Assembly: GCF_009602465.1 (NCBI RefSeq)
Contig: NZ_WBKP01000014.1
Span: 1-64,000, forward strand
Source: Cumulibacter manganitolerans
GTDB lineage: Bacteria > Actinomycetota > Actinomycetes > Mycobacteriales > Antricoccaceae
Direction of reading: 5' to 3'
DNA length: 64,000 nucleotides
In this document: one piece after another, positions 1 through 64,000 of the stretch
Layout of the letters: every line of letters begins with the position of its first letter
Numbering within the stretch: position 1 is the first letter of the stretch
Position numbers and translations under genes: made by a program
Notes under the pieces: model-generated
The model's input: the letters and a program-made list of their open reading frames with translations, nothing else
Databases searched by the model: none
What the model was told of the DNA's origin: nothing

Positions 1-389
1 TCGAAGGATCCACCTGGTGGCCGCGCCTACGTTGGAGGCACGCGCTCACTCAGGTCCGTCGTACACCACTCTGCTGGGACTCCACTGGGGCGGTTCACAC
101 CCACCCTGCAGGGCGACGGCGTAACGACAGCATCGAGGAGCTCCCTACGAGGGGATGAGCAAGAGAAGTGGGCAGGCAGGCAAGGCCTCGCGCGCCGTAA
201 GACAGCGCAGTGTCAAGCACACGCCAATCACACATTATCCTGCTTTGCGCCCAGTTGCTCACGCTCACATAACAATCCGCCCGAAGAGCGATCCCACTCG
301 GTCGTCACATGGAGGCGGCACAGGACTTAAGACCCCAGGCGAGTTGTGCGCTGAATTGAGCGAAAGGATCCTGCCCGGCGTGCTAGCTC
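1..389. other. Leading stretch without a recognisable gene
   Basis: No convincing gene. The stretch from about 150 to 370 is visibly poorer in GC than the rest of the window and its short open frames have no codon bias or recognisable motif. It contains one member of a dispersed inverted-repeat family (57-118). It lies directly downstream of the coupling-protein remnant on the minus strand, so it may be decayed flank of a former integrated element; that is inference. Confidence 0.5.
57..118. repeat. Dispersed short repeat, copy 1 (imperfect)
   Basis: Begins CGTCG, carries TCCAC in the middle and ends CCTGCAGGGCGACG, the same right arm as the repeat at 29118-29174. The left arm is poorly conserved here, so family membership is weaker than for the other two copies. 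Confidence 0.4.
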
Positions 390-760
390 TCACCACCCAA
401 GGCCGCCGACGCTGACGGTGGGCATGAGCGCGGGCCCGGCCTGCGGCGTGATGGTCTGGGCGGCGCTCTTGTCGAGGGCCGCGGCGTGCAGCCACGCCTC
501 AAGGATTTGGCGGGCGGACTGGCGCCAGAACGCGTCGTCGTGGTCCCGCGGTTGCCGTCCTCGCTGCCGGCCACCCGGGTCGCGGCGGCGGGTAGCGACC
601 GAGAGGGTCCTCGCAGCGGGCGATCGGGTTCCAGGCCACCTCGGTGTAGCCCTCGGTGGTCCGGTCGCTCGGCGGGCTGAAGGCGACCACGCGCACGACG
701 GTGCGTCCTTGGCGCGCGGAGACGGTCGCTTCGGACAGGTCGACCTTGGCCGACCGATCA
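390..760 (-). pseudogene. Remnant of TraG/VirD4-like conjugative coupling protein
   Basis: Read on the minus strand, three frames together give pieces resembling the ATPase core of actinobacterial type IV coupling proteins: KVDLSEATVSARQG, then TEVAWNPIARCEDPLGRY in one frame (about 760-570), then DAFWRQSARQILEAWLHAAA in another (about 535-470), ending at a stop near 390. In intact family members of roughly 500-600 residues these blocks sit in this order (sensor of DNA-pump 'VWVFDP...W.P..GC.DP', then 'FW...A..VL...LHAAAL'). Here they are joined only through at least one frameshift, the Walker A and B regions are missing, and no start is available, so this is a broken fragment. It suggests a former integrative conjugative element. 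Assignment is from remembered family consensus, not a search. Confidence 0.5.
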
Positions 761-872
761 GCGCGGCGCCCGGCACTCCGCGGGCGACAGGAAGCGCTCG
801 CGCGCTATGGTCCGGACGGCGCTCTGAAGGGTCACCTCGCAGAACGCGACCCAGCCGACACGGGGAGGTGGC

Positions 873-2378
873 GTGGCCGTTCGACCAGGCATCCTCGGCA
901 TCGATGAGGGCACCACCGGCACGCGCGCCGCCGTCGTTCTCGCGGACGGCTCCATCGGGCCGGTCTTCTACGAGCCACTAATGGTCTCCACGCCGGACGG
1001 CCGACGGGTCGAGCAGGACGCCGGCGAGATCTGGGCGAAGACCAGCGACGTCGCGCGGCAAGCCCGCGCCTGGGCCGAGGCGAACGGCGTGCAGCTCGCG
1101 GGGCTCTCCATCGCCAACCAGCGGGCAACGAGCGTGCTGTGGGACCTCCGCGACGGGACGCCGCTGGCCCCGGCCGTCGTGTGGCAGGACCGCCGGTACG
1201 CCGACGAGCTCGCGGACCTCGCGGCCGAGTGGGACGACCGGCTGATCGCCGCGACCGGGCGGCCGGTCGGCACGCGGTCCCCGCTGCTGTGGCTCACCCG
1301 CTGCATCCGCGAGGTGCCCGCCGTCGCGGACGCGTTCCGTGCGCGCCGGCTCGCGTTCGGCACGGTCGACGCCTGGCTGCTGCACCAGCTCACCGCCGGG
1401 CAGACCCGCACGTTCTCGGCCACCAACGCGCAGTCGATCGGTGGGCTCGTCCTCGACGACCTGACCTGGCTGCCGGGCTGGTTGGCGGCGCTCGGCGTCC
1501 CCGGCGGCGTCCTCCCGGTCGTCACCAACGACGCGGGAACGCTCGGCACCACCGATCCTGGGGTCCTCGGGGAACGGCTCCCGATCGCCGCAGCCGTCGG
1601 CGACCAGCACGCCGCCTGGGTCGCACTGGGCGCGGACCGCGCTGGCGACACGACCGTCGTGCACGGCACCGGCAGCTTCGTCAGCATGCTCACCGGGGCC
1701 CCGCCGGCGGCGTCGCACGAGATCGACAACGCGCTGTACGAGATCGCCTGGCGGACGCCCACCGACAGCCGCGATGCCGTCGAGGCGTTTGCCGCCACCA
1801 CCGGCGCGGCCGTCGACTGGCTGTGCACCGGGATCGGGCTGTTCAGCGGCCCGGAGCAGCTCGGCGCGCTCGCCGCGAGCGCTCCGCACGCCGCCGCGCC
1901 CTGGTTCGAGCCGTCGCTCGCCGGCGTCCGCACGCCGGTGGCCGACCCCTCAGCCACCGGGCTGCTCGGCGGCCTGACCCTGGCAACGGACAAGGCAGCG
2001 ATTGCCCGCGCCGTCGTTGACGGCGTCGCGCACACGGTCGGCGACCTGGTGGAGGCACTCGCCACCGTGTCGGGCGCCGCGCCGCGGATCCTGCGGTGCG
2101 GCGGCGGGCTCGCGCGCAGCGACGTGCTCGCCCAGGCACAGGCCGACCTCCTCGGCGTCCCGGTCGAGCGCGCCGCCGATTTCGACACCGCGAGCCTGCG
2201 GGGCGCTGCCTACCTCGCCGGGATCGAGCTCGGCGTCTGGCCGGATCGCGCCGCCGCGCTCGGTACGCTCCCTGGGGGCGACTTGTTCGAGCCGCGGATC
2301 TCCGCGCAGGAGCGCGCCGACCTGCGCGGCGCGTGGCAGGTCGCGACCCGACGCCCGACGACCGAAGGGGAGCGATGA
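873..2378 (+). CDS. glpK: Glycerol kinase (FGGY family)
   Basis: FGGY carbohydrate kinase of 501 residues, the usual glycerol kinase length, predicted to phosphorylate glycerol with ATP to sn-glycerol-3-phosphate in the cytoplasm. The N-terminal phosphate-binding motif GIDEGTTGTRAAV is at residues 8-20; SIANQRATSVLWD and VVWQDRR match the FGGY substrate region; GDQHAAWVALG and VVHGTGSFVSM (about 247-275) match the GlpK C-terminal half. The start is GTG at 873, preceded by GGGGAGG at 862-868. The stop overlaps the glpD start by 4 bases (ATGA), indicating translational coupling. The glpD neighbour makes glycerol the most likely substrate, although other polyol kinases share this fold. Confidence 0.88.
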   Translation: MAVRPGILGIDEGTTGTRAAVVLADGSIGPVFYEPLMVSTPDGRRVEQDAGEIWAKTSDVARQARAWAEANGVQLAGLSIANQRATSVLWDLRDGTPLAPAVVWQDRRYADELADLAAEWDDRLIAATGRPVGTRSPLLWLTRCIREVPAVADAFRARRLAFGTVDAWLLHQLTAGQTRTFSATNAQSIGGLVLDDLTWLPGWLAALGVPGGVLPVVTNDAGTLGTTDPGVLGERLPIAAAVGDQHAAWVALGADRAGDTTVVHGTGSFVSMLTGAPPAASHEIDNALYEIAWRTPTDSRDAVEAFAATTGAAVDWLCTGIGLFSGPEQLGALAASAPHAAAPWFEPSLAGVRTPVADPSATGLLGGLTLATDKAAIARAVVDGVAHTVGDLVEALATVSGAAPRILRCGGGLARSDVLAQAQADLLGVPVERAADFDTASLRGAAYLAGIELGVWPDRAAALGTLPGGDLFEPRISAQERADLRGAWQVATRRPTTEGER

Positions 2379-4066
2379 GCCGCCATATCCAGCTGCCGGG
2401 CCGGCGCGCCAGAACGGGCCGCTTCACGTCGATCCGCCGCACCCCGCTGCAGCTGCCACGGGAGCAGGCCATCGCCGACGTCGACTCCGGCGGCGAGTAC
2501 GACGTCCTCGTCATCGGCGGCGGCGTCACGGGCAGCTACGTCGCGCTCGACTGCGCCACCCGCGGGCTGCGCGTCGCCCTGGTCGAGAAGGACGACTTCG
2601 CCTCGGGCACGTCGTCGAAGTCCTCGAAGATGGTGCACGGCGGCCTGCGGTACATCGAGCAGGGCAACCTCGGCCTGGTCCGGCACGCGCTGCTGGAACG
2701 ACAGCGGCTGCGGACCAACGCGCCGCACCTGGTCCAGCGGCTGCCGTTCCTGTTCCCCGTGCTCGCCCACGACGGCGTGTTCGACCCGCGGCTTGCGAAG
2801 GCCTTCGAGGGTCTGCTGTGGACCTACGACCTCGCCGGCGGCTGGCGCATCGGTCGCCTGCACCAGCGGCTGACCGCGGACGAGGTGCTCAGCCGCGCCC
2901 CGCTGCTGGCCGGCGCCGACGTCCGCAGCGGATTCCTCTACTACGACTGCCGGGCGGACGACGCCCGCCTCACGCTCACCATCGCCCGGACCGCCGCGCA
3001 CTACGGCGCGACCCTGCTCAACGGCGCCCGCGTCACCGGGCTGATCGAGGTCGACGGCCGGGTGCGCGGCGCGCGCGTCGACACCGGCGCCGGCCAGGTC
3101 GACGTCCGGGCCCGCGTCGTCGTCAACGCGACCGGCGTGTGGAGCGACACCGTCGACGCCCTCGCCGACCCCGCCCACGAGCCGCGGGTACGGCCCGGCA
3201 AGGGCGTGCACCTCGTGCTGCCCTGGACCCGGCTGCGGATCGACGGCACCGTCACCGTGCCGATCCCCGGCCGCAGCCGGCGCGCGACCTGCACCCGCTG
3301 GGGCGACTGCGTCATCGTCGGGCTCACCGACACCGACTACGACGGCCCGCTGGACGACGTGCAGTGCACCGGCGACGAGATGCGGTTTCTGCTCGACGGG
3401 GTCAACGCCGCGTTCGGCACCGACCTCTCCGACGCGGACGTGGTCGGCAGCTACGCCGGCCTGCGGCCGCTCGTCGGCAGCAAGGAGGGCGCCACGCTCA
3501 CCATGAGCCGCGACCACTCGATCACCGTCGACGTCCGCGCCATGGTGACCGTCACCGGCGGCAAGCTGACCACCGCCCGCCACATGGGCGAGCTGGTCAC
3601 CGACCAGGTGGACCGGCTGCTCGAGCGCAACGGCCGGTGCCGCACCAAGACCCTGCCGCTGCTCGGCGGCGCAGGTTACGACGCCGAGGCCACCACGGCC
3701 ACCGGCGGCCTCGCCGCGCACCTGAGCGGGCGGTACGGCACCGAGGCCGCCTTCGTCAGCGCGCTGATCGCCGAGGACCCCGCGCTCGGCAAGCCCATCG
3801 TGGACGGGGCGCCGCACGTCATGGCCGAGGTCGTGTACGCCGCACGCTGCGAGCTCGCCCGGTCGGTCGACGACGTGCTGTCCCGCCGCACCCGGCTGCG
3901 GCTGTTCGCGCGCGACCGGTCGGTGGACGCGGCCCCCGCCGTTGCCGAGATCCTCGGTCGCGAGCTCGACCTCGACGCGGCGGAGCGTGACCGGCAGGTC
4001 GCCGAGTACGCCGCGAGCATCGCGCACGAGAAGCAGTGCCTGACGACGACCAGCAGCGCCTCGTGA
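2375..4066 (+). CDS. glpD: FAD-dependent glycerol-3-phosphate dehydrogenase
   Basis: Flavoprotein of 563 residues that oxidises sn-glycerol-3-phosphate to dihydroxyacetone phosphate and passes electrons to the quinone pool, probably at the inner face of the membrane. The FAD Rossmann motif VLVIGGGVTGSYVALDC lies near residues 44-60, followed by VEKDDFASGTSSKSSKMVHG, a hallmark of GlpD/GPO enzymes. The C-terminal domain (about 385-545) corresponds to the DAO_C cap, with YAARCELARSVDDVLSRRTR. ATG at 2375 overlaps the glpK stop. It forms the second step of a glycerol utilisation operon and supplies the substrate scaffold for the next gene's family. Confidence 0.9.
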   Translation: MSRHIQLPGRRARTGRFTSIRRTPLQLPREQAIADVDSGGEYDVLVIGGGVTGSYVALDCATRGLRVALVEKDDFASGTSSKSSKMVHGGLRYIEQGNLGLVRHALLERQRLRTNAPHLVQRLPFLFPVLAHDGVFDPRLAKAFEGLLWTYDLAGGWRIGRLHQRLTADEVLSRAPLLAGADVRSGFLYYDCRADDARLTLTIARTAAHYGATLLNGARVTGLIEVDGRVRGARVDTGAGQVDVRARVVVNATGVWSDTVDALADPAHEPRVRPGKGVHLVLPWTRLRIDGTVTVPIPGRSRRATCTRWGDCVIVGLTDTDYDGPLDDVQCTGDEMRFLLDGVNAAFGTDLSDADVVGSYAGLRPLVGSKEGATLTMSRDHSITVDVRAMVTVTGGKLTTARHMGELVTDQVDRLLERNGRCRTKTLPLLGGAGYDAEATTATGGLAAHLSGRYGTEAAFVSALIAEDPALGKPIVDGAPHVMAEVVYAARCELARSVDDVLSRRTRLRLFARDRSVDAAPAVAEILGRELDLDAAERDRQVAEYAASIAHEKQCLTTTSSAS

Positions 4067-4076
4067 AGGAGAACGC

Positions 4077-5630
4077 ATGATCAGCCGCCAGACGATCACC
4101 ACCGGGTTCAACCACGGCAACTACCTGCCGAGCCGGCCCAACCCGCCGCGGTACGGCGATGCGACGCCGCCCGGCACCGGCGACGCGTCGCTGCAGCGGG
4201 ACGTCGTGCCGATCCCCGACGAGGTGCTCGCGAAGCTGCGCGATGCCGCCGAGGCCGTGCACACCGACCGCGACACCGTCGTCCTGCGCACCCGCGACTG
4301 GTGGGCCGGATCGATGATCGGCGAGACCGCGGGGCACCCGGCGACGCCGGACGCCGTCATCGTCGAGGCCGGCTCGGCCGACCAGGTCGCGCAGGTGCTG
4401 CGGATCTGCCACGAGGCGCGGATCCCGGTGACGCCGTCCGCCGGACGCAGCAACGTCACCGGCGCGGCCCTGCCGGTGCACGGCGGCGTGGTCCTCGACC
4501 TGTGCCGACTGAACGCGATCGTCGGCTTCGACCGCGACTCGCTGGTCGTCGACGTCCAGGCCGGGATGTTCGGCGACGCCTTCGAGCAGCAGCTGCAGGA
4601 GACGTACGGCGTGACCACCGGCCACTGGCCGTCGGCGTTCGCGATGTCGACGGTGGGCGGCTGGGTCGCCTGCCGCGGCGCGGGCCAGCTGTCCACGCGC
4701 TACGGGAAGATCGAGGACATGGTCGTCGGCCTCGACGTCGTGCTCGCCGACGGCCGGCAGGTGACCCTGCAGGACTACCCGCGGGCGGCCACCGGGCCGG
4801 ACCTGCGCCAGGTCTTCATCGGATCCGAGGGCACGCTCGGCGTCATCACCGCCGTCCGGCTGCGCACCCATCGGCTGCCCGGGTACGCCAAGGCGATCGC
4901 GTTCGGCTTCGAGTCGTTCGCCGCCGGGCTGGACGCCTGCCGCGAGATCATGCAGCGCGGCGCCACCCCCGCCGTCCTGCGGCTGTACGACAAGAAGGAG
5001 AGCGGCACCCACTTCGGGCACCCCGACACGAACCTGCTGCTGATCGCCGACGAGGGCGAGCCCGCGATCGTCGACGCGATGATCGCGACGAGCGAGGCGG
5101 CGTGCGAGGGCGCCGCGCGGCTCGACGACCATCAGGTGTTCGACGACTGGCTCGACGACCGGATGCGGCTCGGCAAGTCCGCCGCGGGCTTCACGCCGGG
5201 CCCCGGCTTCGTCGCGGACACCCTCGAGATCGCCGCCGAATGGTCGGCCCTGCCGGCGATCTACGACGATGTCGTCGCGGCGATCGAGTCCGTTCCCGGC
5301 ACGCTCCGTGCCTCGGCGCATCAGTCGCACGCCTACACCGACGGCGCGTGCGTGTACTTCTCGCTGCGCGGCGACGTCGAGGTGGACCGCCGCCGGGAGT
5401 GGTACCGCGCCGCGTGGGACGCCGCGAACGACGTGCTGATCAAGCATCGCGCGGCGTTGAGCCACCATCACGGCTGCGGGCTGCTGCGGGCGCCGTACCT
5501 GCCCGAGTCCCTCGGACCCGCGTTCGAGATCCTCGTGTCGATCAAGCACGCGCTGGATCCGCACGGCATCATGAACCCGGCGAAGCTGGGGCTGCCCAGC
5601 CCGTTCGGACGCTCGCCCCTCGACTCGTGA
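4077..5630 (+). CDS. FAD-linked oxidase, alkyl-DHAP synthase-like
   Basis: A 517-residue vanillyl-alcohol-oxidase/PCMH-type flavoprotein. The FAD domain (about 90-270) contains PVTPSAGRSNVTGAALPVH and FIGSEGTLGVIT; the C-terminal FAD-oxidase domain includes SHHHGCG and ends HALDPHGIMNPAKLG. The SHHHG block is shared with alkyldihydroxyacetonephosphate synthases, which replace the acyl chain of acyl-DHAP by a fatty alcohol to make ether lipids. The gene is 10 bases after glpD and follows GAAGGAG (4066-4072), so all three are likely one transcript. An alternative role as D-2-hydroxyacid or sn-glycerol dehydrogenase cannot be excluded; the ether-lipid reading rests on the motif and on DHAP-producing neighbours. 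Confidence 0.75.
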   Translation: MISRQTITTGFNHGNYLPSRPNPPRYGDATPPGTGDASLQRDVVPIPDEVLAKLRDAAEAVHTDRDTVVLRTRDWWAGSMIGETAGHPATPDAVIVEAGSADQVAQVLRICHEARIPVTPSAGRSNVTGAALPVHGGVVLDLCRLNAIVGFDRDSLVVDVQAGMFGDAFEQQLQETYGVTTGHWPSAFAMSTVGGWVACRGAGQLSTRYGKIEDMVVGLDVVLADGRQVTLQDYPRAATGPDLRQVFIGSEGTLGVITAVRLRTHRLPGYAKAIAFGFESFAAGLDACREIMQRGATPAVLRLYDKKESGTHFGHPDTNLLLIADEGEPAIVDAMIATSEAACEGAARLDDHQVFDDWLDDRMRLGKSAAGFTPGPGFVADTLEIAAEWSALPAIYDDVVAAIESVPGTLRASAHQSHAYTDGACVYFSLRGDVEVDRRREWYRAAWDAANDVLIKHRAALSHHHGCGLLRAPYLPESLGPAFEILVSIKHALDPHGIMNPAKLGLPSPFGRSPLDS

Positions 5631-5664
5631 GCGCCGCGCCGGAACGGTCATTCCCGCGTCAGTT

Positions 5665-5702
5665 GTTTCACATTGCTAACGAAACTGTCCACAGCGTAGG
5701 TT
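5665..5702 (+). promoter_or_regulatory. Promoter with operator-like palindrome before acyl-CoA dehydrogenase operon
   Basis: GTTTC (5665-5669) and GAAAC (5681-5685) form an inverted repeat with an 11-base spacer. It overlaps a possible -35 (TTGCTA, 5673-5678), and TAGGTT (5697-5702) lies 18 bases further as a possible -10. A strong AGGAGG follows at 5715-5720. Spacing fits a TetR-like repressor of fatty-acid genes, but no cognate regulator is adjacent. Confidence 0.4.
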
Positions 5703-5726
5703 CGAGGCAACTACAGGAGGTGCCCG

Positions 5727-6857
5727 ATGAGACTCGAGGCCACTGAGCTCACCGACGACGAGCGCGCGCTGCAGCAGGAGGTCCGCTCCTGGCTACGTAA
5801 GCGGTTGCCCGTGGGGAGCTATCCTCTCGGGCTGGGCATGTCCGGCGAGATCGATCCGGAGTTCTCCCGGGACCTCGGCGCGCAGGGCTGGCTCGGCATG
5901 GCGCTGCCGACGGAGTACGGCGGTCACGGCCGCACCGCCGTCGAGCGGCTGATCGTGGTCGAGGAGCTGCTCGCCGTCGGTGCTCCGGTGGGCTTCCACT
6001 GGGTCGGCGACCGGCAGAGCGGCCCGAGCATCGCCAAGCACGGCACCGAGGAGCAGAAGCGCGACCTGCTGCCGCGGATCGCCCGCGGCGAGGTCTCGTT
6101 CGCGATCGGGATGAGCGAGCCCGACTCGGGCTCCGATCTCGCCTCCCTACGCACCCGCGCGGTGCGCGAGGGCGACGGCTGGCGGGTCAACGGCACCAAG
6201 ATCTGGACCTCCGGTGCCTACGAGTCCACGCACATCCTGGCGCTGTTCCGCACCTCCGAGGACAAGCACACCGGCCTCACGCAGTTCATCGTCCCTCGCG
6301 AGACCGAGGGCATGTCGATCAACAAGATCCCGTTCATCGACGGCACCCGGCACTTCTGCGAGATCAGCTTCGAGGACATGTACCTCCCGGACTCGCTGCG
6401 CATGGGCGAGGTCGGCGGCGGCTGGGGCCAGAACACCGCCGAGCTCGTGCTCGAGCGGGGCGGCGTCGACCGGTGGATGTCGGTCATGCCGATCCTGGAG
6501 AACTGGGCGACGTCCCGCTCGGTCGAGGGGGACGCCGCGGCCGCGGCCGATCTCGGCGCGATCGCGGCCCGGTCCTGGGCGTTCCGCGGCATGTCGCTGT
6601 CGGTCGCCCGCATGGTCGACGAGGGCAAGAGCCCGGTCACCGAGGCCGCGCTGATCAAGGAGATGGCGACCCGCTTCGAGCAGGAATGCACCGACATCGT
6701 CGCCCGCCACTACGGCCGTACGCCGGACCTGCACTCCGACGATCCGCACGAGTCGCTGCTGGCGCGGGCGATCCTGGTGTCCCCGTCGTGGTCGATCCGC
6801 GGCGGCACGAACGAGATCCTGCGGACCGTCATCTCGAAGGGACTGAACAAGCGATGA
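5727..6857 (+). CDS. Acyl-CoA dehydrogenase (large partner)
   Basis: Acyl-CoA dehydrogenase of 376 residues, catalysing FAD-dependent alpha,beta-desaturation of an acyl-CoA thioester. Typical blocks are visible: GWLGMALPTEYGGHG near the N terminus, FAIGMSEPDSGSDLASL (about 131-147) in the flavin/substrate region, VNGTKIWTSGAY, and a C-terminal RGGTNEILRTVISKGL. Start ATG 5727 has AGGAGG six bases upstream. It overlaps the next acyl-CoA dehydrogenase by 4 bases (ATGA), the arrangement of the heterotetrameric FadE pairs used by actinobacteria for sterol side chains and other branched or bulky acyl-CoAs. Actual substrate unknown. Confidence 0.88.
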   Translation: MRLEATELTDDERALQQEVRSWLRKRLPVGSYPLGLGMSGEIDPEFSRDLGAQGWLGMALPTEYGGHGRTAVERLIVVEELLAVGAPVGFHWVGDRQSGPSIAKHGTEEQKRDLLPRIARGEVSFAIGMSEPDSGSDLASLRTRAVREGDGWRVNGTKIWTSGAYESTHILALFRTSEDKHTGLTQFIVPRETEGMSINKIPFIDGTRHFCEISFEDMYLPDSLRMGEVGGGWGQNTAELVLERGGVDRWMSVMPILENWATSRSVEGDAAAAADLGAIAARSWAFRGMSLSVARMVDEGKSPVTEAALIKEMATRFEQECTDIVARHYGRTPDLHSDDPHESLLARAILVSPSWSIRGGTNEILRTVISKGLNKR

Positions 6858-7870
6858 GCGACGTACGAGCCGACCGCGACCTGGTCGCGACCGTCCGCGA
6901 GCTGTTCCGCGAGCGGTGCCCCCACGAGGTCGTCACCCAGGCCGAGGCCGACGGCGCAGCACCGGAGAAGCTGTGGGCCGAGGTCGTCGGCATGGGCCTG
7001 CACCTCGTCGGCATCCCGGAGGAGGCCGGTGGCTCCGGTGGCACGATCCTCGACGCGCTGGCGATCCTGCACGCCGCCGGCGAGCAGGCGGCGCCGCTGC
7101 CGCTCGCCGAGACCATGCTGGCCGCGATGATCCTGGCCGACGCCGGAGCGCAGATCCCCGAGGGCGCGCTGGCCGTCGTCCCACCGACCGCCGAGCTGCG
7201 CGTCGAGGGTGACCAGGTGAGCGGCGCGGCCGCACGGGTGCCGTGGGCACGCGGCGCCGAGCTGCTCGTCGGCGTCGTCGACGGCAAGGCGTTCACCGCT
7301 CCGGTCGAGGTCACCCGGGAGGGCGTCGACATGGCCGGGATGCCATGCGACGACGTCCGCATCGACGGGACGGTCGTCGGCGACACCGCCGCCGACCTCG
7401 GGCTGCTGGGCGCCCTCGCGCGGTCCGCGCAGCTCGCCGGAGCCCTCGAGGCCGCGAGCGACCTCACCCGGCAGTACGTCGGCGAGCGCGTGCAGTTCGG
7501 CCAGCCGGTCGGCCGCTTCCAGGCGGTGCAGCAGCACGTCGTGACGCTCGCCCAGATGGCGGCGATGGCGTCGCTGTCGGTCGATCGCGCCGCGCTGGCG
7601 ACCCTCCGCGGCCCCGCGCCGTTCGAGATCAAGGCGACCAAGCAGGTCATCGACAAGAACGCGACGGTCGCGGCACGCGCCGCCCACCAGGCGCACGGCG
7701 CGATCGGCATGACGCAGGAGTACCGCCTGCAGCAGCTCACCCGCCGGCTCTACGCATGGCGCGGTGAGTACGGCGACGAGAAGCAGCTGGCGCTTGAGCT
7801 CGGCACCAAGATCGCGGCGCACGGCAAGCTGCACGAGGTCATCGTCGCGGGCTCCGAGATCATCAAGTAG
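6854..7870 (+). CDS. Acyl-CoA dehydrogenase (small partner)
   Basis: Acyl-CoA dehydrogenase family protein of 338 residues, shorter than the usual 380 and more divergent than its upstream partner. Recognisable parts are GLHLVGIPEEAGGSGGT near the N terminus, YVGERVQFGQPVGRFQAVQQ (about 213-232), a signature of the C-terminal helical domain, and AHQAHGAIGMTQEYRLQQ. Translationally coupled to the preceding gene, it most likely forms a mixed tetramer in which one subunit type supplies the catalytic glutamate. Which subunit is catalytic cannot be settled by eye. The stretch after its stop contains a small hairpin (CGCTGC at 7885-7890 with GCAGCG at 7897-7902). Confidence 0.83.
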   Translation: MSDVRADRDLVATVRELFRERCPHEVVTQAEADGAAPEKLWAEVVGMGLHLVGIPEEAGGSGGTILDALAILHAAGEQAAPLPLAETMLAAMILADAGAQIPEGALAVVPPTAELRVEGDQVSGAAARVPWARGAELLVGVVDGKAFTAPVEVTREGVDMAGMPCDDVRIDGTVVGDTAADLGLLGALARSAQLAGALEAASDLTRQYVGERVQFGQPVGRFQAVQQHVVTLAQMAAMASLSVDRAALATLRGPAPFEIKATKQVIDKNATVAARAAHQAHGAIGMTQEYRLQQLTRRLYAWRGEYGDEKQLALELGTKIAAHGKLHEVIVAGSEIIK

Positions 7871-7955
7871 CACCCGGCGGACGTCGCTGCTAAGCGGCAG
7901 CGGCGGACCGGCCGGCGAATCCGAGCACGTCTTATCGAGATGGAGTGATCGACGC

Positions 7956-8720
7956 ATGGGAGATCTGCAGGTATCGAAGGAAGGCTATGTAGCGGTTTTC
8001 CGGGTGAACCGGCCGCCGCACAACTTCTTCGACCACGCGATGATCAGCGAGCTCGTCGAAGCCGGCGCCCAGGCGGACGCCGATCCGGACACCCGGGCCA
8101 TCGTGCTGTGCTCCGAGGGCAAGAACTTCTGCGCAGGCGCCAACTTCGGCGACTCCGGCGGTGGGTTCGGCCCGGAGCGCGCCGAGACCTCCCGCAAGCT
8201 CTACACGCACGCCGCCGAGCTGTTCCGCATCCAGACCCCGATCGTGGCGGCGGTGCAGGGCGCGGCCGTCGGCGGCGGCCTCGGCCTCGCAGCGATGGCC
8301 GACTTCCGCGTCGCCAGCCCGGCGTCCCGGCTGCACGCGAACTTCGCGCGGCTCGGCTTCCACCAGGGCTTCGGGCTCAGCGTGACCCTGCCGCGGCTCA
8401 TCGGCGAGCAGAAGGCCAGCGAGATGCTGCTGCTTGCCCGCGCGGTGAAGGGCGAGGAGGCGCTGGCGATCGGCCTGGTCGACCGGCTCGCCGACGACCC
8501 GTACGCCGGTGCGCTCGAGCTGGCGGGGCAGATCGCGGCCAACGCGCCGATCGCCGTCCGCTCGATCCGCGAGACGCTGCGCGGCTCACTGGCGGACGAC
8601 GTCAAGGCGGTCCTCGATCGCGAGCTCACCGAGCAGACCGCGCACTGGGCCACCGAGGACTGTGCCGAGGGCATCAAGGCGAACCTCGAGCGCCGCGAGG
8701 CGGCCTTCCACAACCGCTGA
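7956..8720 (+). CDS. Enoyl-CoA hydratase/isomerase family protein
   Basis: Crotonase-fold protein of 254 residues, predicted to hydrate the enoyl-CoA made by the two dehydrogenases upstream. The oxyanion-hole regions are VLCSEGKNFCAGANFGD (about 49-65) and AAVQGAAVGGGLGLAAMADF (about 102-121); the C-terminal helices contain NAPIAVRSIRETLRG. ATG 7956 is used because GGAG lies at 7942-7945, although the frame is open further upstream into the preceding gene's end. Same strand and probably the same transcript as the dehydrogenases, giving a short beta-oxidation module. The crotonase family also includes isomerases and hydrolases, so hydratase activity is only the likeliest. Confidence 0.82.
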   Translation: MGDLQVSKEGYVAVFRVNRPPHNFFDHAMISELVEAGAQADADPDTRAIVLCSEGKNFCAGANFGDSGGGFGPERAETSRKLYTHAAELFRIQTPIVAAVQGAAVGGGLGLAAMADFRVASPASRLHANFARLGFHQGFGLSVTLPRLIGEQKASEMLLLARAVKGEEALAIGLVDRLADDPYAGALELAGQIAANAPIAVRSIRETLRGSLADDVKAVLDRELTEQTAHWATEDCAEGIKANLERREAAFHNR

Positions 8721-8732
8721 CTTGCCGCCGGC

Positions 8733-8763
8733 GGCGACGCCGAGAAGCACCCTCGGCGGCGCC
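8733..8763 (+). terminator. Hairpin terminator after the beta-oxidation genes
   Basis: GGCGACGCCGAG (8733-8744) pairs with CTCGGCGGCGCC (8752-8763) across a 7-base loop with one mismatch. It follows the enoyl-CoA hydratase stop by 12 bases. There is no T-run, as is usual in high-GC actinobacteria. Confidence 0.6.
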
Positions 8764-8783
8764 GCTGCTGGCAGGATCAGGGG

Positions 8784-10565
8784 ATGTTCACCACCAGGCC
8801 TGAGCTCACCGGAACCTTCGGCGCGGTTGCATCCACGCACTATCTCGCGTCGTCCAGCGGGATGGCGGTGCTGGAGACCGGCGGCAACGCGTACGACGCG
8901 GCGGTGGCGACCGCGTTCGTGCTGCACGTCGTCGAGCCGCACCTGAACGGGCCCGGCGGCGACGCGCCCATCATGCTGGCGCACGCCGGCAAGGAGCCCG
9001 TCGTGCTGTGCGGGCAGGCGCCCGCGCCGGCCGGCGCCACGATCGCGCACTACCGGTCCGAGGGCCTGGAGACCGTGCCCGGCACCGGGCTGCTCGCGCC
9101 GTCGACGCCCGGCGCGGTGCCGGCCTGGCTGACCCTGCTGCGCGATCACGGCACGCTGCCGCTGGGCGAGGTGCTGAAGTACGCGATCGGTTACGCGCGG
9201 CACGGCCACCCGGTGATCGCCCGCGTGGCGGGGACCATCGCCTCGATGGCCGACTACTTCACGACGCATTGGCCGACGTCGGCCGCGCAGTGGCTGCCGC
9301 ACGGACGCGCGCCGCAGGCCACCGAGCTGGTCACCAACGAGCCGTACGCGCGGACGCTGGAGCGGCTGTGCGCCGAGGCCGCCGCCGTCGCCGACCGGGC
9401 CGAAGGGATCGACGCCGCCCTGCGCGCGTGGAGCCACGGGTTCGTCGCCGAGGCGATCAGTCGCTTCGTCACCACCCCGGTGCGCGACTCCTCCGGCGCC
9501 GACCACGCCGGGGTCATGACCGCCGACGACCTCGCCTCCTGGAGCCCGACGTACGAGGAGCCGGTGAGCTATGTCTGGCGGGGGAGCCAGGTCTACAAGT
9601 GCGACCGGTGGTCGCAGGGCCCGGTCCTGCTGCAGCAGCTCGCGCTGCTCGATCCGCTGCTGCCGGAGCGCGCCGACGACTGGACCGTCGACATCGTGCA
9701 CCACGCGATCGAGGCGGCCAAGCTCGCCTTCGCCGACCGCGATGCCTACCACGGAGACTCGGGAGACGACCTGCTCGACGTGGCGGAGCTGCTCGACCCG
9801 GCCTACCTCGACCAGCGCCGCGCGCTGATCACCGGCGCCGCGTCCGAAGAGCTCCGCCCCGGCCGGCCCGGTGGCCGGGAGCCACGGCTCGCCTCGGCCG
9901 TCCGTCGGGTGGGCGCCAAGCCGCCCTCGAAGGCCGGCATCGGCGAGCCCACGGTCAAGCAGGACGACGTCCCGCGCGGCGACACCTGCCACATCGACGT
10001 GGTCGACCGGTGGGGCAACGTCGTCAGCGCCACGCCGAGCGGCGGGTGGCTGCAGGCGTCGCCGTACATCCCCGAGGTGGGCTTCTGCCTCGGCAGCCGG
10101 CTGCAGATGTGCTGGCTCGAGGAGGGCCTCCCGTCGTCCCTGCAGCCCGGGCGCCGCCCGCGGACGACGCTGTCGCCGTCGATGAGCGTCGACCTGGACA
10201 CCGGCCGGACGACGGGATTCGGCACGCCGGGCGGCGACCAGCAGGACCAGTGGCAGCTCGTCTTCCTCCTCGCGCACACGGTCCTCGGCCGCAATCTGCA
10301 GGAGTCGATCGATTCGCCGGCCTGGCACAGCGAGGCGGTCGTCTCCTCGTTCGACCCGCGGGTGTGGCGCCCCCTGGTCGTCGCGGTCGAGTCCCGGATG
10401 CCCGCCGGCGTCCTCGACGGGCTGCGCGAGCGCGGCCACACGCTCGAGGTCGGCGACCCGTGGTCGCTCGGCCGGCTCTCGGCGGCGTCGTACGAGCCGC
10501 GCACCGGGCTGATCCGCAGCGCCGCCAACCCGCGCGGCATGCAGGGCTACGCCGTCTCCCGGTAA
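8784..10565 (+). CDS. Gamma-glutamyltransferase family Ntn-hydrolase
   Basis: Protein of 593 residues in the gamma-glutamyltransferase (GGT) family. N-terminal STHYLASSSGMAVLETGGNA and HLNGPGGDAPIM are typical of the large subunit. The expected autoprocessing site is GDTCHIDVVD: Thr401 aligns with the nucleophile Thr of E. coli GGT (TTHYSVVD), so cleavage before it should yield chains of about 400 and 193 residues. The substitution of Cys for the second Thr is a small departure. No signal peptide is evident, so it may be a cytoplasmic GGT-like acylase rather than a glutathione-degrading periplasmic enzyme; mycothiol-using bacteria often carry such paralogues. Ends at a shared convergent terminator (10644-10678). 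Confidence 0.82.
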   Translation: MFTTRPELTGTFGAVASTHYLASSSGMAVLETGGNAYDAAVATAFVLHVVEPHLNGPGGDAPIMLAHAGKEPVVLCGQAPAPAGATIAHYRSEGLETVPGTGLLAPSTPGAVPAWLTLLRDHGTLPLGEVLKYAIGYARHGHPVIARVAGTIASMADYFTTHWPTSAAQWLPHGRAPQATELVTNEPYARTLERLCAEAAAVADRAEGIDAALRAWSHGFVAEAISRFVTTPVRDSSGADHAGVMTADDLASWSPTYEEPVSYVWRGSQVYKCDRWSQGPVLLQQLALLDPLLPERADDWTVDIVHHAIEAAKLAFADRDAYHGDSGDDLLDVAELLDPAYLDQRRALITGAASEELRPGRPGGREPRLASAVRRVGAKPPSKAGIGEPTVKQDDVPRGDTCHIDVVDRWGNVVSATPSGGWLQASPYIPEVGFCLGSRLQMCWLEEGLPSSLQPGRRPRTTLSPSMSVDLDTGRTTGFGTPGGDQQDQWQLVFLLAHTVLGRNLQESIDSPAWHSEAVVSSFDPRVWRPLVVAVESRMPAGVLDGLRERGHTLEVGDPWSLGRLSAASYEPRTGLIRSAANPRGMQGYAVSR

Positions 10566-10643
10566 GCCGTCTTGAGAACCGTTCCCCAGCGCGGACACCC
10601 CTGATGCGGTGGCTTCCGCCTCGCTCACGCCTGTGGCGGTGGC

Positions 10644-10678
10644 TTGTACCCCGCTATGTAGCCGAAAGCGGGGTGCAA
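10644..10678. terminator. Bidirectional hairpin between convergent genes
   Basis: TTGTACCCCGCT (10644-10655) pairs with AGCGGGGTGCAA (10667-10678), 12 pairs with one G-T wobble and an 11-base loop. It lies between the GGT stop (10565) and the glucosaminidase stop (10701), so it can terminate both. Confidence 0.75.
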
Positions 10679-10700
10679 CCCACCGCGAGAGGGGAAGCGG

Positions 10701-11597
10701 TCAGGTCTCGTCGTACTGGTAGAGGTCGTACTGCTGCATGAGCTCGATGAGCTTGTCGGCGTACGCCGGATCGGTTGCATAGCCCGCTTTCGCGACTTCC
10801 TTGGCGAACCGGTCGGGATCGTCGACGTGCTCGAACGCCGTCTCGTAGCGCGAGTTGGTGGCCAGGAAGTGCCCGTGGTCGCGGAACGAGTCCTCGGCGC
10901 TGCCGTAGGTGCGGAAGCTCGCCACCTGGTTGTGGCAGGCGCCGTCGTCGGTGCACTCCTGCGTGACCTTGTCCATGCAGCCGGTCGCGTACGGCGAGTC
11001 GCCGCTGCACTTGATGCCGAAGTAGTTGCGGCCCTTGACCGTGAGCTCCGACTTCGCCCAGTGCGACTCGACGATCGCCTGCGCCAGCGCCACCGAGGCG
11101 GGCACGTCGTACTCGTCCATGCCCTCCTGCGCCGGCACGACGGCGTACTCGATGAACGCGGTCGGGTCGGTGGGCGCGCGGCCGGTGCGGACGTCGTCCT
11201 CGCCGGAGATCGTCCAGATCGCGGTCGCCGCCACGACGGCGGCCAGCCCGGCGACCGTCCGCCGTCGGCGCCGCAGCATCGCCTCCCGCGCGGCCTTGGT
11301 GCGGCGCGGCCGCGCCCGTCCGGATAGGGTGCTGCTCGACTTCTTCGTCGCGACCCGCGACGTGGAGCTCCGGCTAGAGGACGTCTTCGCGGCCTGCGTC
11401 CGGGAGCGCGGCGGCGCCGCCGTCGACCGTGCGGTGGCGCTGGTCGACCGGGCAGTGGCGCCGGTCGCCCGGCGGCTGCCGGCGGAGGTGCGGCCGGCGG
11501 CTGCGGTGCGGCTGCCGGCGGAGCTGTGGCCGGCGGCTGAGGTGCGGCCGCCCGAACGCTGGGCGACCGACGCCTCAGGCCTTCGCCGCGTAGTCAT
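10701..11597 (-). CDS. Glucosaminidase-domain membrane-anchored cell wall hydrolase
   Basis: The last 150 residues are a FlgJ/LytB-like endo-beta-N-acetylglucosaminidase domain: ASVALAQAIVESHWAKSEL (catalytic Glu region), GRNYFGIKCSGD, ASFRTYGSAEDSFRDHGHFL. It should cut glycan strands of peptidoglycan. Before it comes a hydrophobic segment TVAGLAAVVAATAIWTI that would anchor it in the membrane, preceded by about 105 residues rich in Arg, Ser, Thr and Ala. No ATG, GTG or TTG occurs in frame between the adenosine deaminase stop and ATG 11279, so the start is either ATG 11597 (298 residues, 23-base overlap with the deaminase, chosen because the basic Ser-rich tail is typical of such anchors) or ATG 11279 (192 residues, with GGGAGG just upstream). 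Confidence 0.72.
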   Translation of the reverse strand: MTTRRRPEASVAQRSGGRTSAAGHSSAGSRTAAAGRTSAGSRRATGATARSTSATARSTAAPPRSRTQAAKTSSSRSSTSRVATKKSSSTLSGRARPRRTKAAREAMLRRRRRTVAGLAAVVAATAIWTISGEDDVRTGRAPTDPTAFIEYAVVPAQEGMDEYDVPASVALAQAIVESHWAKSELTVKGRNYFGIKCSGDSPYATGCMDKVTQECTDDGACHNQVASFRTYGSAEDSFRDHGHFLATNSRYETAFEHVDDPDRFAKEVAKAGYATDPAYADKLIELMQQYDLYQYDET

Positions 11598-12603
11598 CGA
11601 TCTGCTGCAGGATCCGGGTCTTGGTGGCATCGGGCGCGAACGAGCGGCGTACCGCCTCCCGCGCCAGATCGGCGACACCGTCGCGATCGAGCGACAGCAG
11701 GTCGGCCGCGATCTCGTACTCGCGGCACAGCGTCGTGCCGAACATCGGCGGGTCGTCGCTGTTGATGGTGACCGGCACGCCCGCCTCGACCAGCGTCCGC
11801 AGCGGGTGCGCCTCAAGGGTCTCGACACAGCGGGTGGCCACGTTGGACGTCGGGCAGACCTCCAGGGAGATCTGCCGCTCCGCCAGGACCTCCATCAATC
11901 GAGGATCGTGCACGGCGGCGATGCCGTGCCCGATGCGTTCGGCGTGCAGGTGGTCGATCGCGTCCCACATCGTCTGCGGGCCGGTCGACTCGCCGGCGTG
12001 CGGGACCGACCGCAGGCCGGCCGAGCGGGCCGCGTCGAAGTGCGGCTTGAACTGCGGGCGCGGCACGCCGATCTCGGGACCGCCGAGCCCGAAGCCCACC
12101 AGCGACGAGGGGCCGTGATCGAGCGCGACCATCAGCGTCGTGTCCGCGCCGGGTACGCCGTTCTCGCCCGCGATGTCGAAGATCCACTGCAGCTCGATGC
12201 CGAACTCGCGTTCCGCGCCGAGCCGCGCATCCTCGATGGCCTCGACGTACGCCTCAGGCGCGATGCCGCGGATCACCGATGTCTCGGGGGTGCAGGTCAG
12301 CTCGGCGTACCGCACGCCCTGGGCGGCCAGGTCCCGCGCGACGCCGAAGGTGAGGGACCGGACGTCCTCAGGTGTGCGCACGAGGTCCACCACGGAGAGG
12401 TACAGCTCGACGAAGTGCGCGAAGTCGGTGAAGGTGAAGTACGCGGCGAGCTCGGCGGGGTCGGTCGGGACCGCCCCCGGGTGACGGGACGCCAGCTCGG
12501 CCACCACCGCCGGCGACGCCGACCCCACGTGATGCACGTGCAGCTCGGCCTTCGGCAGGCCGGCGATGAACTCTCGCAGCGGATGGTGTGGGGGAACCGT
12601 CAT
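11575..12603 (-). CDS. Adenosine deaminase family protein
   Basis: Metal-dependent amidohydrolase of 342 residues predicted to deaminate adenosine or a related 6-aminopurine nucleoside. Zinc-binding and catalytic motifs are PKAELHVHHVGS near the N terminus (usual form PKAELHxHLxG), VPHAGES with the third His, HAERIGHGI with the catalytic His, and ITINSDDPPMF-like TINSDDPPMFGTTL with the metal-binding Asp. The SDDPPMF form is common in the subgroup that includes aminodeoxyfutalosine deaminases and other nonclassical members, so the substrate is uncertain. The first motif has HVHHVG where most have HLHLEG. It is upstream of, and slightly overlaps, the glucosaminidase on the same strand. Confidence 0.83.
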   Translation of the reverse strand: MTVPPHHPLREFIAGLPKAELHVHHVGSASPAVVAELASRHPGAVPTDPAELAAYFTFTDFAHFVELYLSVVDLVRTPEDVRSLTFGVARDLAAQGVRYAELTCTPETSVIRGIAPEAYVEAIEDARLGAEREFGIELQWIFDIAGENGVPGADTTLMVALDHGPSSLVGFGLGGPEIGVPRPQFKPHFDAARSAGLRSVPHAGESTGPQTMWDAIDHLHAERIGHGIAAVHDPRLMEVLAERQISLEVCPTSNVATRCVETLEAHPLRTLVEAGVPVTINSDDPPMFGTTLCREYEIAADLLSLDRDGVADLAREAVRRSFAPDATKTRILQQIDDYAAKA

Positions 12604-12716
12604 GCGGTCTAGTGTGTCTCATACCGGTGCGCATGTGGCGGAACGCCCGCCCGCGGACACCGGCGGATCGCCCGCCATCCCTCGAAGCAGCTCGACGACA
12701 AGGTTGATGCACGCAG

Positions 12717-13445
12717 ATGTCGACACCTCCCCGCAACGGCGGCTACCAGCCCGATCCGTACCAGCAGCAGTACGACGCGTACACCGCGCCCCACCAACCG
12801 CAGCCCGGGCCCGGCGGCTGGCCGCCGCAGCAGCAGGGCCAGCCGCAGTACGGGGCCGCGCCAGGCTGGCAGCAGCCGGGCCAGCCGCCGTACGCCGCCG
12901 GACCCCAGGGGCCGGGGTGGGGCCACGAGCCGCCGAAGAACAACAACAAGCTGCCGATCATCGTCGGGGCGGCGCTCCTCGTCATCGGCGCGGTCGTGGC
13001 AACCATCATCATCGTCACGAACAAGTCCGACAGCTCGAGCAGCGCGGCGTCCACGTCGACCAGCGAGCAGGCCTCCGCACCGGACAGCGGCGGCTCCTCC
13101 GAGCCGACCGGCTCCGAGCCGACCGACTCCGGATCCGAGCCGAGCGGCGGTTCCGGTGGGTCGAGCAACGGCACGCTGCCGGCCGACTTCCCGGTCCCGC
13201 CGAGCGTCCAGGTCGACGACAGCGGCACCTACTGCTCCGGCAAGACGTGCTTCGGCAGCTTCAAGACGGACGATCCGGCCGCGGCGTACGACGACTGGGT
13301 CGCCGCGCTCGAGGACGCCGGGTACTCCATCTCCTCGAAGAACATCGCCGGCAAGGGCAAGGACACCATCTGGACGATCGAGGCCGAGGGCCCGCTGTCG
13401 ATCGCGATCTACTACGCCTCGCAGGGAGCGTTCACCAGCTCCTGA
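12717..13445 (+). CDS. Membrane protein with Pro/Gln-rich cytoplasmic tail, unknown function
   Basis: Protein of 242 residues in four parts: a Pro/Gln/Gly/Tyr-rich N-terminal tail (1-75), one membrane helix LPIIVGAALLVIGAVVATIIIV (about 79-100), a low-complexity Ser/Thr/Gly/Glu linker (about 104-155), and a small extracellular domain with two Cys (TYCSGKTCFGSF) that could form a disulfide. The layout is frequent in actinobacteria, where the proline-rich tail is often cytoplasmic and may interact with kinases or scaffold proteins. I do not recognise the C-terminal domain. Divergent from adenosine deaminase; the following gene starts 28 bases after its stop. Confidence 0.8.
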   Translation: MSTPPRNGGYQPDPYQQQYDAYTAPHQPQPGPGGWPPQQQGQPQYGAAPGWQQPGQPPYAAGPQGPGWGHEPPKNNNKLPIIVGAALLVIGAVVATIIIVTNKSDSSSSAASTSTSEQASAPDSGGSSEPTGSEPTDSGSEPSGGSGGSSNGTLPADFPVPPSVQVDDSGTYCSGKTCFGSFKTDDPAAAYDDWVAALEDAGYSISSKNIAGKGKDTIWTIEAEGPLSIAIYYASQGAFTSS

Positions 13446-13473
13446 TGCCGGCGACGGTGGGGAAGGATCGGCC

Positions 13474-14460
13474 ATGAGAGCGAGCACCGCAGTGGAGCAG
13501 CTGCTCCCGTGGCTGCTGGACACCGACGTCGCGCTGCGCTGGCGGGTGGAGCGGGATCTGGCCGGGGCGCCGCCGTCCGTCTGGCAGGCGACTCGCGCCC
13601 GCGTCGGCACCGAGGGGATGGCCGCGCGCCTGATCGCCGCCCAGGATCCGGACGGGCAGTGGGCCGGGGGCGCCTACTTCCCGTCCGACGCGACGCCGGA
13701 CGAGCCGGGCCAGCCGTGGACCGCGACCACCTGGACGCTGACCACCCTGCGCGAGTGGGGCGCCGATCCCGCCGACCTGCGGTACCGCGACACCGCGGGA
13801 CTGCTCGAGCGGAACGCGCGCTGGGAGTACGACGACCTCCCGTACTGGGACGGCGAGGTCGACTGCTGCATCAACGCCATGACCGTCGCCAACGGGCTGT
13901 GGCTCGGCCGGGACATGCGCGCGCTCGCGCACTGGTTCCCGGAGCACCGGCTCGCCGACGGCGGCTGGAACTGCGAGTGGGTGGAGGGCTCGAGAAGGTC
14001 CTCGGTCCATTCGACCCTGAACTCGCTGAAGGGGCTGCTGGAGTACGAGCGCACCGTCGGCGCTGCCGATCCGCGGATCGACGCGATCCGGGAGGCGCGT
14101 CGTGGCGGCGAGGAGTACCTCCTCGAGCGGCGGCTGCTGCACCGGCTGCGCGACGGCCGGCCGTTCGGCGACTGGGTCACCAACTCGATCTACCCGATGC
14201 GCTGGAAGTACAGCGCGCTGCACGCGCTGAACTACTTCCGGGACGCGGCGGCGTTCGACGGTACCGAGCCCGACGCGCGCTGCGTCGAGGCGATCGAGCT
14301 GCTGCGCGCGCAGCAGCAGCCCGACGGCACCTTCCTGCAGGGCGAGCTGCTGCCCGGACGCACCTGGGTGGACATCGACGTTCCCGCCGGCCGACCGTCG
14401 CCCTGGGTCACGTACCACGCGCTGCGGGTGCTGACCTGGTGGGACGACCGGCCGGCCTGA
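13474..14460 (+). CDS. Prenyltransferase/squalene-cyclase-fold protein
   Basis: Protein of 328 residues with repeated alpha-toroid motifs seen in terpenoid cyclase/protein prenyltransferase folds: AAQDPDGQWAGGAYFP, TTWTLTTLREWG, LADGGWNCEWVEGSRRSSVH, and AQQQPDGTFLQGE. Full squalene-hopene cyclases are about 630 residues and carry a DxDD motif, which is absent here, so a cyclase reaction is unlikely; it more resembles the short stand-alone members often called 'squalene cyclase' that are of unknown function. ATG 13474 is preceded by GGGGAAGGA. It ends four bases before the convergent SDR gene stop. Confidence 0.68.
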   Translation: MRASTAVEQLLPWLLDTDVALRWRVERDLAGAPPSVWQATRARVGTEGMAARLIAAQDPDGQWAGGAYFPSDATPDEPGQPWTATTWTLTTLREWGADPADLRYRDTAGLLERNARWEYDDLPYWDGEVDCCINAMTVANGLWLGRDMRALAHWFPEHRLADGGWNCEWVEGSRRSSVHSTLNSLKGLLEYERTVGAADPRIDAIREARRGGEEYLLERRLLHRLRDGRPFGDWVTNSIYPMRWKYSALHALNYFRDAAAFDGTEPDARCVEAIELLRAQQQPDGTFLQGELLPGRTWVDIDVPAGRPSPWVTYHALRVLTWWDDRPA

Positions 14461-14463
14461 GGG

Positions 14464-15240
14464 CTACTTCGCGCTCTGCCCGTCGTCGATCTGGACGGTG
14501 GTGCCGGTGACGGCCTCCGACGCGGGGGAGATGAGGAACAGCAGCGTGCTGTCCATCTGCGCGGGCTGCCCGATCCGCTTGCGGGGCGTCCGCGCGGCCA
14601 GGTCGCCCATCCGCTCGAGCATCCCGTCCATCATCTCGCTGGCGAACATCCCGGGCGCGATGGCGTTGACATTGATGTTGAACCGCGCCCACTCGACCGA
14701 CAGCGCGGCGGTCATCCGGACGACCGCCGCCTTGGTGATCGAGTACAGCGCGGCCCCGTGCCCGTCATAGCGGAACGCCGCCATCGAGGCGACGTTCACG
14801 ATGCGGCCGCCGCGCTTCTCGGCGATCAGCCGTCGCGCGAACTCCGAGGCGAGGATGAACGGGCCGCGCAGGTTGGTGCCGATCACCGAGTCGATGAGCT
14901 CGACCGACATCTTCGTCGCGTACTGCGCGTCCGGGATGCCGGCGTTGTTGATCAGGATCGTCGGGACGCCGACCTGATCGACCGCGCTCTGGTAGGCCGC
15001 GAAGATGGAGTCGGCGTCGGTCACGTCCATCTCGATCGCCACCGCCCGCCCGCCCGCGGCGGTGATCTCCTCGACCAGCTGGTCCAGCTTGGCCTTCCGC
15101 CGCGCGGTGACCACGACCGTGGCACCCGAGGCGGCGATCACCTGCGCGAACCGTCGTCCGAGGCCCGAGCTCGCACCGGTCACGAAGGCGATGTCGCCGG
15201 TCAGGTCGGCCGCGTTGTTCGGCAGCGGGTACTGGGTCAT
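14464..15240 (-). CDS. Short-chain dehydrogenase/reductase
   Basis: Classical SDR of 258 residues: cofactor motif TGASSGLGRRF near residues 20-30, NNAG in ILINNAGIPD, catalytic Tyr-Lys in YSITKAA (about 160-166) and the preceding Ser in NVASMAAF. It reduces or oxidises an alcohol/ketone using NAD(P)H in the cytoplasm. Start ATG 15240 has GGAGG (reverse of 15244-15248) upstream; an alternative start at 15291 would add 17 residues without a good ribosome site. Upstream sequence holds an AT-richer block typical of a promoter. Downstream it converges on the cyclase-fold gene. Substrate unknown; neighbourhood of acyl-CoA genes suggests a hydroxyacyl-type substrate only weakly. Confidence 0.85.
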   Translation of the reverse strand: MTQYPLPNNAADLTGDIAFVTGASSGLGRRFAQVIAASGATVVVTARRKAKLDQLVEEITAAGGRAVAIEMDVTDADSIFAAYQSAVDQVGVPTILINNAGIPDAQYATKMSVELIDSVIGTNLRGPFILASEFARRLIAEKRGGRIVNVASMAAFRYDGHGAALYSITKAAVVRMTAALSVEWARFNINVNAIAPGMFASEMMDGMLERMGDLAARTPRKRIGQPAQMDSTLLFLISPASEAVTGTTVQIDDGQSAK

Positions 15241-15364
15241 GAAGTCCTCCGAGAGTCGATAGTTCGCACTGCTAGGAATTCTTATCAGCAAACCCGCCGA
15301 GGCGCTGCCTTTGCGGCGATCCGGGGCACGGAACGCCGTGGCGCCGCGCGGCCCGCTCCTCCGG

Positions 15365-15775
15365 CTACCCGGGGATGATCGACTTCGTCACCGTCGCGGT
15401 GGCCACGACATGTCCCTCGGCCCGCGCCTCGGCGCGCAGGAACGCCAGCGACCTGCCGACCCGCACCACCTCGGCGGTGAGCCGGACGGTCGATCCGCCG
15501 GGTACGCCCTTCATCAGCGAGATGTTCACGGCATGCGACACCGCGATCTTGTCCTCCGCGAGGTGCGGGAGCAGCGCCAGGTAGCAGGTCATGTCGAGCA
15601 GGGTGTAGACGACGCCGCCGTGCAGCCAGCCGCCCGGTCCCTGGGTGGGCTCATCGACCACGAAGGTCGCGCCGGCCGCCGGGTCGTCCGCGTCGATGAG
15701 CGAGACGCCCAGAAAGCGGTGCAGCGGTAGGTCGATGATCGCGGCGACGCGCGCCTGCAGGGCCGAGCTGTCCAT
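15365..15775 (-). CDS. PaaI-family hotdog thioesterase
   Basis: Hotdog-fold protein of 136 residues, the standard size of PaaI/YdiI-like acyl-CoA thioesterases. GPGGWLHGGVVYTLLDMTCY (about 47-66) carries the HGG active-site loop and the following acidic residue on the central helix; the strands after it include AVSHAVNISLMKG. Predicted to hydrolyse acyl- or aryl-CoA thioesters in the cytoplasm. Start ATG 15775 is supported by GGAGG eight bases upstream. It lies between the SDR gene and the thiamine importer region and is transcribed away from the latter. Confidence 0.82.
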   Translation of the reverse strand: MDSSALQARVAAIIDLPLHRFLGVSLIDADDPAAGATFVVDEPTQGPGGWLHGGVVYTLLDMTCYLALLPHLAEDKIAVSHAVNISLMKGVPGGSTVRLTAEVVRVGRSLAFLRAEARAEGHVVATATVTKSIIPG

Positions 15776-15888
15776 AGGTTGTTCCTCCGGTCGCCACGAT
15801 ACGGCCCGGCGCATCGGAGGATCGAGCCGATCTCGGGTGGGTGCCCCGACCGGCGCCCCTCGGGTCCGGTCAGCGGTCTCCGCCAAAA

Positions 15889-15945
15889 CGTCGCCGAGTC
15901 GGGGCACTGTCCACCCCGAATGCCCAATGCCCCTCCAGGACGTCG
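15889..15945. repeat. Dispersed short repeat, copy 2
   Basis: A 57-base segment that aligns without gaps to 29118-29174 at about 41 of 57 positions, including CGTCGCC at the start, GTCCACCCCGA at the same distance, and CAGG near the end. It lies upstream of the TPP riboswitch. Confidence 0.5.
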
Positions 15946-15970
15946 ATCTCCGGAGCGCGCGGCGCCGGAC

Positions 15971-16081
15971 TATGCTGGCCGCAGCACAACGACAGGGGAG
16001 CGCCACGCGGCGCTGAGAGTGCGGATCGTCCGCAGACCCTCGAACCTGATCCGGTTAGCACCGGTGTAGGAAGTCGGGAAA
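15971..16081 (+). ncRNA. TPP (THI-box) riboswitch with upstream -10 box
   Basis: Conserved THI-box elements are in order: ACAGGGGAGC (15992-16001), CGCTGAGAGTGCGG (16011-16024), CCGCAGACCCTCGAACCTGA (16030-16049), CCGGTTAGCACCGG and GTAGGAAGTCGGG to about 16078. The aptamer spans about 15988-16081. A TATGCT hexamer at 15971-15976 is a plausible -10. The riboswitch precedes thiB by 60 bases and should shut off thiamine uptake when thiamine pyrophosphate is plentiful, probably by blocking translation or transcription through the short expression platform at 16082-16140. Confidence 0.95.
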
Positions 16082-16140
16082 CTCAGTCGAAGACCCCGCG
16101 CCAGCGGGCGATCGAGCTCCCTCGCAGCAATGGAGGGAAC

Positions 16141-17190
16141 ATGTCGAAGCACAGTGCGGCGCTCGCCGCGATCACCATCACCGCCGCGGTGACGCTCAGC
16201 GCCTGCGGCGTCGGCGGCGGCGGCTCGTCCGACGCCAAGACCGTCACGGTCATGACGCACGACTCGTGGGCGGCGCCGGCCGAGCTGATCAAGAAGTTCG
16301 AGAAGGACTCCGGATACACGGTCAAGATCCAGACCGCCGGCGACGCAGGCGAGCTCACCAACAAGCTCATCCTCAGCAAGGACAACCCGAGTGCCGACGT
16401 CGTCTTCGGCATCGACAACACCCTCGGCATCCGCGCCGTCGACGCCGGCGTGTTCAGGCCGTACTCCTCGGCCAAGGCGACCGATCAGGCGAAGAGCCTC
16501 GCGCTGCCCGGAGCGGACGACGACCTGACGGCCATCGATTACGGCGACGTCTGCCTGAACGTCGACAACGGCTGGTTCGCGTCGCACGGGCTGGCCGCAC
16601 CGACCTCGCTGGACGACCTGATCAAGCCCGAGTACCGGGACCTGCTCGTCACCCCGAGCGCTGTCACCTCGTCGCCCGGCACCGCCTTCTTCCTCGCCAC
16701 GGTGGCGAAGTACGGCGAGAACGGCTGGCAGGGCTACTGGACCAAGCTGCGCGACAACGGCGTCAAGATCACCAGCGGGTGGACCGACGCCTACTCGGTC
16801 GACTTCTCCGGCGGCGAAGGCAAGGGGTCCCGCCCGATCGTGGTCTCGTACGCGTCCTCGCCACCGTTCACCATCCCCAAGGGCGGCGGCGAGCCCACGA
16901 CCTCCGCCGTGCTGTCCACCTGCTTCCGGCAGATCGAGTACGCCGGGGTCGTGAAGGGCACCGACAACACGAAGGGTGCCGAGGCGTTCATCGACTTCAT
17001 CAGCGAGCCGGCGTTCCAGAAGTCGATCCCTGACAACATGTACATGTACCCGGCCAGCGGGGCCGCGCTGCCCGCGGACTGGGCGAAGTACGCTCCGCTG
17101 GCCACCGACCCGCTCACCGTCGACCCGTCGACGATCGCGGCCAAGCGTGACGGCTGGCTCAAGGAGTGGGCCGACGTCACCACCGGCTGA
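16141..17190 (+). CDS. thiB: Thiamine ABC transporter substrate-binding lipoprotein
   Basis: Periplasmic-type solute-binding protein of 349 residues. Residues 1-21 form a lipoprotein signal with lipobox LSAC, so the mature protein is tethered to the outer face of the membrane by Cys22. TVTVMTHDSWAAPAELIKKF and DVVFGIDNTLGIRAVDAGVF match thiamine-binding TbpA/ThiB proteins rather than iron-binding relatives. GGAGGGAAC just before ATG 16141 sets the start. The TPP riboswitch directly upstream and the permease and ATPase downstream define a complete thiamine (or phosphorylated thiamine) importer. Confidence 0.93.
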   Translation: MSKHSAALAAITITAAVTLSACGVGGGGSSDAKTVTVMTHDSWAAPAELIKKFEKDSGYTVKIQTAGDAGELTNKLILSKDNPSADVVFGIDNTLGIRAVDAGVFRPYSSAKATDQAKSLALPGADDDLTAIDYGDVCLNVDNGWFASHGLAAPTSLDDLIKPEYRDLLVTPSAVTSSPGTAFFLATVAKYGENGWQGYWTKLRDNGVKITSGWTDAYSVDFSGGEGKGSRPIVVSYASSPPFTIPKGGGEPTTSAVLSTCFRQIEYAGVVKGTDNTKGAEAFIDFISEPAFQKSIPDNMYMYPASGAALPADWAKYAPLATDPLTVDPSTIAAKRDGWLKEWADVTTG

Positions 17191-17217
17191 CCGGCGGCAC
17201 CACAGGACAGGGGCTGG

Positions 17218-18882
17218 ATGAGCACTCGCGTACGGGCGGCCCGCCCGGGAGCGCCCGCCTGGCTCCTCGTCCTGATCGCCGCCGTGCCGTTGTGCTTCCT
17301 GGCGGTGTTCTTCCTGCTGCCGGTCGGCGGCATGCTGCACCGCGGGTTCTTCGCCGACGGCGCGCTCGACCTGTCCGGGTTCACCGAGACCCTCGCCCGG
17401 GCCCGCATCCGACGGCTGGTGTGGCTCACGATCGCCCAGTCCGGGCTGGCGTCGGCGATCTCCGTGGTGCTCGGCGTGCCGGTCGCGTACTGCCTGTACC
17501 GGTTGTCGTTCCCCGGCCAGGCGGTGCTGCGGGCGATCGTCACGATGCCGTTCGTGCTGCCGACCATCGTCGTCGGCGTGGCGTTCCGCACGCTGCTGAG
17601 CGAGGCCGGACCGCTCGGCTTTCTCGGCCTCGACGGCACCTGGACGGCGATCATCCTGGGGCTGGTCTTCTTCAACATCAGCGTGGTCGCCCGAACGGTC
17701 GGTGTGGCATGGCAGGGACTCGGGAGCCGGGCGGAGGAGTCGGCGTCCTCCCTCGGCGCCGCACCCCTGACGGTCTTCCGCACGATCACGCTGCCCGCGC
17801 TGCGGCCGGCCATCCTGTCCGCGGCCTCCGTCGTGTTCCTGTTCTGCGCCACCTCCTTCGGCGTCGTGCTCACGCTGGGCGGTCTGCGCTACGGGACGAT
17901 CGAGACGGAGATCTACCTGCAGACCGCGCACTTCCTCGACCTCAAGACAGCGGCGGTCCTCTCGGTCGTGCAGCTGGTCGTGGTGCTCGCCCTGCTCGCG
18001 GTCATCGAACGTGCCCGCCGCACGACGACGACGCGCGCGTCGACCGGCCGATCGAGCCGGCGCCGTCCGGCGGCTGCCGAGTGGCCGGTCCTCGGGGTCA
18101 CGGCCGGCGTCGTGCTGTTCCTGCTCGCCCCGATCGCCTCCCTGGTCGGCCGGTCGCTGCAGAAGGACGGCGCGTGGACGCTCGCCAACTACGCCGCCCT
18201 CGGGACCACCGGAGCCGGCAACGCGCTCCTGGTCACCGTGTGGCAGGCCTTGCAGGTGTCCCTCGTCATCGCCGCGAACGCGACGGTGATCGCGGTGCTG
18301 CTCGGGGTGCTGGTCGCGTTCGTGGTGTCTCGCGCTACGCAGACCCGCACCGGACGGCGGTGGGTGTCGGCGTTCGACGCCGCCTTCATGCTGCCGCTCG
18401 GGGTCTCGGCGGTGACCGTGGGATTCGGCTTCTTCATCACCTTGAATCACCCGCCGCTCGATCTGCGGACGTCGTCCGTGCTCGTCCCGATCGCGCAGGC
18501 GACCGTCGCGCTGCCGCTGGTGGTCCGCACCATCACCCCCGCGCTGACCCAGATCGACGACCGGGCCCGCCAGGCGGCGATGGTGCTCGGCGCGTCGTAC
18601 GGTCGCGCGCTGCTCACCGTCGACCTGCCGGTCGTGTGGCGACCGTTGCTCGCGGCAGCCGGATTCGCCGCCGCCGTGTCGATGGGGGAGTTCGGCGCCA
18701 CCTCCTTCCTGGCGCGCGCCGACAACCCGACCCTGCCGGTCGTCATCTACCGGCTCATCTCCCGGCCGGACGCCGAGAACTTCGGGATGGCGATGGCCGC
18801 GTCCGTCGTGCTGGCGCTCGTCACGGTCGCGCTCATGGGTCTGGTCGACCGGTTGGGCGTGGGCGCGGTGGGAACGTTCTGA
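17218..18882 (+). CDS. thiP: Thiamine ABC transporter permease, fused two-domain
   Basis: Integral membrane permease of 554 residues with two BinT-like halves in one chain, as in enteric ThiP. About 11-12 hydrophobic segments are visible, beginning LLVLIAAVPLCFLAVFFLLP. The first EAA loop is about EESASSLGAAPLTVFRTI (about 170-187) and the second RQAAMVLGASYGRALLTVDL (about 452-471); these contact the ATPase. A basic linker around residues 262-282 separates the halves. Start ATG 17218 is 27 bases after thiB with GGGGCTGG before it. Its stop shares one base with the thiQ start (TGATG). Confidence 0.92.
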   Translation: MSTRVRAARPGAPAWLLVLIAAVPLCFLAVFFLLPVGGMLHRGFFADGALDLSGFTETLARARIRRLVWLTIAQSGLASAISVVLGVPVAYCLYRLSFPGQAVLRAIVTMPFVLPTIVVGVAFRTLLSEAGPLGFLGLDGTWTAIILGLVFFNISVVARTVGVAWQGLGSRAEESASSLGAAPLTVFRTITLPALRPAILSAASVVFLFCATSFGVVLTLGGLRYGTIETEIYLQTAHFLDLKTAAVLSVVQLVVVLALLAVIERARRTTTTRASTGRSSRRRPAAAEWPVLGVTAGVVLFLLAPIASLVGRSLQKDGAWTLANYAALGTTGAGNALLVTVWQALQVSLVIAANATVIAVLLGVLVAFVVSRATQTRTGRRWVSAFDAAFMLPLGVSAVTVGFGFFITLNHPPLDLRTSSVLVPIAQATVALPLVVRTITPALTQIDDRARQAAMVLGASYGRALLTVDLPVVWRPLLAAAGFAAAVSMGEFGATSFLARADNPTLPVVIYRLISRPDAENFGMAMAASVVLALVTVALMGLVDRLGVGAVGTF

Positions 18883-19892
18883 TGAGCGAGCTGGTGGTGG
18901 AGAACCTGAGCGTGTGCTTCGGGCGGCTGCGAGCCGTCGACGGCGTGGACCTCGGCGTGCGGGGCCCGGAGATCGTCGCGGTGATCGGGCCATCGGGGTG
19001 CGGCAAGTCCAGCCTGCTGCGGGCGGTCGCCGGGCTCGAGGTGCTCGCCTCGGGGCGGGTGCTGTTCGACGGCGTGGACCAGGCCGCCGTCCCCGTGCAC
19101 AAGCGGCGCTTCGGTCTGATGTTCCAGGACGGCCAGCTCTTCGAGCACCTGTCGGTCGCCGACAACGTCGCGTACGGACCGCGCCGGCACGGGGCCGGCC
19201 GCGCGTCGGCCGCCGCGACGGCCCGGCGGCTGCTCGGCATGGTGGGGCTGGCGGACTACGGCGACCGCGCGCCGGCGACGCTGTCGGGCGGCCAGCGGCA
19301 GCGCGTCGCGCTCGCCCGCGCGCTCGCACCGCGACCGGGCCTGTTGCTGCTCGACGAGCCCCTGTCGGCGCTCGACGCCTCCCTTCGCACCCGGCTCGCC
19401 GCCGACCTCCGTACGGCGCTGCGCGAGACGTCGACGATGGGGCTGCTGGTGACCCACGACCACGAGGAGGCCTTCGCCGTCGCGGATCGCGTGGTGCTGA
19501 TGCGCGACGGCCGGTTCGTGCAGGACGGTACCCCGCGGCAGGTGTGGTCGCATCCGGTGGACGAGGACGCGGCCCTGTTCCTCGGCTACGTGCGAGTGCT
19601 GCGCGGGGCGCAGCTGCGGCCGCTGCGGGAGGCCTTCGCTGTCACTGCCGCAGCGCTCGCGATGCGCCCGGGCGCGTTGCGGTTGTCGGGCGCCGAGGGT
19701 CGGCCCCCGGAGGGTCGGCTGGCCGCGACGGTGCTGGCGAGCACGCCGACCGTCGACGACCAGCGGATCGTCGTCCGCCTCGCCGACGGGCAGGAGCTGG
19801 ACGCCGTCGCGCCGATCGAGGCGCTGCTGCAGCCCGGCGATCCGGTCACCCTCGAGCTCGACCGCGGAGCCGTCGCGCCGTTGCCGACGTGA
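18882..19892 (+). CDS. thiQ: Thiamine ABC transporter ATP-binding protein
   Basis: ABC ATPase of 336 residues. Walker A GPSGCGKSS (about 36-44), Q-loop MFQDGQLFEHL, signature LSGGQRQRVALARAL (about 131-145), Walker B LLLLDEPLSALD and switch His in LLVTHDHEEA are all intact. A C-terminal extension from about residue 235 resembles a TOBE-like regulatory domain, longer than in enteric ThiQ (about 230 residues) and closer to iron/sulfate-type importers. Third gene of the riboswitch-controlled operon. Powers uptake through ThiP. Confidence 0.92.
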   Translation: MSELVVENLSVCFGRLRAVDGVDLGVRGPEIVAVIGPSGCGKSSLLRAVAGLEVLASGRVLFDGVDQAAVPVHKRRFGLMFQDGQLFEHLSVADNVAYGPRRHGAGRASAAATARRLLGMVGLADYGDRAPATLSGGQRQRVALARALAPRPGLLLLDEPLSALDASLRTRLAADLRTALRETSTMGLLVTHDHEEAFAVADRVVLMRDGRFVQDGTPRQVWSHPVDEDAALFLGYVRVLRGAQLRPLREAFAVTAAALAMRPGALRLSGAEGRPPEGRLAATVLASTPTVDDQRIVVRLADGQELDAVAPIEALLQPGDPVTLELDRGAVAPLPT

Positions 19893-19917
19893 TCGTCAGC
19901 GCGGGGGCAGCGGGCGA

Positions 19918-20712
19918 TCAGGGCAGGGCGATCGGCTCTGTGCGGGCCGAGCCCGCGCCTGTCGGCCGCCCGTCCGCCGCCGGACCGCCGGCCACCGGGA
20001 TCAGGTCGGCGATGACGATGGTGACGTTGTCCGGTGCACCCGCCTCGAGCGCCAGGGAGATCAGCCGGTCGGCTGCCTCGTCGATGTCGTCGAGATCCAG
20101 TGCCGCGGTGACGTCCGCGGTGTCGACGTAGTCCGTGAGCCCGTCACTGCACACCAGGTAGCGATCACCGTGGATCCGCATGAGCGTCGTGAACCGGGGC
20201 GTGACTTCCTTGCCGTTGACCGACTTCAGGACGATGTTGCGGTACGGGTGGTGCTGCGCCTGGTCGGCGGTGATGTCGCCGTTCTCGACCATCATCTGCA
20301 CGTAGGAGTCGTCGTGGGTCAGCTGCGTGAGCTTGCCGCTGTCGCGCTGGTAGAGGTAGGCCCGCGAGTCGCCGATGTTCGCCACCGCGATCCGGCGGGC
20401 TCCGAACAGCACCGCGGTGAGCGTGGTGCCCATGCCCTCGAGATCGGGGTCGTGCTCGACCCGGCGCGCGATCTCGGCCGTCGCGGCCGCGGTGGCCTCG
20501 GCGAGCGCCTTGGTCAGCTCGTCGTCGCGCTCGACCTCGTCGAGCGCGGCGAACTGGTCGGCGGTGATCCGCGACGCGACCTCGCCCGCGGCGTGGCCGC
20601 CCATCCCGTCGGCGACGACGAGCAGGCGCGGTCCGACGAAGTAGTTGTCCTCGTTGTTCTCGCGCACGAGGCCCTCATGGGTGCGCGCGGCGGTTCGCAA
20701 CGTGTAAGGCAT
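19918..20712 (-). CDS. PP2C-family serine/threonine phosphatase
   Basis: Cytoplasmic protein phosphatase of 264 residues with the metal-binding motifs of the PP2C/PstP family: VRENNEDNYF (about 15-24), VVADGMGGHAAGE (about 32-44), ANIGDSRAYLY, CSDGLTDYV and APDNVTIVIADL. PstP in mycobacteria has a transmembrane segment and extracellular tail; this protein stops after the catalytic domain plus a 20-residue tail, and no kinase, FHA, rodA or pbpA gene is nearby, so it is a stand-alone phosphatase. ATG 20712 has AAGGAGC upstream. Likely to reverse Ser/Thr kinase signalling; target unknown. Confidence 0.88.
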   Translation of the reverse strand: MPYTLRTAARTHEGLVRENNEDNYFVGPRLLVVADGMGGHAAGEVASRITADQFAALDEVERDDELTKALAEATAAATAEIARRVEHDPDLEGMGTTLTAVLFGARRIAVANIGDSRAYLYQRDSGKLTQLTHDDSYVQMMVENGDITADQAQHHPYRNIVLKSVNGKEVTPRFTTLMRIHGDRYLVCSDGLTDYVDTADVTAALDLDDIDEAADRLISLALEAGAPDNVTIVIADLIPVAGGPAADGRPTGAGSARTEPIALP

Positions 20713-20848
20713 CTCGCGCTCCTTCGCGGGGCGTGTGGCACTGGCGGACCGCTCGATTCTACCGATTGCGCTGTTGCGCCGCCGTAACCTCGCGCGGGCG
20801 GTCGGCGGAAGTGCTTCGGGCGTACCGGCACCTCCGCCGACGCCGTGC

Positions 20849-21115
20849 TCAGGCGAGCGTGAGGAAGAGCTTCTCCAGCGTCGCCTGATCCTCGGCGCTG
20901 ATTCCCTCGGGGGACGCCAGGCACTGGCGCATTCCCGAGGACACGATCGCGAAGCCGGCGCGATCCAGCGCGCGGTTCACCGCGGCGAGCTGGTTAACGA
21001 CGTCCTTGCAGTCGCGGCCCTCCTCGATGAGGCGGATCACGCCGCCGATCTGGCCCTGCGCGCGGCGCAGCCGGTTGATGACGGGGGTCAGGTCGTCGCT
21101 GTTGAGAGTGACCAT
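20849..21115 (-). CDS. cstR: CstR-like persulfide-sensing repressor (CsoR/RcnR family)
   Basis: All-helical repressor of 88 residues in the CsoR/RcnR family (DUF156). Helix motif RLRRAQGQIGGVIRLIEEG is typical. Cys36 and Cys65 occupy the two conserved Cys positions, but position 61, where copper-sensing CsoR has His, is Gly (SSGMRQC). Loss of that His with both Cys retained is the signature of CstR, which forms inter-subunit di- to tetrasulfide links with persulfides and releases DNA. The adjacent persulfide dioxygenase-rhodanese gene and four matching operators support the role. AGGAG precedes ATG 21115. It is second in an operon with the DUF302 gene, so it is autoregulated if the operators act on both sides. 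Confidence 0.88.
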   Translation of the reverse strand: MVTLNSDDLTPVINRLRRAQGQIGGVIRLIEEGRDCKDVVNQLAAVNRALDRAGFAIVSSGMRQCLASPEGISAEDQATLEKLFLTLA

Positions 21116-21140
21116 GAGGGGCTCCTGGGGGTCGGGCTGA

Positions 21141-21533
21141 TCAGCCGGTGAGGGTGCTGAGTGCGGTGCTGAGCCGGTCGCGGGCGTCGGCCGCGACGTC
21201 GGTGAGGTTCTCGTTGCCGGTCAGGCTGACCATGACGTCGGGATCCATGGCCTCGACCACGGTCGTCGAGTCGTCGACGGCGCGAACGACGACGTTGCAG
21301 GGCAGCAGCAGGCCGATCGAGGGCTCGGCCTCCACCGCGGCGTGAGCCAGCGGCGGCCGGCACGCCCCGAGGATGACCTGGGGCGCGATGTCGGCGCCGA
21401 TCTTCTCCTTCAGGGTGGCGGCGAGGTCGATCTCGGTCAGCACCCCGAAGCCCTGCTCACCCAGAGCGGCACGGGTGGCTTCGACGGTCTCGCCGAACGG
21501 GCGACGAACGGTGGCGGACAGGGCGTAGCTCAT
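21141..21533 (-). CDS. DUF302 family protein
   Basis: Protein of 130 residues matching the DUF302 fold: VRRPFGETVEATRAALGEQG near the N terminus, DLAATLKEKIG, ILGACRPPLAHAA and LLLPCNVVVRAVDD. Two Cys (in LGACRPP and LLPCNVV) are conserved in the family. Its function is unknown, though it is frequently found beside sulfide, thiosulfate and copper genes. GAGGAG upstream fixes ATG 21533. First gene of a minus-strand unit with cstR 25 bases downstream, and directly faces the operator cluster. Confidence 0.82.
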   Translation of the reverse strand: MSYALSATVRRPFGETVEATRAALGEQGFGVLTEIDLAATLKEKIGADIAPQVILGACRPPLAHAAVEAEPSIGLLLPCNVVVRAVDDSTTVVEAMDPDVMVSLTGNENLTDVAADARDRLSTALSTLTG

Positions 21534-21580
21534 GGCGGACTCCTCGATGCGCGGGCGGGCTCTGAGAACGCCCATATCAT

Positions 21581-21596
21581 ATACCGGCTGGGGTAT
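21581..21596. promoter_or_regulatory. CstR operator 1
   Basis: ATACCGGCTGGGGTAT, an inverted repeat ATACC-N6-GGTAT. Lies 48 bases upstream of the DUF302 start, a position suited to blocking that promoter. Confidence 0.75.
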
Positions 21597-21637
21597 GTCT
21601 GCCAGTTCGCGCATCGCGGCGTGCACCGGCCCTACAA

Positions 21638-21653
21638 ATACCCCGTGGGGTAC
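21638..21653. promoter_or_regulatory. CstR operator 2
   Basis: ATACCCCGTGGGGTAC, same architecture with the last base changed; TACCCC and GGGGTA arms are perfect over six bases. Confidence 0.75.
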
Positions 21654-21683
21654 ATCACGAGCCGGCCGGGACCAGTGGCGGAA

Positions 21684-21699
21684 ATACCGCTCCCGGTAT
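21684..21699. promoter_or_regulatory. CstR operator 3
   Basis: ATACCGCTCCCGGTAT; arms extend one more base on each side (AATACC and GGTATT, 21683-21700). Confidence 0.75.
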
Positions 21700-21716
21700 T
21701 ACGGTTAGACGGTCAC

Positions 21717-21732
21717 ATACCCCTGAGGGTAT
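21717..21732. promoter_or_regulatory. CstR operator 4
   Basis: ATACCCCTGAGGGTAT, very close to published CstR operator sequences as I recall them. Lies 56 bases upstream of the persulfide dioxygenase start, suited to controlling the plus-strand operon. Confidence 0.8.
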
Positions 21733-21788
21733 CCGCGCCACTCGGCGGCGGCCCTCGGCACCCGTACGAGACAGCGAAGGAAGTAGCC

Positions 21789-23162
21789 ATGAGTGCAGCC
21801 CCGGTCATCGTTCCCATCGAGACGCCGACGCTGGGTGACCGTTCCTACCTCGCGCACGACGGCGAGGTTGCAGTGGTCGTCGACCCCCAGCGTGACATCG
21901 ACCGTGTCCTGTCGATCGCGGAGTCCGCCGGCGTGCGGATCACCCACGTCCTCGAGACGCACATCCACAACGACTACGTCACCGGCGGCCTGGCGCTCGC
22001 GCAGGCGACCGGTGCGGCGTACCACGTGAACGCCGCCGACGACGTCTCCTACGACCGGGTCCCCGTCTCCGACGGTGACGTGGTCGAGATCTCCCCGACG
22101 ATGCGCGTCCGGGTCATCGCGACGCCCGGCCACACGTTCACCCACCTGTCCTACGCCCTGGAGGCCGGCGATCCGCTCGAGCCGGTCGGCGTGTTCACCG
22201 GTGGCTCACTGCTGTTCGGCGCGACCGGCCGTCCGGACCTGCTCGGCCACGAGCACACCGACGACCTGGTGCACCACCAGTTCGCCTCCGCCCACCGGCT
22301 CGCCGAGGAGCTCCCGGAGCACACTCACGTGCTGCCGACGCACGGCTTCGGATCGTTCTGCTCGGCCGGCTCCACCGGCGACGTCACCGAGTCGACCATC
22401 GGCCGGGAGAAGCGGCAGAACCCCGCGCTCACGCAGGACGAGCAGCAGTGGGTCGCCGACACCCTCGCCGGCCTCGACGACTACCCGGCGTACTACGCCC
22501 ACATGGGGCCCGCCAACAGCGCCGGACCGTCCGGAGCAGATCTGAGCACCCCGGAGGCCGCCGACAAGGAGACCCTCGCGGCGCGGATCGCGGCGGGCGA
22601 GTGGGTGGTGGACCTGCGCAGCCGCACGGCGTTCGCCGCCGGCCACGTCACCGGCACGCTGAACTTCGGCATCGACGGCCAGTTCGCCACGTACCTCGGC
22701 TGGCTCATCCCCTGGGGCACCCCGCTGACGTTGCTCGGCGACAGCCCCGAGCAGGTGGCGGAGGCGCAGCGCGAGCTGGTCCGGATCGGCATCGACCGGC
22801 TGGCCGGCGCCGCCACCGGCAGCCCCGCCGACTGGTCGGACGCCGACCCGGGGACGTTCGAGCGCGCGGAGTTCGCCGACCTCGCCCAGGTCCGCCACCA
22901 CCGGCCGGTCGCCGTGCTCGACGTGCGTCGCTCCTCGGAGTACGCCGACGGCCACATCGACGGCGCGACCCACATCCCGCTGCACGAGCTGCTCGGTCGT
23001 CTCGACGAGGTGCCCGGCGGCGAGGTCTGGGTGCACTGCGCCGCCGGCTACCGCGCGTCCATCGCCGCGTCGGTGCTCGCCGCACACGGGATCCGTCCGG
23101 TGGCGATCGACGACAGCTTCGACGAGAGCGCCGCGGCCGCGGGCCTGCCCCTCACCCACTGA
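21789..23162 (+). CDS. Persulfide dioxygenase-rhodanese fusion (CstB/BlhRh-like)
   Basis: Protein of 457 residues. The N-terminal metallo-beta-lactamase domain (1-250) has LETHIHNDYVTGG, TPGHTFTHLSY and FTGGSLLFGATGRPDL, the ETHE1-type iron site that oxidises glutathione, CoA or other thiol persulfides to sulfite. Two rhodanese-like domains follow: the first (about 265-345) lacks an active-site Cys and is degenerate, the second ends with VHCAAGYRASIAAS, with Cys417 as the sulfur-carrying residue. This is the architecture of CstB and related multidomain sulfur transferases that turn persulfide into sulfite and thiosulfate. ATG 21789 follows GAAGGAAG. Controlled by the operator cluster. Confidence 0.9.
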   Translation: MSAAPVIVPIETPTLGDRSYLAHDGEVAVVVDPQRDIDRVLSIAESAGVRITHVLETHIHNDYVTGGLALAQATGAAYHVNAADDVSYDRVPVSDGDVVEISPTMRVRVIATPGHTFTHLSYALEAGDPLEPVGVFTGGSLLFGATGRPDLLGHEHTDDLVHHQFASAHRLAEELPEHTHVLPTHGFGSFCSAGSTGDVTESTIGREKRQNPALTQDEQQWVADTLAGLDDYPAYYAHMGPANSAGPSGADLSTPEAADKETLAARIAAGEWVVDLRSRTAFAAGHVTGTLNFGIDGQFATYLGWLIPWGTPLTLLGDSPEQVAEAQRELVRIGIDRLAGAATGSPADWSDADPGTFERAEFADLAQVRHHRPVAVLDVRRSSEYADGHIDGATHIPLHELLGRLDEVPGGEVWVHCAAGYRASIAASVLAAHGIRPVAIDDSFDESAAAAGLPLTH

Positions 23163-23207
23163 CCCACCCCACCTTTCCCGCAACACCCACCACGAAGGAG
23201 AACTCTC

Positions 23208-23384
23208 ATGTGCCGTCCCGCTACCTGCAAGGTCTGCGGCAAGACCACCTGGGCCGGCTGCGGCCAGCACGTCGACCAGGTGATGGCCGGCGTCCCCCGC
23301 GCCGACCGCTGCCCCGGCCACACCGTCGAGCAGAAGGACGCCGCCGCCGGCGGCGGATTCATGTCTCGGCTCTTCGGCCGCTGA
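23208..23384 (+). CDS. Small Cys-rich protein of the sulfur locus
   Basis: A 58-residue protein starting MCRPATCKVCGKTTWAGCG. Five Cys lie in the first 36 residues (positions 2, 7, 10, 18 and in RCPGH) plus two His (QHVDQ and GHT), suggesting one zinc or metal site; the tail is Gly-rich then GFMSRLFGR. GAAGGAGAACTCTC before ATG 23208 is a strong ribosome site and codon use is normal. It begins 46 bases after the persulfide dioxygenase gene and ends just before a strong hairpin, so it belongs to that transcript. Very similar short proteins are widespread in actinobacteria as far as I recall, but without known function. Confidence 0.8.
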   Translation: MCRPATCKVCGKTTWAGCGQHVDQVMAGVPRADRCPGHTVEQKDAAAGGGFMSRLFGR

Positions 23385-23390
23385 CCCACC

Positions 23391-23432
23391 CACCGCCGGC
23401 GCAGCGGGCTACCGGCCCGCGCGCCGGCGGTG
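23391..23432 (+). terminator. Very strong hairpin between small protein gene and exporter
   Basis: CACCGCCGGCGC (23391-23402) pairs perfectly with GCGCCGGCGGTG (23421-23432); inside, GCGGGC pairs with GCCCGC around a five-base loop, leaving one bulged A. About 18 pairs in total. It should terminate or attenuate transcription before the TauE/SafE gene. Confidence 0.75.
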
Positions 23433-23530
23433 CCGCCTTGCCCCGATCGCCATGGGCGACGCCGCCCGTGGCGCGCCCCACCTCGCCCGCTGCATCTGCC
23501 GTATCTCACCAGACAAGGAGCGATCCCCTC

Positions 23531-24343
23531 GTGTCACCGCTCGTCCTGCCCGTAGCGCTGCTGATCGGCCTGTCGCTGGGCGCCCTCGGCGGCGGAGGGT
23601 CGATCCTCACCGTCCCCGCGCTGGTCTACCTGCTCGGCCAGGACGCCCGGCAGGCCACCACCGCCTCCCTCGTCATCGTCGGTCTCACGTCGCTGATTGC
23701 GTTGATCCCGCACGCTCGCCGCGGCAACGTCCGGGTGGGGCAGGGGCTGGTCTTCGGCATCCTCGGCGTCGCCGGCTCCTTCGCGGGAGCCGCCGCGTCG
23801 GGCCTGGTACCCCCGGCCGTGCTGCTGACCGCCTTCGCCGCGCTCATGCTCGTGGTCGCGGTCCTCATGCTGCATCGCACTCGCCGGCGAGCCACCGACA
23901 CCGGTCATGCCCACGCCACGGGCACGGCTGCGCCGATGCTCACGTGGAAGCCGTTCACCATCGCGTGGCCGCGCGTCGCGAAGGTCGTCCTGACCGCTAC
24001 GGCGGTCGGCCTGCTGACCGGGTTCTTCGGGGTCGGCGGGGGGTTCGCGCTCGTCCCGGCGCTGGTGCTCGCCCTGTCCTTCTCCATGCCGGTCGCGGTC
24101 GGCACCTCGTTGCTGGTCATCGCCGTCAACAGCGGCACGGCGCTGATCGCCCGCGCCGCCGGCGGCGTCCACCTCGACTGGACGGTGATCGCGGTGTTCA
24201 CCGGCGTCGCGATCGTCGGCAGCCTCCTCGGCGGCCGCATCGCCGGCCGGGTCTCCCCCCAGCACCTGACCCGCGCGTTCGCGGTGCTGCTCATCGCGGT
24301 CGCGCTGTACACCGCCGCGCGCAGCATCCCCGGCCTGTTCTGA
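23531..24343 (+). CDS. TauE/SafE family sulfite/sulfur exporter
   Basis: Polytopic membrane protein of 270 residues with about eight hydrophobic segments and two internally similar halves, each with a glycine-rich motif: LGALGGGGSILTVPALVYLL near the N terminus and FFGVGGGFALVPALVLAL (about 162-179). This is the TauE/SafE (DUF81) pattern, a family that exports sulfite, sulfoacetate or related anions. GTG 23531 is preceded by AAGGAG (23516-23521). In this setting the likely task is expelling sulfite produced by the persulfide dioxygenase. It is separated from the upstream genes by a strong hairpin, so it may need its own promoter or read-through. Confidence 0.83.
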   Translation: MSPLVLPVALLIGLSLGALGGGGSILTVPALVYLLGQDARQATTASLVIVGLTSLIALIPHARRGNVRVGQGLVFGILGVAGSFAGAAASGLVPPAVLLTAFAALMLVVAVLMLHRTRRRATDTGHAHATGTAAPMLTWKPFTIAWPRVAKVVLTATAVGLLTGFFGVGGGFALVPALVLALSFSMPVAVGTSLLVIAVNSGTALIARAAGGVHLDWTVIAVFTGVAIVGSLLGGRIAGRVSPQHLTRAFAVLLIAVALYTAARSIPGLF

Positions 24344-24379
24344 TCGGCCGCCGTCCGCGTCGGCGACGGCTGCGCAGCC

Positions 24380-25039
24380 TCAGTCCTGGCCGGGCAGCCC
24401 CACCGGGCAGGAGACCCCGTTGAAGCCGTGGTTGCAGTAGCCGCCGGGGTTCTTGTGCAGGTACTGCTGGTGGTAGTCCTCCGCCAGGTAGTACTCGCGC
24501 AACGGCTCGATCTCGGTCGAGATCTCGCCGTACCCCCGGCTGGTCAGCTCCTGCTGGTACGCCGCGCGCACCCGCTCCGCGGTGGCCGCCTGCTCCGGTG
24601 AGCCCACCAGGATGATCGACCGGTACTGGGTGCCGACGTCGTTGCCCTGCCGCCACTTCGTGGTCGGGTCGTGGTTCTCGAAGAACGTCTTCAGCAGCTG
24701 CTCGTAGGAGATCTGCGCCGGGTCGAACACGACGCGGACGACCTCGGCGTGACCGGTGCGCCCGGTGCAGGTCTCCTCGTACGTGGGGTACGGCGTGTAC
24801 CCCCCGGCGTACCCGGCGGAGGTCGACAGCACGCCCGGCAGCTGCCAGAAGATCCGCTCGACCCCCCAGAAGCAGCCCATGCCGAACACCGCCACCTCGC
24901 TGCCCGCGGGCCACGGCGCCTCCAGCGGCGCTCCCTCGATGACGGCATGCTCGTGCGGCACGGCGTACGGGTAGGACATCCGCCCCGGCAAGGCCTCGTC
25001 CTCGGTCACCATCGTCGGCCTAGCGCCCCACATCATCAT
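24380..25039 (-). CDS. msrA: Peptide-methionine (S)-S-oxide reductase
   Basis: MsrA of 219 residues repairing S-sulfoxides of methionine. Active-site Cys is in VFGMGCFWGVERIFW (about 50-64); the following VLSTSAGYAGGYTPYPTYEE, CTGRTGHAEVVRVVFDP and YRSIILVGSPEQ blocks are diagnostic; C-terminal GYCNHGFNGVSCPVG holds possible recycling Cys residues. Three ATG codons stand in a row (25039-25031). ATG 25039 is chosen because TACGCT (reverse of 25047-25052) lies exactly seven bases upstream, a leaderless arrangement. Convergent with the TauE/SafE gene. Confidence 0.93.
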   Translation of the reverse strand: MMMWGARPTMVTEDEALPGRMSYPYAVPHEHAVIEGAPLEAPWPAGSEVAVFGMGCFWGVERIFWQLPGVLSTSAGYAGGYTPYPTYEETCTGRTGHAEVVRVVFDPAQISYEQLLKTFFENHDPTTKWRQGNDVGTQYRSIILVGSPEQAATAERVRAAYQQELTSRGYGEISTEIEPLREYYLAEDYHQQYLHKNPGGYCNHGFNGVSCPVGLPGQD

Positions 25040-25046
25040 GCGATCC

Positions 25047-25052
25047 AGCGTA
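25047..25052 (-). promoter_or_regulatory. -10 box of leaderless msrA
   Basis: TACGCT on the minus strand, seven bases before ATG 25039, no ribosome site between. Confidence 0.5.
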
Positions 25053-25120
25053 CGACCAGACCAAGACGCCTGCCCGGAGCGCGGAACGATGACAGAATCG
25101 CTGCGGACGAAGGAGGCTTC

Positions 25121-25807
25121 ATGGGAGTACGGGACATCGTGATGAGCAGGGTCGTCGCACCGGCCATCAAGAAGGCCGCGCCGGACAAGGCCGCCGGGCT
25201 CATGCGCGCGGCCTTCGGCAAGGCCGTCGACGGGGTCGGCCCGCTCAAGGGCGCTGCCGAGGACGCCGACCGCAGGCTGCAGAAGGCGCACGGGGACGTC
25301 GAGCGGGCGATCGACGACGTCATCGGCGATCACGTCCGGATGGCTGCCGCGGAAGGGTTCGTCACCAACATCGGCGGACTGGCCTCGATGGCGGTGCTGG
25401 TGCCGACCAACATCGCCGGAATCGCGCTCATCCAGTGCCGGATGGTCGCGGAGATCGCGCATCTGCGCGGCTACGACCTCGCCGACCCGCACGTGCGCAC
25501 CGCCGTGTTCGCGACGATGCTCGGCGCCAAGGCGGTGCGGGCGCTGGAGAAGGACAAGCAGCTTCCGTCGCGCCCGCGCGCCATCGCGACCGGCCCGGCG
25601 CTCGATCAGGCGACAACCGACCGCATCTCGGCCGCCGTGACCGGCGAGATCATCGCCCGGGCCGCCGGGCGGTCGACCGTCACGATGATCGGCAAGCGAG
25701 TTCCCGTGCTAGGTGGCGTCGTCGGTGGCGCGACCGACTCGTGGACGACGCGCCAGATCGGCAAGTACGCCGCGCGCGAGCTCACCCAGCGGGTGATCCA
25801 GAGCTGA
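25121..25807 (+). CDS. EcsC-like protein
   Basis: Protein of 228 residues that I place tentatively in the EcsC family. The central region (about 80-135) is a long amphipathic-to-hydrophobic stretch, NIGGLASMAVLVPTNIAGIA, followed by RMVAEIAHLRGYDLADPHVR, the pattern of EcsC proteins. A Gly-rich segment VPVLGGVVGGATDSW is near the C terminus. The family often associates with membranes and its biochemical role is unclear. ATG 25121 has AGGAGG at 25111-25116. It is divergent from msrA. Confidence 0.65.
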   Translation: MGVRDIVMSRVVAPAIKKAAPDKAAGLMRAAFGKAVDGVGPLKGAAEDADRRLQKAHGDVERAIDDVIGDHVRMAAAEGFVTNIGGLASMAVLVPTNIAGIALIQCRMVAEIAHLRGYDLADPHVRTAVFATMLGAKAVRALEKDKQLPSRPRAIATGPALDQATTDRISAAVTGEIIARAAGRSTVTMIGKRVPVLGGVVGGATDSWTTRQIGKYAARELTQRVIQS

Positions 25808-25812
25808 CGCCG

Positions 25813-25835
25813 TCGCCGAATCGATCCGTCGGCGA
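25813..25835 (+). terminator. Possible hairpin after EcsC-like gene
   Basis: TCGCCGA (25813-25819) pairs with TCGGCGA (25829-25835) around a nine-base loop, six bases after the stop codon at 25807. Confidence 0.4.
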
Positions 25836-25929
25836 ACCCGACGGCCGGACGGCCGGTCACGGCAGATATACATGCGCCAGAACCCGTTCTCGATACTTGC
25901 CGTGGATCGAGGCCGATAGGAGGAGCATG

Positions 25930-26562
25930 ATGAGCGCGATCCAGGACGAGATCGACGAGATCGACACCCCTGCGCTGCACCGCCCCGACGTGTACGACGG
26001 GTTGGCGGATGCCGTTCGTGAGCTGCTCGACGCCACGGTGCGCACGAGAATCGCCGCGGCGGAGGTCGAGGCGCTGACCGCTCGGCTACGCGGGGTGTCT
26101 CGGGAGCTCCTGGTCGACGCGCATCCCGGGTCGCTCGGTCGGGTGCGGGGCGCGGACGAGTGGGGCGGCAACCCGGCCAATCCGGTGGACGGTCGGCGCA
26201 ACGCGTTCGCCCAACCGCTGCAGATCCATCGCGACTACGAGAACCAGCGAGCCGCGGCCCGGTTCAGCCTGGGCGCGCCCTACGAGGGGCCGCCGGAGCA
26301 CATCCACGGCGGTGTCATCGCGATGCTGCTGGACCAGGTCATGGGGATGGTCCCCGCGTTCACCGACACGCCGCGGATGACCGCCTATCTGAACGTCACC
26401 TACCGTCGGCCCAGCCCACTGATGGCCGAGCTGGGCGTCGAGGCATGGGTCGACCGGATCGAAGGACGCAAGACCTTCGTCACCGGCCGGATCGCCGACG
26501 CCGACGGCCGCACGACGGCCGAGGCCGAGGCACTGTTCGTCGCGCTCAAGCCCGGAGGCTAG
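25930..26562 (+). CDS. PaaI/acyl-CoA thioesterase-like hotdog protein
   Basis: Protein of 210 residues. The C-terminal 130 residues are a hotdog domain with PPEHIHGGVIAMLLDQVMG (about 117-135), whose HGG and Asp match PaaI-type thioesterases, and MTAYLNVTYRRPSP. The N-terminal 75 residues are mostly helical and not typical of the family; they may mediate oligomerisation. Two adjacent ATGs occur at 25927 and 25930; AGGAG at 25921-25925 gives a workable distance only to the second. Substrate unknown. Confidence 0.78.
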   Translation: MSAIQDEIDEIDTPALHRPDVYDGLADAVRELLDATVRTRIAAAEVEALTARLRGVSRELLVDAHPGSLGRVRGADEWGGNPANPVDGRRNAFAQPLQIHRDYENQRAAARFSLGAPYEGPPEHIHGGVIAMLLDQVMGMVPAFTDTPRMTAYLNVTYRRPSPLMAELGVEAWVDRIEGRKTFVTGRIADADGRTTAEAEALFVALKPGG

Positions 26563-26674
26563 CCCGGTTCCGAGGCCGGCCTGCCCCTCCCGCGCAAGCC
26601 TCGGGGCGGCGGCCGTACCGGTGGCGCGTCCCGGCGCGGACCGGTGATACTGGCGGTTGACGATGGGAGGGCTG

Positions 26675-28060
26675 ATGGCCCGGTTCGAGCACGAGACCAC
26701 ACTTCCGCACCCCCGCGAGGACGTCTTCGAGTGGCACGAGCGTCCCGGCGCGCTCGTCCGGCTCAACCCACCCACGCTCGGCCGGGTGAAGAGCGCACCG
26801 AACGGCGTCCGCAACGGGGAGCAGGCCGTGCTGCGGATGTCGATTCCCGGCACGGTAGGGCAGGCCGGTATCACCTGGAAGGCGCGGCACCTCGGCTACG
26901 ACCGGCCGAACAAGTTCGAGGACGTCATGGAGTCCGGGCCGATGCACTCGTGGCATCACAAGCACCTGTTCCGGGACGCCCCCGGCGGCGGCACCGTCAT
27001 CCACGACGAGATCACCTTCGAGCTGCCGTTCCCCGCGGTCGGACCGGCGGCCGGGTTCGGTGAACGGGTCGCGCTGCGCGAGCTGTCCAAGGCCTGGGGG
27101 TACCGCGACCGCCAGCTGCGCTTCGACCTCGACTTCCACGCCGCCCACCCGACGCCGCGCACCATCGCCGTCACCGGCGCCACCGGGCTGGTCGGCACCC
27201 AGCTCGTCGCCTTCCTGGGCGGCGGGGGACACGACGTACGGCGGGTGACCCGCGGCTCGGGGAGCGGCGACGACATCAGGTGGGATCCCGCGCGCGGCGA
27301 GCTCGACGCCGAGCAGCTGCGCGACGTCGACGTGGTGATCCACCTCGCCGGGGAACCGGTCGCGGGGCGGTTCACCGAGGCCCACAAGAAGCGGGTGCTC
27401 TCCTCCCGCCGCGACGGAACCCGGCTGCTCGCGGAGGCGCTCGCTGCCCTCGCCGGCGACGGTCGGCAGCGGGCGCTGATCAGCTCGTCCGCCTCGGGCT
27501 ACTACGGCCCGAACCGCGGTGACGAGTGGCTCACCGAGGACATGCCCGCCGGCGACGGCTTCCTCGCCGAGGTGTGCCGCGAGTGGGAGGCGGCCTGCCA
27601 GCCGGCCCGGGACGCCGGGGTCCGGGTGGTCAACGTGCGCACCGGCATCGTGCAGTCGGCGGCCGGCGGCCAGCTCGCCATCCAGGCCCCGTTGTTCCGC
27701 CTCGGCGCCGGCGGCCCCCTGGGCGGCGGCGCGCAGTGGATGCCGTGGATCGCCATCGAGGACCTGCTCGGCATCTACGGGCACGCCGCGCTCACCGACG
27801 GCCTCGAGGGTCCCGTCAACGCCGCGGCTCCGGGCATCGTGCGCAACGAGGAGTACTCGAGGATCCTCGCCCGGGTGCTGCATCGTCCGTCGCTGCTGCG
27901 GGTCCCGCGCCTCGGGCCGCGGGTGCTGCTGGGCGCCGACGCGGCCGAGGAGTTCGCGCTCGCCGGGCAGCGGATGTCCAGCGAGAAGGTCCGCGGCTGG
28001 GGCTACGAGTTCGGCTATCCCGACCTCGAGCCGGCGCTGCGCCACGTGCTGGCCCGCTAG
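26675..28060 (+). CDS. SRPBCC-epimerase fusion (TIGR01777-type)
   Basis: Two-domain protein of 461 residues. Residues 1-150 form a START/SRPBCC-like ligand-binding domain (FEHETTLPHPREDVFEWHER; ITWKARHLGYDRPNKFEDVM). Residues from about 163 form an NAD(P)-binding extended SDR domain: AVTGATGLVGTQLVAFLGGG, VVIHLAGEPVAGRF, SSSASGYYGPNRGDEWLTED and the C-terminal DUF1731-like EFALAGQRMSSEKVRGWGY. This is the YfcH/TIGR01777 family; its substrate is unknown in bacteria. ATG 26675 follows GGGAGG at 26665-26670. Immediately downstream lies the 154-bp repeat array. Confidence 0.85.
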   Translation: MARFEHETTLPHPREDVFEWHERPGALVRLNPPTLGRVKSAPNGVRNGEQAVLRMSIPGTVGQAGITWKARHLGYDRPNKFEDVMESGPMHSWHHKHLFRDAPGGGTVIHDEITFELPFPAVGPAAGFGERVALRELSKAWGYRDRQLRFDLDFHAAHPTPRTIAVTGATGLVGTQLVAFLGGGGHDVRRVTRGSGSGDDIRWDPARGELDAEQLRDVDVVIHLAGEPVAGRFTEAHKKRVLSSRRDGTRLLAEALAALAGDGRQRALISSSASGYYGPNRGDEWLTEDMPAGDGFLAEVCREWEAACQPARDAGVRVVNVRTGIVQSAAGGQLAIQAPLFRLGAGGPLGGGAQWMPWIAIEDLLGIYGHAALTDGLEGPVNAAAPGIVRNEEYSRILARVLHRPSLLRVPRLGPRVLLGADAAEEFALAGQRMSSEKVRGWGYEFGYPDLEPALRHVLAR

Positions 28061-28062
28061 CC

Positions 28063-28539
28063 GGCGCCGGCTTGCTGCCCTACGGTGTCTTCCCACGGCG
28101 CCGGCTTGCTGCCCCACGGTGTCTTCTCCACGGCGCCGGCTTGCTGCCCCACGGTCGTCGAGCGAGCGGAGCCGATAGGCGCAGCGACGTCGAGACGCCG
28201 TGAGCCGCCGCTCGGTCGCGCGGGACCACCGCCCCATCGCGGACCGTCGGCCGGTGCCGGTCCGCTCCCGACGGTGCTTGTCCACGGCGCCGGCTTGCTG
28301 CCCCACGGTCGTCGAGCGAGCGGAGCCGATAGGCGCAGCGACGTCGAGACGCCGTGAGCCGCCGCTCGGTCGCGCGGGACCACCGCCCCATCGCGGACCG
28401 TCGGCCGGTGCCGGTCCGCTCCCGACGGTGCTTGTCCACGGCGCCGGCTTGCTGCCCCACGGTCGTCGAGCGAGCGGAGCCGATAGGCGCAGCGACGTCG
28501 AGACGCCGTGAGCCGCCGCTCGGTCGCGCGGGACCACCG
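28063..28539. repeat. Tandem repeat: three 154-bp units plus two 35-bp partial units
   Basis: The phrase GGCGCCGGCTTGCTGCCC starts at 28063, 28097, 28132, 28286 and 28440. The last two intervals are exactly 154 bases, and the 154-bp units look identical by eye; the third breaks off at 28539. The first two copies are short forms of 34-35 bases that share only the phrase plus CACGGTGTCTT. Each long unit includes GTCGTCGAGCGAGCGGAGCC followed by GACGTCGAGACGCC, which resembles dispersed intergenic palindromes of Nocardioides-like genomes. No gene is supported here; open frames in several phases are products of the repeat. It lies between the epimerase and ferritin genes. Confidence 0.9.
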
Positions 28540-28561
28540 TCCCCGGGGCGGCCGATTCCCC

Positions 28562-28567
28562 TACGAT
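28562..28567 (+). promoter_or_regulatory. -10 box of leaderless ferritin gene
   Basis: TACGAT six bases before ATG 28574. It sits 22 bases after the end of the tandem repeat, so the -35 region falls at or next to the repeat boundary. Confidence 0.5.
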
Positions 28568-28573
28568 CGGGGC

Positions 28574-29092
28574 ATGAAGATGAAGACCCCGCTTGAGAAG
28601 GCATTCTGCGACCAGATCACCCTCGAGTTCGAGGCGTCGATCGTGTACCGGCAGCTCGCTATCGAGATGGACGTCCTCGCCCTCCCCGGCATGGCGGCGT
28701 GGCTGCGCCACCAGGCCGACGAGGAGATCGTGCACGCCAACAAGTTCATCGACCATCTCGTCGACCGCGACAACCACCCGTCGATCGGGACGATCGAGCC
28801 GCCGCCGACCAACGTCGAGGACCCGCTGTCGGCGTTCCAGGCCGCGCTCGCGCATGAGCAGAAGGTCTCGGAGTCGATCCGCACGCTGTACCGCACCGCG
28901 GAGGCCGACGGCGACCTCGACTCGCGTCCGCTGCTGAACTGGTTCCTCACCGAGCAGATCGAGGAGGAGTCCACGGTCAGCGACATCGTCGACCGGATCA
29001 AGCTGATCAACGACGACGGCCCCGGCCTGCTGCGGCTGGACTCCGAGCTCGGCTCGCGGCCGACCCGCACGACCGAGGACAGCCAGGGCTGA
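28574..29092 (+). CDS. Bacterial non-haem ferritin
   Basis: Ferritin of 172 residues forming iron-storage shells. Ferroxidase ligands are in ITLEFEASIVYRQLAIEMD (about 16-34) and HQADEEIVHANKFIDHL (about 48-64, ExxH), with a later Glu-rich NWFLTEQIEEESTVSDIV (about 123-140). Full length for the FtnA/BfrB group; no haem-binding Met at the bacterioferritin position is apparent. The start at 28574 is preceded at leaderless distance by TACGAT and lacks a ribosome site. Located between the tandem repeat and the inverted repeat at 29118. Confidence 0.88.
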   Translation: MKMKTPLEKAFCDQITLEFEASIVYRQLAIEMDVLALPGMAAWLRHQADEEIVHANKFIDHLVDRDNHPSIGTIEPPPTNVEDPLSAFQAALAHEQKVSESIRTLYRTAEADGDLDSRPLLNWFLTEQIEEESTVSDIVDRIKLINDDGPGLLRLDSELGSRPTRTTEDSQG

Positions 29093-29117
29093 TCGCAGCG
29101 CGAGAGATTCCGGAAAT

Positions 29118-29174
29118 CGTCGCCCTGCAGGCGTGCAGTCCACCCCGAGTGGCCAGCGCTCCTGCAGGGCGACG
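29118..29174. repeat. Dispersed short inverted repeat, copy 3
   Basis: Perfect 14-base arms: CGTCGCCCTGCAGG (29118-29131) and CCTGCAGGGCGACG (29161-29174) around a 29-base centre containing GTCCACCCCGA. Placed between convergent ferritin and antiporter genes, it can act as a terminator. The same sequence family occurs at 15889-15945 and, less well, 57-118. Confidence 0.75.
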
Positions 29175-29282
29175 TTCTGTCGGGCGCAGGTCCGCCCGCT
29201 CGTGGGGGCTCGGTCGTCGAGGGCCGTCACAGCGACCGACCGGCTCGCCGCGCCCGGGCCCGGCCTGGGGCTCCGGCTCGGG

Positions 29283-31139
29283 TCAGCCGAGGGTCTCGTC
29301 GAGGTAGCACCAGCGCCACAGCTCGCCCGGCTCGAAGCTGCGCATCACCGGATGCCCGGTGCGCTGGAAGTGCCGGGTCGCGTGGGTGCCGACCGACGAG
29401 TCGCAGCAGCCGACATTGCCGCAGGCCATGCACACCCGCAGGTGCACGGGCTCGGTGCCCTCGCGCACGCAGTCCTCGCAGATCCGCGATGTCGGGACCG
29501 GGCAGTCGGCCAGCGCGCTCGCCTGCAGGTGCGCGCACTCGCCCGCGACGACGGCGGGTGTCGCGAGGGTCGAGCCGCGCAGCTGCTCGGTGTAGTCGGT
29601 GACCGCCTGCAGGATCGTCTCCTCGACGTCCAGCCCGGCGAGCTCCTGCTGGAGCACCTCGTGATCGGCGCCGCCGGCATCGCGGATCCGCAGGACCTCG
29701 TCGCGTTCGGCCTGGATCATCAGCAGCCGCGCCCGGCGGCGCAGCTCGTTCGGGGTCTCGGACGTCGACCCCAGCTGTTCCCAGACCCGGTAGGTCTTCT
29801 GCCGGGCCTGGGTCCGCAGTTCCTCGCCGAGGTCTTCGGAGACGGTCAGGGCGCCCGCCGCGATCGCGTCGTCCAGCGCCCGGATGCCCGCGGCGGCTGC
29901 CGACTCGGTGATCTGCGCCTGCTGCAGCGCGTCCTCGGTGGCGATCGGGCCCCGCACGCCGAGCCGCCGCGCGACCCAGGGCAGGCTCAGCCCCTGCAGC
30001 AGCAGGGTGCCGGCGGTGACCACCATCGCGGCGAAGATGAGCACCTCGCGGTGCGGCGTCTGCTGTGGCAGCACCAGTGCCGCGGCGAGGGTCACGACGC
30101 CGCGCATCCCCGCCCAGGCCGTGACGGCCGTGTCGCGGGCGGGCAGCGGACGGCGCTTGCTCGGCAGCAGCCGGTATCCGCTGAGCCACAGCGGCCGGGC
30201 GAGCAGCACGGTCAGCAGGACGGCGCCGCACGCCAGCAGCACCCGCGGCCAGCCCAGCGACGACGAGGCGACCGCGGAGATGACGGGGTGCACCTGCAGC
30301 CCGATCAGCAGGAAGACGGCGTTCTCGAGGACGAACTGGATGGTCTTCCACGTCTGGCCCAGCGTCGATCGGATCGCGGGCGACTGCTCGCGGTACGCGC
30401 GGTAGGCCGTCAGCAGCCCCGCGACGACCGTCGCGACGACGCCGGAGGCATGGATCAGCTCCGCGGGGACGTACGCGATGAACGGCACCAGCAGGGACGC
30501 CGCCGTCGCATGCACCGGGCCGGCGGCGTGCCGGTACATCCAGCCGGAGAGCCGCGCGACGACCCAGCCGATGAGCACGCCGCCGACCACCGAGACGGCG
30601 AACGACAGGGCCACCTCGCCGAAGGTGACGACGCCGGTGATCCCCACGATGGACAGCCGCAGCAGGACGATCGCGGTGGCGTCGTTGAGCAGCGACTCGC
30701 CCTCGAGGATCGTCACGACTCGCCGCGGCAGCCCGATCCGGCGGGCCACCGCGGAGGCCGCGACGGCGTCCGGCGGACCGACGATGGCGCCGAGGGCCAA
30801 GGCGGCGGCGAGCGGGATCGGCAGCAACCAGTACGCGATCGCGCCGACGGCGAGGGCCGTGAAGACCACGAGCCCGACGGACAGCATCGCGATCGGCCGC
30901 TTCTCGGCGCGGAAGTCGGTCAGCGAGGCGCCGATCGCCGCGGCGTACAGCAGCGGCGGCAGCAGCCCGAGCAGGATCAGCTCCGGATCGAGCTCCACCC
31001 GCGGCACGATGGGGACGTAGGACGCCGCCGCCCCGGCCGCGACGAGCAGCAGCGGAGGGGGAACGCGCAGCCGCCCGGTGATCGACGTGCCGGCGACGAT
31101 GACTGCGCCGAAGGCGACCAGCCACTCCACTACATGCAT
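29283..31139 (-). CDS. CPA1 Na+/H+ antiporter with C-terminal UBP zinc finger
   Basis: Protein of 618 residues. The first 400 are a CPA1-type cation/proton antiporter with about twelve membrane segments; LGAIVGPPDAVAASAVARR and ILEGESLLNDATAIVLL (transport Asp residues) are diagnostic. A helical cytoplasmic linker follows (about 420-530). The last 85 residues (534-618) are a UBP-type zinc finger: ECAHL, ICEDC, VCMACGNVGCC, two His in HATRHFQRTGHP, and WCYLD. This domain binds ubiquitin C termini in eukaryotes; its job in a bacterial antiporter is unknown but could be regulatory. ATG 31139 has CATAAT six bases upstream, so the mRNA is probably leaderless. Confidence 0.9.
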   Translation of the reverse strand: MHVVEWLVAFGAVIVAGTSITGRLRVPPPLLLVAAGAAASYVPIVPRVELDPELILLGLLPPLLYAAAIGASLTDFRAEKRPIAMLSVGLVVFTALAVGAIAYWLLPIPLAAALALGAIVGPPDAVAASAVARRIGLPRRVVTILEGESLLNDATAIVLLRLSIVGITGVVTFGEVALSFAVSVVGGVLIGWVVARLSGWMYRHAAGPVHATAASLLVPFIAYVPAELIHASGVVATVVAGLLTAYRAYREQSPAIRSTLGQTWKTIQFVLENAVFLLIGLQVHPVISAVASSSLGWPRVLLACGAVLLTVLLARPLWLSGYRLLPSKRRPLPARDTAVTAWAGMRGVVTLAAALVLPQQTPHREVLIFAAMVVTAGTLLLQGLSLPWVARRLGVRGPIATEDALQQAQITESAAAAGIRALDDAIAAGALTVSEDLGEELRTQARQKTYRVWEQLGSTSETPNELRRRARLLMIQAERDEVLRIRDAGGADHEVLQQELAGLDVEETILQAVTDYTEQLRGSTLATPAVVAGECAHLQASALADCPVPTSRICEDCVREGTEPVHLRVCMACGNVGCCDSSVGTHATRHFQRTGHPVMRSFEPGELWRWCYLDETLG

Positions 31140-31145
31140 GCGCTG

Positions 31146-31151
31146 ATTATG
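31146..31151 (-). promoter_or_regulatory. -10 box of leaderless antiporter gene
   Basis: CATAAT on the minus strand, six bases before ATG 31139; the closest match to the consensus TATAAT among the leaderless set. Confidence 0.55.
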
Positions 31152-31240
31152 GCCGCCGGGCGAAGGGCGACTTCAGTAGTGTTCCAGGCAGCGTCGGCCC
31201 ACGCGCCCGGCGAGCCGCCCCGACGAGAGGAGCTGCGTCC

Positions 31241-32977
31241 GTGAGCACTCCGGAGCACCGCCCCCAGCGCGGGGAGCCAGAGGGGGCGCGCCTGCTGGAC
31301 GCCGTCCGACGCCTGCGCGCAGTCGTCGATCGCGTCCGGCTGCCCCTGGAGCTGCCGGCGATCGCAGCGGCCCGCTCCGAGCGGCGGCAGCTTCTCGACC
31401 AGCTCGACGACTACGTCCTGCCCCGGCTGTCCTCGCTCGACGCGCCGCTGCTGGCGGTGATCGGTGGGTCGACCGGCGCCGGCAAGTCGACGCTCGTCAA
31501 CTCCCTCGTGGGCCGCGTCGTCTCCCGGTCCGGCGTGCTGCGCCCGACCACCCGCGCATCGGTGCTGGTGCACCACCCGGCCGACGAGCGCTGGTTCAGC
31601 GACGACCGGGTGCTGCCCGGCCTCGGCCGGCTGACCGGGGCGCAGGGGCCGGACGACGACCCGGGCGCCGTCCGGCTGGCTGCTACCGGCGCCGTCCCGC
31701 AGGGGATCGCGCTGCTCGATGCACCAGACATCGACTCCGTCGTACAGGCCAACCGCGACCTCGCCCGCCAGCTGCTGAGCGCCGCCGACCTGTGGCTGTT
31801 CGTCACGACGGCCGCGCGGTACGCCGACGCGGTGCCGTGGGAGCTGCTGCGCCAGGCCGCGGCGCGCGGCACCTCGGTGGCGATCGTCCTCGACCGGGTC
31901 CCGACCGACGCGGTGGCCGAGATCCGCGACCACCTCGCCGGCATGCTGCGCGAGCAGGGGCTGGGCAGCGCACCGGTGTTCACCGTGAGCGAGGCCCGGC
32001 TGGGTGCGGACGGGTTGCTGCCGGTCGGCGAGATCCAGCCGCTGCGCGACTGGCTCGGCGGCCTGGCGCACGACGCGAAAGCGCGCGCGCAGGTCATCCG
32101 CCAGACGCTGACCGGCGCACTCGACTCGCTGTCCGCGCGCAGCACCGCCCTGTCGAGCGCCGCGCGCGAACAGGACGCCGCGCTGCAGAGCCTGCACGAC
32201 AGCTCGTGGAAGGCCTACGGGGAAGCGGTCGACGGCGTCATCGCCGGGATGGCGGACGGGACCCTGCTGCGCGGTGAGGTGCTCGGCCGGTGGCACGAGC
32301 TGGTCGGCACCGGTGAGCTGTTCCGCCAGATCGAGTCCGGCGTCGGCCGGATCCGCGACCGGCTGAGCGGGATGCTTCGTGGGAGGGCGAACCAGGTGCC
32401 TGCGGAGCGGCTCGGCGAGGCGCTGCAGACCGGCGTCGCCGCCCTCATCACCGCCCAGGCCCAGGGAGCCGCCTCGACGACGAGCCGGCAGTGGCGCACG
32501 CTGCCCGGCGGCGGCGACCTCCTCGCCGACCACCCGGGCCTCTCCCGCTCCAGCGAGGACTTGACGAAGCGGGTCGACGCCCTGGTGCGCGAGTGGCAGA
32601 GCGAGCTGCTGGAGATGGTTCGTGCCGAGGCCGGTCCCAAGCGCTCCACGGCCCGCTTCCTCGCGCTCGGCGTGAACGGCGTCGCCGTGCTGCTGATGCT
32701 CGTCGTGTTCATGTCGACCGCCGGGCTGTCCGGCGCGGAGGTCGGGATCGCGGGCGGGTCGGCGGTGCTGGCGCAACGGCTGCTGGAGGCGATCTTCGGT
32801 GACCAGGCCGTCCGCACGCTGGCCGCCAAGGCCCGCACGACCCTGGTCGAGAAGACCAAGCAGCTCTACCTCGCCGAGCAGCGGCGGTACGACGACGTGC
32901 TGCTGGCACTCGGGGTCGATCGGCAGCTCGCCGGCGAGCTCACCGCGGCGGCGTCCGACGTGCAGGCGGCGCGGTGA
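31241..32977 (+). CDS. Dynamin-like membrane GTPase, first of pair
   Basis: Large GTPase of 578 residues. P-loop AVIGGSTGAGKSTLVNSLVG (about 74-93), followed by LRPTTRASVLVHHP as switch I; GIALLDAPDIDSVV supplies the G3 Asp (DAPD in place of DxxG), and AIVLDRVP is the probable base-recognition loop. A long helical region (about 285-460) precedes two hydrophobic stretches, LALGVNGVAVLLMLVVFMST and GIAGGSAVLAQRLLEAIFG, that should insert in the membrane. The shape resembles bacterial dynamin-like proteins, which act in pairs to remodel or protect membranes. GTG 31241 follows GAGAGGAGC. It overlaps the next GTPase gene by 4 bases. Confidence 0.78.
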   Translation: MSTPEHRPQRGEPEGARLLDAVRRLRAVVDRVRLPLELPAIAAARSERRQLLDQLDDYVLPRLSSLDAPLLAVIGGSTGAGKSTLVNSLVGRVVSRSGVLRPTTRASVLVHHPADERWFSDDRVLPGLGRLTGAQGPDDDPGAVRLAATGAVPQGIALLDAPDIDSVVQANRDLARQLLSAADLWLFVTTAARYADAVPWELLRQAAARGTSVAIVLDRVPTDAVAEIRDHLAGMLREQGLGSAPVFTVSEARLGADGLLPVGEIQPLRDWLGGLAHDAKARAQVIRQTLTGALDSLSARSTALSSAAREQDAALQSLHDSSWKAYGEAVDGVIAGMADGTLLRGEVLGRWHELVGTGELFRQIESGVGRIRDRLSGMLRGRANQVPAERLGEALQTGVAALITAQAQGAASTTSRQWRTLPGGGDLLADHPGLSRSSEDLTKRVDALVREWQSELLEMVRAEAGPKRSTARFLALGVNGVAVLLMLVVFMSTAGLSGAEVGIAGGSAVLAQRLLEAIFGDQAVRTLAAKARTTLVEKTKQLYLAEQRRYDDVLLALGVDRQLAGELTAAASDVQAAR

Positions 32978-34593
32978 CCCGCCGGCGCCGCGCGGACGCC
33001 GGCCTGCAGCAGCGCCGCGACGCCCTCGCCGAGGCCCTCGAGATCGGTGGGGCGCGGCTCGACCCGGCGGCCGCGGACCGGGCGCGCAGCACCGTGCGCA
33101 AGATCGGCGAACGCTCCGCGCTCGGCGCCGGCTACACCGTGGTCGCGCTCGCCGGTGCGACCGGCAGCGGCAAGTCGTCGCTGTTCAACGCGCTGGTCGG
33201 CGCCGACGTGGCGCGCGCCGGCGTCCGACGTCCCACGACGTCGACCGCCACGGCGGCCACCTGGGGTCCCGGCTCGGCGGCCGAGCTGCTCGACTGGCTC
33301 GGGGTGGGCGCGCGCCACCAGGTCGAGCAGCAGCCGGGCCCGCGCGACGGTCTGGTGCTGCTGGACCTGCCCGATTTCGACTCGCGCGAGCTGCGCAACC
33401 GGGCCGAGGCCGATCGGGTGCTGGCACTCGCCGACGTGTTCGTCTGGGTGACGGACCCGCAGAAGTACGCCGACGCGGTGATCCACGACCAGTACATCAA
33501 GGCGCTGTCGAGGCACGACGCGAAGACCGTCGTGGTGCTCAACCAGGCCGACCGGCTCACCGGCGAGCAGGTCGAGGAGACCGTCGCGGACCTGCACCGG
33601 CTGGTCACCGGGGACGGCGTACGCGACGTGCAGGTGCTGCCGACGTCCGCGAGCGCCGGCGGCGGCGTCGACCGGCTGATGGCGATGCTGACCGAGATCG
33701 CCCGGTCGCGGGCCGCCGCCGAGGCCCGGATGCGTTCGGACGTGCGGGCCGCCGCCGAGGAGCTGCGCGGCGGGGTCGGCGACACCGAACGGTCGCTCGG
33801 CGAGGACGCCGACGACCGGCTCGTCGACGCGCTCGCCAGGGCGGCCGGCGTCCCGGTCGTGCTGGACGCCGTACGCCGCGACTATCTGGCGCAGGCCACG
33901 GCGCGGGCGGGCTGGCCGTTCACCAAGTGGCTGCGGCGGCTGCGCCCCCACCCCCTGGGCCGGCTCGGCCTGAACCGCTCCGCGGCCGGCGCCGGGGCGC
34001 AGGCGGAGGACGTCCGGACCGCGCTCGGCCGCTCGTCGCTCCCGCAGGCGACCCCCGCCCAGCGTTCCGCGGTCGACCTCGCGACGCGCGATCTGGCCGA
34101 CCGGGCCGCCGACGGGCTGCCGCTGCGGTGGGCGCAGGACGTCGAGCGGGTCGCCGTCCCCGACCACTCGAGCCTCGCCGACCAGCTGGATCAGGCCGTC
34201 CTGGGCACGCCGCTCGGCTTTCGCAAGCCGATCTGGTGGAGCGTCGTCGGGGTGCTGCAGTGGTGCTTCGCGCTGGCGGCGGTCGCCGGGCTGGTCTGGC
34301 TGGTGGTCCTCGTCGTCCTGGGCTGGCTGCAGCTGCACGTCGAGACGCCCGCGTGGGGCCCGGTGCCGTACCCGACGCTGCTGCTCGCCGCGGGGGTGGT
34401 CCTCGGCCTGCTGACCACCGCGGCGCAGCGCGTCCTGGCCTCGGTCGGCGCCCGGCGGCGCCGGGAACGGGTCCGGGCGCTGCTGCACGCGGCGATCGCC
34501 GGCACCGCGCGCACCCACATCATGGCGCCGGTGCGGCACATCCTGGCCGAGCACCGCCGCACCCGCGAGCTGCTCGACGTCGCCGGCCGCTGA
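32974..34593 (+). CDS. Dynamin-like membrane GTPase, second of pair
   Basis: GTPase of 539 residues. P-loop ALAGATGSGKSSLFNALVG (about 53-71), switch I region RRPTTSTATAATWG, G3 LLDLPDFDS, G4 VVVLNQADRL (NQAD for NKxD). Two hydrophobic segments WCFALAAVAGLVWLVVLVVLGW and TLLLAAGVVLGLLTTAA (about 430-485) lie in the C-terminal half. It starts at GTG 32974 inside the stop of the previous gene (GTGA), so the two should be made in equal amounts and probably form a hetero-oligomer, as with DynA/DynB of Streptomyces. Ends at a 61-base palindrome. Confidence 0.78.
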   Translation: MTRRRRADAGLQQRRDALAEALEIGGARLDPAAADRARSTVRKIGERSALGAGYTVVALAGATGSGKSSLFNALVGADVARAGVRRPTTSTATAATWGPGSAAELLDWLGVGARHQVEQQPGPRDGLVLLDLPDFDSRELRNRAEADRVLALADVFVWVTDPQKYADAVIHDQYIKALSRHDAKTVVVLNQADRLTGEQVEETVADLHRLVTGDGVRDVQVLPTSASAGGGVDRLMAMLTEIARSRAAAEARMRSDVRAAAEELRGGVGDTERSLGEDADDRLVDALARAAGVPVVLDAVRRDYLAQATARAGWPFTKWLRRLRPHPLGRLGLNRSAAGAGAQAEDVRTALGRSSLPQATPAQRSAVDLATRDLADRAADGLPLRWAQDVERVAVPDHSSLADQLDQAVLGTPLGFRKPIWWSVVGVLQWCFALAAVAGLVWLVVLVVLGWLQLHVETPAWGPVPYPTLLLAAGVVLGLLTTAAQRVLASVGARRRRERVRALLHAAIAGTARTHIMAPVRHILAEHRRTRELLDVAGR

Positions 34594-34609
34594 GCCCCGG
34601 AGCCCGGCG

Positions 34610-34670
34610 GTTCTGCGGTGGAGTAGCACACGATATCCGGCCGATACCGTGCACTACTGCACCGCAGAAC
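34610..34670. terminator. 61-base palindrome between convergent genes
   Basis: GTTCTGCGGTG (34610-34620) pairs with CACCGCAGAAC (34660-34670); AGTAG and CTACT continue the stem, and the centre GATATCCGGCCGATACC is itself near-palindromic. It lies between the GTPase stop (34593) and the acyl-CoA synthetase stop (34677). Confidence 0.75.
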
Positions 34671-34676
34671 GGTCCC

Positions 34677-36281
34677 TCAGCGGCCGCGTAGCTCGCGGCG
34701 CAGGATCTTCCCGGTCGCGGTGCGCGGCAGGTCGTCGACGAACACCACCTCGCGCGGCACCTCGTGCGCGGCCAGCCGGGTGCGCACCTGCCGGCGCAGC
34801 TCGTCGGCGAGCTCGGGCGTGCCGCTCTCACCGGCGCGCAGGACGACGAACGCCTTCGGCGCCTCGCCGCGCTTCTCGTCGGGCACGCCGACCACCGCGG
34901 CCAGCGCGACCGCCGGGTGCGCGCACAGGCAGTCCTCGATCTCGGTGGGGCCGATCCGGTACCCGGAGGCGTTGATGACGTCGTCGTTGCGCATCTGGAA
35001 CCAGAGGTAGCCGTCCTCGTCCATCACGCCGAGGTCCCCGGACAGCAGCCAGCCGTCCCGGAACTTCGCCGCGGTGGCCTCGGGGTTCTTCCAGTACTCC
35101 AGCATCACCAGCGGCGTACGGCGCGCGACGACCTGGCCGACCTGGCCGATCACCGGGTTGAAGTCGTCGTCCACCACGGCGATGGTGTTGCCCGGTCCGG
35201 GACGGCCGCCGGCCCCCGGCTTGGTGGGGTAGACCTTCGAGGAGTGCAGCACGAAGCCGTTCATCTCGGTCTGCCCCCACGCGTCGTTGATGTCGCCGCC
35301 GAAGTAGTCCTGGGCCCAACCGCGCAGCTCCGCGCCGAGCGGCTCGCCGCCGGACATCATCACCCGCATCGAGAAGTCGCCGCCGGGCACGCCGGAGGCG
35401 CGGAAACCGCGCAGCGCCGTCGCCGGCAGCAGGCTGATCGTGACCCCGAACTCGCGCATCAGCCACGCCGAGCGCGCCGGATCGAACCCCTCCGTGCGAT
35501 CGACGACGACCGGGACGCCGTACAGCAGCCCCGGGCACATGATGCACATGATCCCGGCGATCCATGCCCAGTCGGCCGGCGACCAGAATACGTCGCCCTC
35601 CTGCGGCAGGAAGTCGTAGCAGGCCTCGATCAGCGGCATCTGCCCGTACACCTGGCGGTGCGCGTGCAGCGCGCCCTTGGGATGCCCCGTCGTGCCGGAG
35701 GTGTACACCAGGAAGGCAGGGTCCTCGGCCAGGGTGTCGACCGGGGTCAGGTCCGGCGAGGCGGCCGCGACGGCGCCCTCGAAGCTCTCCTCGCCCTCGC
35801 CGCCGATCACCAGCAGCGCGACGTCCCGCTCGCCGATGCCCTCCCGCACCTTCTCGGCGTGCGCGGCGAAGGTGATCACCGCCTTGGCCTCGGAGTTCGC
35901 GAAGCGGTAGTCCAGCGCCTCGGGACCGAACAGCGTCGACACGGGCAGGATGATCGCGCCCATCCGCCAGGCGGCGAGGAAGGCGGTGGCGGTGTGGAAG
36001 GACTGCGGGTTGATGACCATCACCACGTCACCGCGGCCGACGCCGCGCTCCCGCAGCGCGTTGGCCAGGCGGTGAGCCTGCTCCTGCAGGTCGCCGTACG
36101 TGAAGTCGCGGTGCGAGCGGTCGGCGTACACCTCGGTGATCGCCCGCTGCGCGAGGTCGCGGCCCTCGAGGATCGCCGCGGCGATGTTGAAGTGCTCGGG
36201 GATCTCCAGGGTCTCGAAGTCCACCTGGGACCACAGGTCGTCGTAGTTGTCGACGCGGGTGAGCAAGTTCTGCCAGGACAT
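34677..36281 (-). CDS. Acyl-CoA synthetase (AMP-binding family)
   Basis: Adenylate-forming enzyme of 534 residues that activates a carboxylic acid to its CoA thioester. Phosphate-binding loop AFLVYTSGTTGHPKGALHAH (about 175-194), NDAWGQTEMNG as A5 motif, SGDLGVMDEDGYLWFQMRND as A7-A8, and catalytic Lys in LPRTATGKILRREL at the C terminus. The closest look is to the short/medium-chain group (SACS/MACS). ATG 36281 is supported by TGGAG upstream. Divergent from the nitroreductase with a shared palindromic operator candidate. Confidence 0.88.
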   Translation of the reverse strand: MSWQNLLTRVDNYDDLWSQVDFETLEIPEHFNIAAAILEGRDLAQRAITEVYADRSHRDFTYGDLQEQAHRLANALRERGVGRGDVVMVINPQSFHTATAFLAAWRMGAIILPVSTLFGPEALDYRFANSEAKAVITFAAHAEKVREGIGERDVALLVIGGEGEESFEGAVAAASPDLTPVDTLAEDPAFLVYTSGTTGHPKGALHAHRQVYGQMPLIEACYDFLPQEGDVFWSPADWAWIAGIMCIMCPGLLYGVPVVVDRTEGFDPARSAWLMREFGVTISLLPATALRGFRASGVPGGDFSMRVMMSGGEPLGAELRGWAQDYFGGDINDAWGQTEMNGFVLHSSKVYPTKPGAGGRPGPGNTIAVVDDDFNPVIGQVGQVVARRTPLVMLEYWKNPEATAAKFRDGWLLSGDLGVMDEDGYLWFQMRNDDVINASGYRIGPTEIEDCLCAHPAVALAAVVGVPDEKRGEAPKAFVVLRAGESGTPELADELRRQVRTRLAAHEVPREVVFVDDLPRTATGKILRRELRGR

Positions 36282-36328
36282 GGGCACTCCAACTGGGCGG
36301 GGCTTCGATAGGTTCGCTGTATTAACTA

Positions 36329-36348
36329 TGACGCGGTTCACTGCGTCA
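36329..36348. promoter_or_regulatory. Palindromic operator candidate in divergent promoter
   Basis: TGACGCGGTTCACTGCGTCA: six-base perfect arms with an 8-base spacer. On the minus strand TTGACG overlaps its left arm as a -35, with GTTAAT 17 bases further as -10 for the acyl-CoA synthetase gene, so a bound protein would block that promoter. Confidence 0.45.
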
Positions 36349-36369
36349 ACCCACACCAGGAGTGCGCCG

Positions 36370-37035
36370 ATGGAACTGACTGACGCGATGAGCACGCTAC
36401 GTGCGGTACGCCGGCTGCGTCCCGACCCGATCCCGGACGGCGTGCTGGGCCGGTTGCTGCAGGCGGCGACCTGGGCGCCGTCCGGCGGCAACGCGCAGGC
36501 GTGGCGGATCATCGTCGTGAAGGACCCGCGGACCAAGAAGGCGCTCGCGGATCTGTACCGTCCGGCGTGGGACGACTACATCGCCCAGGGCCGGGCGATC
36601 CGTACGCCGGGGCAGTCGGAGGAGACCCAGGACGCGGCCAAGAAGATGATCAAGGCGGGGCACTACCTGGCCGCCCACATGCACGAGGCGCCGGTGCTGC
36701 TGGTCTGCTGCTTCGACCCGCGGCGGATGGCGTTCACCGACGCCGGGCAGGACCGCCCGAGCGTGACCGGCGGCGCGTCCCTCTACCCGGCCGTGCAGAA
36801 CCTGATGCTGGCCTGCGTCGAGGAGGGCATCGGCTGCACGCTCACCACCCTGCATTGCCGCTCGGAGCCGGAGGTCAAGCGGTTGCTGGGCATCCCGGAG
36901 GAGTGGGGGACCTCGGCGCTGATCCCGCTCGGGTATCCGGTCGGCGGCGGCCACGGGCCGATCACCCGCGCCCCGGTGGCGGAGATGGCGTGCGCCGAAC
37001 GCTTCGGCGAGCCGTGGGCGCCGGCGCAGGGCTGA
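36370..37035 (+). CDS. Nitroreductase family FMN protein
   Basis: Flavin reductase of 221 residues. LRAVRRLRPDPIPDGVLGRL (about 10-29) and AATWAPSGGNAQAWRIIVVK (about 32-51) are the FMN-phosphate binding strands; SLYPAVQNLMLACVEEGIGC (about 137-156) is the dimer-interface helix. Uses NAD(P)H to reduce nitro-compounds, quinones or enones. ATG 36370 follows AGGAG by eight bases. It shares the divergent, possibly regulated promoter region with an acyl-CoA synthetase, so it could act on the same catabolic substrate. Confidence 0.85.
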   Translation: MELTDAMSTLRAVRRLRPDPIPDGVLGRLLQAATWAPSGGNAQAWRIIVVKDPRTKKALADLYRPAWDDYIAQGRAIRTPGQSEETQDAAKKMIKAGHYLAAHMHEAPVLLVCCFDPRRMAFTDAGQDRPSVTGGASLYPAVQNLMLACVEEGIGCTLTTLHCRSEPEVKRLLGIPEEWGTSALIPLGYPVGGGHGPITRAPVAEMACAERFGEPWAPAQG

Positions 37036-37079
37036 GGTCGGCCCGGACCCGTGTGCGCCGGTCACCCGCGCCGGCGCGC

Positions 37080-37739
37080 TCAGTCGAGGAGGTGCGGACC
37101 CCGCGTGCGGAGCTGCTCGAGCAGCGCGGCCGGGTCGGCGTACGTCGCCGCCGCGCCCGCCTCGGTCAGCTCGGCGGCCGGCGTGCCGCCGCAGGTGAGC
37201 CCGATCGCCGGCACGCCGGCCTCGACGGCCGAGCGCATGTCCCACACGCTGTCGCCCACGACGGTGCAGCGCTGCGCGGGCAGGCCGGCCTTGCGCAGCG
37301 CGACAACGAACGGCTCGGGGCTGGGCTTGGACTCGTCGACGTCGGCGGAGGTCACCACCAGGCTCGCCGCCGAGCGGCCGCCGATGAGCGGCAGCATCCA
37401 CTCGAGGTCGTGCTCGTCGGCGCTGGTCACCAGGACCGTCGCGAAACCGGCCTGGGCGGCCTCCTGCAGCAGGTCGGCGACACCGGGCAGCGCCGCCACG
37501 TGCGGCGCCATCCCCGCGAGGAGCTCGTCATGGCGGTCGGTCACCCGGTCGTCGACCGAGCCGATCAGCGAGGTCAGCAGCCGGTCGCTGGCCATCCCGA
37601 TCGCGTGGTGCACCGTCGCCGTGGGGATCCCGTAGTACCCGTTCTCCTGGAGCGCCTGCGACCAGGCCAGGGCGTGCTGCCAGTTCGAGTCGATGAGCGT
37701 CCCGTCGACGTCCAGCAGCAGCCCGCGCGGCTCGCTCAT
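37080..37739 (-). CDS. HAD-superfamily phosphatase
   Basis: Haloacid-dehalogenase-type hydrolase of 219 residues. Motif I LLLDVDGTLIDSNWQHALAW has the nucleophile Asp (residue 10) and acid/base Asp; motif II VLVTSADEHD; Lys of motif III in ESKPSPEPF; motif IV VVGDSVWDMRSA. The helical cap after motif I is of the beta-phosphoglucomutase/phosphoglycolate phosphatase type. Substrate probably a small phosphate ester. Its ATG overlaps the stop of the LLM oxidoreductase gene by 4 bases, so both are cotranslated. Confidence 0.85.
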   Translation of the reverse strand: MSEPRGLLLDVDGTLIDSNWQHALAWSQALQENGYYGIPTATVHHAIGMASDRLLTSLIGSVDDRVTDRHDELLAGMAPHVAALPGVADLLQEAAQAGFATVLVTSADEHDLEWMLPLIGGRSAASLVVTSADVDESKPSPEPFVVALRKAGLPAQRCTVVGDSVWDMRSAVEAGVPAIGLTCGGTPAAELTEAGAAATYADPAALLEQLRTRGPHLLD

Positions 37740-38728
37740 CGCGCCGCCCCCGGGCTCGACGGGTGGCGACGGGCCAGCTCGGGCAGCACCTCGTTCTTGT
37801 ACAGCGCGAAGAAGCCCCGGTAGTCCGGCCCGACGTTGGACACGTGGATGTCGTCGAACCCGGCGTCGACGTACTGGGCGAACGCGGCCAGGTGCGTCTC
37901 GGCGTCCGGGCCCAGCGGTGCCGGCCCGTCGGCGACCATGTCGCGGGTGACCAGCTGCGCCGCCTGCTCGAAGTGCTGGGGGGACGGCAGCACCTGCGGC
38001 AGCTCGCCCGGCAGCAGGTCGTTCGGCCACAGGCGGTGCATGTGGTCGACGGCCTCGTCCCGGGTCGCGGCGTACGACGACTTGAACCCGGCCTGGGTGG
38101 GTGCCTGCGGCCCCTTGGCGTCGCGGAAGGCGGCGACCGAGTCGGCGTCCGGCTGCACCGACACGAAGCCGTCGGCGATCCGGCAGGCCAGCTCGAGCGA
38201 CTTCGGCCCGAACGAGCTCAGGAAGATCGGCGGGAGCTGCTCGGGCAGCGTGTAGAGGCGTGCCGAGTCGACCGTGTAGAACTCGCCGGAGTGCGACACG
38301 ACCTCACCGGTCCACAGCGCGCGGATGATGCCGACGGCCTCCTCCAGCATCGCCAGACGACGCTCGGCGTGCGGCCACGGGTCGCCGAGGATGTGCTCGT
38401 TGAGCGCCTCGCCCGAGCCCAGGCCGAGCGTGAACCGGCCGGGGCCGAGCAGTGCGGCGCTGGTCGCGGCGGCCTGCGCGACGATCGCGGGGTGCACCCG
38501 CACCGTCGGGCAGGTCACCGCCGTCGTCACCGGCAGGTCGGTCGCCTGCGCGAGCGCGCCGATCATCGTCCAGACGAACGCCGCGTTCCCCTGCTCGTCG
38601 TTCCAGGGATGGAAGTGGTCGCTGATCCACAACGACTCGAACCCGGCGTCCTGCGCGAGCACCGCCTGCTCGACGAGCTCGCCAGGGGCGTGGTCCTCGG
38701 CGGAGAGGAAATAGCCGAAACGGGGCAT
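37736..38728 (-). CDS. F420-dependent LLM-class oxidoreductase
   Basis: Luciferase-like TIM-barrel protein of 330 residues, similar to F420-dependent glucose-6-phosphate dehydrogenase and its TIGR03557-type relatives. FGYFLSAEDHAPGELVEQAV, SLWISDHFHPWNDEQG (about 36-51), and RFTLGLGSGEALNEHILGDPWP (position around 105-126) are the conserved blocks; the SDHFHPW motif is the cofactor-binding face. ATG 38728 has GGGAGGG upstream. Presence of such enzymes implies the host makes coenzyme F420. Substrate not predictable; the coupled HAD phosphatase may act on a related metabolite. Confidence 0.85.
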   Translation of the reverse strand: MPRFGYFLSAEDHAPGELVEQAVLAQDAGFESLWISDHFHPWNDEQGNAAFVWTMIGALAQATDLPVTTAVTCPTVRVHPAIVAQAAATSAALLGPGRFTLGLGSGEALNEHILGDPWPHAERRLAMLEEAVGIIRALWTGEVVSHSGEFYTVDSARLYTLPEQLPPIFLSSFGPKSLELACRIADGFVSVQPDADSVAAFRDAKGPQAPTQAGFKSSYAATRDEAVDHMHRLWPNDLLPGELPQVLPSPQHFEQAAQLVTRDMVADGPAPLGPDAETHLAAFAQYVDAGFDDIHVSNVGPDYRGFFALYKNEVLPELARRHPSSPGAAR

Positions 38729-38861
38729 GATGCCCTCCCGGAGATAGGGGTGCGTGCGGTGGCTGCTCACCGGTCTCGTGACCCGTGGGCAACCCTACGC
38801 GGGTCGGCGGGCGCGGCGTGCGGCTCGCCACGGTCCGCAGTCGCCCGGCGCCGGTGCTGGG

Positions 38862-38867
38862 TAGGGT
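38862..38867 (+). promoter_or_regulatory. -10 box of leaderless aldo/keto reductase gene
   Basis: TAGGGT six bases before ATG 38874; no Shine-Dalgarno sequence between. Confidence 0.55.
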
Positions 38868-38873
38868 GTCCGG

Positions 38874-39878
38874 ATGCAGATTGCACACCGTCGGCTCGGC
38901 GAGATCGGGCCGGAGATCAGCGTCGTCGGGCTCGGCTGCAACAACTTCAGCCGCAAGGGGACGGCCACCGAGACCCTCGAGGGAACCCGCGCGGTCATCG
39001 ACGCCGCGGTGGACGCCGGTATCACGTTCTTCGACACCGCCGAGATGTACGGCAACCCGCCCGGCACCAGCGAGACCCTGATGGGTGAGGCGCTCAAGGC
39101 GCACGACCGCGAGAAGGTCGTCATCGCGACGAAGTTCGGTCACCAGCAGGTGCACACGCACGGCGCCGACGTCTGGGGGCCGAAGGGCGGTCGCACCTAC
39201 ATCCGCAACGCCCTCGAGGGCTCGCTGCGGCGCCTGCAGACCGACTACGTCGACCTCTTCCAGATGCACAACCCCGACCCCGACGTCCCGATCGCGGAGA
39301 CGCTGTTCGCCCTCAACGAGCTGATCGACGAGGGCAAGGTGCGCCACATCGGGCACACCACCTTCTCCACCGAGCAGCTCGTCGAGGCCAACGAGATCGC
39401 CGAGTCGCACGGCCTGCGCCCCTTCACCTCCGCGCAGAACGAGTACTCCCTGCTGGTGCGGGACGCCGAGACCGGCGTCCTGCCGGAGGTGCTGCGCGCG
39501 GGCATGGGGTTCCTGCCGTTCTTCCCGCTCGCCAACGGCCTGCTGACCGGGAAGTACACCGAGGACCACCGCCCGGAGGGTGCCCGGCTCACGACGCTGC
39601 GCCCCGAGGCCCTGGACGCCGCGAACTGGGAGCAGCTGCAGGAGTTCCAGAAGCTGTGCGACGAGGTCGGGCTCACGATGCTGCAGGCGACGTTCGGCTG
39701 GTTGCTGGCCCGCGAGGGACTGACGTCGGTCATCGCGGGAGCCACTCGTCCCGAGCAGGTCCGCGACAACGCGCAGGCGGGCACCGTCGAGCTCGAGCAC
39801 GAGGTGATCGCGGCGATCGAGGACATCTTCCCGATCGTGGGCCGGGAGAAGGCGCCGGTCCCGACGCCCGCGCGGTAG
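38874..39878 (+). CDS. Aldo/keto reductase
   Basis: NADPH-dependent (alpha/beta)8 barrel enzyme of 334 residues. FFDTAEMYGNPPGTSETLMG (about 51-70) holds catalytic Asp and Tyr; VIATKFGHQ supplies the Lys; VDLFQMHNPDPD the His; the C-terminal VIAGATRPEQVRDNAQAG binds the cofactor phosphate. Reduces carbonyl compounds, physiological substrate unknown. Transcribed divergently from the LLM oxidoreductase, with a leaderless start. Confidence 0.88.
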   Translation: MQIAHRRLGEIGPEISVVGLGCNNFSRKGTATETLEGTRAVIDAAVDAGITFFDTAEMYGNPPGTSETLMGEALKAHDREKVVIATKFGHQQVHTHGADVWGPKGGRTYIRNALEGSLRRLQTDYVDLFQMHNPDPDVPIAETLFALNELIDEGKVRHIGHTTFSTEQLVEANEIAESHGLRPFTSAQNEYSLLVRDAETGVLPEVLRAGMGFLPFFPLANGLLTGKYTEDHRPEGARLTTLRPEALDAANWEQLQEFQKLCDEVGLTMLQATFGWLLAREGLTSVIAGATRPEQVRDNAQAGTVELEHEVIAAIEDIFPIVGREKAPVPTPAR

Positions 39879-39887
39879 CGCGCGGGC

Positions 39888-40613
39888 TCAGCGTCGCACC
39901 GAGCCGCGCGGGTAGGGCCCGAGCTCGGCCAGCGGGGCGGCGAGCGACGCGACCGCGCCCGGCGTGCCGCGATCGGCCAGCAGCCCTGCGAGCGCGCCGA
40001 GGCGCCCCCGCAGCCGCACCTCCGGCCCGGGGCCGCCGAAGGTCGCGGTGTACGGCGTGTCCGTCGCCTCCAGCCGCACGCTCTGATCGGTGGGCAGCCG
40101 CACGCGGACATAGCCGATCAGCAGCTCGCTGAAGTCGGCGCCCCAGTCCAGACAGGTGTAGGTCGGCAGCCCGAGATCCACGGCGTGCACCAGCGACTCC
40201 ATCCACCGGCCCGCAACCACGTCGGCGACGGTTCCGTCGCGGTACGCCACCGGCGCCGCCGCCAGGTCCGCGTCCACGTGTGCCACGGCCCTCTCCCAGC
40301 CGGCGTGCGCGTCGCGCAGCAGCGTGGCCAGCTCGGCCGGCGGCAGCCCGGACCGGCGCTCGATGTCGCTGTCGCGGGCCTGCTGGCCGCCGGTGTAGAC
40401 CTCGATCTGCATCCCGCGCAGCGCGTACTCGACTTGCCGCGTCTGCGCGAGGGCGTTGCCGACGAGGTGCGCGACGACGTGCGCGCGGGTCCAGCCCGGC
40501 AGGCGGGACGGCTCGCCGTACTGCTCGTCGCGCAGCGCCGCCACCAGCCGCATCGCCTCTCGCTGGCCGTCGAGGCTGCCGCGGACCAGGGCCGCCGGCG
40601 TGAGCGTCGTCAT
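39888..40613 (-). CDS. Maleylpyruvate isomerase N-terminal (DinB-like) protein
   Basis: Protein of 241 residues with a DinB/MDMPI-type four-helix domain in the first 150 residues: LPGWTRAHVVAHLVGNALAQ (about 39-58) carries a metal-binding His, and VAGRWMESLVHAVDLGLPT (about 134-152) the others. A C-terminal SCP2-like domain is suggested by YTATFGGPGPEVRLRG. In actinobacteria this family uses mycothiol for isomerase or transferase reactions. Coupled to the histidine phosphatase gene by a 4-base overlap. Confidence 0.8.
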   Translation of the reverse strand: MTTLTPAALVRGSLDGQREAMRLVAALRDEQYGEPSRLPGWTRAHVVAHLVGNALAQTRQVEYALRGMQIEVYTGGQQARDSDIERRSGLPPAELATLLRDAHAGWERAVAHVDADLAAAPVAYRDGTVADVVAGRWMESLVHAVDLGLPTYTCLDWGADFSELLIGYVRVRLPTDQSVRLEATDTPYTATFGGPGPEVRLRGRLGALAGLLADRGTPGAVASLAAPLAELGPYPRGSVRR

Positions 40614-41299
40614 GAGCCCTCCCAGGAGCTGCGCTCGCGACGGCTCGGGGTGAGCCCGCGATCCCACTGCTCGAACGGCGCGCTGAGCCGGTAGCGGTCG
40701 TCGGGCTGCTTGTTCAGGACGACGTACGTGCCGTTCTCGGGGTTGGAGATCGACTCGAAGTACTCGACGCTCCAGTGGAACCAGCGCATGCAGAACAGCC
40801 GCATCGTCAGCCCGTGCGTCACGATCACGACGTTGCGCTCCATGTCCGGATCGTCGAAGTTGCGATGCAGTGATTCGAGGAAGGTCGATACGCGGTCGTA
40901 GACATCCGAGCCGGACTCCCCGTGGGTGAAGCGGTACCAGAAGTGCCCGTACTCGTTGCGCAGCCGCTTCTCGTGGGCGATCTGCGCCGGGTCCTGGAAG
41001 TTCGCCCAGTCCTGCTCGCGCAGCCGCGGCTCCAGCCGCATGTCGTCGGGGTCGACGCCGAGGTCGAGCAGCCGCGCGCTCTCCTGGGTCCGCACGTACG
41101 GCGAGACCCACATTCGCAGCGACTCGCCGCCGATCAGGTCGCGCAGCCGCCGTCCGGCGTCGACCACCTGCCGGCGGCCGAGCTCGGTGAGGTGCAGCGC
41201 GTGATCGGGCACCGTCTCATATAGCGAGTCGTCGATGTTTCCTTCGCTCTCGCCGTGCCTGACCAGGATGATCCGCTGCGGACGCTGCGCGATGGCCAT
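40610..41299 (-). CDS. Histidine phosphatase (phosphoglycerate mutase-like)
   Basis: Histidine phosphatase superfamily protein of 229 residues. The phospho-accepting His is in IILVRHGESEGN (about 10-21); SPYVRTQESARLL supplies the second Arg; REQDWANFQ the acid Glu; VIVTHGLTMRLF the second His. Likely a broad phosphatase rather than glycolytic mutase. TAGGGT lies six bases before ATG 41299, indicating a leaderless transcript; the following MDMPI-type gene is coupled. Confidence 0.87.
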   Translation of the reverse strand: MAIAQRPQRIILVRHGESEGNIDDSLYETVPDHALHLTELGRRQVVDAGRRLRDLIGGESLRMWVSPYVRTQESARLLDLGVDPDDMRLEPRLREQDWANFQDPAQIAHEKRLRNEYGHFWYRFTHGESGSDVYDRVSTFLESLHRNFDDPDMERNVVIVTHGLTMRLFCMRWFHWSVEYFESISNPENGTYVVLNKQPDDRYRLSAPFEQWDRGLTPSRRERSSWEGS

Positions 41300-41305
41300 C
41301 CGCCA

Positions 41306-41311
41306 ACCCTA
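41306..41311 (-). promoter_or_regulatory. -10 box of leaderless histidine phosphatase gene
   Basis: TAGGGT on the minus strand, six bases before ATG 41299. It sits between the start codon and the long palindrome at 41326-41383. Confidence 0.55.
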
Positions 41312-41325
41312 GCCGTCGCAGCCTC

Positions 41326-41383
41326 CCCGTTGTGTTGTTGCCGCTTCGGGCGACGTCGCCCGGAGTAGGCACAACACAACGGG
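41326..41383. repeat. Long dispersed palindrome, copy 1 (terminator-like)
   Basis: Outer arms CCCGTTGTGTTGT (41326-41338) and ACAACACAACGGG (41371-41383) are perfect over 13 bases; TGCC and GGCA continue, and the centre CGGGCGACGTCGCCCG (41347-41362) is a perfect palindrome. It lies just after the TetR gene stop (41398 on the minus strand) and shares its sequence with 47471-47526. Confidence 0.8.
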
Positions 41384-41397
41384 AGAAAGCGCGGTGC

Positions 41398-42021
41398 TCA
41401 GCCGCCCCCGGTCCGCGGGACTGCACCCAGGTCACCGGTGAGGTAGCGCTGCAGCGTCGGACCGACCCCGCGGACCACCTCGTCGACCTCGGCGTCGGCC
41501 AGCGGGGCGAACGGCACGATGTACCGCGTGACCAGCAGCCCGACCAGCTGCGAGGCGACGAGCGACGCGCGCCAGCGGGCCTCCGGCGTCCAGCCCATCA
41601 GCTGGGTCAAGCCGTGCCGCATCACCCGGTTGATCAGGAAGTCGTGCAGGGCGGCACCGGCCTCGGGTGAGCCGACCGCCGTGCGCACGGTGGACGTCGC
41701 CGCAGCGCCGCCGGCCGAGTCCCACATCGTCAGGAAGGTCGCGGCCAGCCGGTTGCCGAGCTGGTCGCGATCGCCGCGGAGCACGTCCGCGACGATCGCT
41801 CCCGGATCGAACGGCAGCTCCACCGCCGCGGCGAACAGCCCTTGCTTGGAGCCGAAGTAGTGCTTGATCATCGCCGGGTCGACGCCCGCGCGTGCGGCGA
41901 TCGACCGCAGCGTCGCCTTGTCGAATCCCGCCGCGCCGAACTCGGCGCGGGCCGCGGCGAGCAGGTCCTCGCGTGCCGTGCTCTCGCCCGGACGCCGGCC
42001 CGGGCTGCGGTCGGTCGTCAT
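41398..42021 (-). CDS. TetR-family transcriptional regulator
   Basis: Regulator of 207 residues. The helix-turn-helix is TLRSIAARAGVDPAMIKHYF (about 41-60), followed by the usual GSKQGLFAAAVE. The C-terminal ligand domain (about 80-200) resembles the common TetR_C group of ABC-exporter regulators. It is the last gene of a three-gene minus-strand unit after an ABC-2 exporter. A palindromic site in front of the unit (43554-43575) is its likely operator, giving autoregulation and induction by the exported compound. Confidence 0.88.
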   Translation of the reverse strand: MTTDRSPGRRPGESTAREDLLAAARAEFGAAGFDKATLRSIAARAGVDPAMIKHYFGSKQGLFAAAVELPFDPGAIVADVLRGDRDQLGNRLAATFLTMWDSAGGAAATSTVRTAVGSPEAGAALHDFLINRVMRHGLTQLMGWTPEARWRASLVASQLVGLLVTRYIVPFAPLADAEVDEVVRGVGPTLQRYLTGDLGAVPRTGGG

Positions 42022-42040
42022 CGGTGGGCCGCGGACGGTC

Positions 42041-42826
42041 TCACGCCGAGCGCCGGCGCAAGGTCAGCGCACCCAGGCCCAGGCACAGGACCGAGACGAC
42101 GACCACCACGATCACGCTGTTCCACAGGGACGCCGTGGCGCTGGAGTGCCGCGCGACCTCCTGCATGCCCTGGACGGCGTAGGTGACCGGCAGGTAGTCG
42201 GAGATCGCGTCCAGCCAACCCGCCATCTGGGTGCGCGGGATGAACAACCCGCACAGCAGCGTCTGCGGGACGATCAGCGCGGGCACGAACTGCACGGCCT
42301 GGAACTCGGTCCGCGCGAACGCGCTCACGAACAGGCCGAGCGCGACGCCGAGCAACGCGTCGGCGAGGGCGACCAGGTAGACCAGGCCCAGCGGCCCGGC
42401 GACGTCCAGGCCGAACACCCAGATCGCCACGGCGACCATCACGCTGACCTGGACCAGCGCGAGCAGCGCGAACGCGATCGCGTAACCGGCCAGCAGGTCG
42501 AGCTTGGCGATCGGGGTGGTCAGCAGCCGCTCGAGCGTGCCGCTGGTGCGCTCGCGCAGCATGGTGATCGAGGTGATCAGGAACAGGATGAAGAAGGGGA
42601 AGTAGCCGAGCATCACGGCGCCGACGTTGTCGAACACCCCTGGCTGCCCCGACGGCACGGGCGAGTCCTCGAACATGAAGTACAGCAGCGTCAGCAGCAC
42701 GACCGGGACGACCATGATGAGGGCGATCGAGCGGTGGTCGTGGGCCAGCTGGCGCAGGATGCGGTGGGCAGTCGCCGCCGTGATGCGGGCGTGCTGCGGG
42801 CGAGCCGCGGCGTGGGTCGTGCTCAT
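42041..42826 (-). CDS. ABC-2 type exporter permease
   Basis: Membrane protein of 261 residues with six hydrophobic segments in the ABC2_membrane pattern: SIALIMVVPVVLLTLLYFMF first, MLRERTSGTLERLLTTPIAK (about 89-108) as the conserved loop, VQFVPALIVPQTLLCGLFIP near the end. Moves drugs or lipids outward with the neighbouring ATPase. ATG 42826 overlaps the ATPase stop by 4 bases. Confidence 0.87.
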   Translation of the reverse strand: MSTTHAAARPQHARITAATAHRILRQLAHDHRSIALIMVVPVVLLTLLYFMFEDSPVPSGQPGVFDNVGAVMLGYFPFFILFLITSITMLRERTSGTLERLLTTPIAKLDLLAGYAIAFALLALVQVSVMVAVAIWVFGLDVAGPLGLVYLVALADALLGVALGLFVSAFARTEFQAVQFVPALIVPQTLLCGLFIPRTQMAGWLDAISDYLPVTYAVQGMQEVARHSSATASLWNSVIVVVVVSVLCLGLGALTLRRRSA

Positions 42827-43542
42827 CGCGGTACCTCCTCGTGCGGGCGTACGCCGGCGAAGTGGATGAAGACGTCGTTCATGTCGCTGCATCCGGAGCG
42901 GGCGCGCAGCTGTAGCGGCGAGCCGTCGGCGATCAGCCGGCCGTCGCGCAGGAACAGCACGCGCTCGCAGCGGTCGGCCTCGTCCATCACGTGGCTGGAG
43001 ATCAGCAGCGTGGTGCCGTCGTCCGCGAGCCGGCGGAACGAGTGCCACAGCGCCTCGACGACGAGCGGGTCCAGCCCCACCGTGGGCTCGTCCATGATCA
43101 GGATCCGTGGGCGGCCCACCAGGGCGCAGGCCAGGGACACGCGGCCGCGCTGGCCACCGCTGAGGTTTGCGACCAGGTCGCGGCCGCGGTCGCCCAGACC
43201 CACCACCTCCAGGGTCTGCGCGGTCTGCGCCGGCCCCGCGCCGTACAGCGCACCGAAGTAGTCGACGTTCTGCGCCACCGTCAGGTCGGGGTAGATCGCC
43301 GGCGACTGTGTCACGTAGCCCACGCGCGACCGCAGCTCGCGACGGCCGGCGGGCAGGCCGTCGACGGTGATCGTGCCGTCCTGGATGCGCTGGACGCCGA
43401 GCAGCGCCCGCATCAACGTCGTCTTCCCCGCCCCCGAGGCGCCCAGCAGGCCGGTGATCGAGCCGGGCGCGAGCTCGAAGCCGATGTCCTCCAGCACTCT
43501 GCGGCCCGCGCGGGTGACCCCCAGCCCTGCGACGGTGATCAT
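42823..43542 (-). CDS. ABC exporter ATP-binding protein
   Basis: ATPase of 239 residues: Walker A GLLGASGAGKTTL (about 31-43), signature NLSGGQRGRVSLACAL, Walker B ILIMDEPTVGLDPL, switch His in LLISSHVMDEADRC. First gene of the exporter-regulator unit and the closest to the palindromic operator. Probably drug, antibiotic or lipid efflux; substrate unknown. Confidence 0.88.
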   Translation of the reverse strand: MITVAGLGVTRAGRRVLEDIGFELAPGSITGLLGASGAGKTTLMRALLGVQRIQDGTITVDGLPAGRRELRSRVGYVTQSPAIYPDLTVAQNVDYFGALYGAGPAQTAQTLEVVGLGDRGRDLVANLSGGQRGRVSLACALVGRPRILIMDEPTVGLDPLVVEALWHSFRRLADDGTTLLISSHVMDEADRCERVLFLRDGRLIADGSPLQLRARSGCSDMNDVFIHFAGVRPHEEVPR

Positions 43543-43553
43543 CGACGACCCCC

Positions 43554-43575
43554 TAATTCAACAAGTGATGAATTA
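43554..43575. promoter_or_regulatory. TetR-type operator for the ABC exporter
   Basis: TAATTCA (43554-43560) and TGAATTA (43569-43575), perfect 7-base arms with an 8-base spacer, starting 12 bases upstream of the ATPase ATG. It is strikingly AT-rich for this window, and sits where a repressor would block the promoter. Confidence 0.65.
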
Positions 43576-43680
43576 AAGGTACGACCGACCCGGTCTACCG
43601 TCAACGCCACCTACTTTCGGATGATTCGCCGGCGTGCGGGCGCCGTTAGCGTGGAGGCCGACCCCGACCAAGGAGAAGCC

Positions 43681-44115
43681 ATGCTCACCCGGCTCGCGTA
43701 CGCCGCCGCCACCTACACCGGACTCGGACTGATCGGCGGGCTGCTCTATCGCGAGCTCACCCGCGGCCGCGACTGGCAGTTCACCCAGCTGAACGTCGTC
43801 CACACCCACCTGCTCGCGCTCGGCACGCTGGTGATGCTCATCGCGCTGGCGCTGGAGAAGCTGTTCGCGCTGTCGCGACGCCGCGAGACGACCTACTTCT
43901 GGTGGTTCTACAACGCCGGTCTGGTGCTCGCCTCGGCGATGATGACCCTCAAGGGCATCCTGCAGCTCGACGGACCGGTCGACTCGAAGGCGCTCGCCGG
44001 CGTCTCGGGACTGGGCCACATCATGCTGACCGTCGGGCTCGTGTTCCTGTTCATCGCGCTCATCAAGCAGGTCAAGGCGGCGGACGCCGCGCGGACCGCG
44101 GTTCCGCGGCCGTAG
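43681..44115 (+). CDS. DUF2871-like membrane protein
   Basis: Protein of 144 residues with four hydrophobic segments. Two conserved histidines stand out in NVVHTHLLALGTLVMLIALA (about 39-58), and another in GLGHIMLTVGLVFLFIALI (about 112-130). This matches the DUF2871 family of actinobacterial and Gram-positive membrane proteins of unknown function; paired His in helices could bind haem or metal. AAGGAG precedes ATG 43681. Confidence 0.72.
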   Translation: MLTRLAYAAATYTGLGLIGGLLYRELTRGRDWQFTQLNVVHTHLLALGTLVMLIALALEKLFALSRRRETTYFWWFYNAGLVLASAMMTLKGILQLDGPVDSKALAGVSGLGHIMLTVGLVFLFIALIKQVKAADAARTAVPRP

Positions 44116-44147
44116 CGGGGCGATCTGTCGCCATCGACGTGCCCAAA

Positions 44148-44153
44148 TAGGCT
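44148..44153 (+). promoter_or_regulatory. -10 box of leaderless CoA-transferase gene
   Basis: TAGGCT seven bases before ATG 44161. Confidence 0.55.
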
Positions 44154-44160
44154 GGGGCGC

Positions 44161-45441
44161 ATGTCCACTCTTCCCGCGCCGGTGGCGGCTGCGAAGATCC
44201 TCGATCACATCGAGCCCGGCACCGACCTGATCGTGCCGATCGCCAACGGCGAGCCGCGCGACGTGCTCGACGCGATCGAGGCGGCGAACGAGTCGCTGGA
44301 GGGCGTGCGCGTCCACCAGATGCACTGCCTGCACGACCGGCCGTACCTGCACGGCGCGTACGGCGACCGGATGCGGCACATCAGCTACTTCCTCTCGCAC
44401 ATCACCCGCGCGCCGTACGCCGAGGGGCATCTGGACTACGCGCCGGCCAACTTCAGCGAGGTCCCGCTGATCATGGCCGCCACAACCCGCGACCCGATCG
44501 TGATCGCGGCGTCCTCGCCGCCGGACCGGCGCGGCTACTTCAGCCTCGGGACGTCCGCCGACTACGTGTCCTCGATGATCGGCCGGCGGCCGTTCTTCCT
44601 CGAGGCCACGCCGCACATGCCCCGCACGCACGGCGCCAACGTCATCCACCACTCCCAGATCCTCGGATGGTGCGAGAGCGACCGCGAGCTGGTGGCCGTC
44701 CCGCGGGTCGCGCCGAAGCAGGTCGAGGAGACGATCGCGGCGCTGGTGGCCGAGCAGATTCCCGATCGCGCCACCCTGCAGGTCGGCATCGGCGGCATCG
44801 CCAATGCCATCCTCGCCGGGCTGTGCGACCACCGGGACCTGGGCCTGCACACCGAGCTGCTGCACGACGGGGTGATGGACCTGGTCGACGCCGGCGTGAT
44901 CACGGGCATCGCCAAGGAGCATCGGCGCAACCGCGCGGTCGCCACCTTCGCGATGGGCACCACCGACCTCTACCGGTGGCTCGACGAGAACGCGGCGGTG
45001 GAGATGCTGCGGGTCGAGTACGTCAACGACCCCCGGGAGATCGCCGGTCTCAGCAACTTCGTGTCGGTCAACGCGACCCTCGAGGTGGACCTGCTCGGGC
45101 AGTGCGCCTCCGAGTCGATCGGCACGCGGTACTTCAGCGGCTCCGGCGGGCAGGCCGACTTCGCGCGCGGCGCGATGTACTCGCCGGGCGGCAAGGCCTT
45201 CATCGTCCTTCCCTCGACGACCCGTGAGGGTGCCTCGCGGATCGTCTCGACCCTGGCCTCCGGAGCCGCCGTGACCACCCTGAAGAACACCGTGGACCAC
45301 GTCGTCACCGAGCACGGCATCGCCCGGCTGCGCGGCAAGACCCTCGCGCAGCGAGCGCGCGCGCTGATCGCGATCGCCGCGCCGCAGCACCGCGACGGCC
45401 TGAGCCGGCAGGCTCACGAGCGTTGCCTGCTGCACGACTGA
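44161..45441 (+). CDS. Acetyl-CoA hydrolase/CoA-transferase family protein
   Basis: Two-lobed family I CoA-transferase of 426 residues. RATLQVGIGGIANAILAGL (about 202-220) and the preceding loop form the CoA site; the conserved catalytic Glu is expected around ELLHDGVMDLVDAG (about 237-250, position judged from family). SGSGGQADFARGAMYSPGGK (about 321-340) is diagnostic. Members include 4-hydroxybutyrate CoA-transferase and acetyl-CoA hydrolase; the acid partner is unknown. Leaderless start with TAGGCT. Confidence 0.85.
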   Translation: MSTLPAPVAAAKILDHIEPGTDLIVPIANGEPRDVLDAIEAANESLEGVRVHQMHCLHDRPYLHGAYGDRMRHISYFLSHITRAPYAEGHLDYAPANFSEVPLIMAATTRDPIVIAASSPPDRRGYFSLGTSADYVSSMIGRRPFFLEATPHMPRTHGANVIHHSQILGWCESDRELVAVPRVAPKQVEETIAALVAEQIPDRATLQVGIGGIANAILAGLCDHRDLGLHTELLHDGVMDLVDAGVITGIAKEHRRNRAVATFAMGTTDLYRWLDENAAVEMLRVEYVNDPREIAGLSNFVSVNATLEVDLLGQCASESIGTRYFSGSGGQADFARGAMYSPGGKAFIVLPSTTREGASRIVSTLASGAAVTTLKNTVDHVVTEHGIARLRGKTLAQRARALIAIAAPQHRDGLSRQAHERCLLHD

Positions 45442-45577
45442 GCACCGCCCGCGCGTGCCGCTCGACCGGAGCGGACGGTGGTCCGGAATGTGAGATCGCG
45501 CGCTCGTGGCGCAGGCCACCCCCGCTTCCGGCGTAGCCTCGGGGAGGTTCCCACTTCTCGTGTCCGGGAGGACGAGC

Positions 45578-46798
45578 GTGACCACTGGCCAGACCGCCAA
45601 GACGCAGGTACTGCTGCTGGAGAACATCCACCCGTATGCCGTGCAGCACTTCGAGTCGCTGGGCTACGAGGTCCGCACCCACAAGTCGGCGATGACCGAG
45701 CCGGAGCTCATCGCGGCGCTCCCCGGCGTCCAGCTGCTCGGCATCCGCTCCAACACCCACCTCACCGCGAAGGTCTTCGAGCACGCGCCGCAGCTCGAGG
45801 CCGTCGGCGCGTTCTGCATCGGCACCAACCAGATCGACCTCACCGCGGCCGCCACCCGCGGCATCCCGGTGTTCAACGCGCCGTACTCCAACACCCGCTC
45901 GGTCGTCGAGCTGGTGATCGGGGAGATCATCTCCCTGGCGCGGCGGATACCCGAGAAGAACCAGAACATGCACGCCGGCGTCTGGGACAAGTCGGCCGCC
46001 GGGTCGCACGAGGTCCGCGGGCGCACGCTCGGCATCGTCGGCTACGGCAACATCGGCGCCCAGCTGTCGGTGCTCGCCGAGGCCCTCGGCTTCTCGGTGA
46101 TCTTCTACGACATCGCCGACAAGCTGGCACTGGGCAACGCGCGGCGCGTCGGCACGCTCGACGAGCTGCTGGCCGAGGCCGACACCGTCACCCTGCACGT
46201 CGACGGCCGCCCCGGCAACGCCGGCATCTTCGGCGCCGAGCAGTTCGCCAAGATGCGGCCGCGGGCGATGTTCATCAACGCATCCCGAGGAATGGTCGTC
46301 GACCACCTCGCGCTGCGCGAGGCGGTGCTGTCCGGGCACATCTCGGGCGCCGCCATCGACGTGTTCCCGGTCGAGCCGAAGAAGCCCGGTGAGGAGTTCC
46401 TCTCCGAGCTGCGCGGACTCCCGAACGTCATCCTCACCCCGCACGTCGGCGGGTCCACGCAGGAGGCGCAGGAGGACATCGGCCGGTTCGTCTCCGGCAA
46501 GCTCGGGTCGTACGTCGAGGACGGCGCCACGTCGCTGTCGGTCAACATGCCGACCATCGAGGTCGCCCCGCGGCGCGACGTGCACCGCCTGGTACACGTG
46601 CACGAGAACGTGCCGGGCGTGATCGCCGAGATCAACCGGATCCTCGCCGAGCACGGGCAGAACGTCGAGTCGCAGTCGCTGACCACCCGCGGCCACCTCG
46701 GGTACGTCGTCACCGACGTGAACGGCACCATCGCCGGGCCCGCCCTCGCCGAGCTGGAGTCGATGCCGCACACGATCCGGCTGCGCGTCCTCTCGTAG
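45578..46798 (+). CDS. serA: D-3-phosphoglycerate dehydrogenase
   Basis: Full-length SerA of 406 residues, first step of serine synthesis (3-phosphoglycerate to 3-phosphohydroxypyruvate with NAD+). NAD-binding motif GIVGYGNIGAQLS (about 151-163); catalytic Arg in FINASRGMVVDH, and His in LTPHVGGSTQEAQEDIG; the C-terminal ACT domain (about 335-406) for serine feedback includes HENVPGVIAEINRILAEHGQ. Length and ACT domain fit the short E. coli-type enzyme rather than the about 530-residue type usual in mycobacteria. GTG 45578 is used because GGGAGG lies at 45566-45571; an upstream start at 45506 has no such support. Confidence 0.92.
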   Translation: MTTGQTAKTQVLLLENIHPYAVQHFESLGYEVRTHKSAMTEPELIAALPGVQLLGIRSNTHLTAKVFEHAPQLEAVGAFCIGTNQIDLTAAATRGIPVFNAPYSNTRSVVELVIGEIISLARRIPEKNQNMHAGVWDKSAAGSHEVRGRTLGIVGYGNIGAQLSVLAEALGFSVIFYDIADKLALGNARRVGTLDELLAEADTVTLHVDGRPGNAGIFGAEQFAKMRPRAMFINASRGMVVDHLALREAVLSGHISGAAIDVFPVEPKKPGEEFLSELRGLPNVILTPHVGGSTQEAQEDIGRFVSGKLGSYVEDGATSLSVNMPTIEVAPRRDVHRLVHVHENVPGVIAEINRILAEHGQNVESQSLTTRGHLGYVVTDVNGTIAGPALAELESMPHTIRLRVLS

Positions 46799-46800
46799 CG

Positions 46801-47445
46801 ATGACGGCGACCGTGGACGTGCCGACCGAGGCAGGTCCGGGACGTCTCGTGCTCGACGTGCCCCGCGCGCCGCGCGCCGTCCTGCTGCTCGGGCACGGCG
46901 CCGGCGGCGGTCTGGACTCGTTCGACCTCTCGACCCTGGCCGCGCAGCTACCGGCCGGGGGGATCGGCGTCGTCCGGTTCGCGCAGCCGTGGCTCGTGGC
47001 GGGACGCAAGATCGCCGGACCGCCGGCATCCCTGGACAAGGCGTGGGCGGCCGCCTTGGCCGTCGCCACGAGAAAGTGGCGCGGCACGCCGCTGGTCGTC
47101 GGCGGCCGGTCGGCCGGGGGGCGAGTCGCGTGTCGATGCTTCGCCGCGCCCGCGGTCGGGGTACTGGCCCTCGCCTTTCCGCTGCACCCACCGGGTAAGC
47201 CGGAGAAGAGCCGGCGCGACGAGCTCGCCGCCGTCCCCGCGCCGGTGCTGATCGTGCAAGGCGAGACCGACCCGTTCGGCACGCCGCACGAGATCCGTGC
47301 GGCGATCCGCGCCAACGCGGGAAAGCGCACCCTGGTCACGGTGAACGCCGGGCACTCGCTACAGCCGGCGAAGCGTGCGGACCCGGCTGCGGCGTCCCGC
47401 CGCATCGTCGATGCCGTGGCCGGCTTCGTCGACCAGATCACCTGA
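46801..47445 (+). CDS. Small alpha/beta hydrolase (KANL3/TEX30-like)
   Basis: Alpha/beta hydrolase of 214 residues. Oxyanion motif LLGHGAGGGLDS (about 34-45), nucleophile Ser in VVGGRSAGGRVACR (about 100-113), Asp in VQGETDPFGT, His in NAGHSLQP. This compact layout matches bacterial members of the TEX30/KANL3 group. Substrate unknown. It starts three bases after the serA stop, so it is likely cotranscribed with serA, and is followed by a strong palindrome. Confidence 0.8.
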   Translation: MTATVDVPTEAGPGRLVLDVPRAPRAVLLLGHGAGGGLDSFDLSTLAAQLPAGGIGVVRFAQPWLVAGRKIAGPPASLDKAWAAALAVATRKWRGTPLVVGGRSAGGRVACRCFAAPAVGVLALAFPLHPPGKPEKSRRDELAAVPAPVLIVQGETDPFGTPHEIRAAIRANAGKRTLVTVNAGHSLQPAKRADPAAASRRIVDAVAGFVDQIT

Positions 47446-47470
47446 GGCACCGCCGGGGTGGTCCGGTCGG

Positions 47471-47526
47471 CCCGTTGTGTTGTGGCGACTCCGGGCGACG
47501 TCGCCCGGAGTCGTCACAAGTCAACC
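47471..47526. repeat. Long dispersed palindrome, copy 2 (terminator-like)
   Basis: A perfect 28-base palindrome at 47486-47513 (CGACTCCGGGCGAC and its complement) is flanked by GTTGTGTTGTG and CACAAGTCAAC, which pair at 9 of 11 positions. CCCGTTGTGTTGT and CGGGCGACGTCGCCCG are shared with 41326-41383. It follows the hydrolase gene by 25 bases. Confidence 0.8.
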
Positions 47527-47542
47527 GTCCGGCGCGAACGAA

Positions 47543-47548
47543 TAGACT
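47543..47548 (+). promoter_or_regulatory. -10 box of leaderless membrane protein gene
   Basis: TAGACT seven bases before ATG 47556, so the next transcript starts right after the palindrome. Confidence 0.55.
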
Positions 47549-47555
47549 GGGCGCC

Positions 47556-47972
47556 ATGCCTCCCACCACTCCTGTCGCTTCCCCCGCCACCCGCAACGTC
47601 CGTACCAGCGCGCTGATCCTCTCGCTGCTGGCCCTCGTGCAGGCCGCTCTCGGCGGCACCGTGCTCAGCGGTGGTGGTGGCATCAAGACGGTGCACGGCT
47701 ACGTCGGCTACCTCACCTTCGTCGTGGCGCTCGTCGCCGCGTTCTTCGCCTGGAAGGCCGCGCAGGTCACCGGCAACAAGGGGACCTTCTTCCACGCGCT
47801 GTCGCTGCCGATCCTGGCGCTGATCCAGATCGGGCTCGCCGAGATGGACCTCAAGTGGGTGCACGTCATCGTCGGGATCCTGTTCCTCGTCGCCGCCTTC
47901 GGGCTGTACGCGATGGCCGACCGGCCCGCGAAGCACGGCGCAGCCGACCGCCCCGCCGGGGACGCCGTCTAG
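47556..47972 (+). CDS. Four-helix membrane protein of unknown function
   Basis: Protein of 138 residues with four hydrophobic stretches (SALILSLLALVQAALGGTVL, GYLTFVVALVAAFFAWKAA, ALSLPILALIQIGLA, VHVIVGILFLVAAFGLYAMA). Histidines are found at the starts of helix 2 (TVHGYVGY) and helix 4 (KWVHVIVG), a spacing that recalls small haem-binding membrane proteins, but I do not recognise the family. Leaderless start. Confidence 0.72.
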   Translation: MPPTTPVASPATRNVRTSALILSLLALVQAALGGTVLSGGGGIKTVHGYVGYLTFVVALVAAFFAWKAAQVTGNKGTFFHALSLPILALIQIGLAEMDLKWVHVIVGILFLVAAFGLYAMADRPAKHGAADRPAGDAV

Positions 47973-48144
47973 CCGTCGCCTGACCGCCGCACCGTCGCCG
48001 TCCGGCGGTGCAGCGCGGCAGGACGTCGCCTGCTCGACCGCCCGACCAGCGCGCAGCCGTCCCCGGGCGGGGTTCGTCGCCCAAAGCGGACTAGCTTCCC
48101 CGCTTTCGCCTGGGAAGCCCGTCCGGCCGGGGGAGTGCCTCGAC

Positions 48145-49638
48145 CTAGTACTCGAAGCGTTCGATGTGCAGGTGCACGCTCGGTACGCCGGCGTCCAGCG
48201 CGGCGCGGCGGACGGCGTCCATCCAGGGGCCGCTACCGCACACGTACACGTCCCGCTCGGCGACGTCCGGGCACACGCGCAGCAGCGCCTCGGTGTCATC
48301 GAGGTGGCGGAGGTCGGCCGGCAGCCAGCTGTCGCGGCCGCGCACCCGGCGCCCCACCAGCGGCTCGTAGAACGCGCCCCGCTGTGCCGCGAGCGCCCGG
48401 ATCTCGTCGTGCATCAGCAGCGCGTCGGCGGTGCTGGCGCGGTTCACGATGGTGACGTCACCGGGGCGCTGCGGCAGTGCCTCGAGCAGCGCGCGCATCG
48501 GGGTGATGCCCACGCCGGCGCCCATGAGCAGGACCTTGTCCCGGGTCCGCGTTCCGGCGTGCATCCGCCCGAACGGGCCCTCCAGCAGCACGCGGGTCCC
48601 CGGCCGGATGTCGGCCAGCCGCGCCGAGCCGTCCCCGACCGCCGCGGCGGTGAGGCGGAGCGCATTGCCGGTGGGCGCCGCGGACAGCGAGAACGGGTTG
48701 GCGCGCATCCAGCCCCTGCCGGTGAGGAAGCGCCAGTGGAAGAACTGGCCGCCCGAGGCCTTCAGCCGGTGCACGCCGGGTCCGGCGACGGTGACGGTGG
48801 TGACACCGGGCCGTTCCTGGCGGACGTCGACGACCCGAGCCCGGCTGCGGACCGAGCGCCACAGCGGCAGCAGCACGCGGAACCCCACGACGGAGCCGGT
48901 GCAGACCCCGTAGAGCGACCACCAGAACACGCTGGACAGCGTCGAGCCGACGAAGTCCTGCCCGGTCCACAGCTGGTGCGGCAGCACCAGCCCGACGCCG
49001 ACGTAGGCGTAGAGATGCAGCAGGTGCCACGACTCGTACCGCAGTCGGCGCCGCGCCACCCGCGCCGACGTGACGACCACCAGGCAGATGGCGACGGTGC
49101 CCGCCACGGCCAGCAGACCGCCGGCGTAGTTGAACGTGAAGTCGATGAACGTCGCCCAGACGCCCGCGGCGTACTGCGCCGCGTACCCGAGCATGATCAG
49201 CACGATGTGCGCCACCATCAGGGTGAACGACGAGAAACCCACCCAGCGGTGCACCCGCGCCAGCTTGTCCTGTCCCCAGGCGCGCTCGATGATCGGCACC
49301 CGCGCCATCAGGAATACCTGGATCAGCAGCAGCGCCGAGGCGAGCAGCCCCGTCAACCGGCCGACCGAGGTCAGCGCGCCGACCGTCGCCAGCTGCCCGA
49401 GGCCGCCGTTGAGCACCCACAGGGCGGTCACGAACAGCATGATCGTGCCGGCCGCGAGCGCTGTGGCGTCGCGCCACAGCGCGGAGGTACGGCGGATCCG
49501 CGGCGGCCCACCGCGTCCCGCGCCGCGCGCGTCGGGGGCATCCGTGGGGACGCGGTACGCCGGCCGGGACCGCTCCGGCCTGATCAGGGTGCCGCGCGGG
49601 GTCCTGATCCGGGCCGGGGCAGGGGGTGCTGAGGTCAT
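48145..49638 (-). CDS. Ferric reductase-like transmembrane flavoprotein
   Basis: Protein of 497 residues. Residues about 55-270 form a ferric-reductase-like transmembrane domain with haem-ligand His in ARVHRWVGFSSFTLMVAHIV, and RYESWHLLHLYAYVG. The C-terminal half is a ferredoxin-NADP reductase module: FAD-binding RANPFSLSAAPTGN, phosphate loop LLEGPFGRM, NAD-binding VLLMGAGVGITPMRALLEAL, and YVCGSGPWMDAVRRA. Moves electrons from NAD(P)H across the membrane, for ferric iron or oxygen. A Pro/Arg-rich cytoplasmic tail precedes helix 1. ATG 49638 with GAGGA upstream. Confidence 0.88.
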   Translation of the reverse strand: MTSAPPAPARIRTPRGTLIRPERSRPAYRVPTDAPDARGAGRGGPPRIRRTSALWRDATALAAGTIMLFVTALWVLNGGLGQLATVGALTSVGRLTGLLASALLLIQVFLMARVPIIERAWGQDKLARVHRWVGFSSFTLMVAHIVLIMLGYAAQYAAGVWATFIDFTFNYAGGLLAVAGTVAICLVVVTSARVARRRLRYESWHLLHLYAYVGVGLVLPHQLWTGQDFVGSTLSSVFWWSLYGVCTGSVVGFRVLLPLWRSVRSRARVVDVRQERPGVTTVTVAGPGVHRLKASGGQFFHWRFLTGRGWMRANPFSLSAAPTGNALRLTAAAVGDGSARLADIRPGTRVLLEGPFGRMHAGTRTRDKVLLMGAGVGITPMRALLEALPQRPGDVTIVNRASTADALLMHDEIRALAAQRGAFYEPLVGRRVRGRDSWLPADLRHLDDTEALLRVCPDVAERDVYVCGSGPWMDAVRRAALDAGVPSVHLHIERFEY

Positions 49639-49760
49639 TCCTCGACTATCCGCCGCCCCGGTATGGCCATCCCAAGAGAAGTCTGTCGATCCCCTGTGGC
49701 CGCGGCCGCACCGTCCGACCATCTCGACCCGGGCGGCCTCCGGCCGTTCGGCGGGAGGCG

Positions 49761-51110
49761 TCAGGACAGCCGGGCCGCCACGTCCGGGAAATGGGTGAGC
49801 CATTCGTCGACGATGCGCACCGCCCGCGGGTAGGAGCCGTTCAGCGGGTGTGTCGCGATCGCGGCGTGCAGGGCGTCTCGTGAACCGTCCAGGGCTGCGG
49901 TGATCGTCCACCGCTCGACGGCCTTGACCTGCCTTATCAGCCCCGCCTCGTGGTCGGACAGCGGTGCGACGGTCGCCGGCGTCGCGCCGTCCTTGCCCAC
50001 CGTGCAGGGGATCTCGATCACGGCGTCGATGTCCAGCGCGTCGAGCACGGCCGCTCCCGACCGACGGTTGGGTACGTCGAGGATCAGCCGTTCGCCCGTG
50101 TCGTGGGCGATCGCCCGCATCACCGCCAGCGCGATCTGCTCGTAGCCGCCGCCCTCGACGTCCTCCTCGGCCCGCTCGGCGGCGCCGGCGGCCTCCCGAG
50201 CGACCGCCATGTAGGTGCGGTTGCGCTCGTCGACGACCCGCCGCCACGCTGCGTACGGCGCCCCCGCCGTCGCGGCCTCTGCGGCCTCGCGGTAGAACGC
50301 CGATTGCTGCTCGCGGAGGAAGGACGCGCGCGACGTCGTGGCGCGCAGGGACTCGACCACGTCGGCCGCGTAATAGAAGTAGTGCAGGTACTCGTTCGGG
50401 ATCGTGCCGAGGGCCCGGATGAGGGACGCGCCGAACAGCTGGCCTTCCTCGAACCCGGTGATCGCGTCCCCGGCGATCAGCCCCGGCAGCAGGTCCGCGC
50501 CACCGACGCGGAGCGCGCGAAGCCAGCCGAGGTGGTTGAGCCCCACGTAGTCGATCTCGACGTCCGGCTCGGCCACTCGCAGCGCCCGGCACGCGCGGCG
50601 GACCAGCGCCGCGGGCGAGTCGCAGATGCCGATCACCCGGCCCGGCAGCACCTCCTGCAGCGACTCGGTGACCATGCCTGCGGGATTGGTGAAGTTGATC
50701 AGCCAGGCGGACGGCGCGACGTCGGCGACCGCCTCGCCGACCGCCCGCATGGCCGGGAGGGAGCGCAACGCGTACAGGATGCCACCCAGGCCGACGGTCT
50801 CCTGGCCGAGGACGTCGTGCCGCAGCGGGATGTTCTCGTCGTGCACCCGGCCGTCGAGCCCGCCCGGGCGGATCGCCGCGAATACGAAATCGGCGCCGCG
50901 CAGTCCGGCGTGCAGGTCGGTCGTGGTGCGGACCTCCGGCGCCCACCGGCCCTCGGCGACGCCGTCGAGGACCGCCGCGACGACCGCGAGCCGGTCGGGG
51001 CTGCTGTCGACGAGCACCACCCGATCGATGAGCCGACGGGCGTCGGCGACGAGCTGCTGGAACACCAGGGGGGTGCGGAACCCGCCGCCGCCGACGATGG
51101 TGAGCTGCAT
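49761..51110 (-). CDS. Glycoside hydrolase family 4 (6-phospho-beta-glucosidase-like)
   Basis: NAD+- and metal-dependent glycosidase of 449 residues. The dinucleotide site TIVGGGGFRTPLVFQ is at the N terminus; LINFTNPAGMVTESL (about 136-150), the metal-ligand Cys in GICDSPAALVRR (about 160-171) and His in DYVGLNHLGWLRAL are characteristic of GH4; a later FGASLIRALGTIPNEYLHYF supports the 6-phospho-glucosidase branch. GH4 enzymes work by oxidation-elimination at C3. No phosphotransferase transporter is nearby, so the natural substrate is open. ATG 51110 shares one base with the stop of the AI-2E-type gene upstream. Confidence 0.85.
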   Translation of the reverse strand: MQLTIVGGGGFRTPLVFQQLVADARRLIDRVVLVDSSPDRLAVVAAVLDGVAEGRWAPEVRTTTDLHAGLRGADFVFAAIRPGGLDGRVHDENIPLRHDVLGQETVGLGGILYALRSLPAMRAVGEAVADVAPSAWLINFTNPAGMVTESLQEVLPGRVIGICDSPAALVRRACRALRVAEPDVEIDYVGLNHLGWLRALRVGGADLLPGLIAGDAITGFEEGQLFGASLIRALGTIPNEYLHYFYYAADVVESLRATTSRASFLREQQSAFYREAAEAATAGAPYAAWRRVVDERNRTYMAVAREAAGAAERAEEDVEGGGYEQIALAVMRAIAHDTGERLILDVPNRRSGAAVLDALDIDAVIEIPCTVGKDGATPATVAPLSDHEAGLIRQVKAVERWTITAALDGSRDALHAAIATHPLNGSYPRAVRIVDEWLTHFPDVAARLS

Positions 51111-52471
51111 CAGCGCGCCCCGTCCTCCGTCGGCTCGTCGGCGTGGTCGTTCTTCGGGTCGGGCCCCCACGCCTCGAGGCGCGCCTCGGTGGGGTCGGCC
51201 TCGTCGTCGGTCGGGTCGTCGAGCCCCGCCTCCCTCTCGGAGGTGGGGTCGGTCAGGTCGTCGTCGAGGTCGGGGCCGATCTCGGACGCCTCCCGGCTCT
51301 CGGGCAACCCGCGGCTGGCCCGGAACAGGTCGATCACCGCCGTGTTGATGACGGCCGCGAGCGGGACCGCGATGAGCGCGCCGAAGATGCCGCCGACCAC
51401 CGCGCCCAGCACCACCAGCAGCAGGGAGGCGAGCGGGTGCACCTTCAGCTGCCGGTTCATCAGCAACGGATAGATGAAGTTGCCCTGCACGGTCTGGATC
51501 ACGATCATCACGATCGCCATGATGATGGCGGTGGTCAGGTTGGTCGAGATCAGCGCGAGCGCGATGACCACCAGCGACGAGATCAGGCCGCCGAGGGTCG
51601 GGATGAACGCGAACAGGAACGCGATCAGCCCGGCGGACAGGGCCAGCGGTACGCCGAGGATCAGGCAGGACATCCAGGTGAGGACGCCGACGATGAGCGC
51701 GACGACCAGCGTCACGTTCATGTAGGTGACCAGCACCTCCCAGGAGCGGCGACCCGCGCGGTTCACCTTCCAGCGAGCGCTGCGCGGGAACAGCTTGCAC
51801 AGCCAGGTCCAGATCGCCCCGCCGTCGCTCAAGAAGAAGAAGATGATGAACATCGACAGCAGGATCGCCGAGAGGATGCTGCCGGTCGTCGAGATGACGG
51901 TCAGCGAGGTGGTGAGGACGTCGGTCGGGTCCTTCTGCAGCTTGCTCAGCGCCTCGTCGACGCTCTGCTGCAGCTGCCCCTGGTCGATCTGCAGGGGACC
52001 CTTCGCGAGCCAGTTCGCCACCTCGTTCAGGCCGGTCCGCACGGTGGCGTAGATCGTCTCGTAGTTCACGACCAGCTCGCGGACGATCAGTGCCACCAGC
52101 CCGAAGGTGAAGACCAGCCCGGCGAGGAAGGTGATCACCGTCGCGAGGGTGTTCGGCAGGCCGCTGCGGCGCAGCAGGCGGGACAGCGGCGTCAGGAGCG
52201 CGGCCACGAGCAGCGACACGAAGATGGGCACGATGACGATGGCCAGGACGTCGAGCAGCCACAACAGCAGGTAGATGGCGAGGCCGATGGCGATCGCCCG
52301 TACCGCCCAGCCGGCGGCGAGCTTCACGGCGCGCGGGATGGGGTCGGCGGTGATGCGTTCGTCGAACTGCTCGTCCACCGAGGCGTGTGCCTGGGCGCGT
52401 AGGTCGATGATCCGCTGCCGCAGCTGGTTCGCGACGTCCAGCGGGCGGACGCGCGGCTGCTCACGGCTCAT
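51110..52471 (-). CDS. AI-2E family transporter
   Basis: Membrane protein of 453 residues with the UPF0118/AI-2E pattern: paired N-terminal segments GWAVRAIAIGLAIYLLLWLL and VIVPIFVSLLVAALLTPLSR, a central soluble helical stretch (about 130-190), then five or six segments including FAFIPTLGGLISSLVVIALA and LLLVVLGAVVGGIFGALIAV. The C-terminal 60 residues are rich in Asp/Glu and cytoplasmic. Members move small solutes or sodium/protons; autoinducer export is shown for only a few. Ribosome site AGGAGG lies before ATG 52471. Confidence 0.86.
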   Translation of the reverse strand: MSREQPRVRPLDVANQLRQRIIDLRAQAHASVDEQFDERITADPIPRAVKLAAGWAVRAIAIGLAIYLLLWLLDVLAIVIVPIFVSLLVAALLTPLSRLLRRSGLPNTLATVITFLAGLVFTFGLVALIVRELVVNYETIYATVRTGLNEVANWLAKGPLQIDQGQLQQSVDEALSKLQKDPTDVLTTSLTVISTTGSILSAILLSMFIIFFFLSDGGAIWTWLCKLFPRSARWKVNRAGRRSWEVLVTYMNVTLVVALIVGVLTWMSCLILGVPLALSAGLIAFLFAFIPTLGGLISSLVVIALALISTNLTTAIIMAIVMIVIQTVQGNFIYPLLMNRQLKVHPLASLLLVVLGAVVGGIFGALIAVPLAAVINTAVIDLFRASRGLPESREASEIGPDLDDDLTDPTSEREAGLDDPTDDEADPTEARLEAWGPDPKNDHADEPTEDGAR

Positions 52472-52625
52472 GGATCCTCCTCGTCGGCGCGGGCTGATCG
52501 CAGTCGCCCGGCGCCGACACTACCGCGACATCCGCCGCGTCGGCCGGTCAGTCACCGGCGGCTGCGGGTCTCGCGCCCGGTCACGATCGCAGGCCGGACA
52601 TGAGCCCCGTGCCACCTGGTTAACC

Positions 52626-52631
52626 TAGACT
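52626..52631 (+). promoter_or_regulatory. -10 box of leaderless small membrane protein gene
   Basis: TAGACT six bases before ATG 52638. Confidence 0.55.
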
Positions 52632-52637
52632 TCACGC

Positions 52638-53084
52638 ATGCCACAGAGCCAGAGCCCCCTCGTCGTCGTCCTCGGAGACCAGGTCGGGAGATCACTCCTG
52701 GTCATCGGGGCGCTCCTGATCCTGGGCGCGCTGTTCTACCTGGGATTCCGCCAAGGCGCTGCGAAGGCGACCAATGCGATCACCCAACGGCTGCAGCAGG
52801 AGCGGGCATCGCGCATCGAGCGCTGGACGCCGCACCCGGCGCGGTCGGGCGGCGAGCCGGGCTCGGCGATGCGCCTGCTGTCGGACTACGAGGACGCCAT
52901 CTATGCCGAGGCGCGACACGCCCTCGACGCGCAGCTCGGGAACGGTGACGAGCAGCAGCATGTGGCCTACGCGGCCCAGCTGCACGGCGACGTACGCCGG
53001 TTGCGCGGCCAGATCCTCCACCACCTGCACAACCCGCCGGCCCCGAGTGCGCCGCCTGCCGGCACTCCGGTCGACCGAGCGTGA
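52638..53084 (+). CDS. Single-pass membrane protein of unknown function
   Basis: Protein of 148 residues with one N-terminal membrane helix SLLVIGALLILGALFYLGF (about 19-37) and a cytoplasmic, charged, mainly helical tail; AMRLLSDYEDAIYAEARHAL (about 77-96) may form a coiled-coil. I do not recognise it. Leaderless start; its stop overlaps a possible upstream GTG (53081) of the CopC-like frame, but that longer start is not preferred. Confidence 0.68.
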   Translation: MPQSQSPLVVVLGDQVGRSLLVIGALLILGALFYLGFRQGAAKATNAITQRLQQERASRIERWTPHPARSGGEPGSAMRLLSDYEDAIYAEARHALDAQLGNGDEQQHVAYAAQLHGDVRRLRGQILHHLHNPPAPSAPPAGTPVDRA

Positions 53085-53164
53085 CGCCAGCCCTCGCCCG
53101 AGCCGGGAACTCCGGCACCGCCGCCGGCGACTACCGCAGTAGTTCCGCCGACCGAAGGACCCTC

Positions 53165-53857
53165 GTGAAGTCTCCCCGTACCGCCGTCACCCGGCCCGCC
53201 CCCGGACGGCGCGCCGCGCTCCGGCTCGTCACCGCGCTGCTGGCCACCGTGGCCGCCGTGCTGCTCGGAACGGGGACCGCGTTCGCGCACACCGAGCTGG
53301 CCTCGAGCGATCCGGCGGACGGCGCCACCCTCGACGTGCTCCCCGGCACGATCACCTTGACCTTCGGCGAGACCCTGCAGGGCCCGACCGCGAAGGTCGG
53401 CGTGCTGGTCGGCGACCGCGGGCCGGTGCAGGTCGACGCCACGGTGAGCGGCGCGACCGTCACGGTCGACACCGCCGCCGGACCCATCGCCGGCCTACTG
53501 AGCGACGGCGGGTCCGGCAAGTGGGCGATCAGCTACCAGGTCGTCTCCGAGGACGGTCACCGCGTCGACGGCACGCTCACGTTCACGGTCGCCGCTCCGG
53601 CGAGCCCGACCGGCACCGGTGCCGCCGCTACGTCGTCGGCGGAGGCCGCCACGGCTGCCGGCGCATCGGGCACGCACGCCGATCGGGGCGAGGCGGCCGG
53701 CGACCCCGCTGCGGCGGGGGACGACGAGCCGGAGCAGGTCGACCCGCTCACCTGGTTCCTGATCGTCGCGGGCGTCGCCGCCGGCGTGTTCGCGGTGGTG
53801 CGCATCGACCGCGCCGTCCGCAAGAAGAAGGCCGACGCGACGGAGAAGGACGCCTGA
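53165..53857 (+). CDS. CopC-domain copper-binding protein
   Basis: Secreted/anchored protein of 230 residues. Signal peptide with AALRLVTALLATVAAVLLGT ends at AFA|HTEL, so the mature protein starts with His, the first copper ligand of CopC proteins. The CopC beta-barrel (about 42-140) holds SSDPADGATLDVLPGTITLT and SEDGHRVDGTLTFTV, with the second conserved Asp/His pair. A Ala/Thr/Glu linker leads to a C-terminal membrane helix WFLIVAGVAAGVFAVVRI. GTG 53165 has GAAGGA at 53154-53159. CopD is not fused or adjacent, unlike many actinobacterial loci. Confidence 0.87.
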   Translation: MKSPRTAVTRPAPGRRAALRLVTALLATVAAVLLGTGTAFAHTELASSDPADGATLDVLPGTITLTFGETLQGPTAKVGVLVGDRGPVQVDATVSGATVTVDTAAGPIAGLLSDGGSGKWAISYQVVSEDGHRVDGTLTFTVAAPASPTGTGAAATSSAEAATAAGASGTHADRGEAAGDPAAAGDDEPEQVDPLTWFLIVAGVAAGVFAVVRIDRAVRKKKADATEKDA

Positions 53858-53867
53858 CGCGGCCGTC

Positions 53868-54320
53868 TCAGCGGCCGGCGCGCACCCGGCGCAGCGACTG
53901 CCCGTGCCCGATGGCCTCGCGGAACGCGACGGGCACCTCGACGCGCGAGAACTCCGTAGCGTCGACGGTGACGTAGACGTTGCGCGCGGAGCAGACCGCC
54001 TCGCCGTCGCGCAGCGCGGCGAAGTCGACGGTGATCGAGGAGTTCCCGACGTGCACGGCCGACACCGCGATCTCCGCGGAGTCCGGCCAGCGCAGCGAGC
54101 CGTGCCAGTCGATCTCGCTGTGCACGACCATCCAGTCCACGCCTTCGGCTTGCGCGCGCTGGTTGCTGTAGCCCAGGGCCGCGGTGTACGCCGTGAACGC
54201 CTCGTCGAAGTAGTTCAGGTACCAGCCGTGGAACACCACGTTCTGCTGGTCGGCCTCGTAGTAGCGGACGGCGAGCGGCATCCGCCAGGTGTCCTCGCCG
54301 ACGTGGACCTCAACGGCCAT
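53868..54320 (-). CDS. 4HBT-family acyl-CoA thioesterase
   Basis: Hotdog thioesterase of 150 residues of the YbgC/4HBT type: VRYYEADQQNVVFHGWYLNY (about 19-38) with the catalytic Asp in YEADQQNVV, then FDEAFTAYTAALGY. Hydrolyses short- or branched-chain acyl-CoA. Follows the mmsA gene on the same strand by 48 bases, so a role in the valine/propionate route (release of CoA from acyl-CoA products) is plausible. Confidence 0.82.
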   Translation of the reverse strand: MAVEVHVGEDTWRMPLAVRYYEADQQNVVFHGWYLNYFDEAFTAYTAALGYSNQRAQAEGVDWMVVHSEIDWHGSLRWPDSAEIAVSAVHVGNSSITVDFAALRDGEAVCSARNVYVTVDATEFSRVEVPVAFREAIGHGQSLRRVRAGR

Positions 54321-54368
54321 CGGGGTTCCTCATTCCTCCGTAGTGCGCGTCCCTCAGGAGCCCCGCTG

Positions 54369-55862
54369 TCAGGTCTGCGGGAACCCGAGGTTGATGCCGC
54401 CGTGGCTCGGGTCGAGCCACCGGCTGGTGACGACCTTGCCGCGGGTGAAGAAGTGCACGCCCTCGGTCCCGTGCGCGTGCGTGTCGCCGAACAGCGAATC
54501 CTTCCATCCGCCGAACGAGTAGTACGCGACGGGCACCGGGATCGGCACGTTGATACCGATCATGCCGACGGTCGCCTCGTTCTGGAAGCGGCGTGCCGCG
54601 CCACCGTCGTTGGTGAAGATCGCGGTGCCGTTGCCGTACGGGTTCGCGTTGATCAGGGCCACTCCCTCGTCGTACGACGCCACCCGCACCACCGAGAGCA
54701 CCGGGCCGAAGATCTCGTCGCGGTAGATCGACATCTCCGGCGTCACCCGGTCGAACAGCGTCGGGCCGAGCCAGAATCCAGTGTCCGACCCGTCGAACGT
54801 CCCGTCGCGGCCGTCGACCACCAGGTCGGCGCCGGCGTCGGAGCCGGCGGCGACGTACGCGGTGACCTTGTCGCGGTGCGCGCCGGTCACCAGCGGCCCC
54901 ATGTCGGTGCCGCGGGTGCCGTCCCCGGTGCGCAGGCCGGCCATCCGCTCGCGGATCTTCGCGATGAGCTCGTCGGCCACCGGCTCCACCGCGACCAGCG
55001 CCGAGATCGCCATGCACCGCTCGCCGGCGGACCCGAAGCCGGCGTTGACCGCCGCGTCCGCGGCCAGGTCGAGGTCGGCGTCCGGCAGCACCAGCATGTG
55101 GTTCTTCGCGCCGCCGAGGGCCTGCACGCGCTTGCCGTTGGCGGTCGCCGTCTCGTAGACGTACTTGGCGATCGGGGTCGACCCGACGAACGACACCGAT
55201 GCGACGTCCGGGTGGTTCAGCAGCGCGTCGACGGCCTCCTTGTCGCCGTGGACGACGTTGAGGACGCCGTCCGGCAGCCCAGCCTCCGTCCAGAGCTGCG
55301 CGATCAGGTTGGCGGCGGAGGGGTCCTTCTCCGAGGGCTTGAGCACGACGGCGTTGCCGCAGGCGATCGCGATCGGCACGAACCACAGCGGCACCATCGC
55401 CGGGAAGTTGAACGGCGAGATGACCGCGCAGACGCCGAGCGGCTGGCGCAGCGAGTAGACGTCCACGTCGGTCGATGCGTTGGCGGAGTACGAGCCCTTG
55501 AGCAGGTGCGGAATGCCGCAGGCGAACTCGGCGACCTCGAGCCCGCGGATCACCTCGCCGCGGGCGTCCGAGAGCACCTTGCCGTGCTCGCCGGTGATCA
55601 GCGCCGCGACTTCGTCGGCGCGCGCGGACAGCAGCTCGCGGAACTTGAACAGCACCTGGGTCCGCTTGGCGAGCGAGGTGGCCGCCCACGCCGGCGCCGC
55701 ATTCGCGGCGCTCGCGACGACCCGCTCGACGTCGCCGGTGGCCGCGAGCGCGACCTGCCGCGCCACCTCACCGGTGGCCGGGTTGTAGACGTCGCCGACC
55801 CGCGGCTCCGCGGGCGCCCAGGCCCGACCGTCGATGTAGTGGGCGAGCATCGGCTGGTCCAT
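54369..55862 (-). CDS. mmsA: CoA-acylating methylmalonate-semialdehyde dehydrogenase
   Basis: Aldehyde dehydrogenase of 497 residues converting methylmalonate semialdehyde to propionyl-CoA (valine and pyrimidine breakdown). FNFPAMVPLWFVPIAIACGN (about 151-170) is the diagnostic block of MmsA-type enzymes; NAD fold SFVGSTPIAKYVYETA; the nucleophile Cys in GSAGERCMAISA (about 279-290). It lacks the general-base Glu typical of hydrolytic ALDHs, as expected for a CoA-acylating member. GGAGATCC precedes ATG 55862. Enoyl-CoA hydratase and thioesterase genes nearby suit the pathway. Confidence 0.9.
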   Translation of the reverse strand: MDQPMLAHYIDGRAWAPAEPRVGDVYNPATGEVARQVALAATGDVERVVASAANAAPAWAATSLAKRTQVLFKFRELLSARADEVAALITGEHGKVLSDARGEVIRGLEVAEFACGIPHLLKGSYSANASTDVDVYSLRQPLGVCAVISPFNFPAMVPLWFVPIAIACGNAVVLKPSEKDPSAANLIAQLWTEAGLPDGVLNVVHGDKEAVDALLNHPDVASVSFVGSTPIAKYVYETATANGKRVQALGGAKNHMLVLPDADLDLAADAAVNAGFGSAGERCMAISALVAVEPVADELIAKIRERMAGLRTGDGTRGTDMGPLVTGAHRDKVTAYVAAGSDAGADLVVDGRDGTFDGSDTGFWLGPTLFDRVTPEMSIYRDEIFGPVLSVVRVASYDEGVALINANPYGNGTAIFTNDGGAARRFQNEATVGMIGINVPIPVPVAYYSFGGWKDSLFGDTHAHGTEGVHFFTRGKVVTSRWLDPSHGGINLGFPQT

Positions 55863-56086
55863 CGGATCTCCTTTGCAGGTCGCGAACTGCGGCGCCGGAC
55901 GTCGTCATCCGGCGCGGCCTCCTACACGCTAGCGGCTCGTGGCCGCGGGCGAGTATCGCGCAGCCGGGCGATCGAATCCGCTGGTGACCAAAGGGACTGG
56001 TGGGACGCATGTCGTGGTCTCGGCGACCCCGTCGGCTACCGTGGACGGTGCGCACCACGAATCTTCCCCCCACCCCAGGAGTCCTC

Positions 56087-56707
56087 GTGACCGACTCGCC
56101 GGACGCTCCGCACCCCGACACCACCGCCCGAAAGCGCCCGCACACCGTCCGCGCGGCCGCCCTCGGCCTGCTCGCGCTCGCGGCCCTGATCGCCGCGGTG
56201 GCGCTGTTCGGCAAGGACGACGATCGCGGCTCCGCGGCCGGGGAGCAGTCGTCGGCGAGCGCCACCAGCGCGTCGTCCGCGCCGACCACGTCGTCCGCGG
56301 CCAGCTCCTCGGCGCCGACGACGACGTCCGCACCGCCGGTGCAGACGACGCCGGCCCAGCCGACCCCCACCGACGCGACCTCCGGGCAGAGCGAGGCCCC
56401 GGCGCCTCCCGGGGTCACCGTGCTCATCACCAGCCAGACCTGGAACGCGGGCACGAAGTCGATCGAGGTCGTCGGGTCCGTGCAGGGCATCGCCACCGAG
56501 ACCTCGACCTGCACGGCGACCGCGACGATGGGCACCACCTCGGCGTCCGCGTCCGTACCCGGCACGTTCGACGGACAGGGCACCTCGTGCGGCCTGATCT
56601 CGATCTCGATGAGCGGGCGCCCCTCGGGCACCTACCAAGTCGTCATCGCCTTCGACGCCGGCAACGGCGTGGCGAAGTCCAAGCCGGTCAGCGTCGACGT
56701 CCCGTAG
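56087..56707 (+). CDS. Secreted Ser/Thr-rich membrane-anchored protein
   Basis: Protein of 206 residues: membrane helix RAAALGLLALAALIAAVALF (about 22-41), Ser/Thr/Ala/Pro linker to about residue 108, then a beta-rich domain with TVLITSQTWNAGTKSIEVVG, two Cys (STCTATA and GTSCGLI) likely in a disulfide, and a strand-rich end. Typical for actinobacterial exported proteins of unknown role. GTG 56087 is chosen because CAGGAG lies at 56077-56082. Confidence 0.75.
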   Translation: MTDSPDAPHPDTTARKRPHTVRAAALGLLALAALIAAVALFGKDDDRGSAAGEQSSASATSASSAPTTSSAASSSAPTTTSAPPVQTTPAQPTPTDATSGQSEAPAPPGVTVLITSQTWNAGTKSIEVVGSVQGIATETSTCTATATMGTTSASASVPGTFDGQGTSCGLISISMSGRPSGTYQVVIAFDAGNGVAKSKPVSVDVP

Positions 56708-56769
56708 CCGACCCGCTCCGGCTCGGCGGGCCGGATGTGCGACACCCGGGATCGCTCGCGGTGTCCTGG

Positions 56770-57522
56770 CTACTTCCGGGTGAACGCCGCGATGCGCTCC
56801 TGCGCGTCCGAGCCGCGGCCCCGGCCCTCGAGCACCTCGTACTGCAGCCCGGCATCGAGCGCCGCGCCGTCGGTGACGTCGAGGAGATGCTTGTTGGCCG
56901 CGTGCGAGAACACCGAGTTCGCCGCGATCCGGCCGGCGAGCTCCCCCAGGTGCTCCTCGAAACCGGCGGCGGGGACGGCGTACTCCGCCAGGCCGATTCG
57001 CACGGCCTCGTCGGCCGAGATCATCTCCGCGGTGAACATCAGCCGCTTGGCGGTGGCTACGCCGACGCGGCGCGGCAGCCGCTGGCTCATGCCCCACACC
57101 GGCGTCAGCGCCCACTTCGCGTGGGTGTCGCCGAAGCGCGCGTCGTCCGCAGCCACGATGAAGTCGGCCGCCAGGGCCACCTCGAGGGCGCCCGTGTAGC
57201 AGTGGCCGTGGACGGCCGCGACTACGGGCATCGGCAGCTTCTCGAGCATCCGCAGCGTCTCGCTGTGCCAGCCCCGTGACGGGACCGCCTCGCCGGTGGC
57301 GATGTCCGCGAGGTCGTGGCCGGCGGAGAAGCACTTCCCGGCTCCGCGCAGGATGACGCACGAGACGGTGTCGTCGTCGCGCAGTTGCTCGACGTGCCCG
57401 CGCAGCTCGCGGAACATCGCCACGGTCAGCGCATTGAGCTTCTCGGGGCGGTTCAGGGTCAGCATCACCCAGCCGTCGTGGTTCTCGCGCAGCACCAGGG
57501 CCGTCTCGTTCGCTGCCGTCAT
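56770..57522 (-). CDS. Enoyl-CoA hydratase/isomerase family protein
   Basis: Crotonase of 250 residues. LNRPEKLNALTVAMFRELR (about 23-41), oxyanion-hole ILRGAGKCFSAGHDLADIA (about 56-74) and VAAVHGHCYTGALEVALAAD (about 99-118) are intact. The Ala-Gly-His-Asp pattern resembles enoyl-CoA hydratases of aromatic and branched-chain pathways. GAGAGGA before ATG 57522. Convergent with the Ser/Thr-rich protein gene. Mechanistic type (hydratase, isomerase, hydrolase) is undetermined. Confidence 0.85.
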   Translation of the reverse strand: MTAANETALVLRENHDGWVMLTLNRPEKLNALTVAMFRELRGHVEQLRDDDTVSCVILRGAGKCFSAGHDLADIATGEAVPSRGWHSETLRMLEKLPMPVVAAVHGHCYTGALEVALAADFIVAADDARFGDTHAKWALTPVWGMSQRLPRRVGVATAKRLMFTAEMISADEAVRIGLAEYAVPAAGFEEHLGELAGRIAANSVFSHAANKHLLDVTDGAALDAGLQYEVLEGRGRGSDAQERIAAFTRK

Positions 57523-57674
57523 GGCGGTTTCCTCTCCTCGGGCGCACCGCGACACGGGGCCGGGTACGGCGGCGGTGCTTCGGGTAGCCTGCCGGGGGCG
57601 TCGCGCGCGGTCAACCCGTCCATACGCTGGGCATTTCCGACGGTCCCGCGAACTGCGACGCGTTCCACAAGTTC

Positions 57675-57772
57675 GATAACAATTCGGTAAACCCACGCGT
57701 GTTGCGGTGTTCAATTTGTGTAAAAAGTTGTTCCGCACGACCTCAGCAGTCACAGTGGTAACGGCCTTAACG
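57675..57772 (+). promoter_or_regulatory. Possible regulatory direct repeats before the wall-enzyme genes
   Basis: The 299-base region ahead of the amidase gene contains an AT-richer block with two TAAC-type direct repeats: GATAAC (57675-57680) with GTAAAC (57687-57692), and GTAACG (57758-57763) with TTAACG (57767-57772). Such repeats recall MtrA-type response-regulator sites that control wall hydrolases, but the match is loose. I saw no riboswitch core here. Confidence 0.3.
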
Positions 57773-57821
57773 CCGACTTTGACCACGTGAACGAACGCCA
57801 CCTGCCGAGGTTAAGCACCTG

Positions 57822-60221
57822 ATGCGAGCTCTTCCCGCCCCCCGCCGAGCCCTCTCGCCGGTTGCCCGCCTAGCGACCCTCCTCGGGTCCGCATCGCTGG
57901 CGACCGGTCTGCTGGTGGTCCTCCCCGTCGTCAGCTTCGCCAGCCCACCCGCGCCGGTCGCGCCCGCCGTCCAGAACATCGCTCTCGGCAGCCCCGGGGC
58001 GCCGGCAGCCGGCGTGGACGTCGTCGACCCCAAGAACAGCGCCGCGCCGGCGCCGAAGTCGGAAACCCCCACCGCGTCGTCGACGACCCCCGATCCGTCG
58101 ACGACCCCCTCCGGCTCCGGCGCGGCGCAGTCCTCCAGCGCCCAGCCGCCCGCCGCGCCGTCATCCGCGCAGCCACAGCCGACCACCACCGAGGCGCCGT
58201 CGCAGCCGGCCACGCCAGGGGCGGGCAAGGCCCAGGACAAGCCGGCTCCGAGTGATGAGACGCAGCCCGCCGCCCCCATGCCGGTCCCCGACGGATCGCA
58301 GACCCTCGTCCTCGACAAGGGCGCCACCAAGAGCTTCTCCTCCGTCGGCGTCTCCTGGAAGGGCGACGCTCCGCTCAACGGCATCGCCCTGCAGATCCGC
58401 GTGAAGGCCACCGGCTCCGGCCAGTGGTCGGAGTGGAGCGACCTCAGCGTCAACCGGGACATCGCGCCGAACCCGAAGGCCACCGACCAGCGGCAGGGAT
58501 CGGACCCCTACTGGTTCGGCAGCTCCGACGGGATCGAGGTCGCGGTCACCGTCACGCCCGGCACCGAGATCTCCGACCTCAAGCTCACGCTGATCGATCC
58601 GAAGCAGGTCGCCCAGGACGCGGCCCCGTCCGCCGCGCCGACCTCCAGCGCCGGCGCGGCGCTGACCATGCCGGCGGTGTACACCCGCGCGCAGTGGGGC
58701 GCGGACGAGTCGCTGTCGGGCTGGGCTCCCCAGTACATGCCCACCATCAAGGCGGCGACCCTGCACCACTCCGCGGACGGCAACAACTACAGCGAGAGCG
58801 ACGTCCCCGGCCTGATGCGGTCGATCTACTACTACCAGTCGGTCACCCTGGGCTGGGGCGACATCGGCTACAACGTCGTCGTCGACAAGTTCGGGCGCGC
58901 CTGGGAGGGCCGCAAGGGCGGCCTCGACCAGCCGGTGGTCGGGGCGCACGCGGGAGGCTTCAACCAGTACACCTTCGGCGTCTCGATGCTCGGCAACTAC
59001 GACCTCGTCGACGTCCCCGCGGCCACCAAGGAGAAGGTCGCGCAGCTGATCGCGTGGAAGTTCAAGCTGTACGGCGTCGACCCGAACGCCAGCACCCAGC
59101 TCACCCAGGTCGGCGGCGCCGGGACGACGGCGAAGTTCTCCGACGGGCAGACCGTCACCCTGCCGACGATCTTCGGCCACCGGCAGACCGGCAACACCGT
59201 CTGCCCGGGCCAGTACGGCTACGCTGCGCTGCCCTGGATCCGCTCGCGGGCCGCGCAGATCATGGCGACCCTCGACCCGCCGCCGTACTACTCGCCCGAG
59301 GGCGCGCTCGCGGCCGGCGTCGACTCCTCGGGAACGCTCTCGGTGAACGGCTGGCTGATCGACCGATCGGCGATCATGGCGCCGGTCAACGGCGCGGTCA
59401 CCGTCGACGGCACGGCCGTGCGGTACTTCACCGCCAACGGCCCGCGTCCCGAGCTGGCCAGCTACGGCATCCCCGGCAACCACGGGTTCGCCTTCACCAC
59501 GACCCTCAGCACCGGCTCCCATCAGGTGTGCCTGTACGCCTCCAACGTCGGTGGTGGCGATTCGAACCTGATCGACTGCAAGACGGTCAACTACAACGTC
59601 AAGCCGATCGCCACCATCGGCGCGCTGGCGGCGACCGGCAACGGCAACGCCTCGATCAGCGTCAACGGCTGGGCGTACGACGGCAACGCGCCGTCCCAGC
59701 CGGTGGTCACCGTCATCACCACCGACGGCAAGGACGCCCGGTACTTCTACGCCAACGGCCCGCGGCCCGAGCTGGCCAGCTATGGGATGCCCGGCAACCA
59801 CGGCTTCAACTTCAGCTACGGCGTCCCGACCGACGGCGCGCACAAGGTGTGCATGTACACGATCGAGATCGACAACGGCGCGATGAGCCAGACCGACTGC
59901 AAGACGGTGACCGTCAGCGGCAACAACCCGCAGGGCTACTTCACGGCCGCCAAGTCCGGCTCGACGGTGACCGTCGACGGCTGGGCGTTCGACCCCAGCG
60001 ACCTCTACGCCAACACGACGGTGATGCTCACGCTCAACGGCAAGGTCGTCGCGTACTCCTACGCCAACCGGCCGTTCGCCGACCTGGCCTACTACGGTGT
60101 GCCCGGCAACCACGGCTTCCAGACGGCGTTCGGCGCCGGGTCCGGGACCAACAGCGTCTGCCTGTTCGTGATGAACGTCGGCAACGGCGCGGACACCCTG
60201 GTGCAGTGCCGCAATGTCTAG
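57822..60221 (+). CDS. Secreted PGRP-type amidase with three C-terminal repeats
   Basis: Exported protein of 799 residues: signal sequence (1-41, LATLLGSASLATGLLVVLP), long Pro/Ser/Ala-rich linker (about 60-155), beta domain (about 156-270), PGRP/amidase_2 domain (about 285-480), then three repeats of about 105 residues starting at 492, 595 and 703. Zinc ligands are His315 or His316 in TLHHSADG, and His453 with Cys461 in FGHRQTGNTVCPG, so it should cleave muramoyl-L-alanine bonds. Each repeat contains W..D, a YG(I/M/V)PGNHGF loop and two Cys near its end (VC...NC/CK), typical of a wall-binding or adhesion module. The next gene begins inside its last codons (8-base overlap). Confidence 0.88.
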   Translation: MRALPAPRRALSPVARLATLLGSASLATGLLVVLPVVSFASPPAPVAPAVQNIALGSPGAPAAGVDVVDPKNSAAPAPKSETPTASSTTPDPSTTPSGSGAAQSSSAQPPAAPSSAQPQPTTTEAPSQPATPGAGKAQDKPAPSDETQPAAPMPVPDGSQTLVLDKGATKSFSSVGVSWKGDAPLNGIALQIRVKATGSGQWSEWSDLSVNRDIAPNPKATDQRQGSDPYWFGSSDGIEVAVTVTPGTEISDLKLTLIDPKQVAQDAAPSAAPTSSAGAALTMPAVYTRAQWGADESLSGWAPQYMPTIKAATLHHSADGNNYSESDVPGLMRSIYYYQSVTLGWGDIGYNVVVDKFGRAWEGRKGGLDQPVVGAHAGGFNQYTFGVSMLGNYDLVDVPAATKEKVAQLIAWKFKLYGVDPNASTQLTQVGGAGTTAKFSDGQTVTLPTIFGHRQTGNTVCPGQYGYAALPWIRSRAAQIMATLDPPPYYSPEGALAAGVDSSGTLSVNGWLIDRSAIMAPVNGAVTVDGTAVRYFTANGPRPELASYGIPGNHGFAFTTTLSTGSHQVCLYASNVGGGDSNLIDCKTVNYNVKPIATIGALAATGNGNASISVNGWAYDGNAPSQPVVTVITTDGKDARYFYANGPRPELASYGMPGNHGFNFSYGVPTDGAHKVCMYTIEIDNGAMSQTDCKTVTVSGNNPQGYFTAAKSGSTVTVDGWAFDPSDLYANTTVMLTLNGKVVAYSYANRPFADLAYYGVPGNHGFQTAFGAGSGTNSVCLFVMNVGNGADTLVQCRNV

Positions 60222-62307
60222 CCGACCGGTGATCAGATCGCGCGCCGCGATGGCGCTCGTGGCGCTGCTCGCCGCCGTGCTCCAGGTCGTGCAGACCGGC
60301 AGCGAGGCCTCCGCGGTCACGGCCGACCAGTGGCAGGCCGGCAACATCATCTCCAACGGCGCGTTCTTCACCGGCTCGGCGATGACGGCGTCCGAGGTGC
60401 AGAGCTTCCTGAACGCCAAGGGCGCGAACTGCACCGACGGCGCCGCGCAGTGCCTGAAGAACTACACGACCAGCACGCCGGCGACCACCGCCGAGGCGGG
60501 GCTGTGCGCGGCGATGCCGGCGACGTCCGCCAGCACCGGCGCGCAGATCATCTACAACGTCGGGGCGGCGTGCGGCATCAGCCAGAAGGTCATCCTCGTG
60601 ATGATCCAGAAGGAGTCGAGCATCGTGACGGCGAGCACGCCGTCCACATCGATGTACAAGGCCACCGCCGGGTTCGCCTGCCCCGACACGGCACCCTGCG
60701 ACACCCAGTACTACGGCTTCTTCAACCAGGTCTACCGGATGGCCCGCCAGTTCAAGTACTACGCCGCCAACCCGACCCGCTACGGGTACCAGGCGGGGCG
60801 CAACAACACAATCCTCTACAACCCCAACACGGCATGCGGATCCGGCACCGTCTACATCGAGAACCAGGCGACCGCCAACCTGTACATCTACACGCCCTAC
60901 CAGCCCAACAAGGCGGCGCTGGCGAACCTGTACGGCACCGGCGACTCGTGCTCCGCATACGGCAACCGCAACTTCTGGCGGTTCTACAACGACTGGTTCG
61001 GGTCGACGCCGCCCCCGCCGCCGCCGGCGCCGGTCTACAACCCGCAGGGCTCGATCGACTCGGTGAGCACCGGGCAGGACGGCGACCTGCGGGTGCAGGG
61101 CTGGGCGTACGATAACGACCAGCCGACCGCCCCGGTCAGCGTCAAGCTCTCGGTGGCCGGCACGCAGGTCACCACGGTGAGCGCCAACCAGCCGCGCTCG
61201 GACCTGGCGTACTACGGCATCCCCGGCAATCACGGCTTCGACGTCACGGTGAAGGGCCAGGTCGACGGCGACAACGCGGTGTGCGGTGTCGCGGTCAACC
61301 TCGGCGGCGGCACCGACGTCGCGCTGGACTGCAAGAACGGCGTGGCCAAGTTCAACCCGATCGACCCGATCGGTTCGCTCGACAGCCTCACCCTCGACGC
61401 CAACGGGCTGATCGTCGCCAACGGCTGGGCGTACGACGGCAGCGCGTGGTCGCAGCCGGTCGCGATGATGCTGACCATCAACGGCAACCTGGTCGGCTAC
61501 GCCAGCGCCGGTGATAAGAAGGCAGACCTGGCGTACTACGGGATCCCGGGCGACCACGGGTTCACCACCACGTTGACGCCCGCGGTCAACGGCAACAACC
61601 AGGTGTGCGCGTACGCCGCCAACATCCTGGGCGGGACGACGCAGATGGTCGGCTGCAAGAACATCACGGCGACCGTTCCGGGCAGCCCGACCGGCTACCA
61701 GGAGTCGGTGTCGCAAGACGGCTACGGCAACGTGACGGTCAGCGGCTACGCGTACGACCCGAGCAACCTGTACGCCAGCGTCGTCACGGTGATCAGCATG
61801 AACGGCAGCCCGACCATCTATCTGTGGGCGGACAAGCCGCGTCCCGAGCTGGCCTACTACGGCGTCCCGGGCAACCACGGCTACAGCTACACCTTCTCGC
61901 CGCCCGTCACCGGCGACTCCGTGTCGGTCTGCACGTACGCCGCCAACATCGGCCCCGGCGCCGACAACCCGATCGGCTGCAAGAAGACCGAGATCTTCGT
62001 GCCGGGCTCGCCGATCGGCGACCTCAACCCGATCAGCGTCTCGGGCACCTCGATGTCGCTGTCCGGCTGGGCGTGGGACGTCGACGCGCCGTACTCGCCG
62101 CTGCGGCTGATCATCACGGTCAACGGCCAGATCAACACGTATCTGTACGCCGACCAGGCCGAGCCCAACCTCGCGCCGTACGGGATCCCCGGCAAGCACG
62201 GCTTCTCGCGGACCCTCCCGAAGCCGGCCGCGGGCAGCACCGTGTGCGCGTACGCGGCCAACGAAGGAGCGGGGCTCAACCGGTTCGTGGGCTGCCGCAA
62301 GGTCTAA
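60214..62307 (+). CDS. Secreted lysozyme-like protein with four C-terminal repeats
   Basis: Exported protein of 697 residues. Signal sequence (1-34), then an N-terminal domain of about 235 residues similar to actinobacterial proteins often labelled hemagglutinin: SEVQSFLNAKGANCTDGAAQ, VGAACGISQKVILVMIQKES (the Glu is a candidate catalytic residue of a lytic fold), and NRNFWRFYNDWFG. A proline hinge PPPPPPAP (about 268-275) leads to four repeats at about 277, 385, 492 and 600, the same repeat type as in the preceding amidase (YGIPGNHGF loop, paired Cys). Coupled translation with the amidase implies joint function in wall turnover or surface assembly. Catalytic activity is not proven by the sequence. 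Confidence 0.8.
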   Translation: MSSRPVIRSRAAMALVALLAAVLQVVQTGSEASAVTADQWQAGNIISNGAFFTGSAMTASEVQSFLNAKGANCTDGAAQCLKNYTTSTPATTAEAGLCAAMPATSASTGAQIIYNVGAACGISQKVILVMIQKESSIVTASTPSTSMYKATAGFACPDTAPCDTQYYGFFNQVYRMARQFKYYAANPTRYGYQAGRNNTILYNPNTACGSGTVYIENQATANLYIYTPYQPNKAALANLYGTGDSCSAYGNRNFWRFYNDWFGSTPPPPPPAPVYNPQGSIDSVSTGQDGDLRVQGWAYDNDQPTAPVSVKLSVAGTQVTTVSANQPRSDLAYYGIPGNHGFDVTVKGQVDGDNAVCGVAVNLGGGTDVALDCKNGVAKFNPIDPIGSLDSLTLDANGLIVANGWAYDGSAWSQPVAMMLTINGNLVGYASAGDKKADLAYYGIPGDHGFTTTLTPAVNGNNQVCAYAANILGGTTQMVGCKNITATVPGSPTGYQESVSQDGYGNVTVSGYAYDPSNLYASVVTVISMNGSPTIYLWADKPRPELAYYGVPGNHGYSYTFSPPVTGDSVSVCTYAANIGPGADNPIGCKKTEIFVPGSPIGDLNPISVSGTSMSLSGWAWDVDAPYSPLRLIITVNGQINTYLYADQAEPNLAPYGIPGKHGFSRTLPKPAAGSTVCAYAANEGAGLNRFVGCRKV

Positions 62308-62380
62308 GGGGGCTCGCAGGATTCGCCGGTAGGGTCCACTACCGCCAAGTAGCAGTGCCACCTTCACGAACGAGGAAGCC

Positions 62381-63178
62381 ATGACCTCACGCGCCGGGCG
62401 TTCGCTCGTCGTCATCCCGACGTACAACGAGGCCGACAACATCTGCACGATCGTGCGCCGGCTGCGCGCGGCCGAGCCGGACGTCGACGTGCTGATCGTC
62501 GACGACGGATCACCCGACGGCACCGGCGAGCTCGCCGACTCGCTCGCGCGGGCCGACGAGCAGATCCACGTGCTGCACCGCAGCGGGAAGTCGGGTCTCG
62601 GCGCGGCGTACGTTGCCGGCTTCCGGTGGGCCCTCGAGCGCCGGTACGACGTGGTCGTCGAGATGGACGCCGACGGCTCGCACCAGCCCGAGCAGCTCGG
62701 CCGGATCCTCGGCGCGATCGGCAGCGCCGACGCGGTGATCGGCTCGCGCTGGGTGCCCGGCGGGTCGATCGCGAACTGGCCGCGCGAGCGCGAGCTGCTG
62801 TCGCGGCTCGGGAACCTCTACATCCGCGGCCTGCTCGGCCTGCCGCTGCGCGACGTGACCGCCGGCTTCCGCGCATACCGGGCGGACACACTGCGCGCGA
62901 TCGGCCTGGACGACGTCCAGTCGCAGGGCTACTGCTTCCAGACCGACCTCTCGCGCCGCGTCGTGCAGCGCGGGATGTCCGTGATCGAGGTGCCCATCGA
63001 CTTCATCGAGCGGGAGATCGGCGACTCGAAGATGAACGCCGACATCATGCGCGAGTCGCTGGTGAAGGTGACCGCGTGGGGCATCGCCGACCGCTCGGCG
63101 CAGCTGCGGCGCGCCTGGCGCCGCTGGAAGCGTCGCGCGGCGGCCGTCCGGTCATCGGTCTCCCGCGACGAGGGCTAG
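62381..63178 (+). CDS. Polyprenol-phosphate mannose synthase-like glycosyltransferase
   Basis: GT2 enzyme of 265 residues: SLVVIPTYNEADNICTIV (about 9-26), VLIVDDGSPDGTGELAD (about 36-52), the metal-binding EMDADGSHQPEQL, GSRWVPGGSIANWPRERELL (about 120-139) and FIEREIGDSKMNADIM near the C terminus match dolichol/polyprenol-phosphate mannose synthases (Ppm1/DPM1 catalytic domain). It would load mannose on polyprenol phosphate for lipoglycan or protein mannosylation. GAGGAA before ATG 62381. A basic C-terminal tail RRAWRRWKRR may contact the membrane. Stops share bases with the convergent galE. Confidence 0.87.
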   Translation: MTSRAGRSLVVIPTYNEADNICTIVRRLRAAEPDVDVLIVDDGSPDGTGELADSLARADEQIHVLHRSGKSGLGAAYVAGFRWALERRYDVVVEMDADGSHQPEQLGRILGAIGSADAVIGSRWVPGGSIANWPRERELLSRLGNLYIRGLLGLPLRDVTAGFRAYRADTLRAIGLDDVQSQGYCFQTDLSRRVVQRGMSVIEVPIDFIEREIGDSKMNADIMRESLVKVTAWGIADRSAQLRRAWRRWKRRAAAVRSSVSRDEG

Positions 63179-64000
63179 CGGTAGAAGTCCCACGCCGAGG
63201 ACACCACGTCCTCGAGGCCGCGGCCGGGGGTCCAGCCGAGCAGCTGCCCCGCCCGGGCGTTGGAGGCGACCAGGCGGGCCGGGTCTCCCGGGCGCCGTCC
63301 GGCCGGCTGCTCGACGATGGGCCGTCCGGTCACCCGCCGCGCCGTCTCGACGACCTCCCGCACGGAGTAGCCGGTGCCGGTCCCGAGGTTGATCACCGCA
63401 TGGCCGGTGACGTCGGCTCCCAGCGCGCGCAGGTGCGCCTGCGCGAGATCCTCGACGTGCAGGTAGTCGCGCACGCAGGTGCCATCGGGGGTGGGGTAGT
63501 CCGCGCCGAACACGGTCACCGGCGTGCCCTCGCGCGCGGCGCGCAGCACCAGCGGTACCAGGTGGGTCTCGGGGTCGTGCCGCTCGCCGAGGCCGCGGGC
63601 GCTGCCCCCGACGTTGAAGTAGCGCAGCGAGATCGCGCTGAACCCGTCGCCGCAGAACGACGCGAGCAGGTGGTCGACGGCCAGCTTCGTCGCGCCGTAG
63701 GTGTTGACCGGCCGCGCCGGATGGTCCTCGTCGATGACCGGCGCGATCGGCTCGCCGTACACGGCGGCCGTCGAGGAGAACACCAGGCGCGGCACGCCGA
63801 TGGCGCGCAGCGCCCGCACCAGCTGCAGGGAGCCGACGACGTTCGTCTCCCAGTACAGGTCCGGCTCGGCGACGGACTGCGCGACCAGCGAGCGCGCCGC
63901 GAAGTGCATCGCCGCATCGAACGGCCGGCGCAGCAGCCGGGGCGCGTTGTGGATCGAGCCCTCGATGAGCTCGGCGTCTGGGGGGACGGCGTCACGATGC
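63175..64000 (-). CDS. galE: UDP-glucose 4-epimerase, 5' end beyond window
   Basis: Extended SDR without its N terminus: the reading frame stays open to the window edge (preceding residues HRDAVPPDAELIEG). Visible are MHFAARSLVAQSVAEPDLYW (the FAA.. substrate region), NVVGSLQLVRALRAIG, VFSSTAAVYGEP, catalytic Tyr-Lys in NTYGATKLAVDHLLASF, and ISLRYFNVGGSARGLGE, HVEDLAQAHLRAL. These identify GalE, which interconverts UDP-glucose and UDP-galactose for surface polysaccharides. About 275 of an expected 320 residues are present. Its stop codon lies within CTAG shared with the glycosyltransferase stop. Confidence 0.9.
   Translation of the reverse strand, partial: HRDAVPPDAELIEGSIHNAPRLLRRPFDAAMHFAARSLVAQSVAEPDLYWETNVVGSLQLVRALRAIGVPRLVFSSTAAVYGEPIAPVIDEDHPARPVNTYGATKLAVDHLLASFCGDGFSAISLRYFNVGGSARGLGERHDPETHLVPLVLRAAREGTPVTVFGADYPTPDGTCVRDYLHVEDLAQAHLRALGADVTGHAVINLGTGTGYSVREVVETARRVTGRPIVEQPAGRRPGDPARLVASNARAGQLLGWTPGRGLEDVVSSAWDFYR

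Follow-up and report, generated by a model that had tools for sequence, protein, structure and literature searches.

A conserved four-site array of putative CstR operators between divergent sulfur genes of Cumulibacter manganitolerans, with a candidate composite SigR/SigH-CstR promoter in related loci

The analysed stretch of Cumulibacter manganitolerans DNA, 64 kb in length and referred to here as the window, contains two divergent groups of sulfur-related genes separated by a 256-bp intergenic region. To the left, on the minus strand, lie the gene for an 88-residue cstR-like repressor (20849–21115; PF02583, the CsoR/RcnR family, E 1.6e-22) and, as the first gene of the leftward unit, that for a DUF302 protein (21141–21533; PF03625, E 2.7e-23). 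To the right, on the plus strand, the region is followed by the gene for a 457-residue persulfide dioxygenase–rhodanese protein (21789–23162), whose closest solved chains, 3tp9 (E 1.5e-62, residues 24–438) and 3r2u (E 1.9e-46, residues 25–436), both match nearly its whole length; its Pfam matches are to rhodanese (1.5e-15) and to Lactamase_B (0.0036, below the cut-off). Further along the plus strand are a 58-residue Cys-rich protein (23208–23384), apparently part of the dioxygenase operon, and a TauE/SafE sulfite exporter (23540–24343; PF01925, E 2.3e-46), for which the coordinates are those of the scanned stretch and the true start may be slightly upstream. The 58-residue protein matches no family above the cut-off (a weak Pfam hit stands at 0.14), has relatives in 36 of 80 cstR loci and displays a conserved start of the MCRPATCKxCGKTTWAGCGQHVDQV type. 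The initial annotation of this DNA had placed the sites between a cstR-DUF302 unit and a persulfide dioxygenase operon, and that description is accurate.

The intergenic region holds four palindromic sites, to which no strand is assigned: operator 1, ATACCGGCTGGGGTAT, at 21581–21596; operator 2, ATACCCCGTGGGGTAC, at 21638–21653; operator 3, ATACCGCTCCCGGTAT, at 21684–21699; and operator 4, ATACCCCTGAGGGTAT, at 21717–21732. They had been described as identical in form, which is true of operators 1, 3 and 4, each an exact ATACC-N6-GGTAT, but not of operator 2, which ends in GGTAC and thus carries one mismatch (ATACC-N6-GGTAC); the spacings given for them, 57, 46 and 33 bp, are correct. At one mismatch or less these four are the sole matches within the 64-kb window, compared with a mean of 0.20 sites and a largest value of 2 in 100 shuffles, and simulation of the 256 bp between the genes under a first-order Markov model yielded a mean of 0.019 and a maximum of 2 in 20,000 draws, where 4 were observed. 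As judged from the DNA, the four sites are real, beyond chance and conserved. A weak terminator-like hairpin on the minus strand (21661–21642; mean of 0.1 in shuffles) lies over operator 2 and is probably simply the palindrome of that operator.

A consensus scan of positions 21500–21800 identified a single promoter-like site (mean of 0.1 in shuffles), the sigma70-like CTGGCA-N18-TATGAT at 21576–21605 on the minus strand with 9 of 12 consensus matches, which would drive the DUF302-cstR unit. Operator 1 lies within its spacer and has one base in common with the –10 hexamer. The presumed promoter of the persulfide dioxygenase, GTGGCG-N19-TACGGT at 21675–21705 on the plus strand, was located by eye from the alignment, contains operator 3 in its spacer, and is below the threshold of the consensus scan of 21500–21800. 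By eye, a TAnnnT hexamer directly follows the operator-3 column in 16 of 22 aligned relatives, 5 of these 16 being without operator 3, as it does in the window (TACGGT); TTGAC ending near operator 3 is present in 9 of the 22, and the window has GTGGCG at that place. Given that operators 1 and 3 are inside presumed promoters and operator 4 is just downstream of one, these positions suffice to explain why three of the four exist. SigR-type GGAAT-N18-GTT sequences on the dioxygenase side of several relatives (L058, L061, L066, L068, L093 and L096) were set aside; we read this side as a housekeeping promoter because GGAAT mostly falls on operator 3 or on the spot where it would lie, GTT is unconserved and TAnnnT is, by eye, better conserved. 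The dioxygenase side of the window has GAAAT-N18-GTT, one base off the SigR consensus, which was not counted as a box but may be one.

Counted on the translation, the regulator has Cys36, Gly61 and Cys65, as originally reported. It belongs to the PF02583 family and has two conserved cysteines but no His at position 61, the copper-ligand position of the family; its gene is linked to those for a persulfide dioxygenase, a rhodanese and a sulfite exporter, with rhodanese-like genes at a second genome locus, and the adjacent operators are of the ATACCn6GGTAT type found for ScCsoR (three exact, one with a single mismatch). The exact motif occurs four times in the 3.9-Mb genome, three times in the window and once at C80:2165, where a one-mismatch partner lies 21 bp further on (L004:1501–1537, equal to C80:2165–2201). 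Allowing up to one mismatch, the whole genome has 14 places as against 2 for the reversed pattern, and 8 of the 14, outside contigs C14 and C80, are scattered singles. The genome-wide search proposed in the initial annotation placed the sole exact site outside the window in front of a rhodanese-like gene (L004:1563–2177), which matches rhodanese-domain protein models, all below cut-off; a second gene behind the C80 sites (L004:2170–2466) has a Pfam rhodanese domain (E 1.7e-15). This gene pair is likely a second target of the window repressor. Because the exact motif in this genome adjoins sulfur genes only, the protein shows C-G-C, and ScCsoR is published as binding this very motif, an array serving a persulfide sensor of CstR type rather than a CsoR, as proposed at the outset, is the best reading. 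Five single exact motif matches in genome G001, which lacks a cstR relative at E <= 1e-15, were set aside as chance.

To place the array among its relatives, we compared 80 cstR-like loci, chosen as the best among 98 confirmed relatives of the window regulator in named genomes and hence not a random sample. At one mismatch or less, 3 loci had no site, and the largest cluster comprised one site in a further 34 loci, two sites in 28, three sites in 13 and four sites in 2. When up to two mismatches were allowed and one or more sites had to be exact, 6 loci had four sites, 12 had three, 26 had two, 28 had one and 7 had none, and one locus had a five-member cluster with two overlapping members. Since 37 of the 80 loci have one site or none at one mismatch or less, the array is no general need of such regulators. 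The six four-site loci come from Phycicoccus (L058, L059), a Lapillicoccus MAG (L060), Pedococcus (L062), Luteipulveratus (L067) and Knoellia (L069), and their gaps of 34, 45–46 (57 in L067) and 56–58 bp resemble the 33, 46 and 57 bp of the window. They are identical to the window at 49–54 of 64 site bases and 28–43 of 96 flanking bases, a difference that is partly built in because the sites were chosen by pattern. Operator 1 is matched at the same array position in all six (13–15 of 16 bases). The 16-mer of operator 2, including its GGTAC end, is identical in L058, L059, L060 and L062, so that its departure from the motif is maintained rather than noise and the array seems to be inherited as a unit. 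A further set of loci (L061, L068, L072 and L082) has three sites, at positions 1, 3 and 4, and misses operator 2 at up to two mismatches, so that operator 2 is the one that can be dispensed with. Among relatives, operator 3 matches the motif least well, with two mismatches in 4 of the 6 four-site loci.

An order-wide search for pairs of exact sites, with spacings of 30–60 bp allowed and one locus per genome fetched (30 loci, 42 pairs), found such pairs in 30 of 397 genomes of the host's order, its own included, and none with the reversed control. The spacing was 31–37 bp in 36 of the 42 pairs and 55–57 bp in 4. Four sites at one mismatch or less were present in 3 of the 29 pair loci from other genomes (L158, L159 and L161). 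The suggestion that four sites go beyond known loci is not supported by this count together with the 6 of 80 relatives found at up to two mismatches; because arrays of three to four sites occur in other loci, four sites are uncommon but recurrent, not unique. The arrays of L158 and L161 have gaps of about 36/35/21 bp and that of L147 has gaps of 35/56 bp, all near TauE, dioxygenase-like or thioredoxin genes.

We are fairly confident that the adjacent persulfide sensor, a CsoR-like repressor of CstR type, uses the four palindromes as its operators and that they cover both divergent promoters. The analysis established where the sites lie, how they are conserved and spaced, which genes surround them and how the motif is distributed over the genome, and it is from these results that we infer binding, the response to persulfide, promoter positions and operon membership. 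Without persulfide, tetramers of the reduced repressor would sit on operator 1, within the spacer of the DUF302-cstR promoter, and at the persulfide dioxygenase promoter on operators 3 and 4, which lie in its spacer and start region; operator 2 would serve as an auxiliary site between operator 1 and operators 3–4. Bound repressor would keep both divergent operons and the separate rhodanese operon silent. Upon modification of Cys36 and Cys65 by persulfide, the repressor would leave the DNA, and the dioxygenase, the exporter, the DUF302 protein and the repressor itself would be made, resulting in self-limiting induction.

It is very improbable that the array serves a copper sensor of the CsoR/RicR type. 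The regulator shares family-level similarity with such proteins (PF02583), and RicR is its best NCBIfam hit, at 40.5 bits against a cut-off of 175; all three of its NCBIfam hits are far below cut-off and none is to CstR. RicR and Geobacillus CsoR sites also resemble the ATACCn6GGTAT motif (PMC7533328), so that, taken by itself, the motif would also fit a copper sensor. Several features argue the other way. Copper-sensing CsoR and RicR have a Cys-His-Cys copper site, and the window protein has Gly, not His, at position 61. The regulator gene is adjoined by sulfur genes, and of the two CsoR-family genes in the genome it is the other one, on C5, that encodes C-H-C as read from its ORF, with no exact motif in its 3.2-kb locus. 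For the persulfide sensor itself, tetramers on operator 1 could contact those on operators 3–4 (or 2), so that both operons switch jointly and sharply. Operators 1, 3 and 4 do lie near the same helical face, with distances of 103, 33 and 136 bp corresponding to 9.81, 3.14 and 12.95 turns at 10.5 bp, and operator spacing is conserved. We nevertheless consider such looped or cooperative repression unlikely: at 57 and 46 bp (5.43 and 4.38 turns) from the sites on either side, operator 2 faces roughly half a turn away from them, relatives with two sites (28 of 80) or three (13 of 80) are common, and the pair at 31–37 bp could follow from promoter geometry alone. Operators on two separate promoters explain the number of sites without looping.

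The origin of the locus bears on a further alternative, in which the array is a passenger of acquired DNA, with one or two operators acting and the rest decaying. In five Dermatophilaceae-type genomes the best matches of the dioxygenase are 78–83% identical, and four genomes of the host's own family have no match at E <= 1e-40. The neighbouring PP2C gene (19918–20712) has the opposite pattern, with 77% and 68% identity in two same-genus genomes and best matches of 40–47% in the five Dermatophilaceae-type ones. The repressor is 73–91% identical in 38 of the 80 loci that are the best of the 98 relatives (L058–L095), which presumably belong mostly to Dermatophilaceae-like genera, although L070 is labelled Acidobacteria; it is 67% identical in one of two same-genus genomes and about 35% in the other. 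The sulfur locus (20849–24343) was thus probably acquired horizontally from Dermatophilaceae-like bacteria, and the PP2C gene beside it looks native. The SigR-type box and the thioredoxin of many relatives are also absent here, as would suit a decaying passenger. However, three of the four window sites are exact, and operator 3 is a better match in the window than in all six four-site relatives, which makes decay of the array quite unlikely.

The relatives differ from the window at the cstR side. The published SigR consensus is GGAAT-N18-19-GTT (PMC9205884, PMC10012870), and a box of SigR/SigH type, GGAA(T/C)-N17-19-G(T/C)T, lies 0–3 nt before an operator on the cstR strand in 35 of the 80 loci, with a spacer of 18 nt in 33 of the 35; a strict GGAAT and GTT box abutting the operator is found in 29 of the 80. 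Shuffling of the upstream 36-mers (all 378 sites, both strands) gave an expectation of 0.41 as against 35 loci, a control that ignores relatedness and is not read as a probability. On the opposite strand the composite was found in one locus, L132, where that strand also encodes a second cstR. As judged by homology hits, the 35 composites precede thioredoxin-cstR (19), thioredoxin-DUF302-cstR (12), DUF302-cstR (3) or cstR (1), so that a thioredoxin leads the operon in 31; the thioredoxin frame itself was read in L058 and L094. Examples among L058–L135 are at L094:3508–3552 and L071:2987–3031. A strict-pattern scan of the 397 order genomes found the composite in 10 and the reversed control in 0. 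All 10 have an 18-nt spacer although 17–19 were allowed, 9 precede cstR or thioredoxin-cstR, and the tenth, L175, precedes a gene 35% identical to the dioxygenase. Against generality, 6 of these 10 come from one genus, and at these settings 45 of the 80 loci have no composite, nor do 387 of the order's 397 genomes.

At the cstR side of the window, no SigR-type box is present on either strand, the thioredoxin is also missing, and the strict composite pattern has no match in the window genome, although C39 encodes a SigH/SigR protein that scores above the family cut-off. The left promoter of the window would be a derived form, lacking the box and the thioredoxin and carrying a sigma70-like promoter. 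We regard it as an even bet that many actinobacteria possess a two-input switch in which the operator closest to the repressor gene is built onto a SigR/SigH thiol-stress promoter, and that the window represents this switch after horizontal transfer, rewired to the housekeeping sigma factor and without thioredoxin. In such a switch, disulfide stress would supply the sigma factor and persulfide would remove CstR, both inputs together being needed for full thioredoxin-(DUF302)-cstR expression, and the divergent persulfide dioxygenase would answer persulfide alone via the housekeeping sigma factor. The composite promoter of the relatives hints that, in actinobacteria, signals of disulfide and of persulfide stress converge on single promoters. 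Within the portions of the literature covered by our search, including those of PMC9952706, we found no description of a composite SigR-CstR promoter or of SigR control of cstR, and the single paper there that names both CsoR and SigR does so in unconnected places; this does not allow the absence of trx-cstR from the published SigR regulon to be claimed.

Beyond this locus, the relatives provide a natural series of operator regions with one to four sites for one kind of persulfide sensor, which suits asking what operator number buys. The window array is also a doorway to the composite SigR-CstR promoter of many relatives, in which one site on an apparent stress-sigma promoter points to a combined stress switch.

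The ATACC-N6-GGTAT motif is already published as the operator of ScCsoR from Streptomyces coelicolor, which binds the 16-bp palindrome ATACCn6GGTAT. The Scpdo promoter holds two copies of the palindrome, and the motif is found between csoR and rhod as well; with polysulfide, binding drops strongly, and release needs both cysteines (PMC7533328). With an operator of known type and a repressor of known kind, the window array is ordinary in kind and slightly unusual in number. The ScCsoR/Scpdo circuit (SCO0618-0621) shares with the window the operator motif, a two-Cys CsoR-like repressor, a persulfide dioxygenase with TauE, and autoregulation, but has two Scpdo sites and a separate csoR/rhod region, whereas the window has four sites in one divergent region and a DUF302 gene (PMC7533328). 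The CstR/cst operon of Staphylococcus aureus likewise has a CsoR-family dithiol repressor of sulfide-oxidation genes, in which a C31-C60' interprotomer disulfide lowers DNA affinity (PMC5480029). YrkD of Bacillus licheniformis is a CstR-like repressor of a sqr and pdo cluster, released by elemental sulfur; it binds two intergenic regions, a single fragment in each, unlike the one array of the window (PMC9918477). Finally, TTHA1953 of Thermus thermophilus resembles the window regulator as a cysteine-controlled CsoR-family protein acting on sulfur-oxidation genes, and differs in its operator, TACNNTACNNNNGTANNGTA, and in having targets distant from its own gene (PMC10318464).
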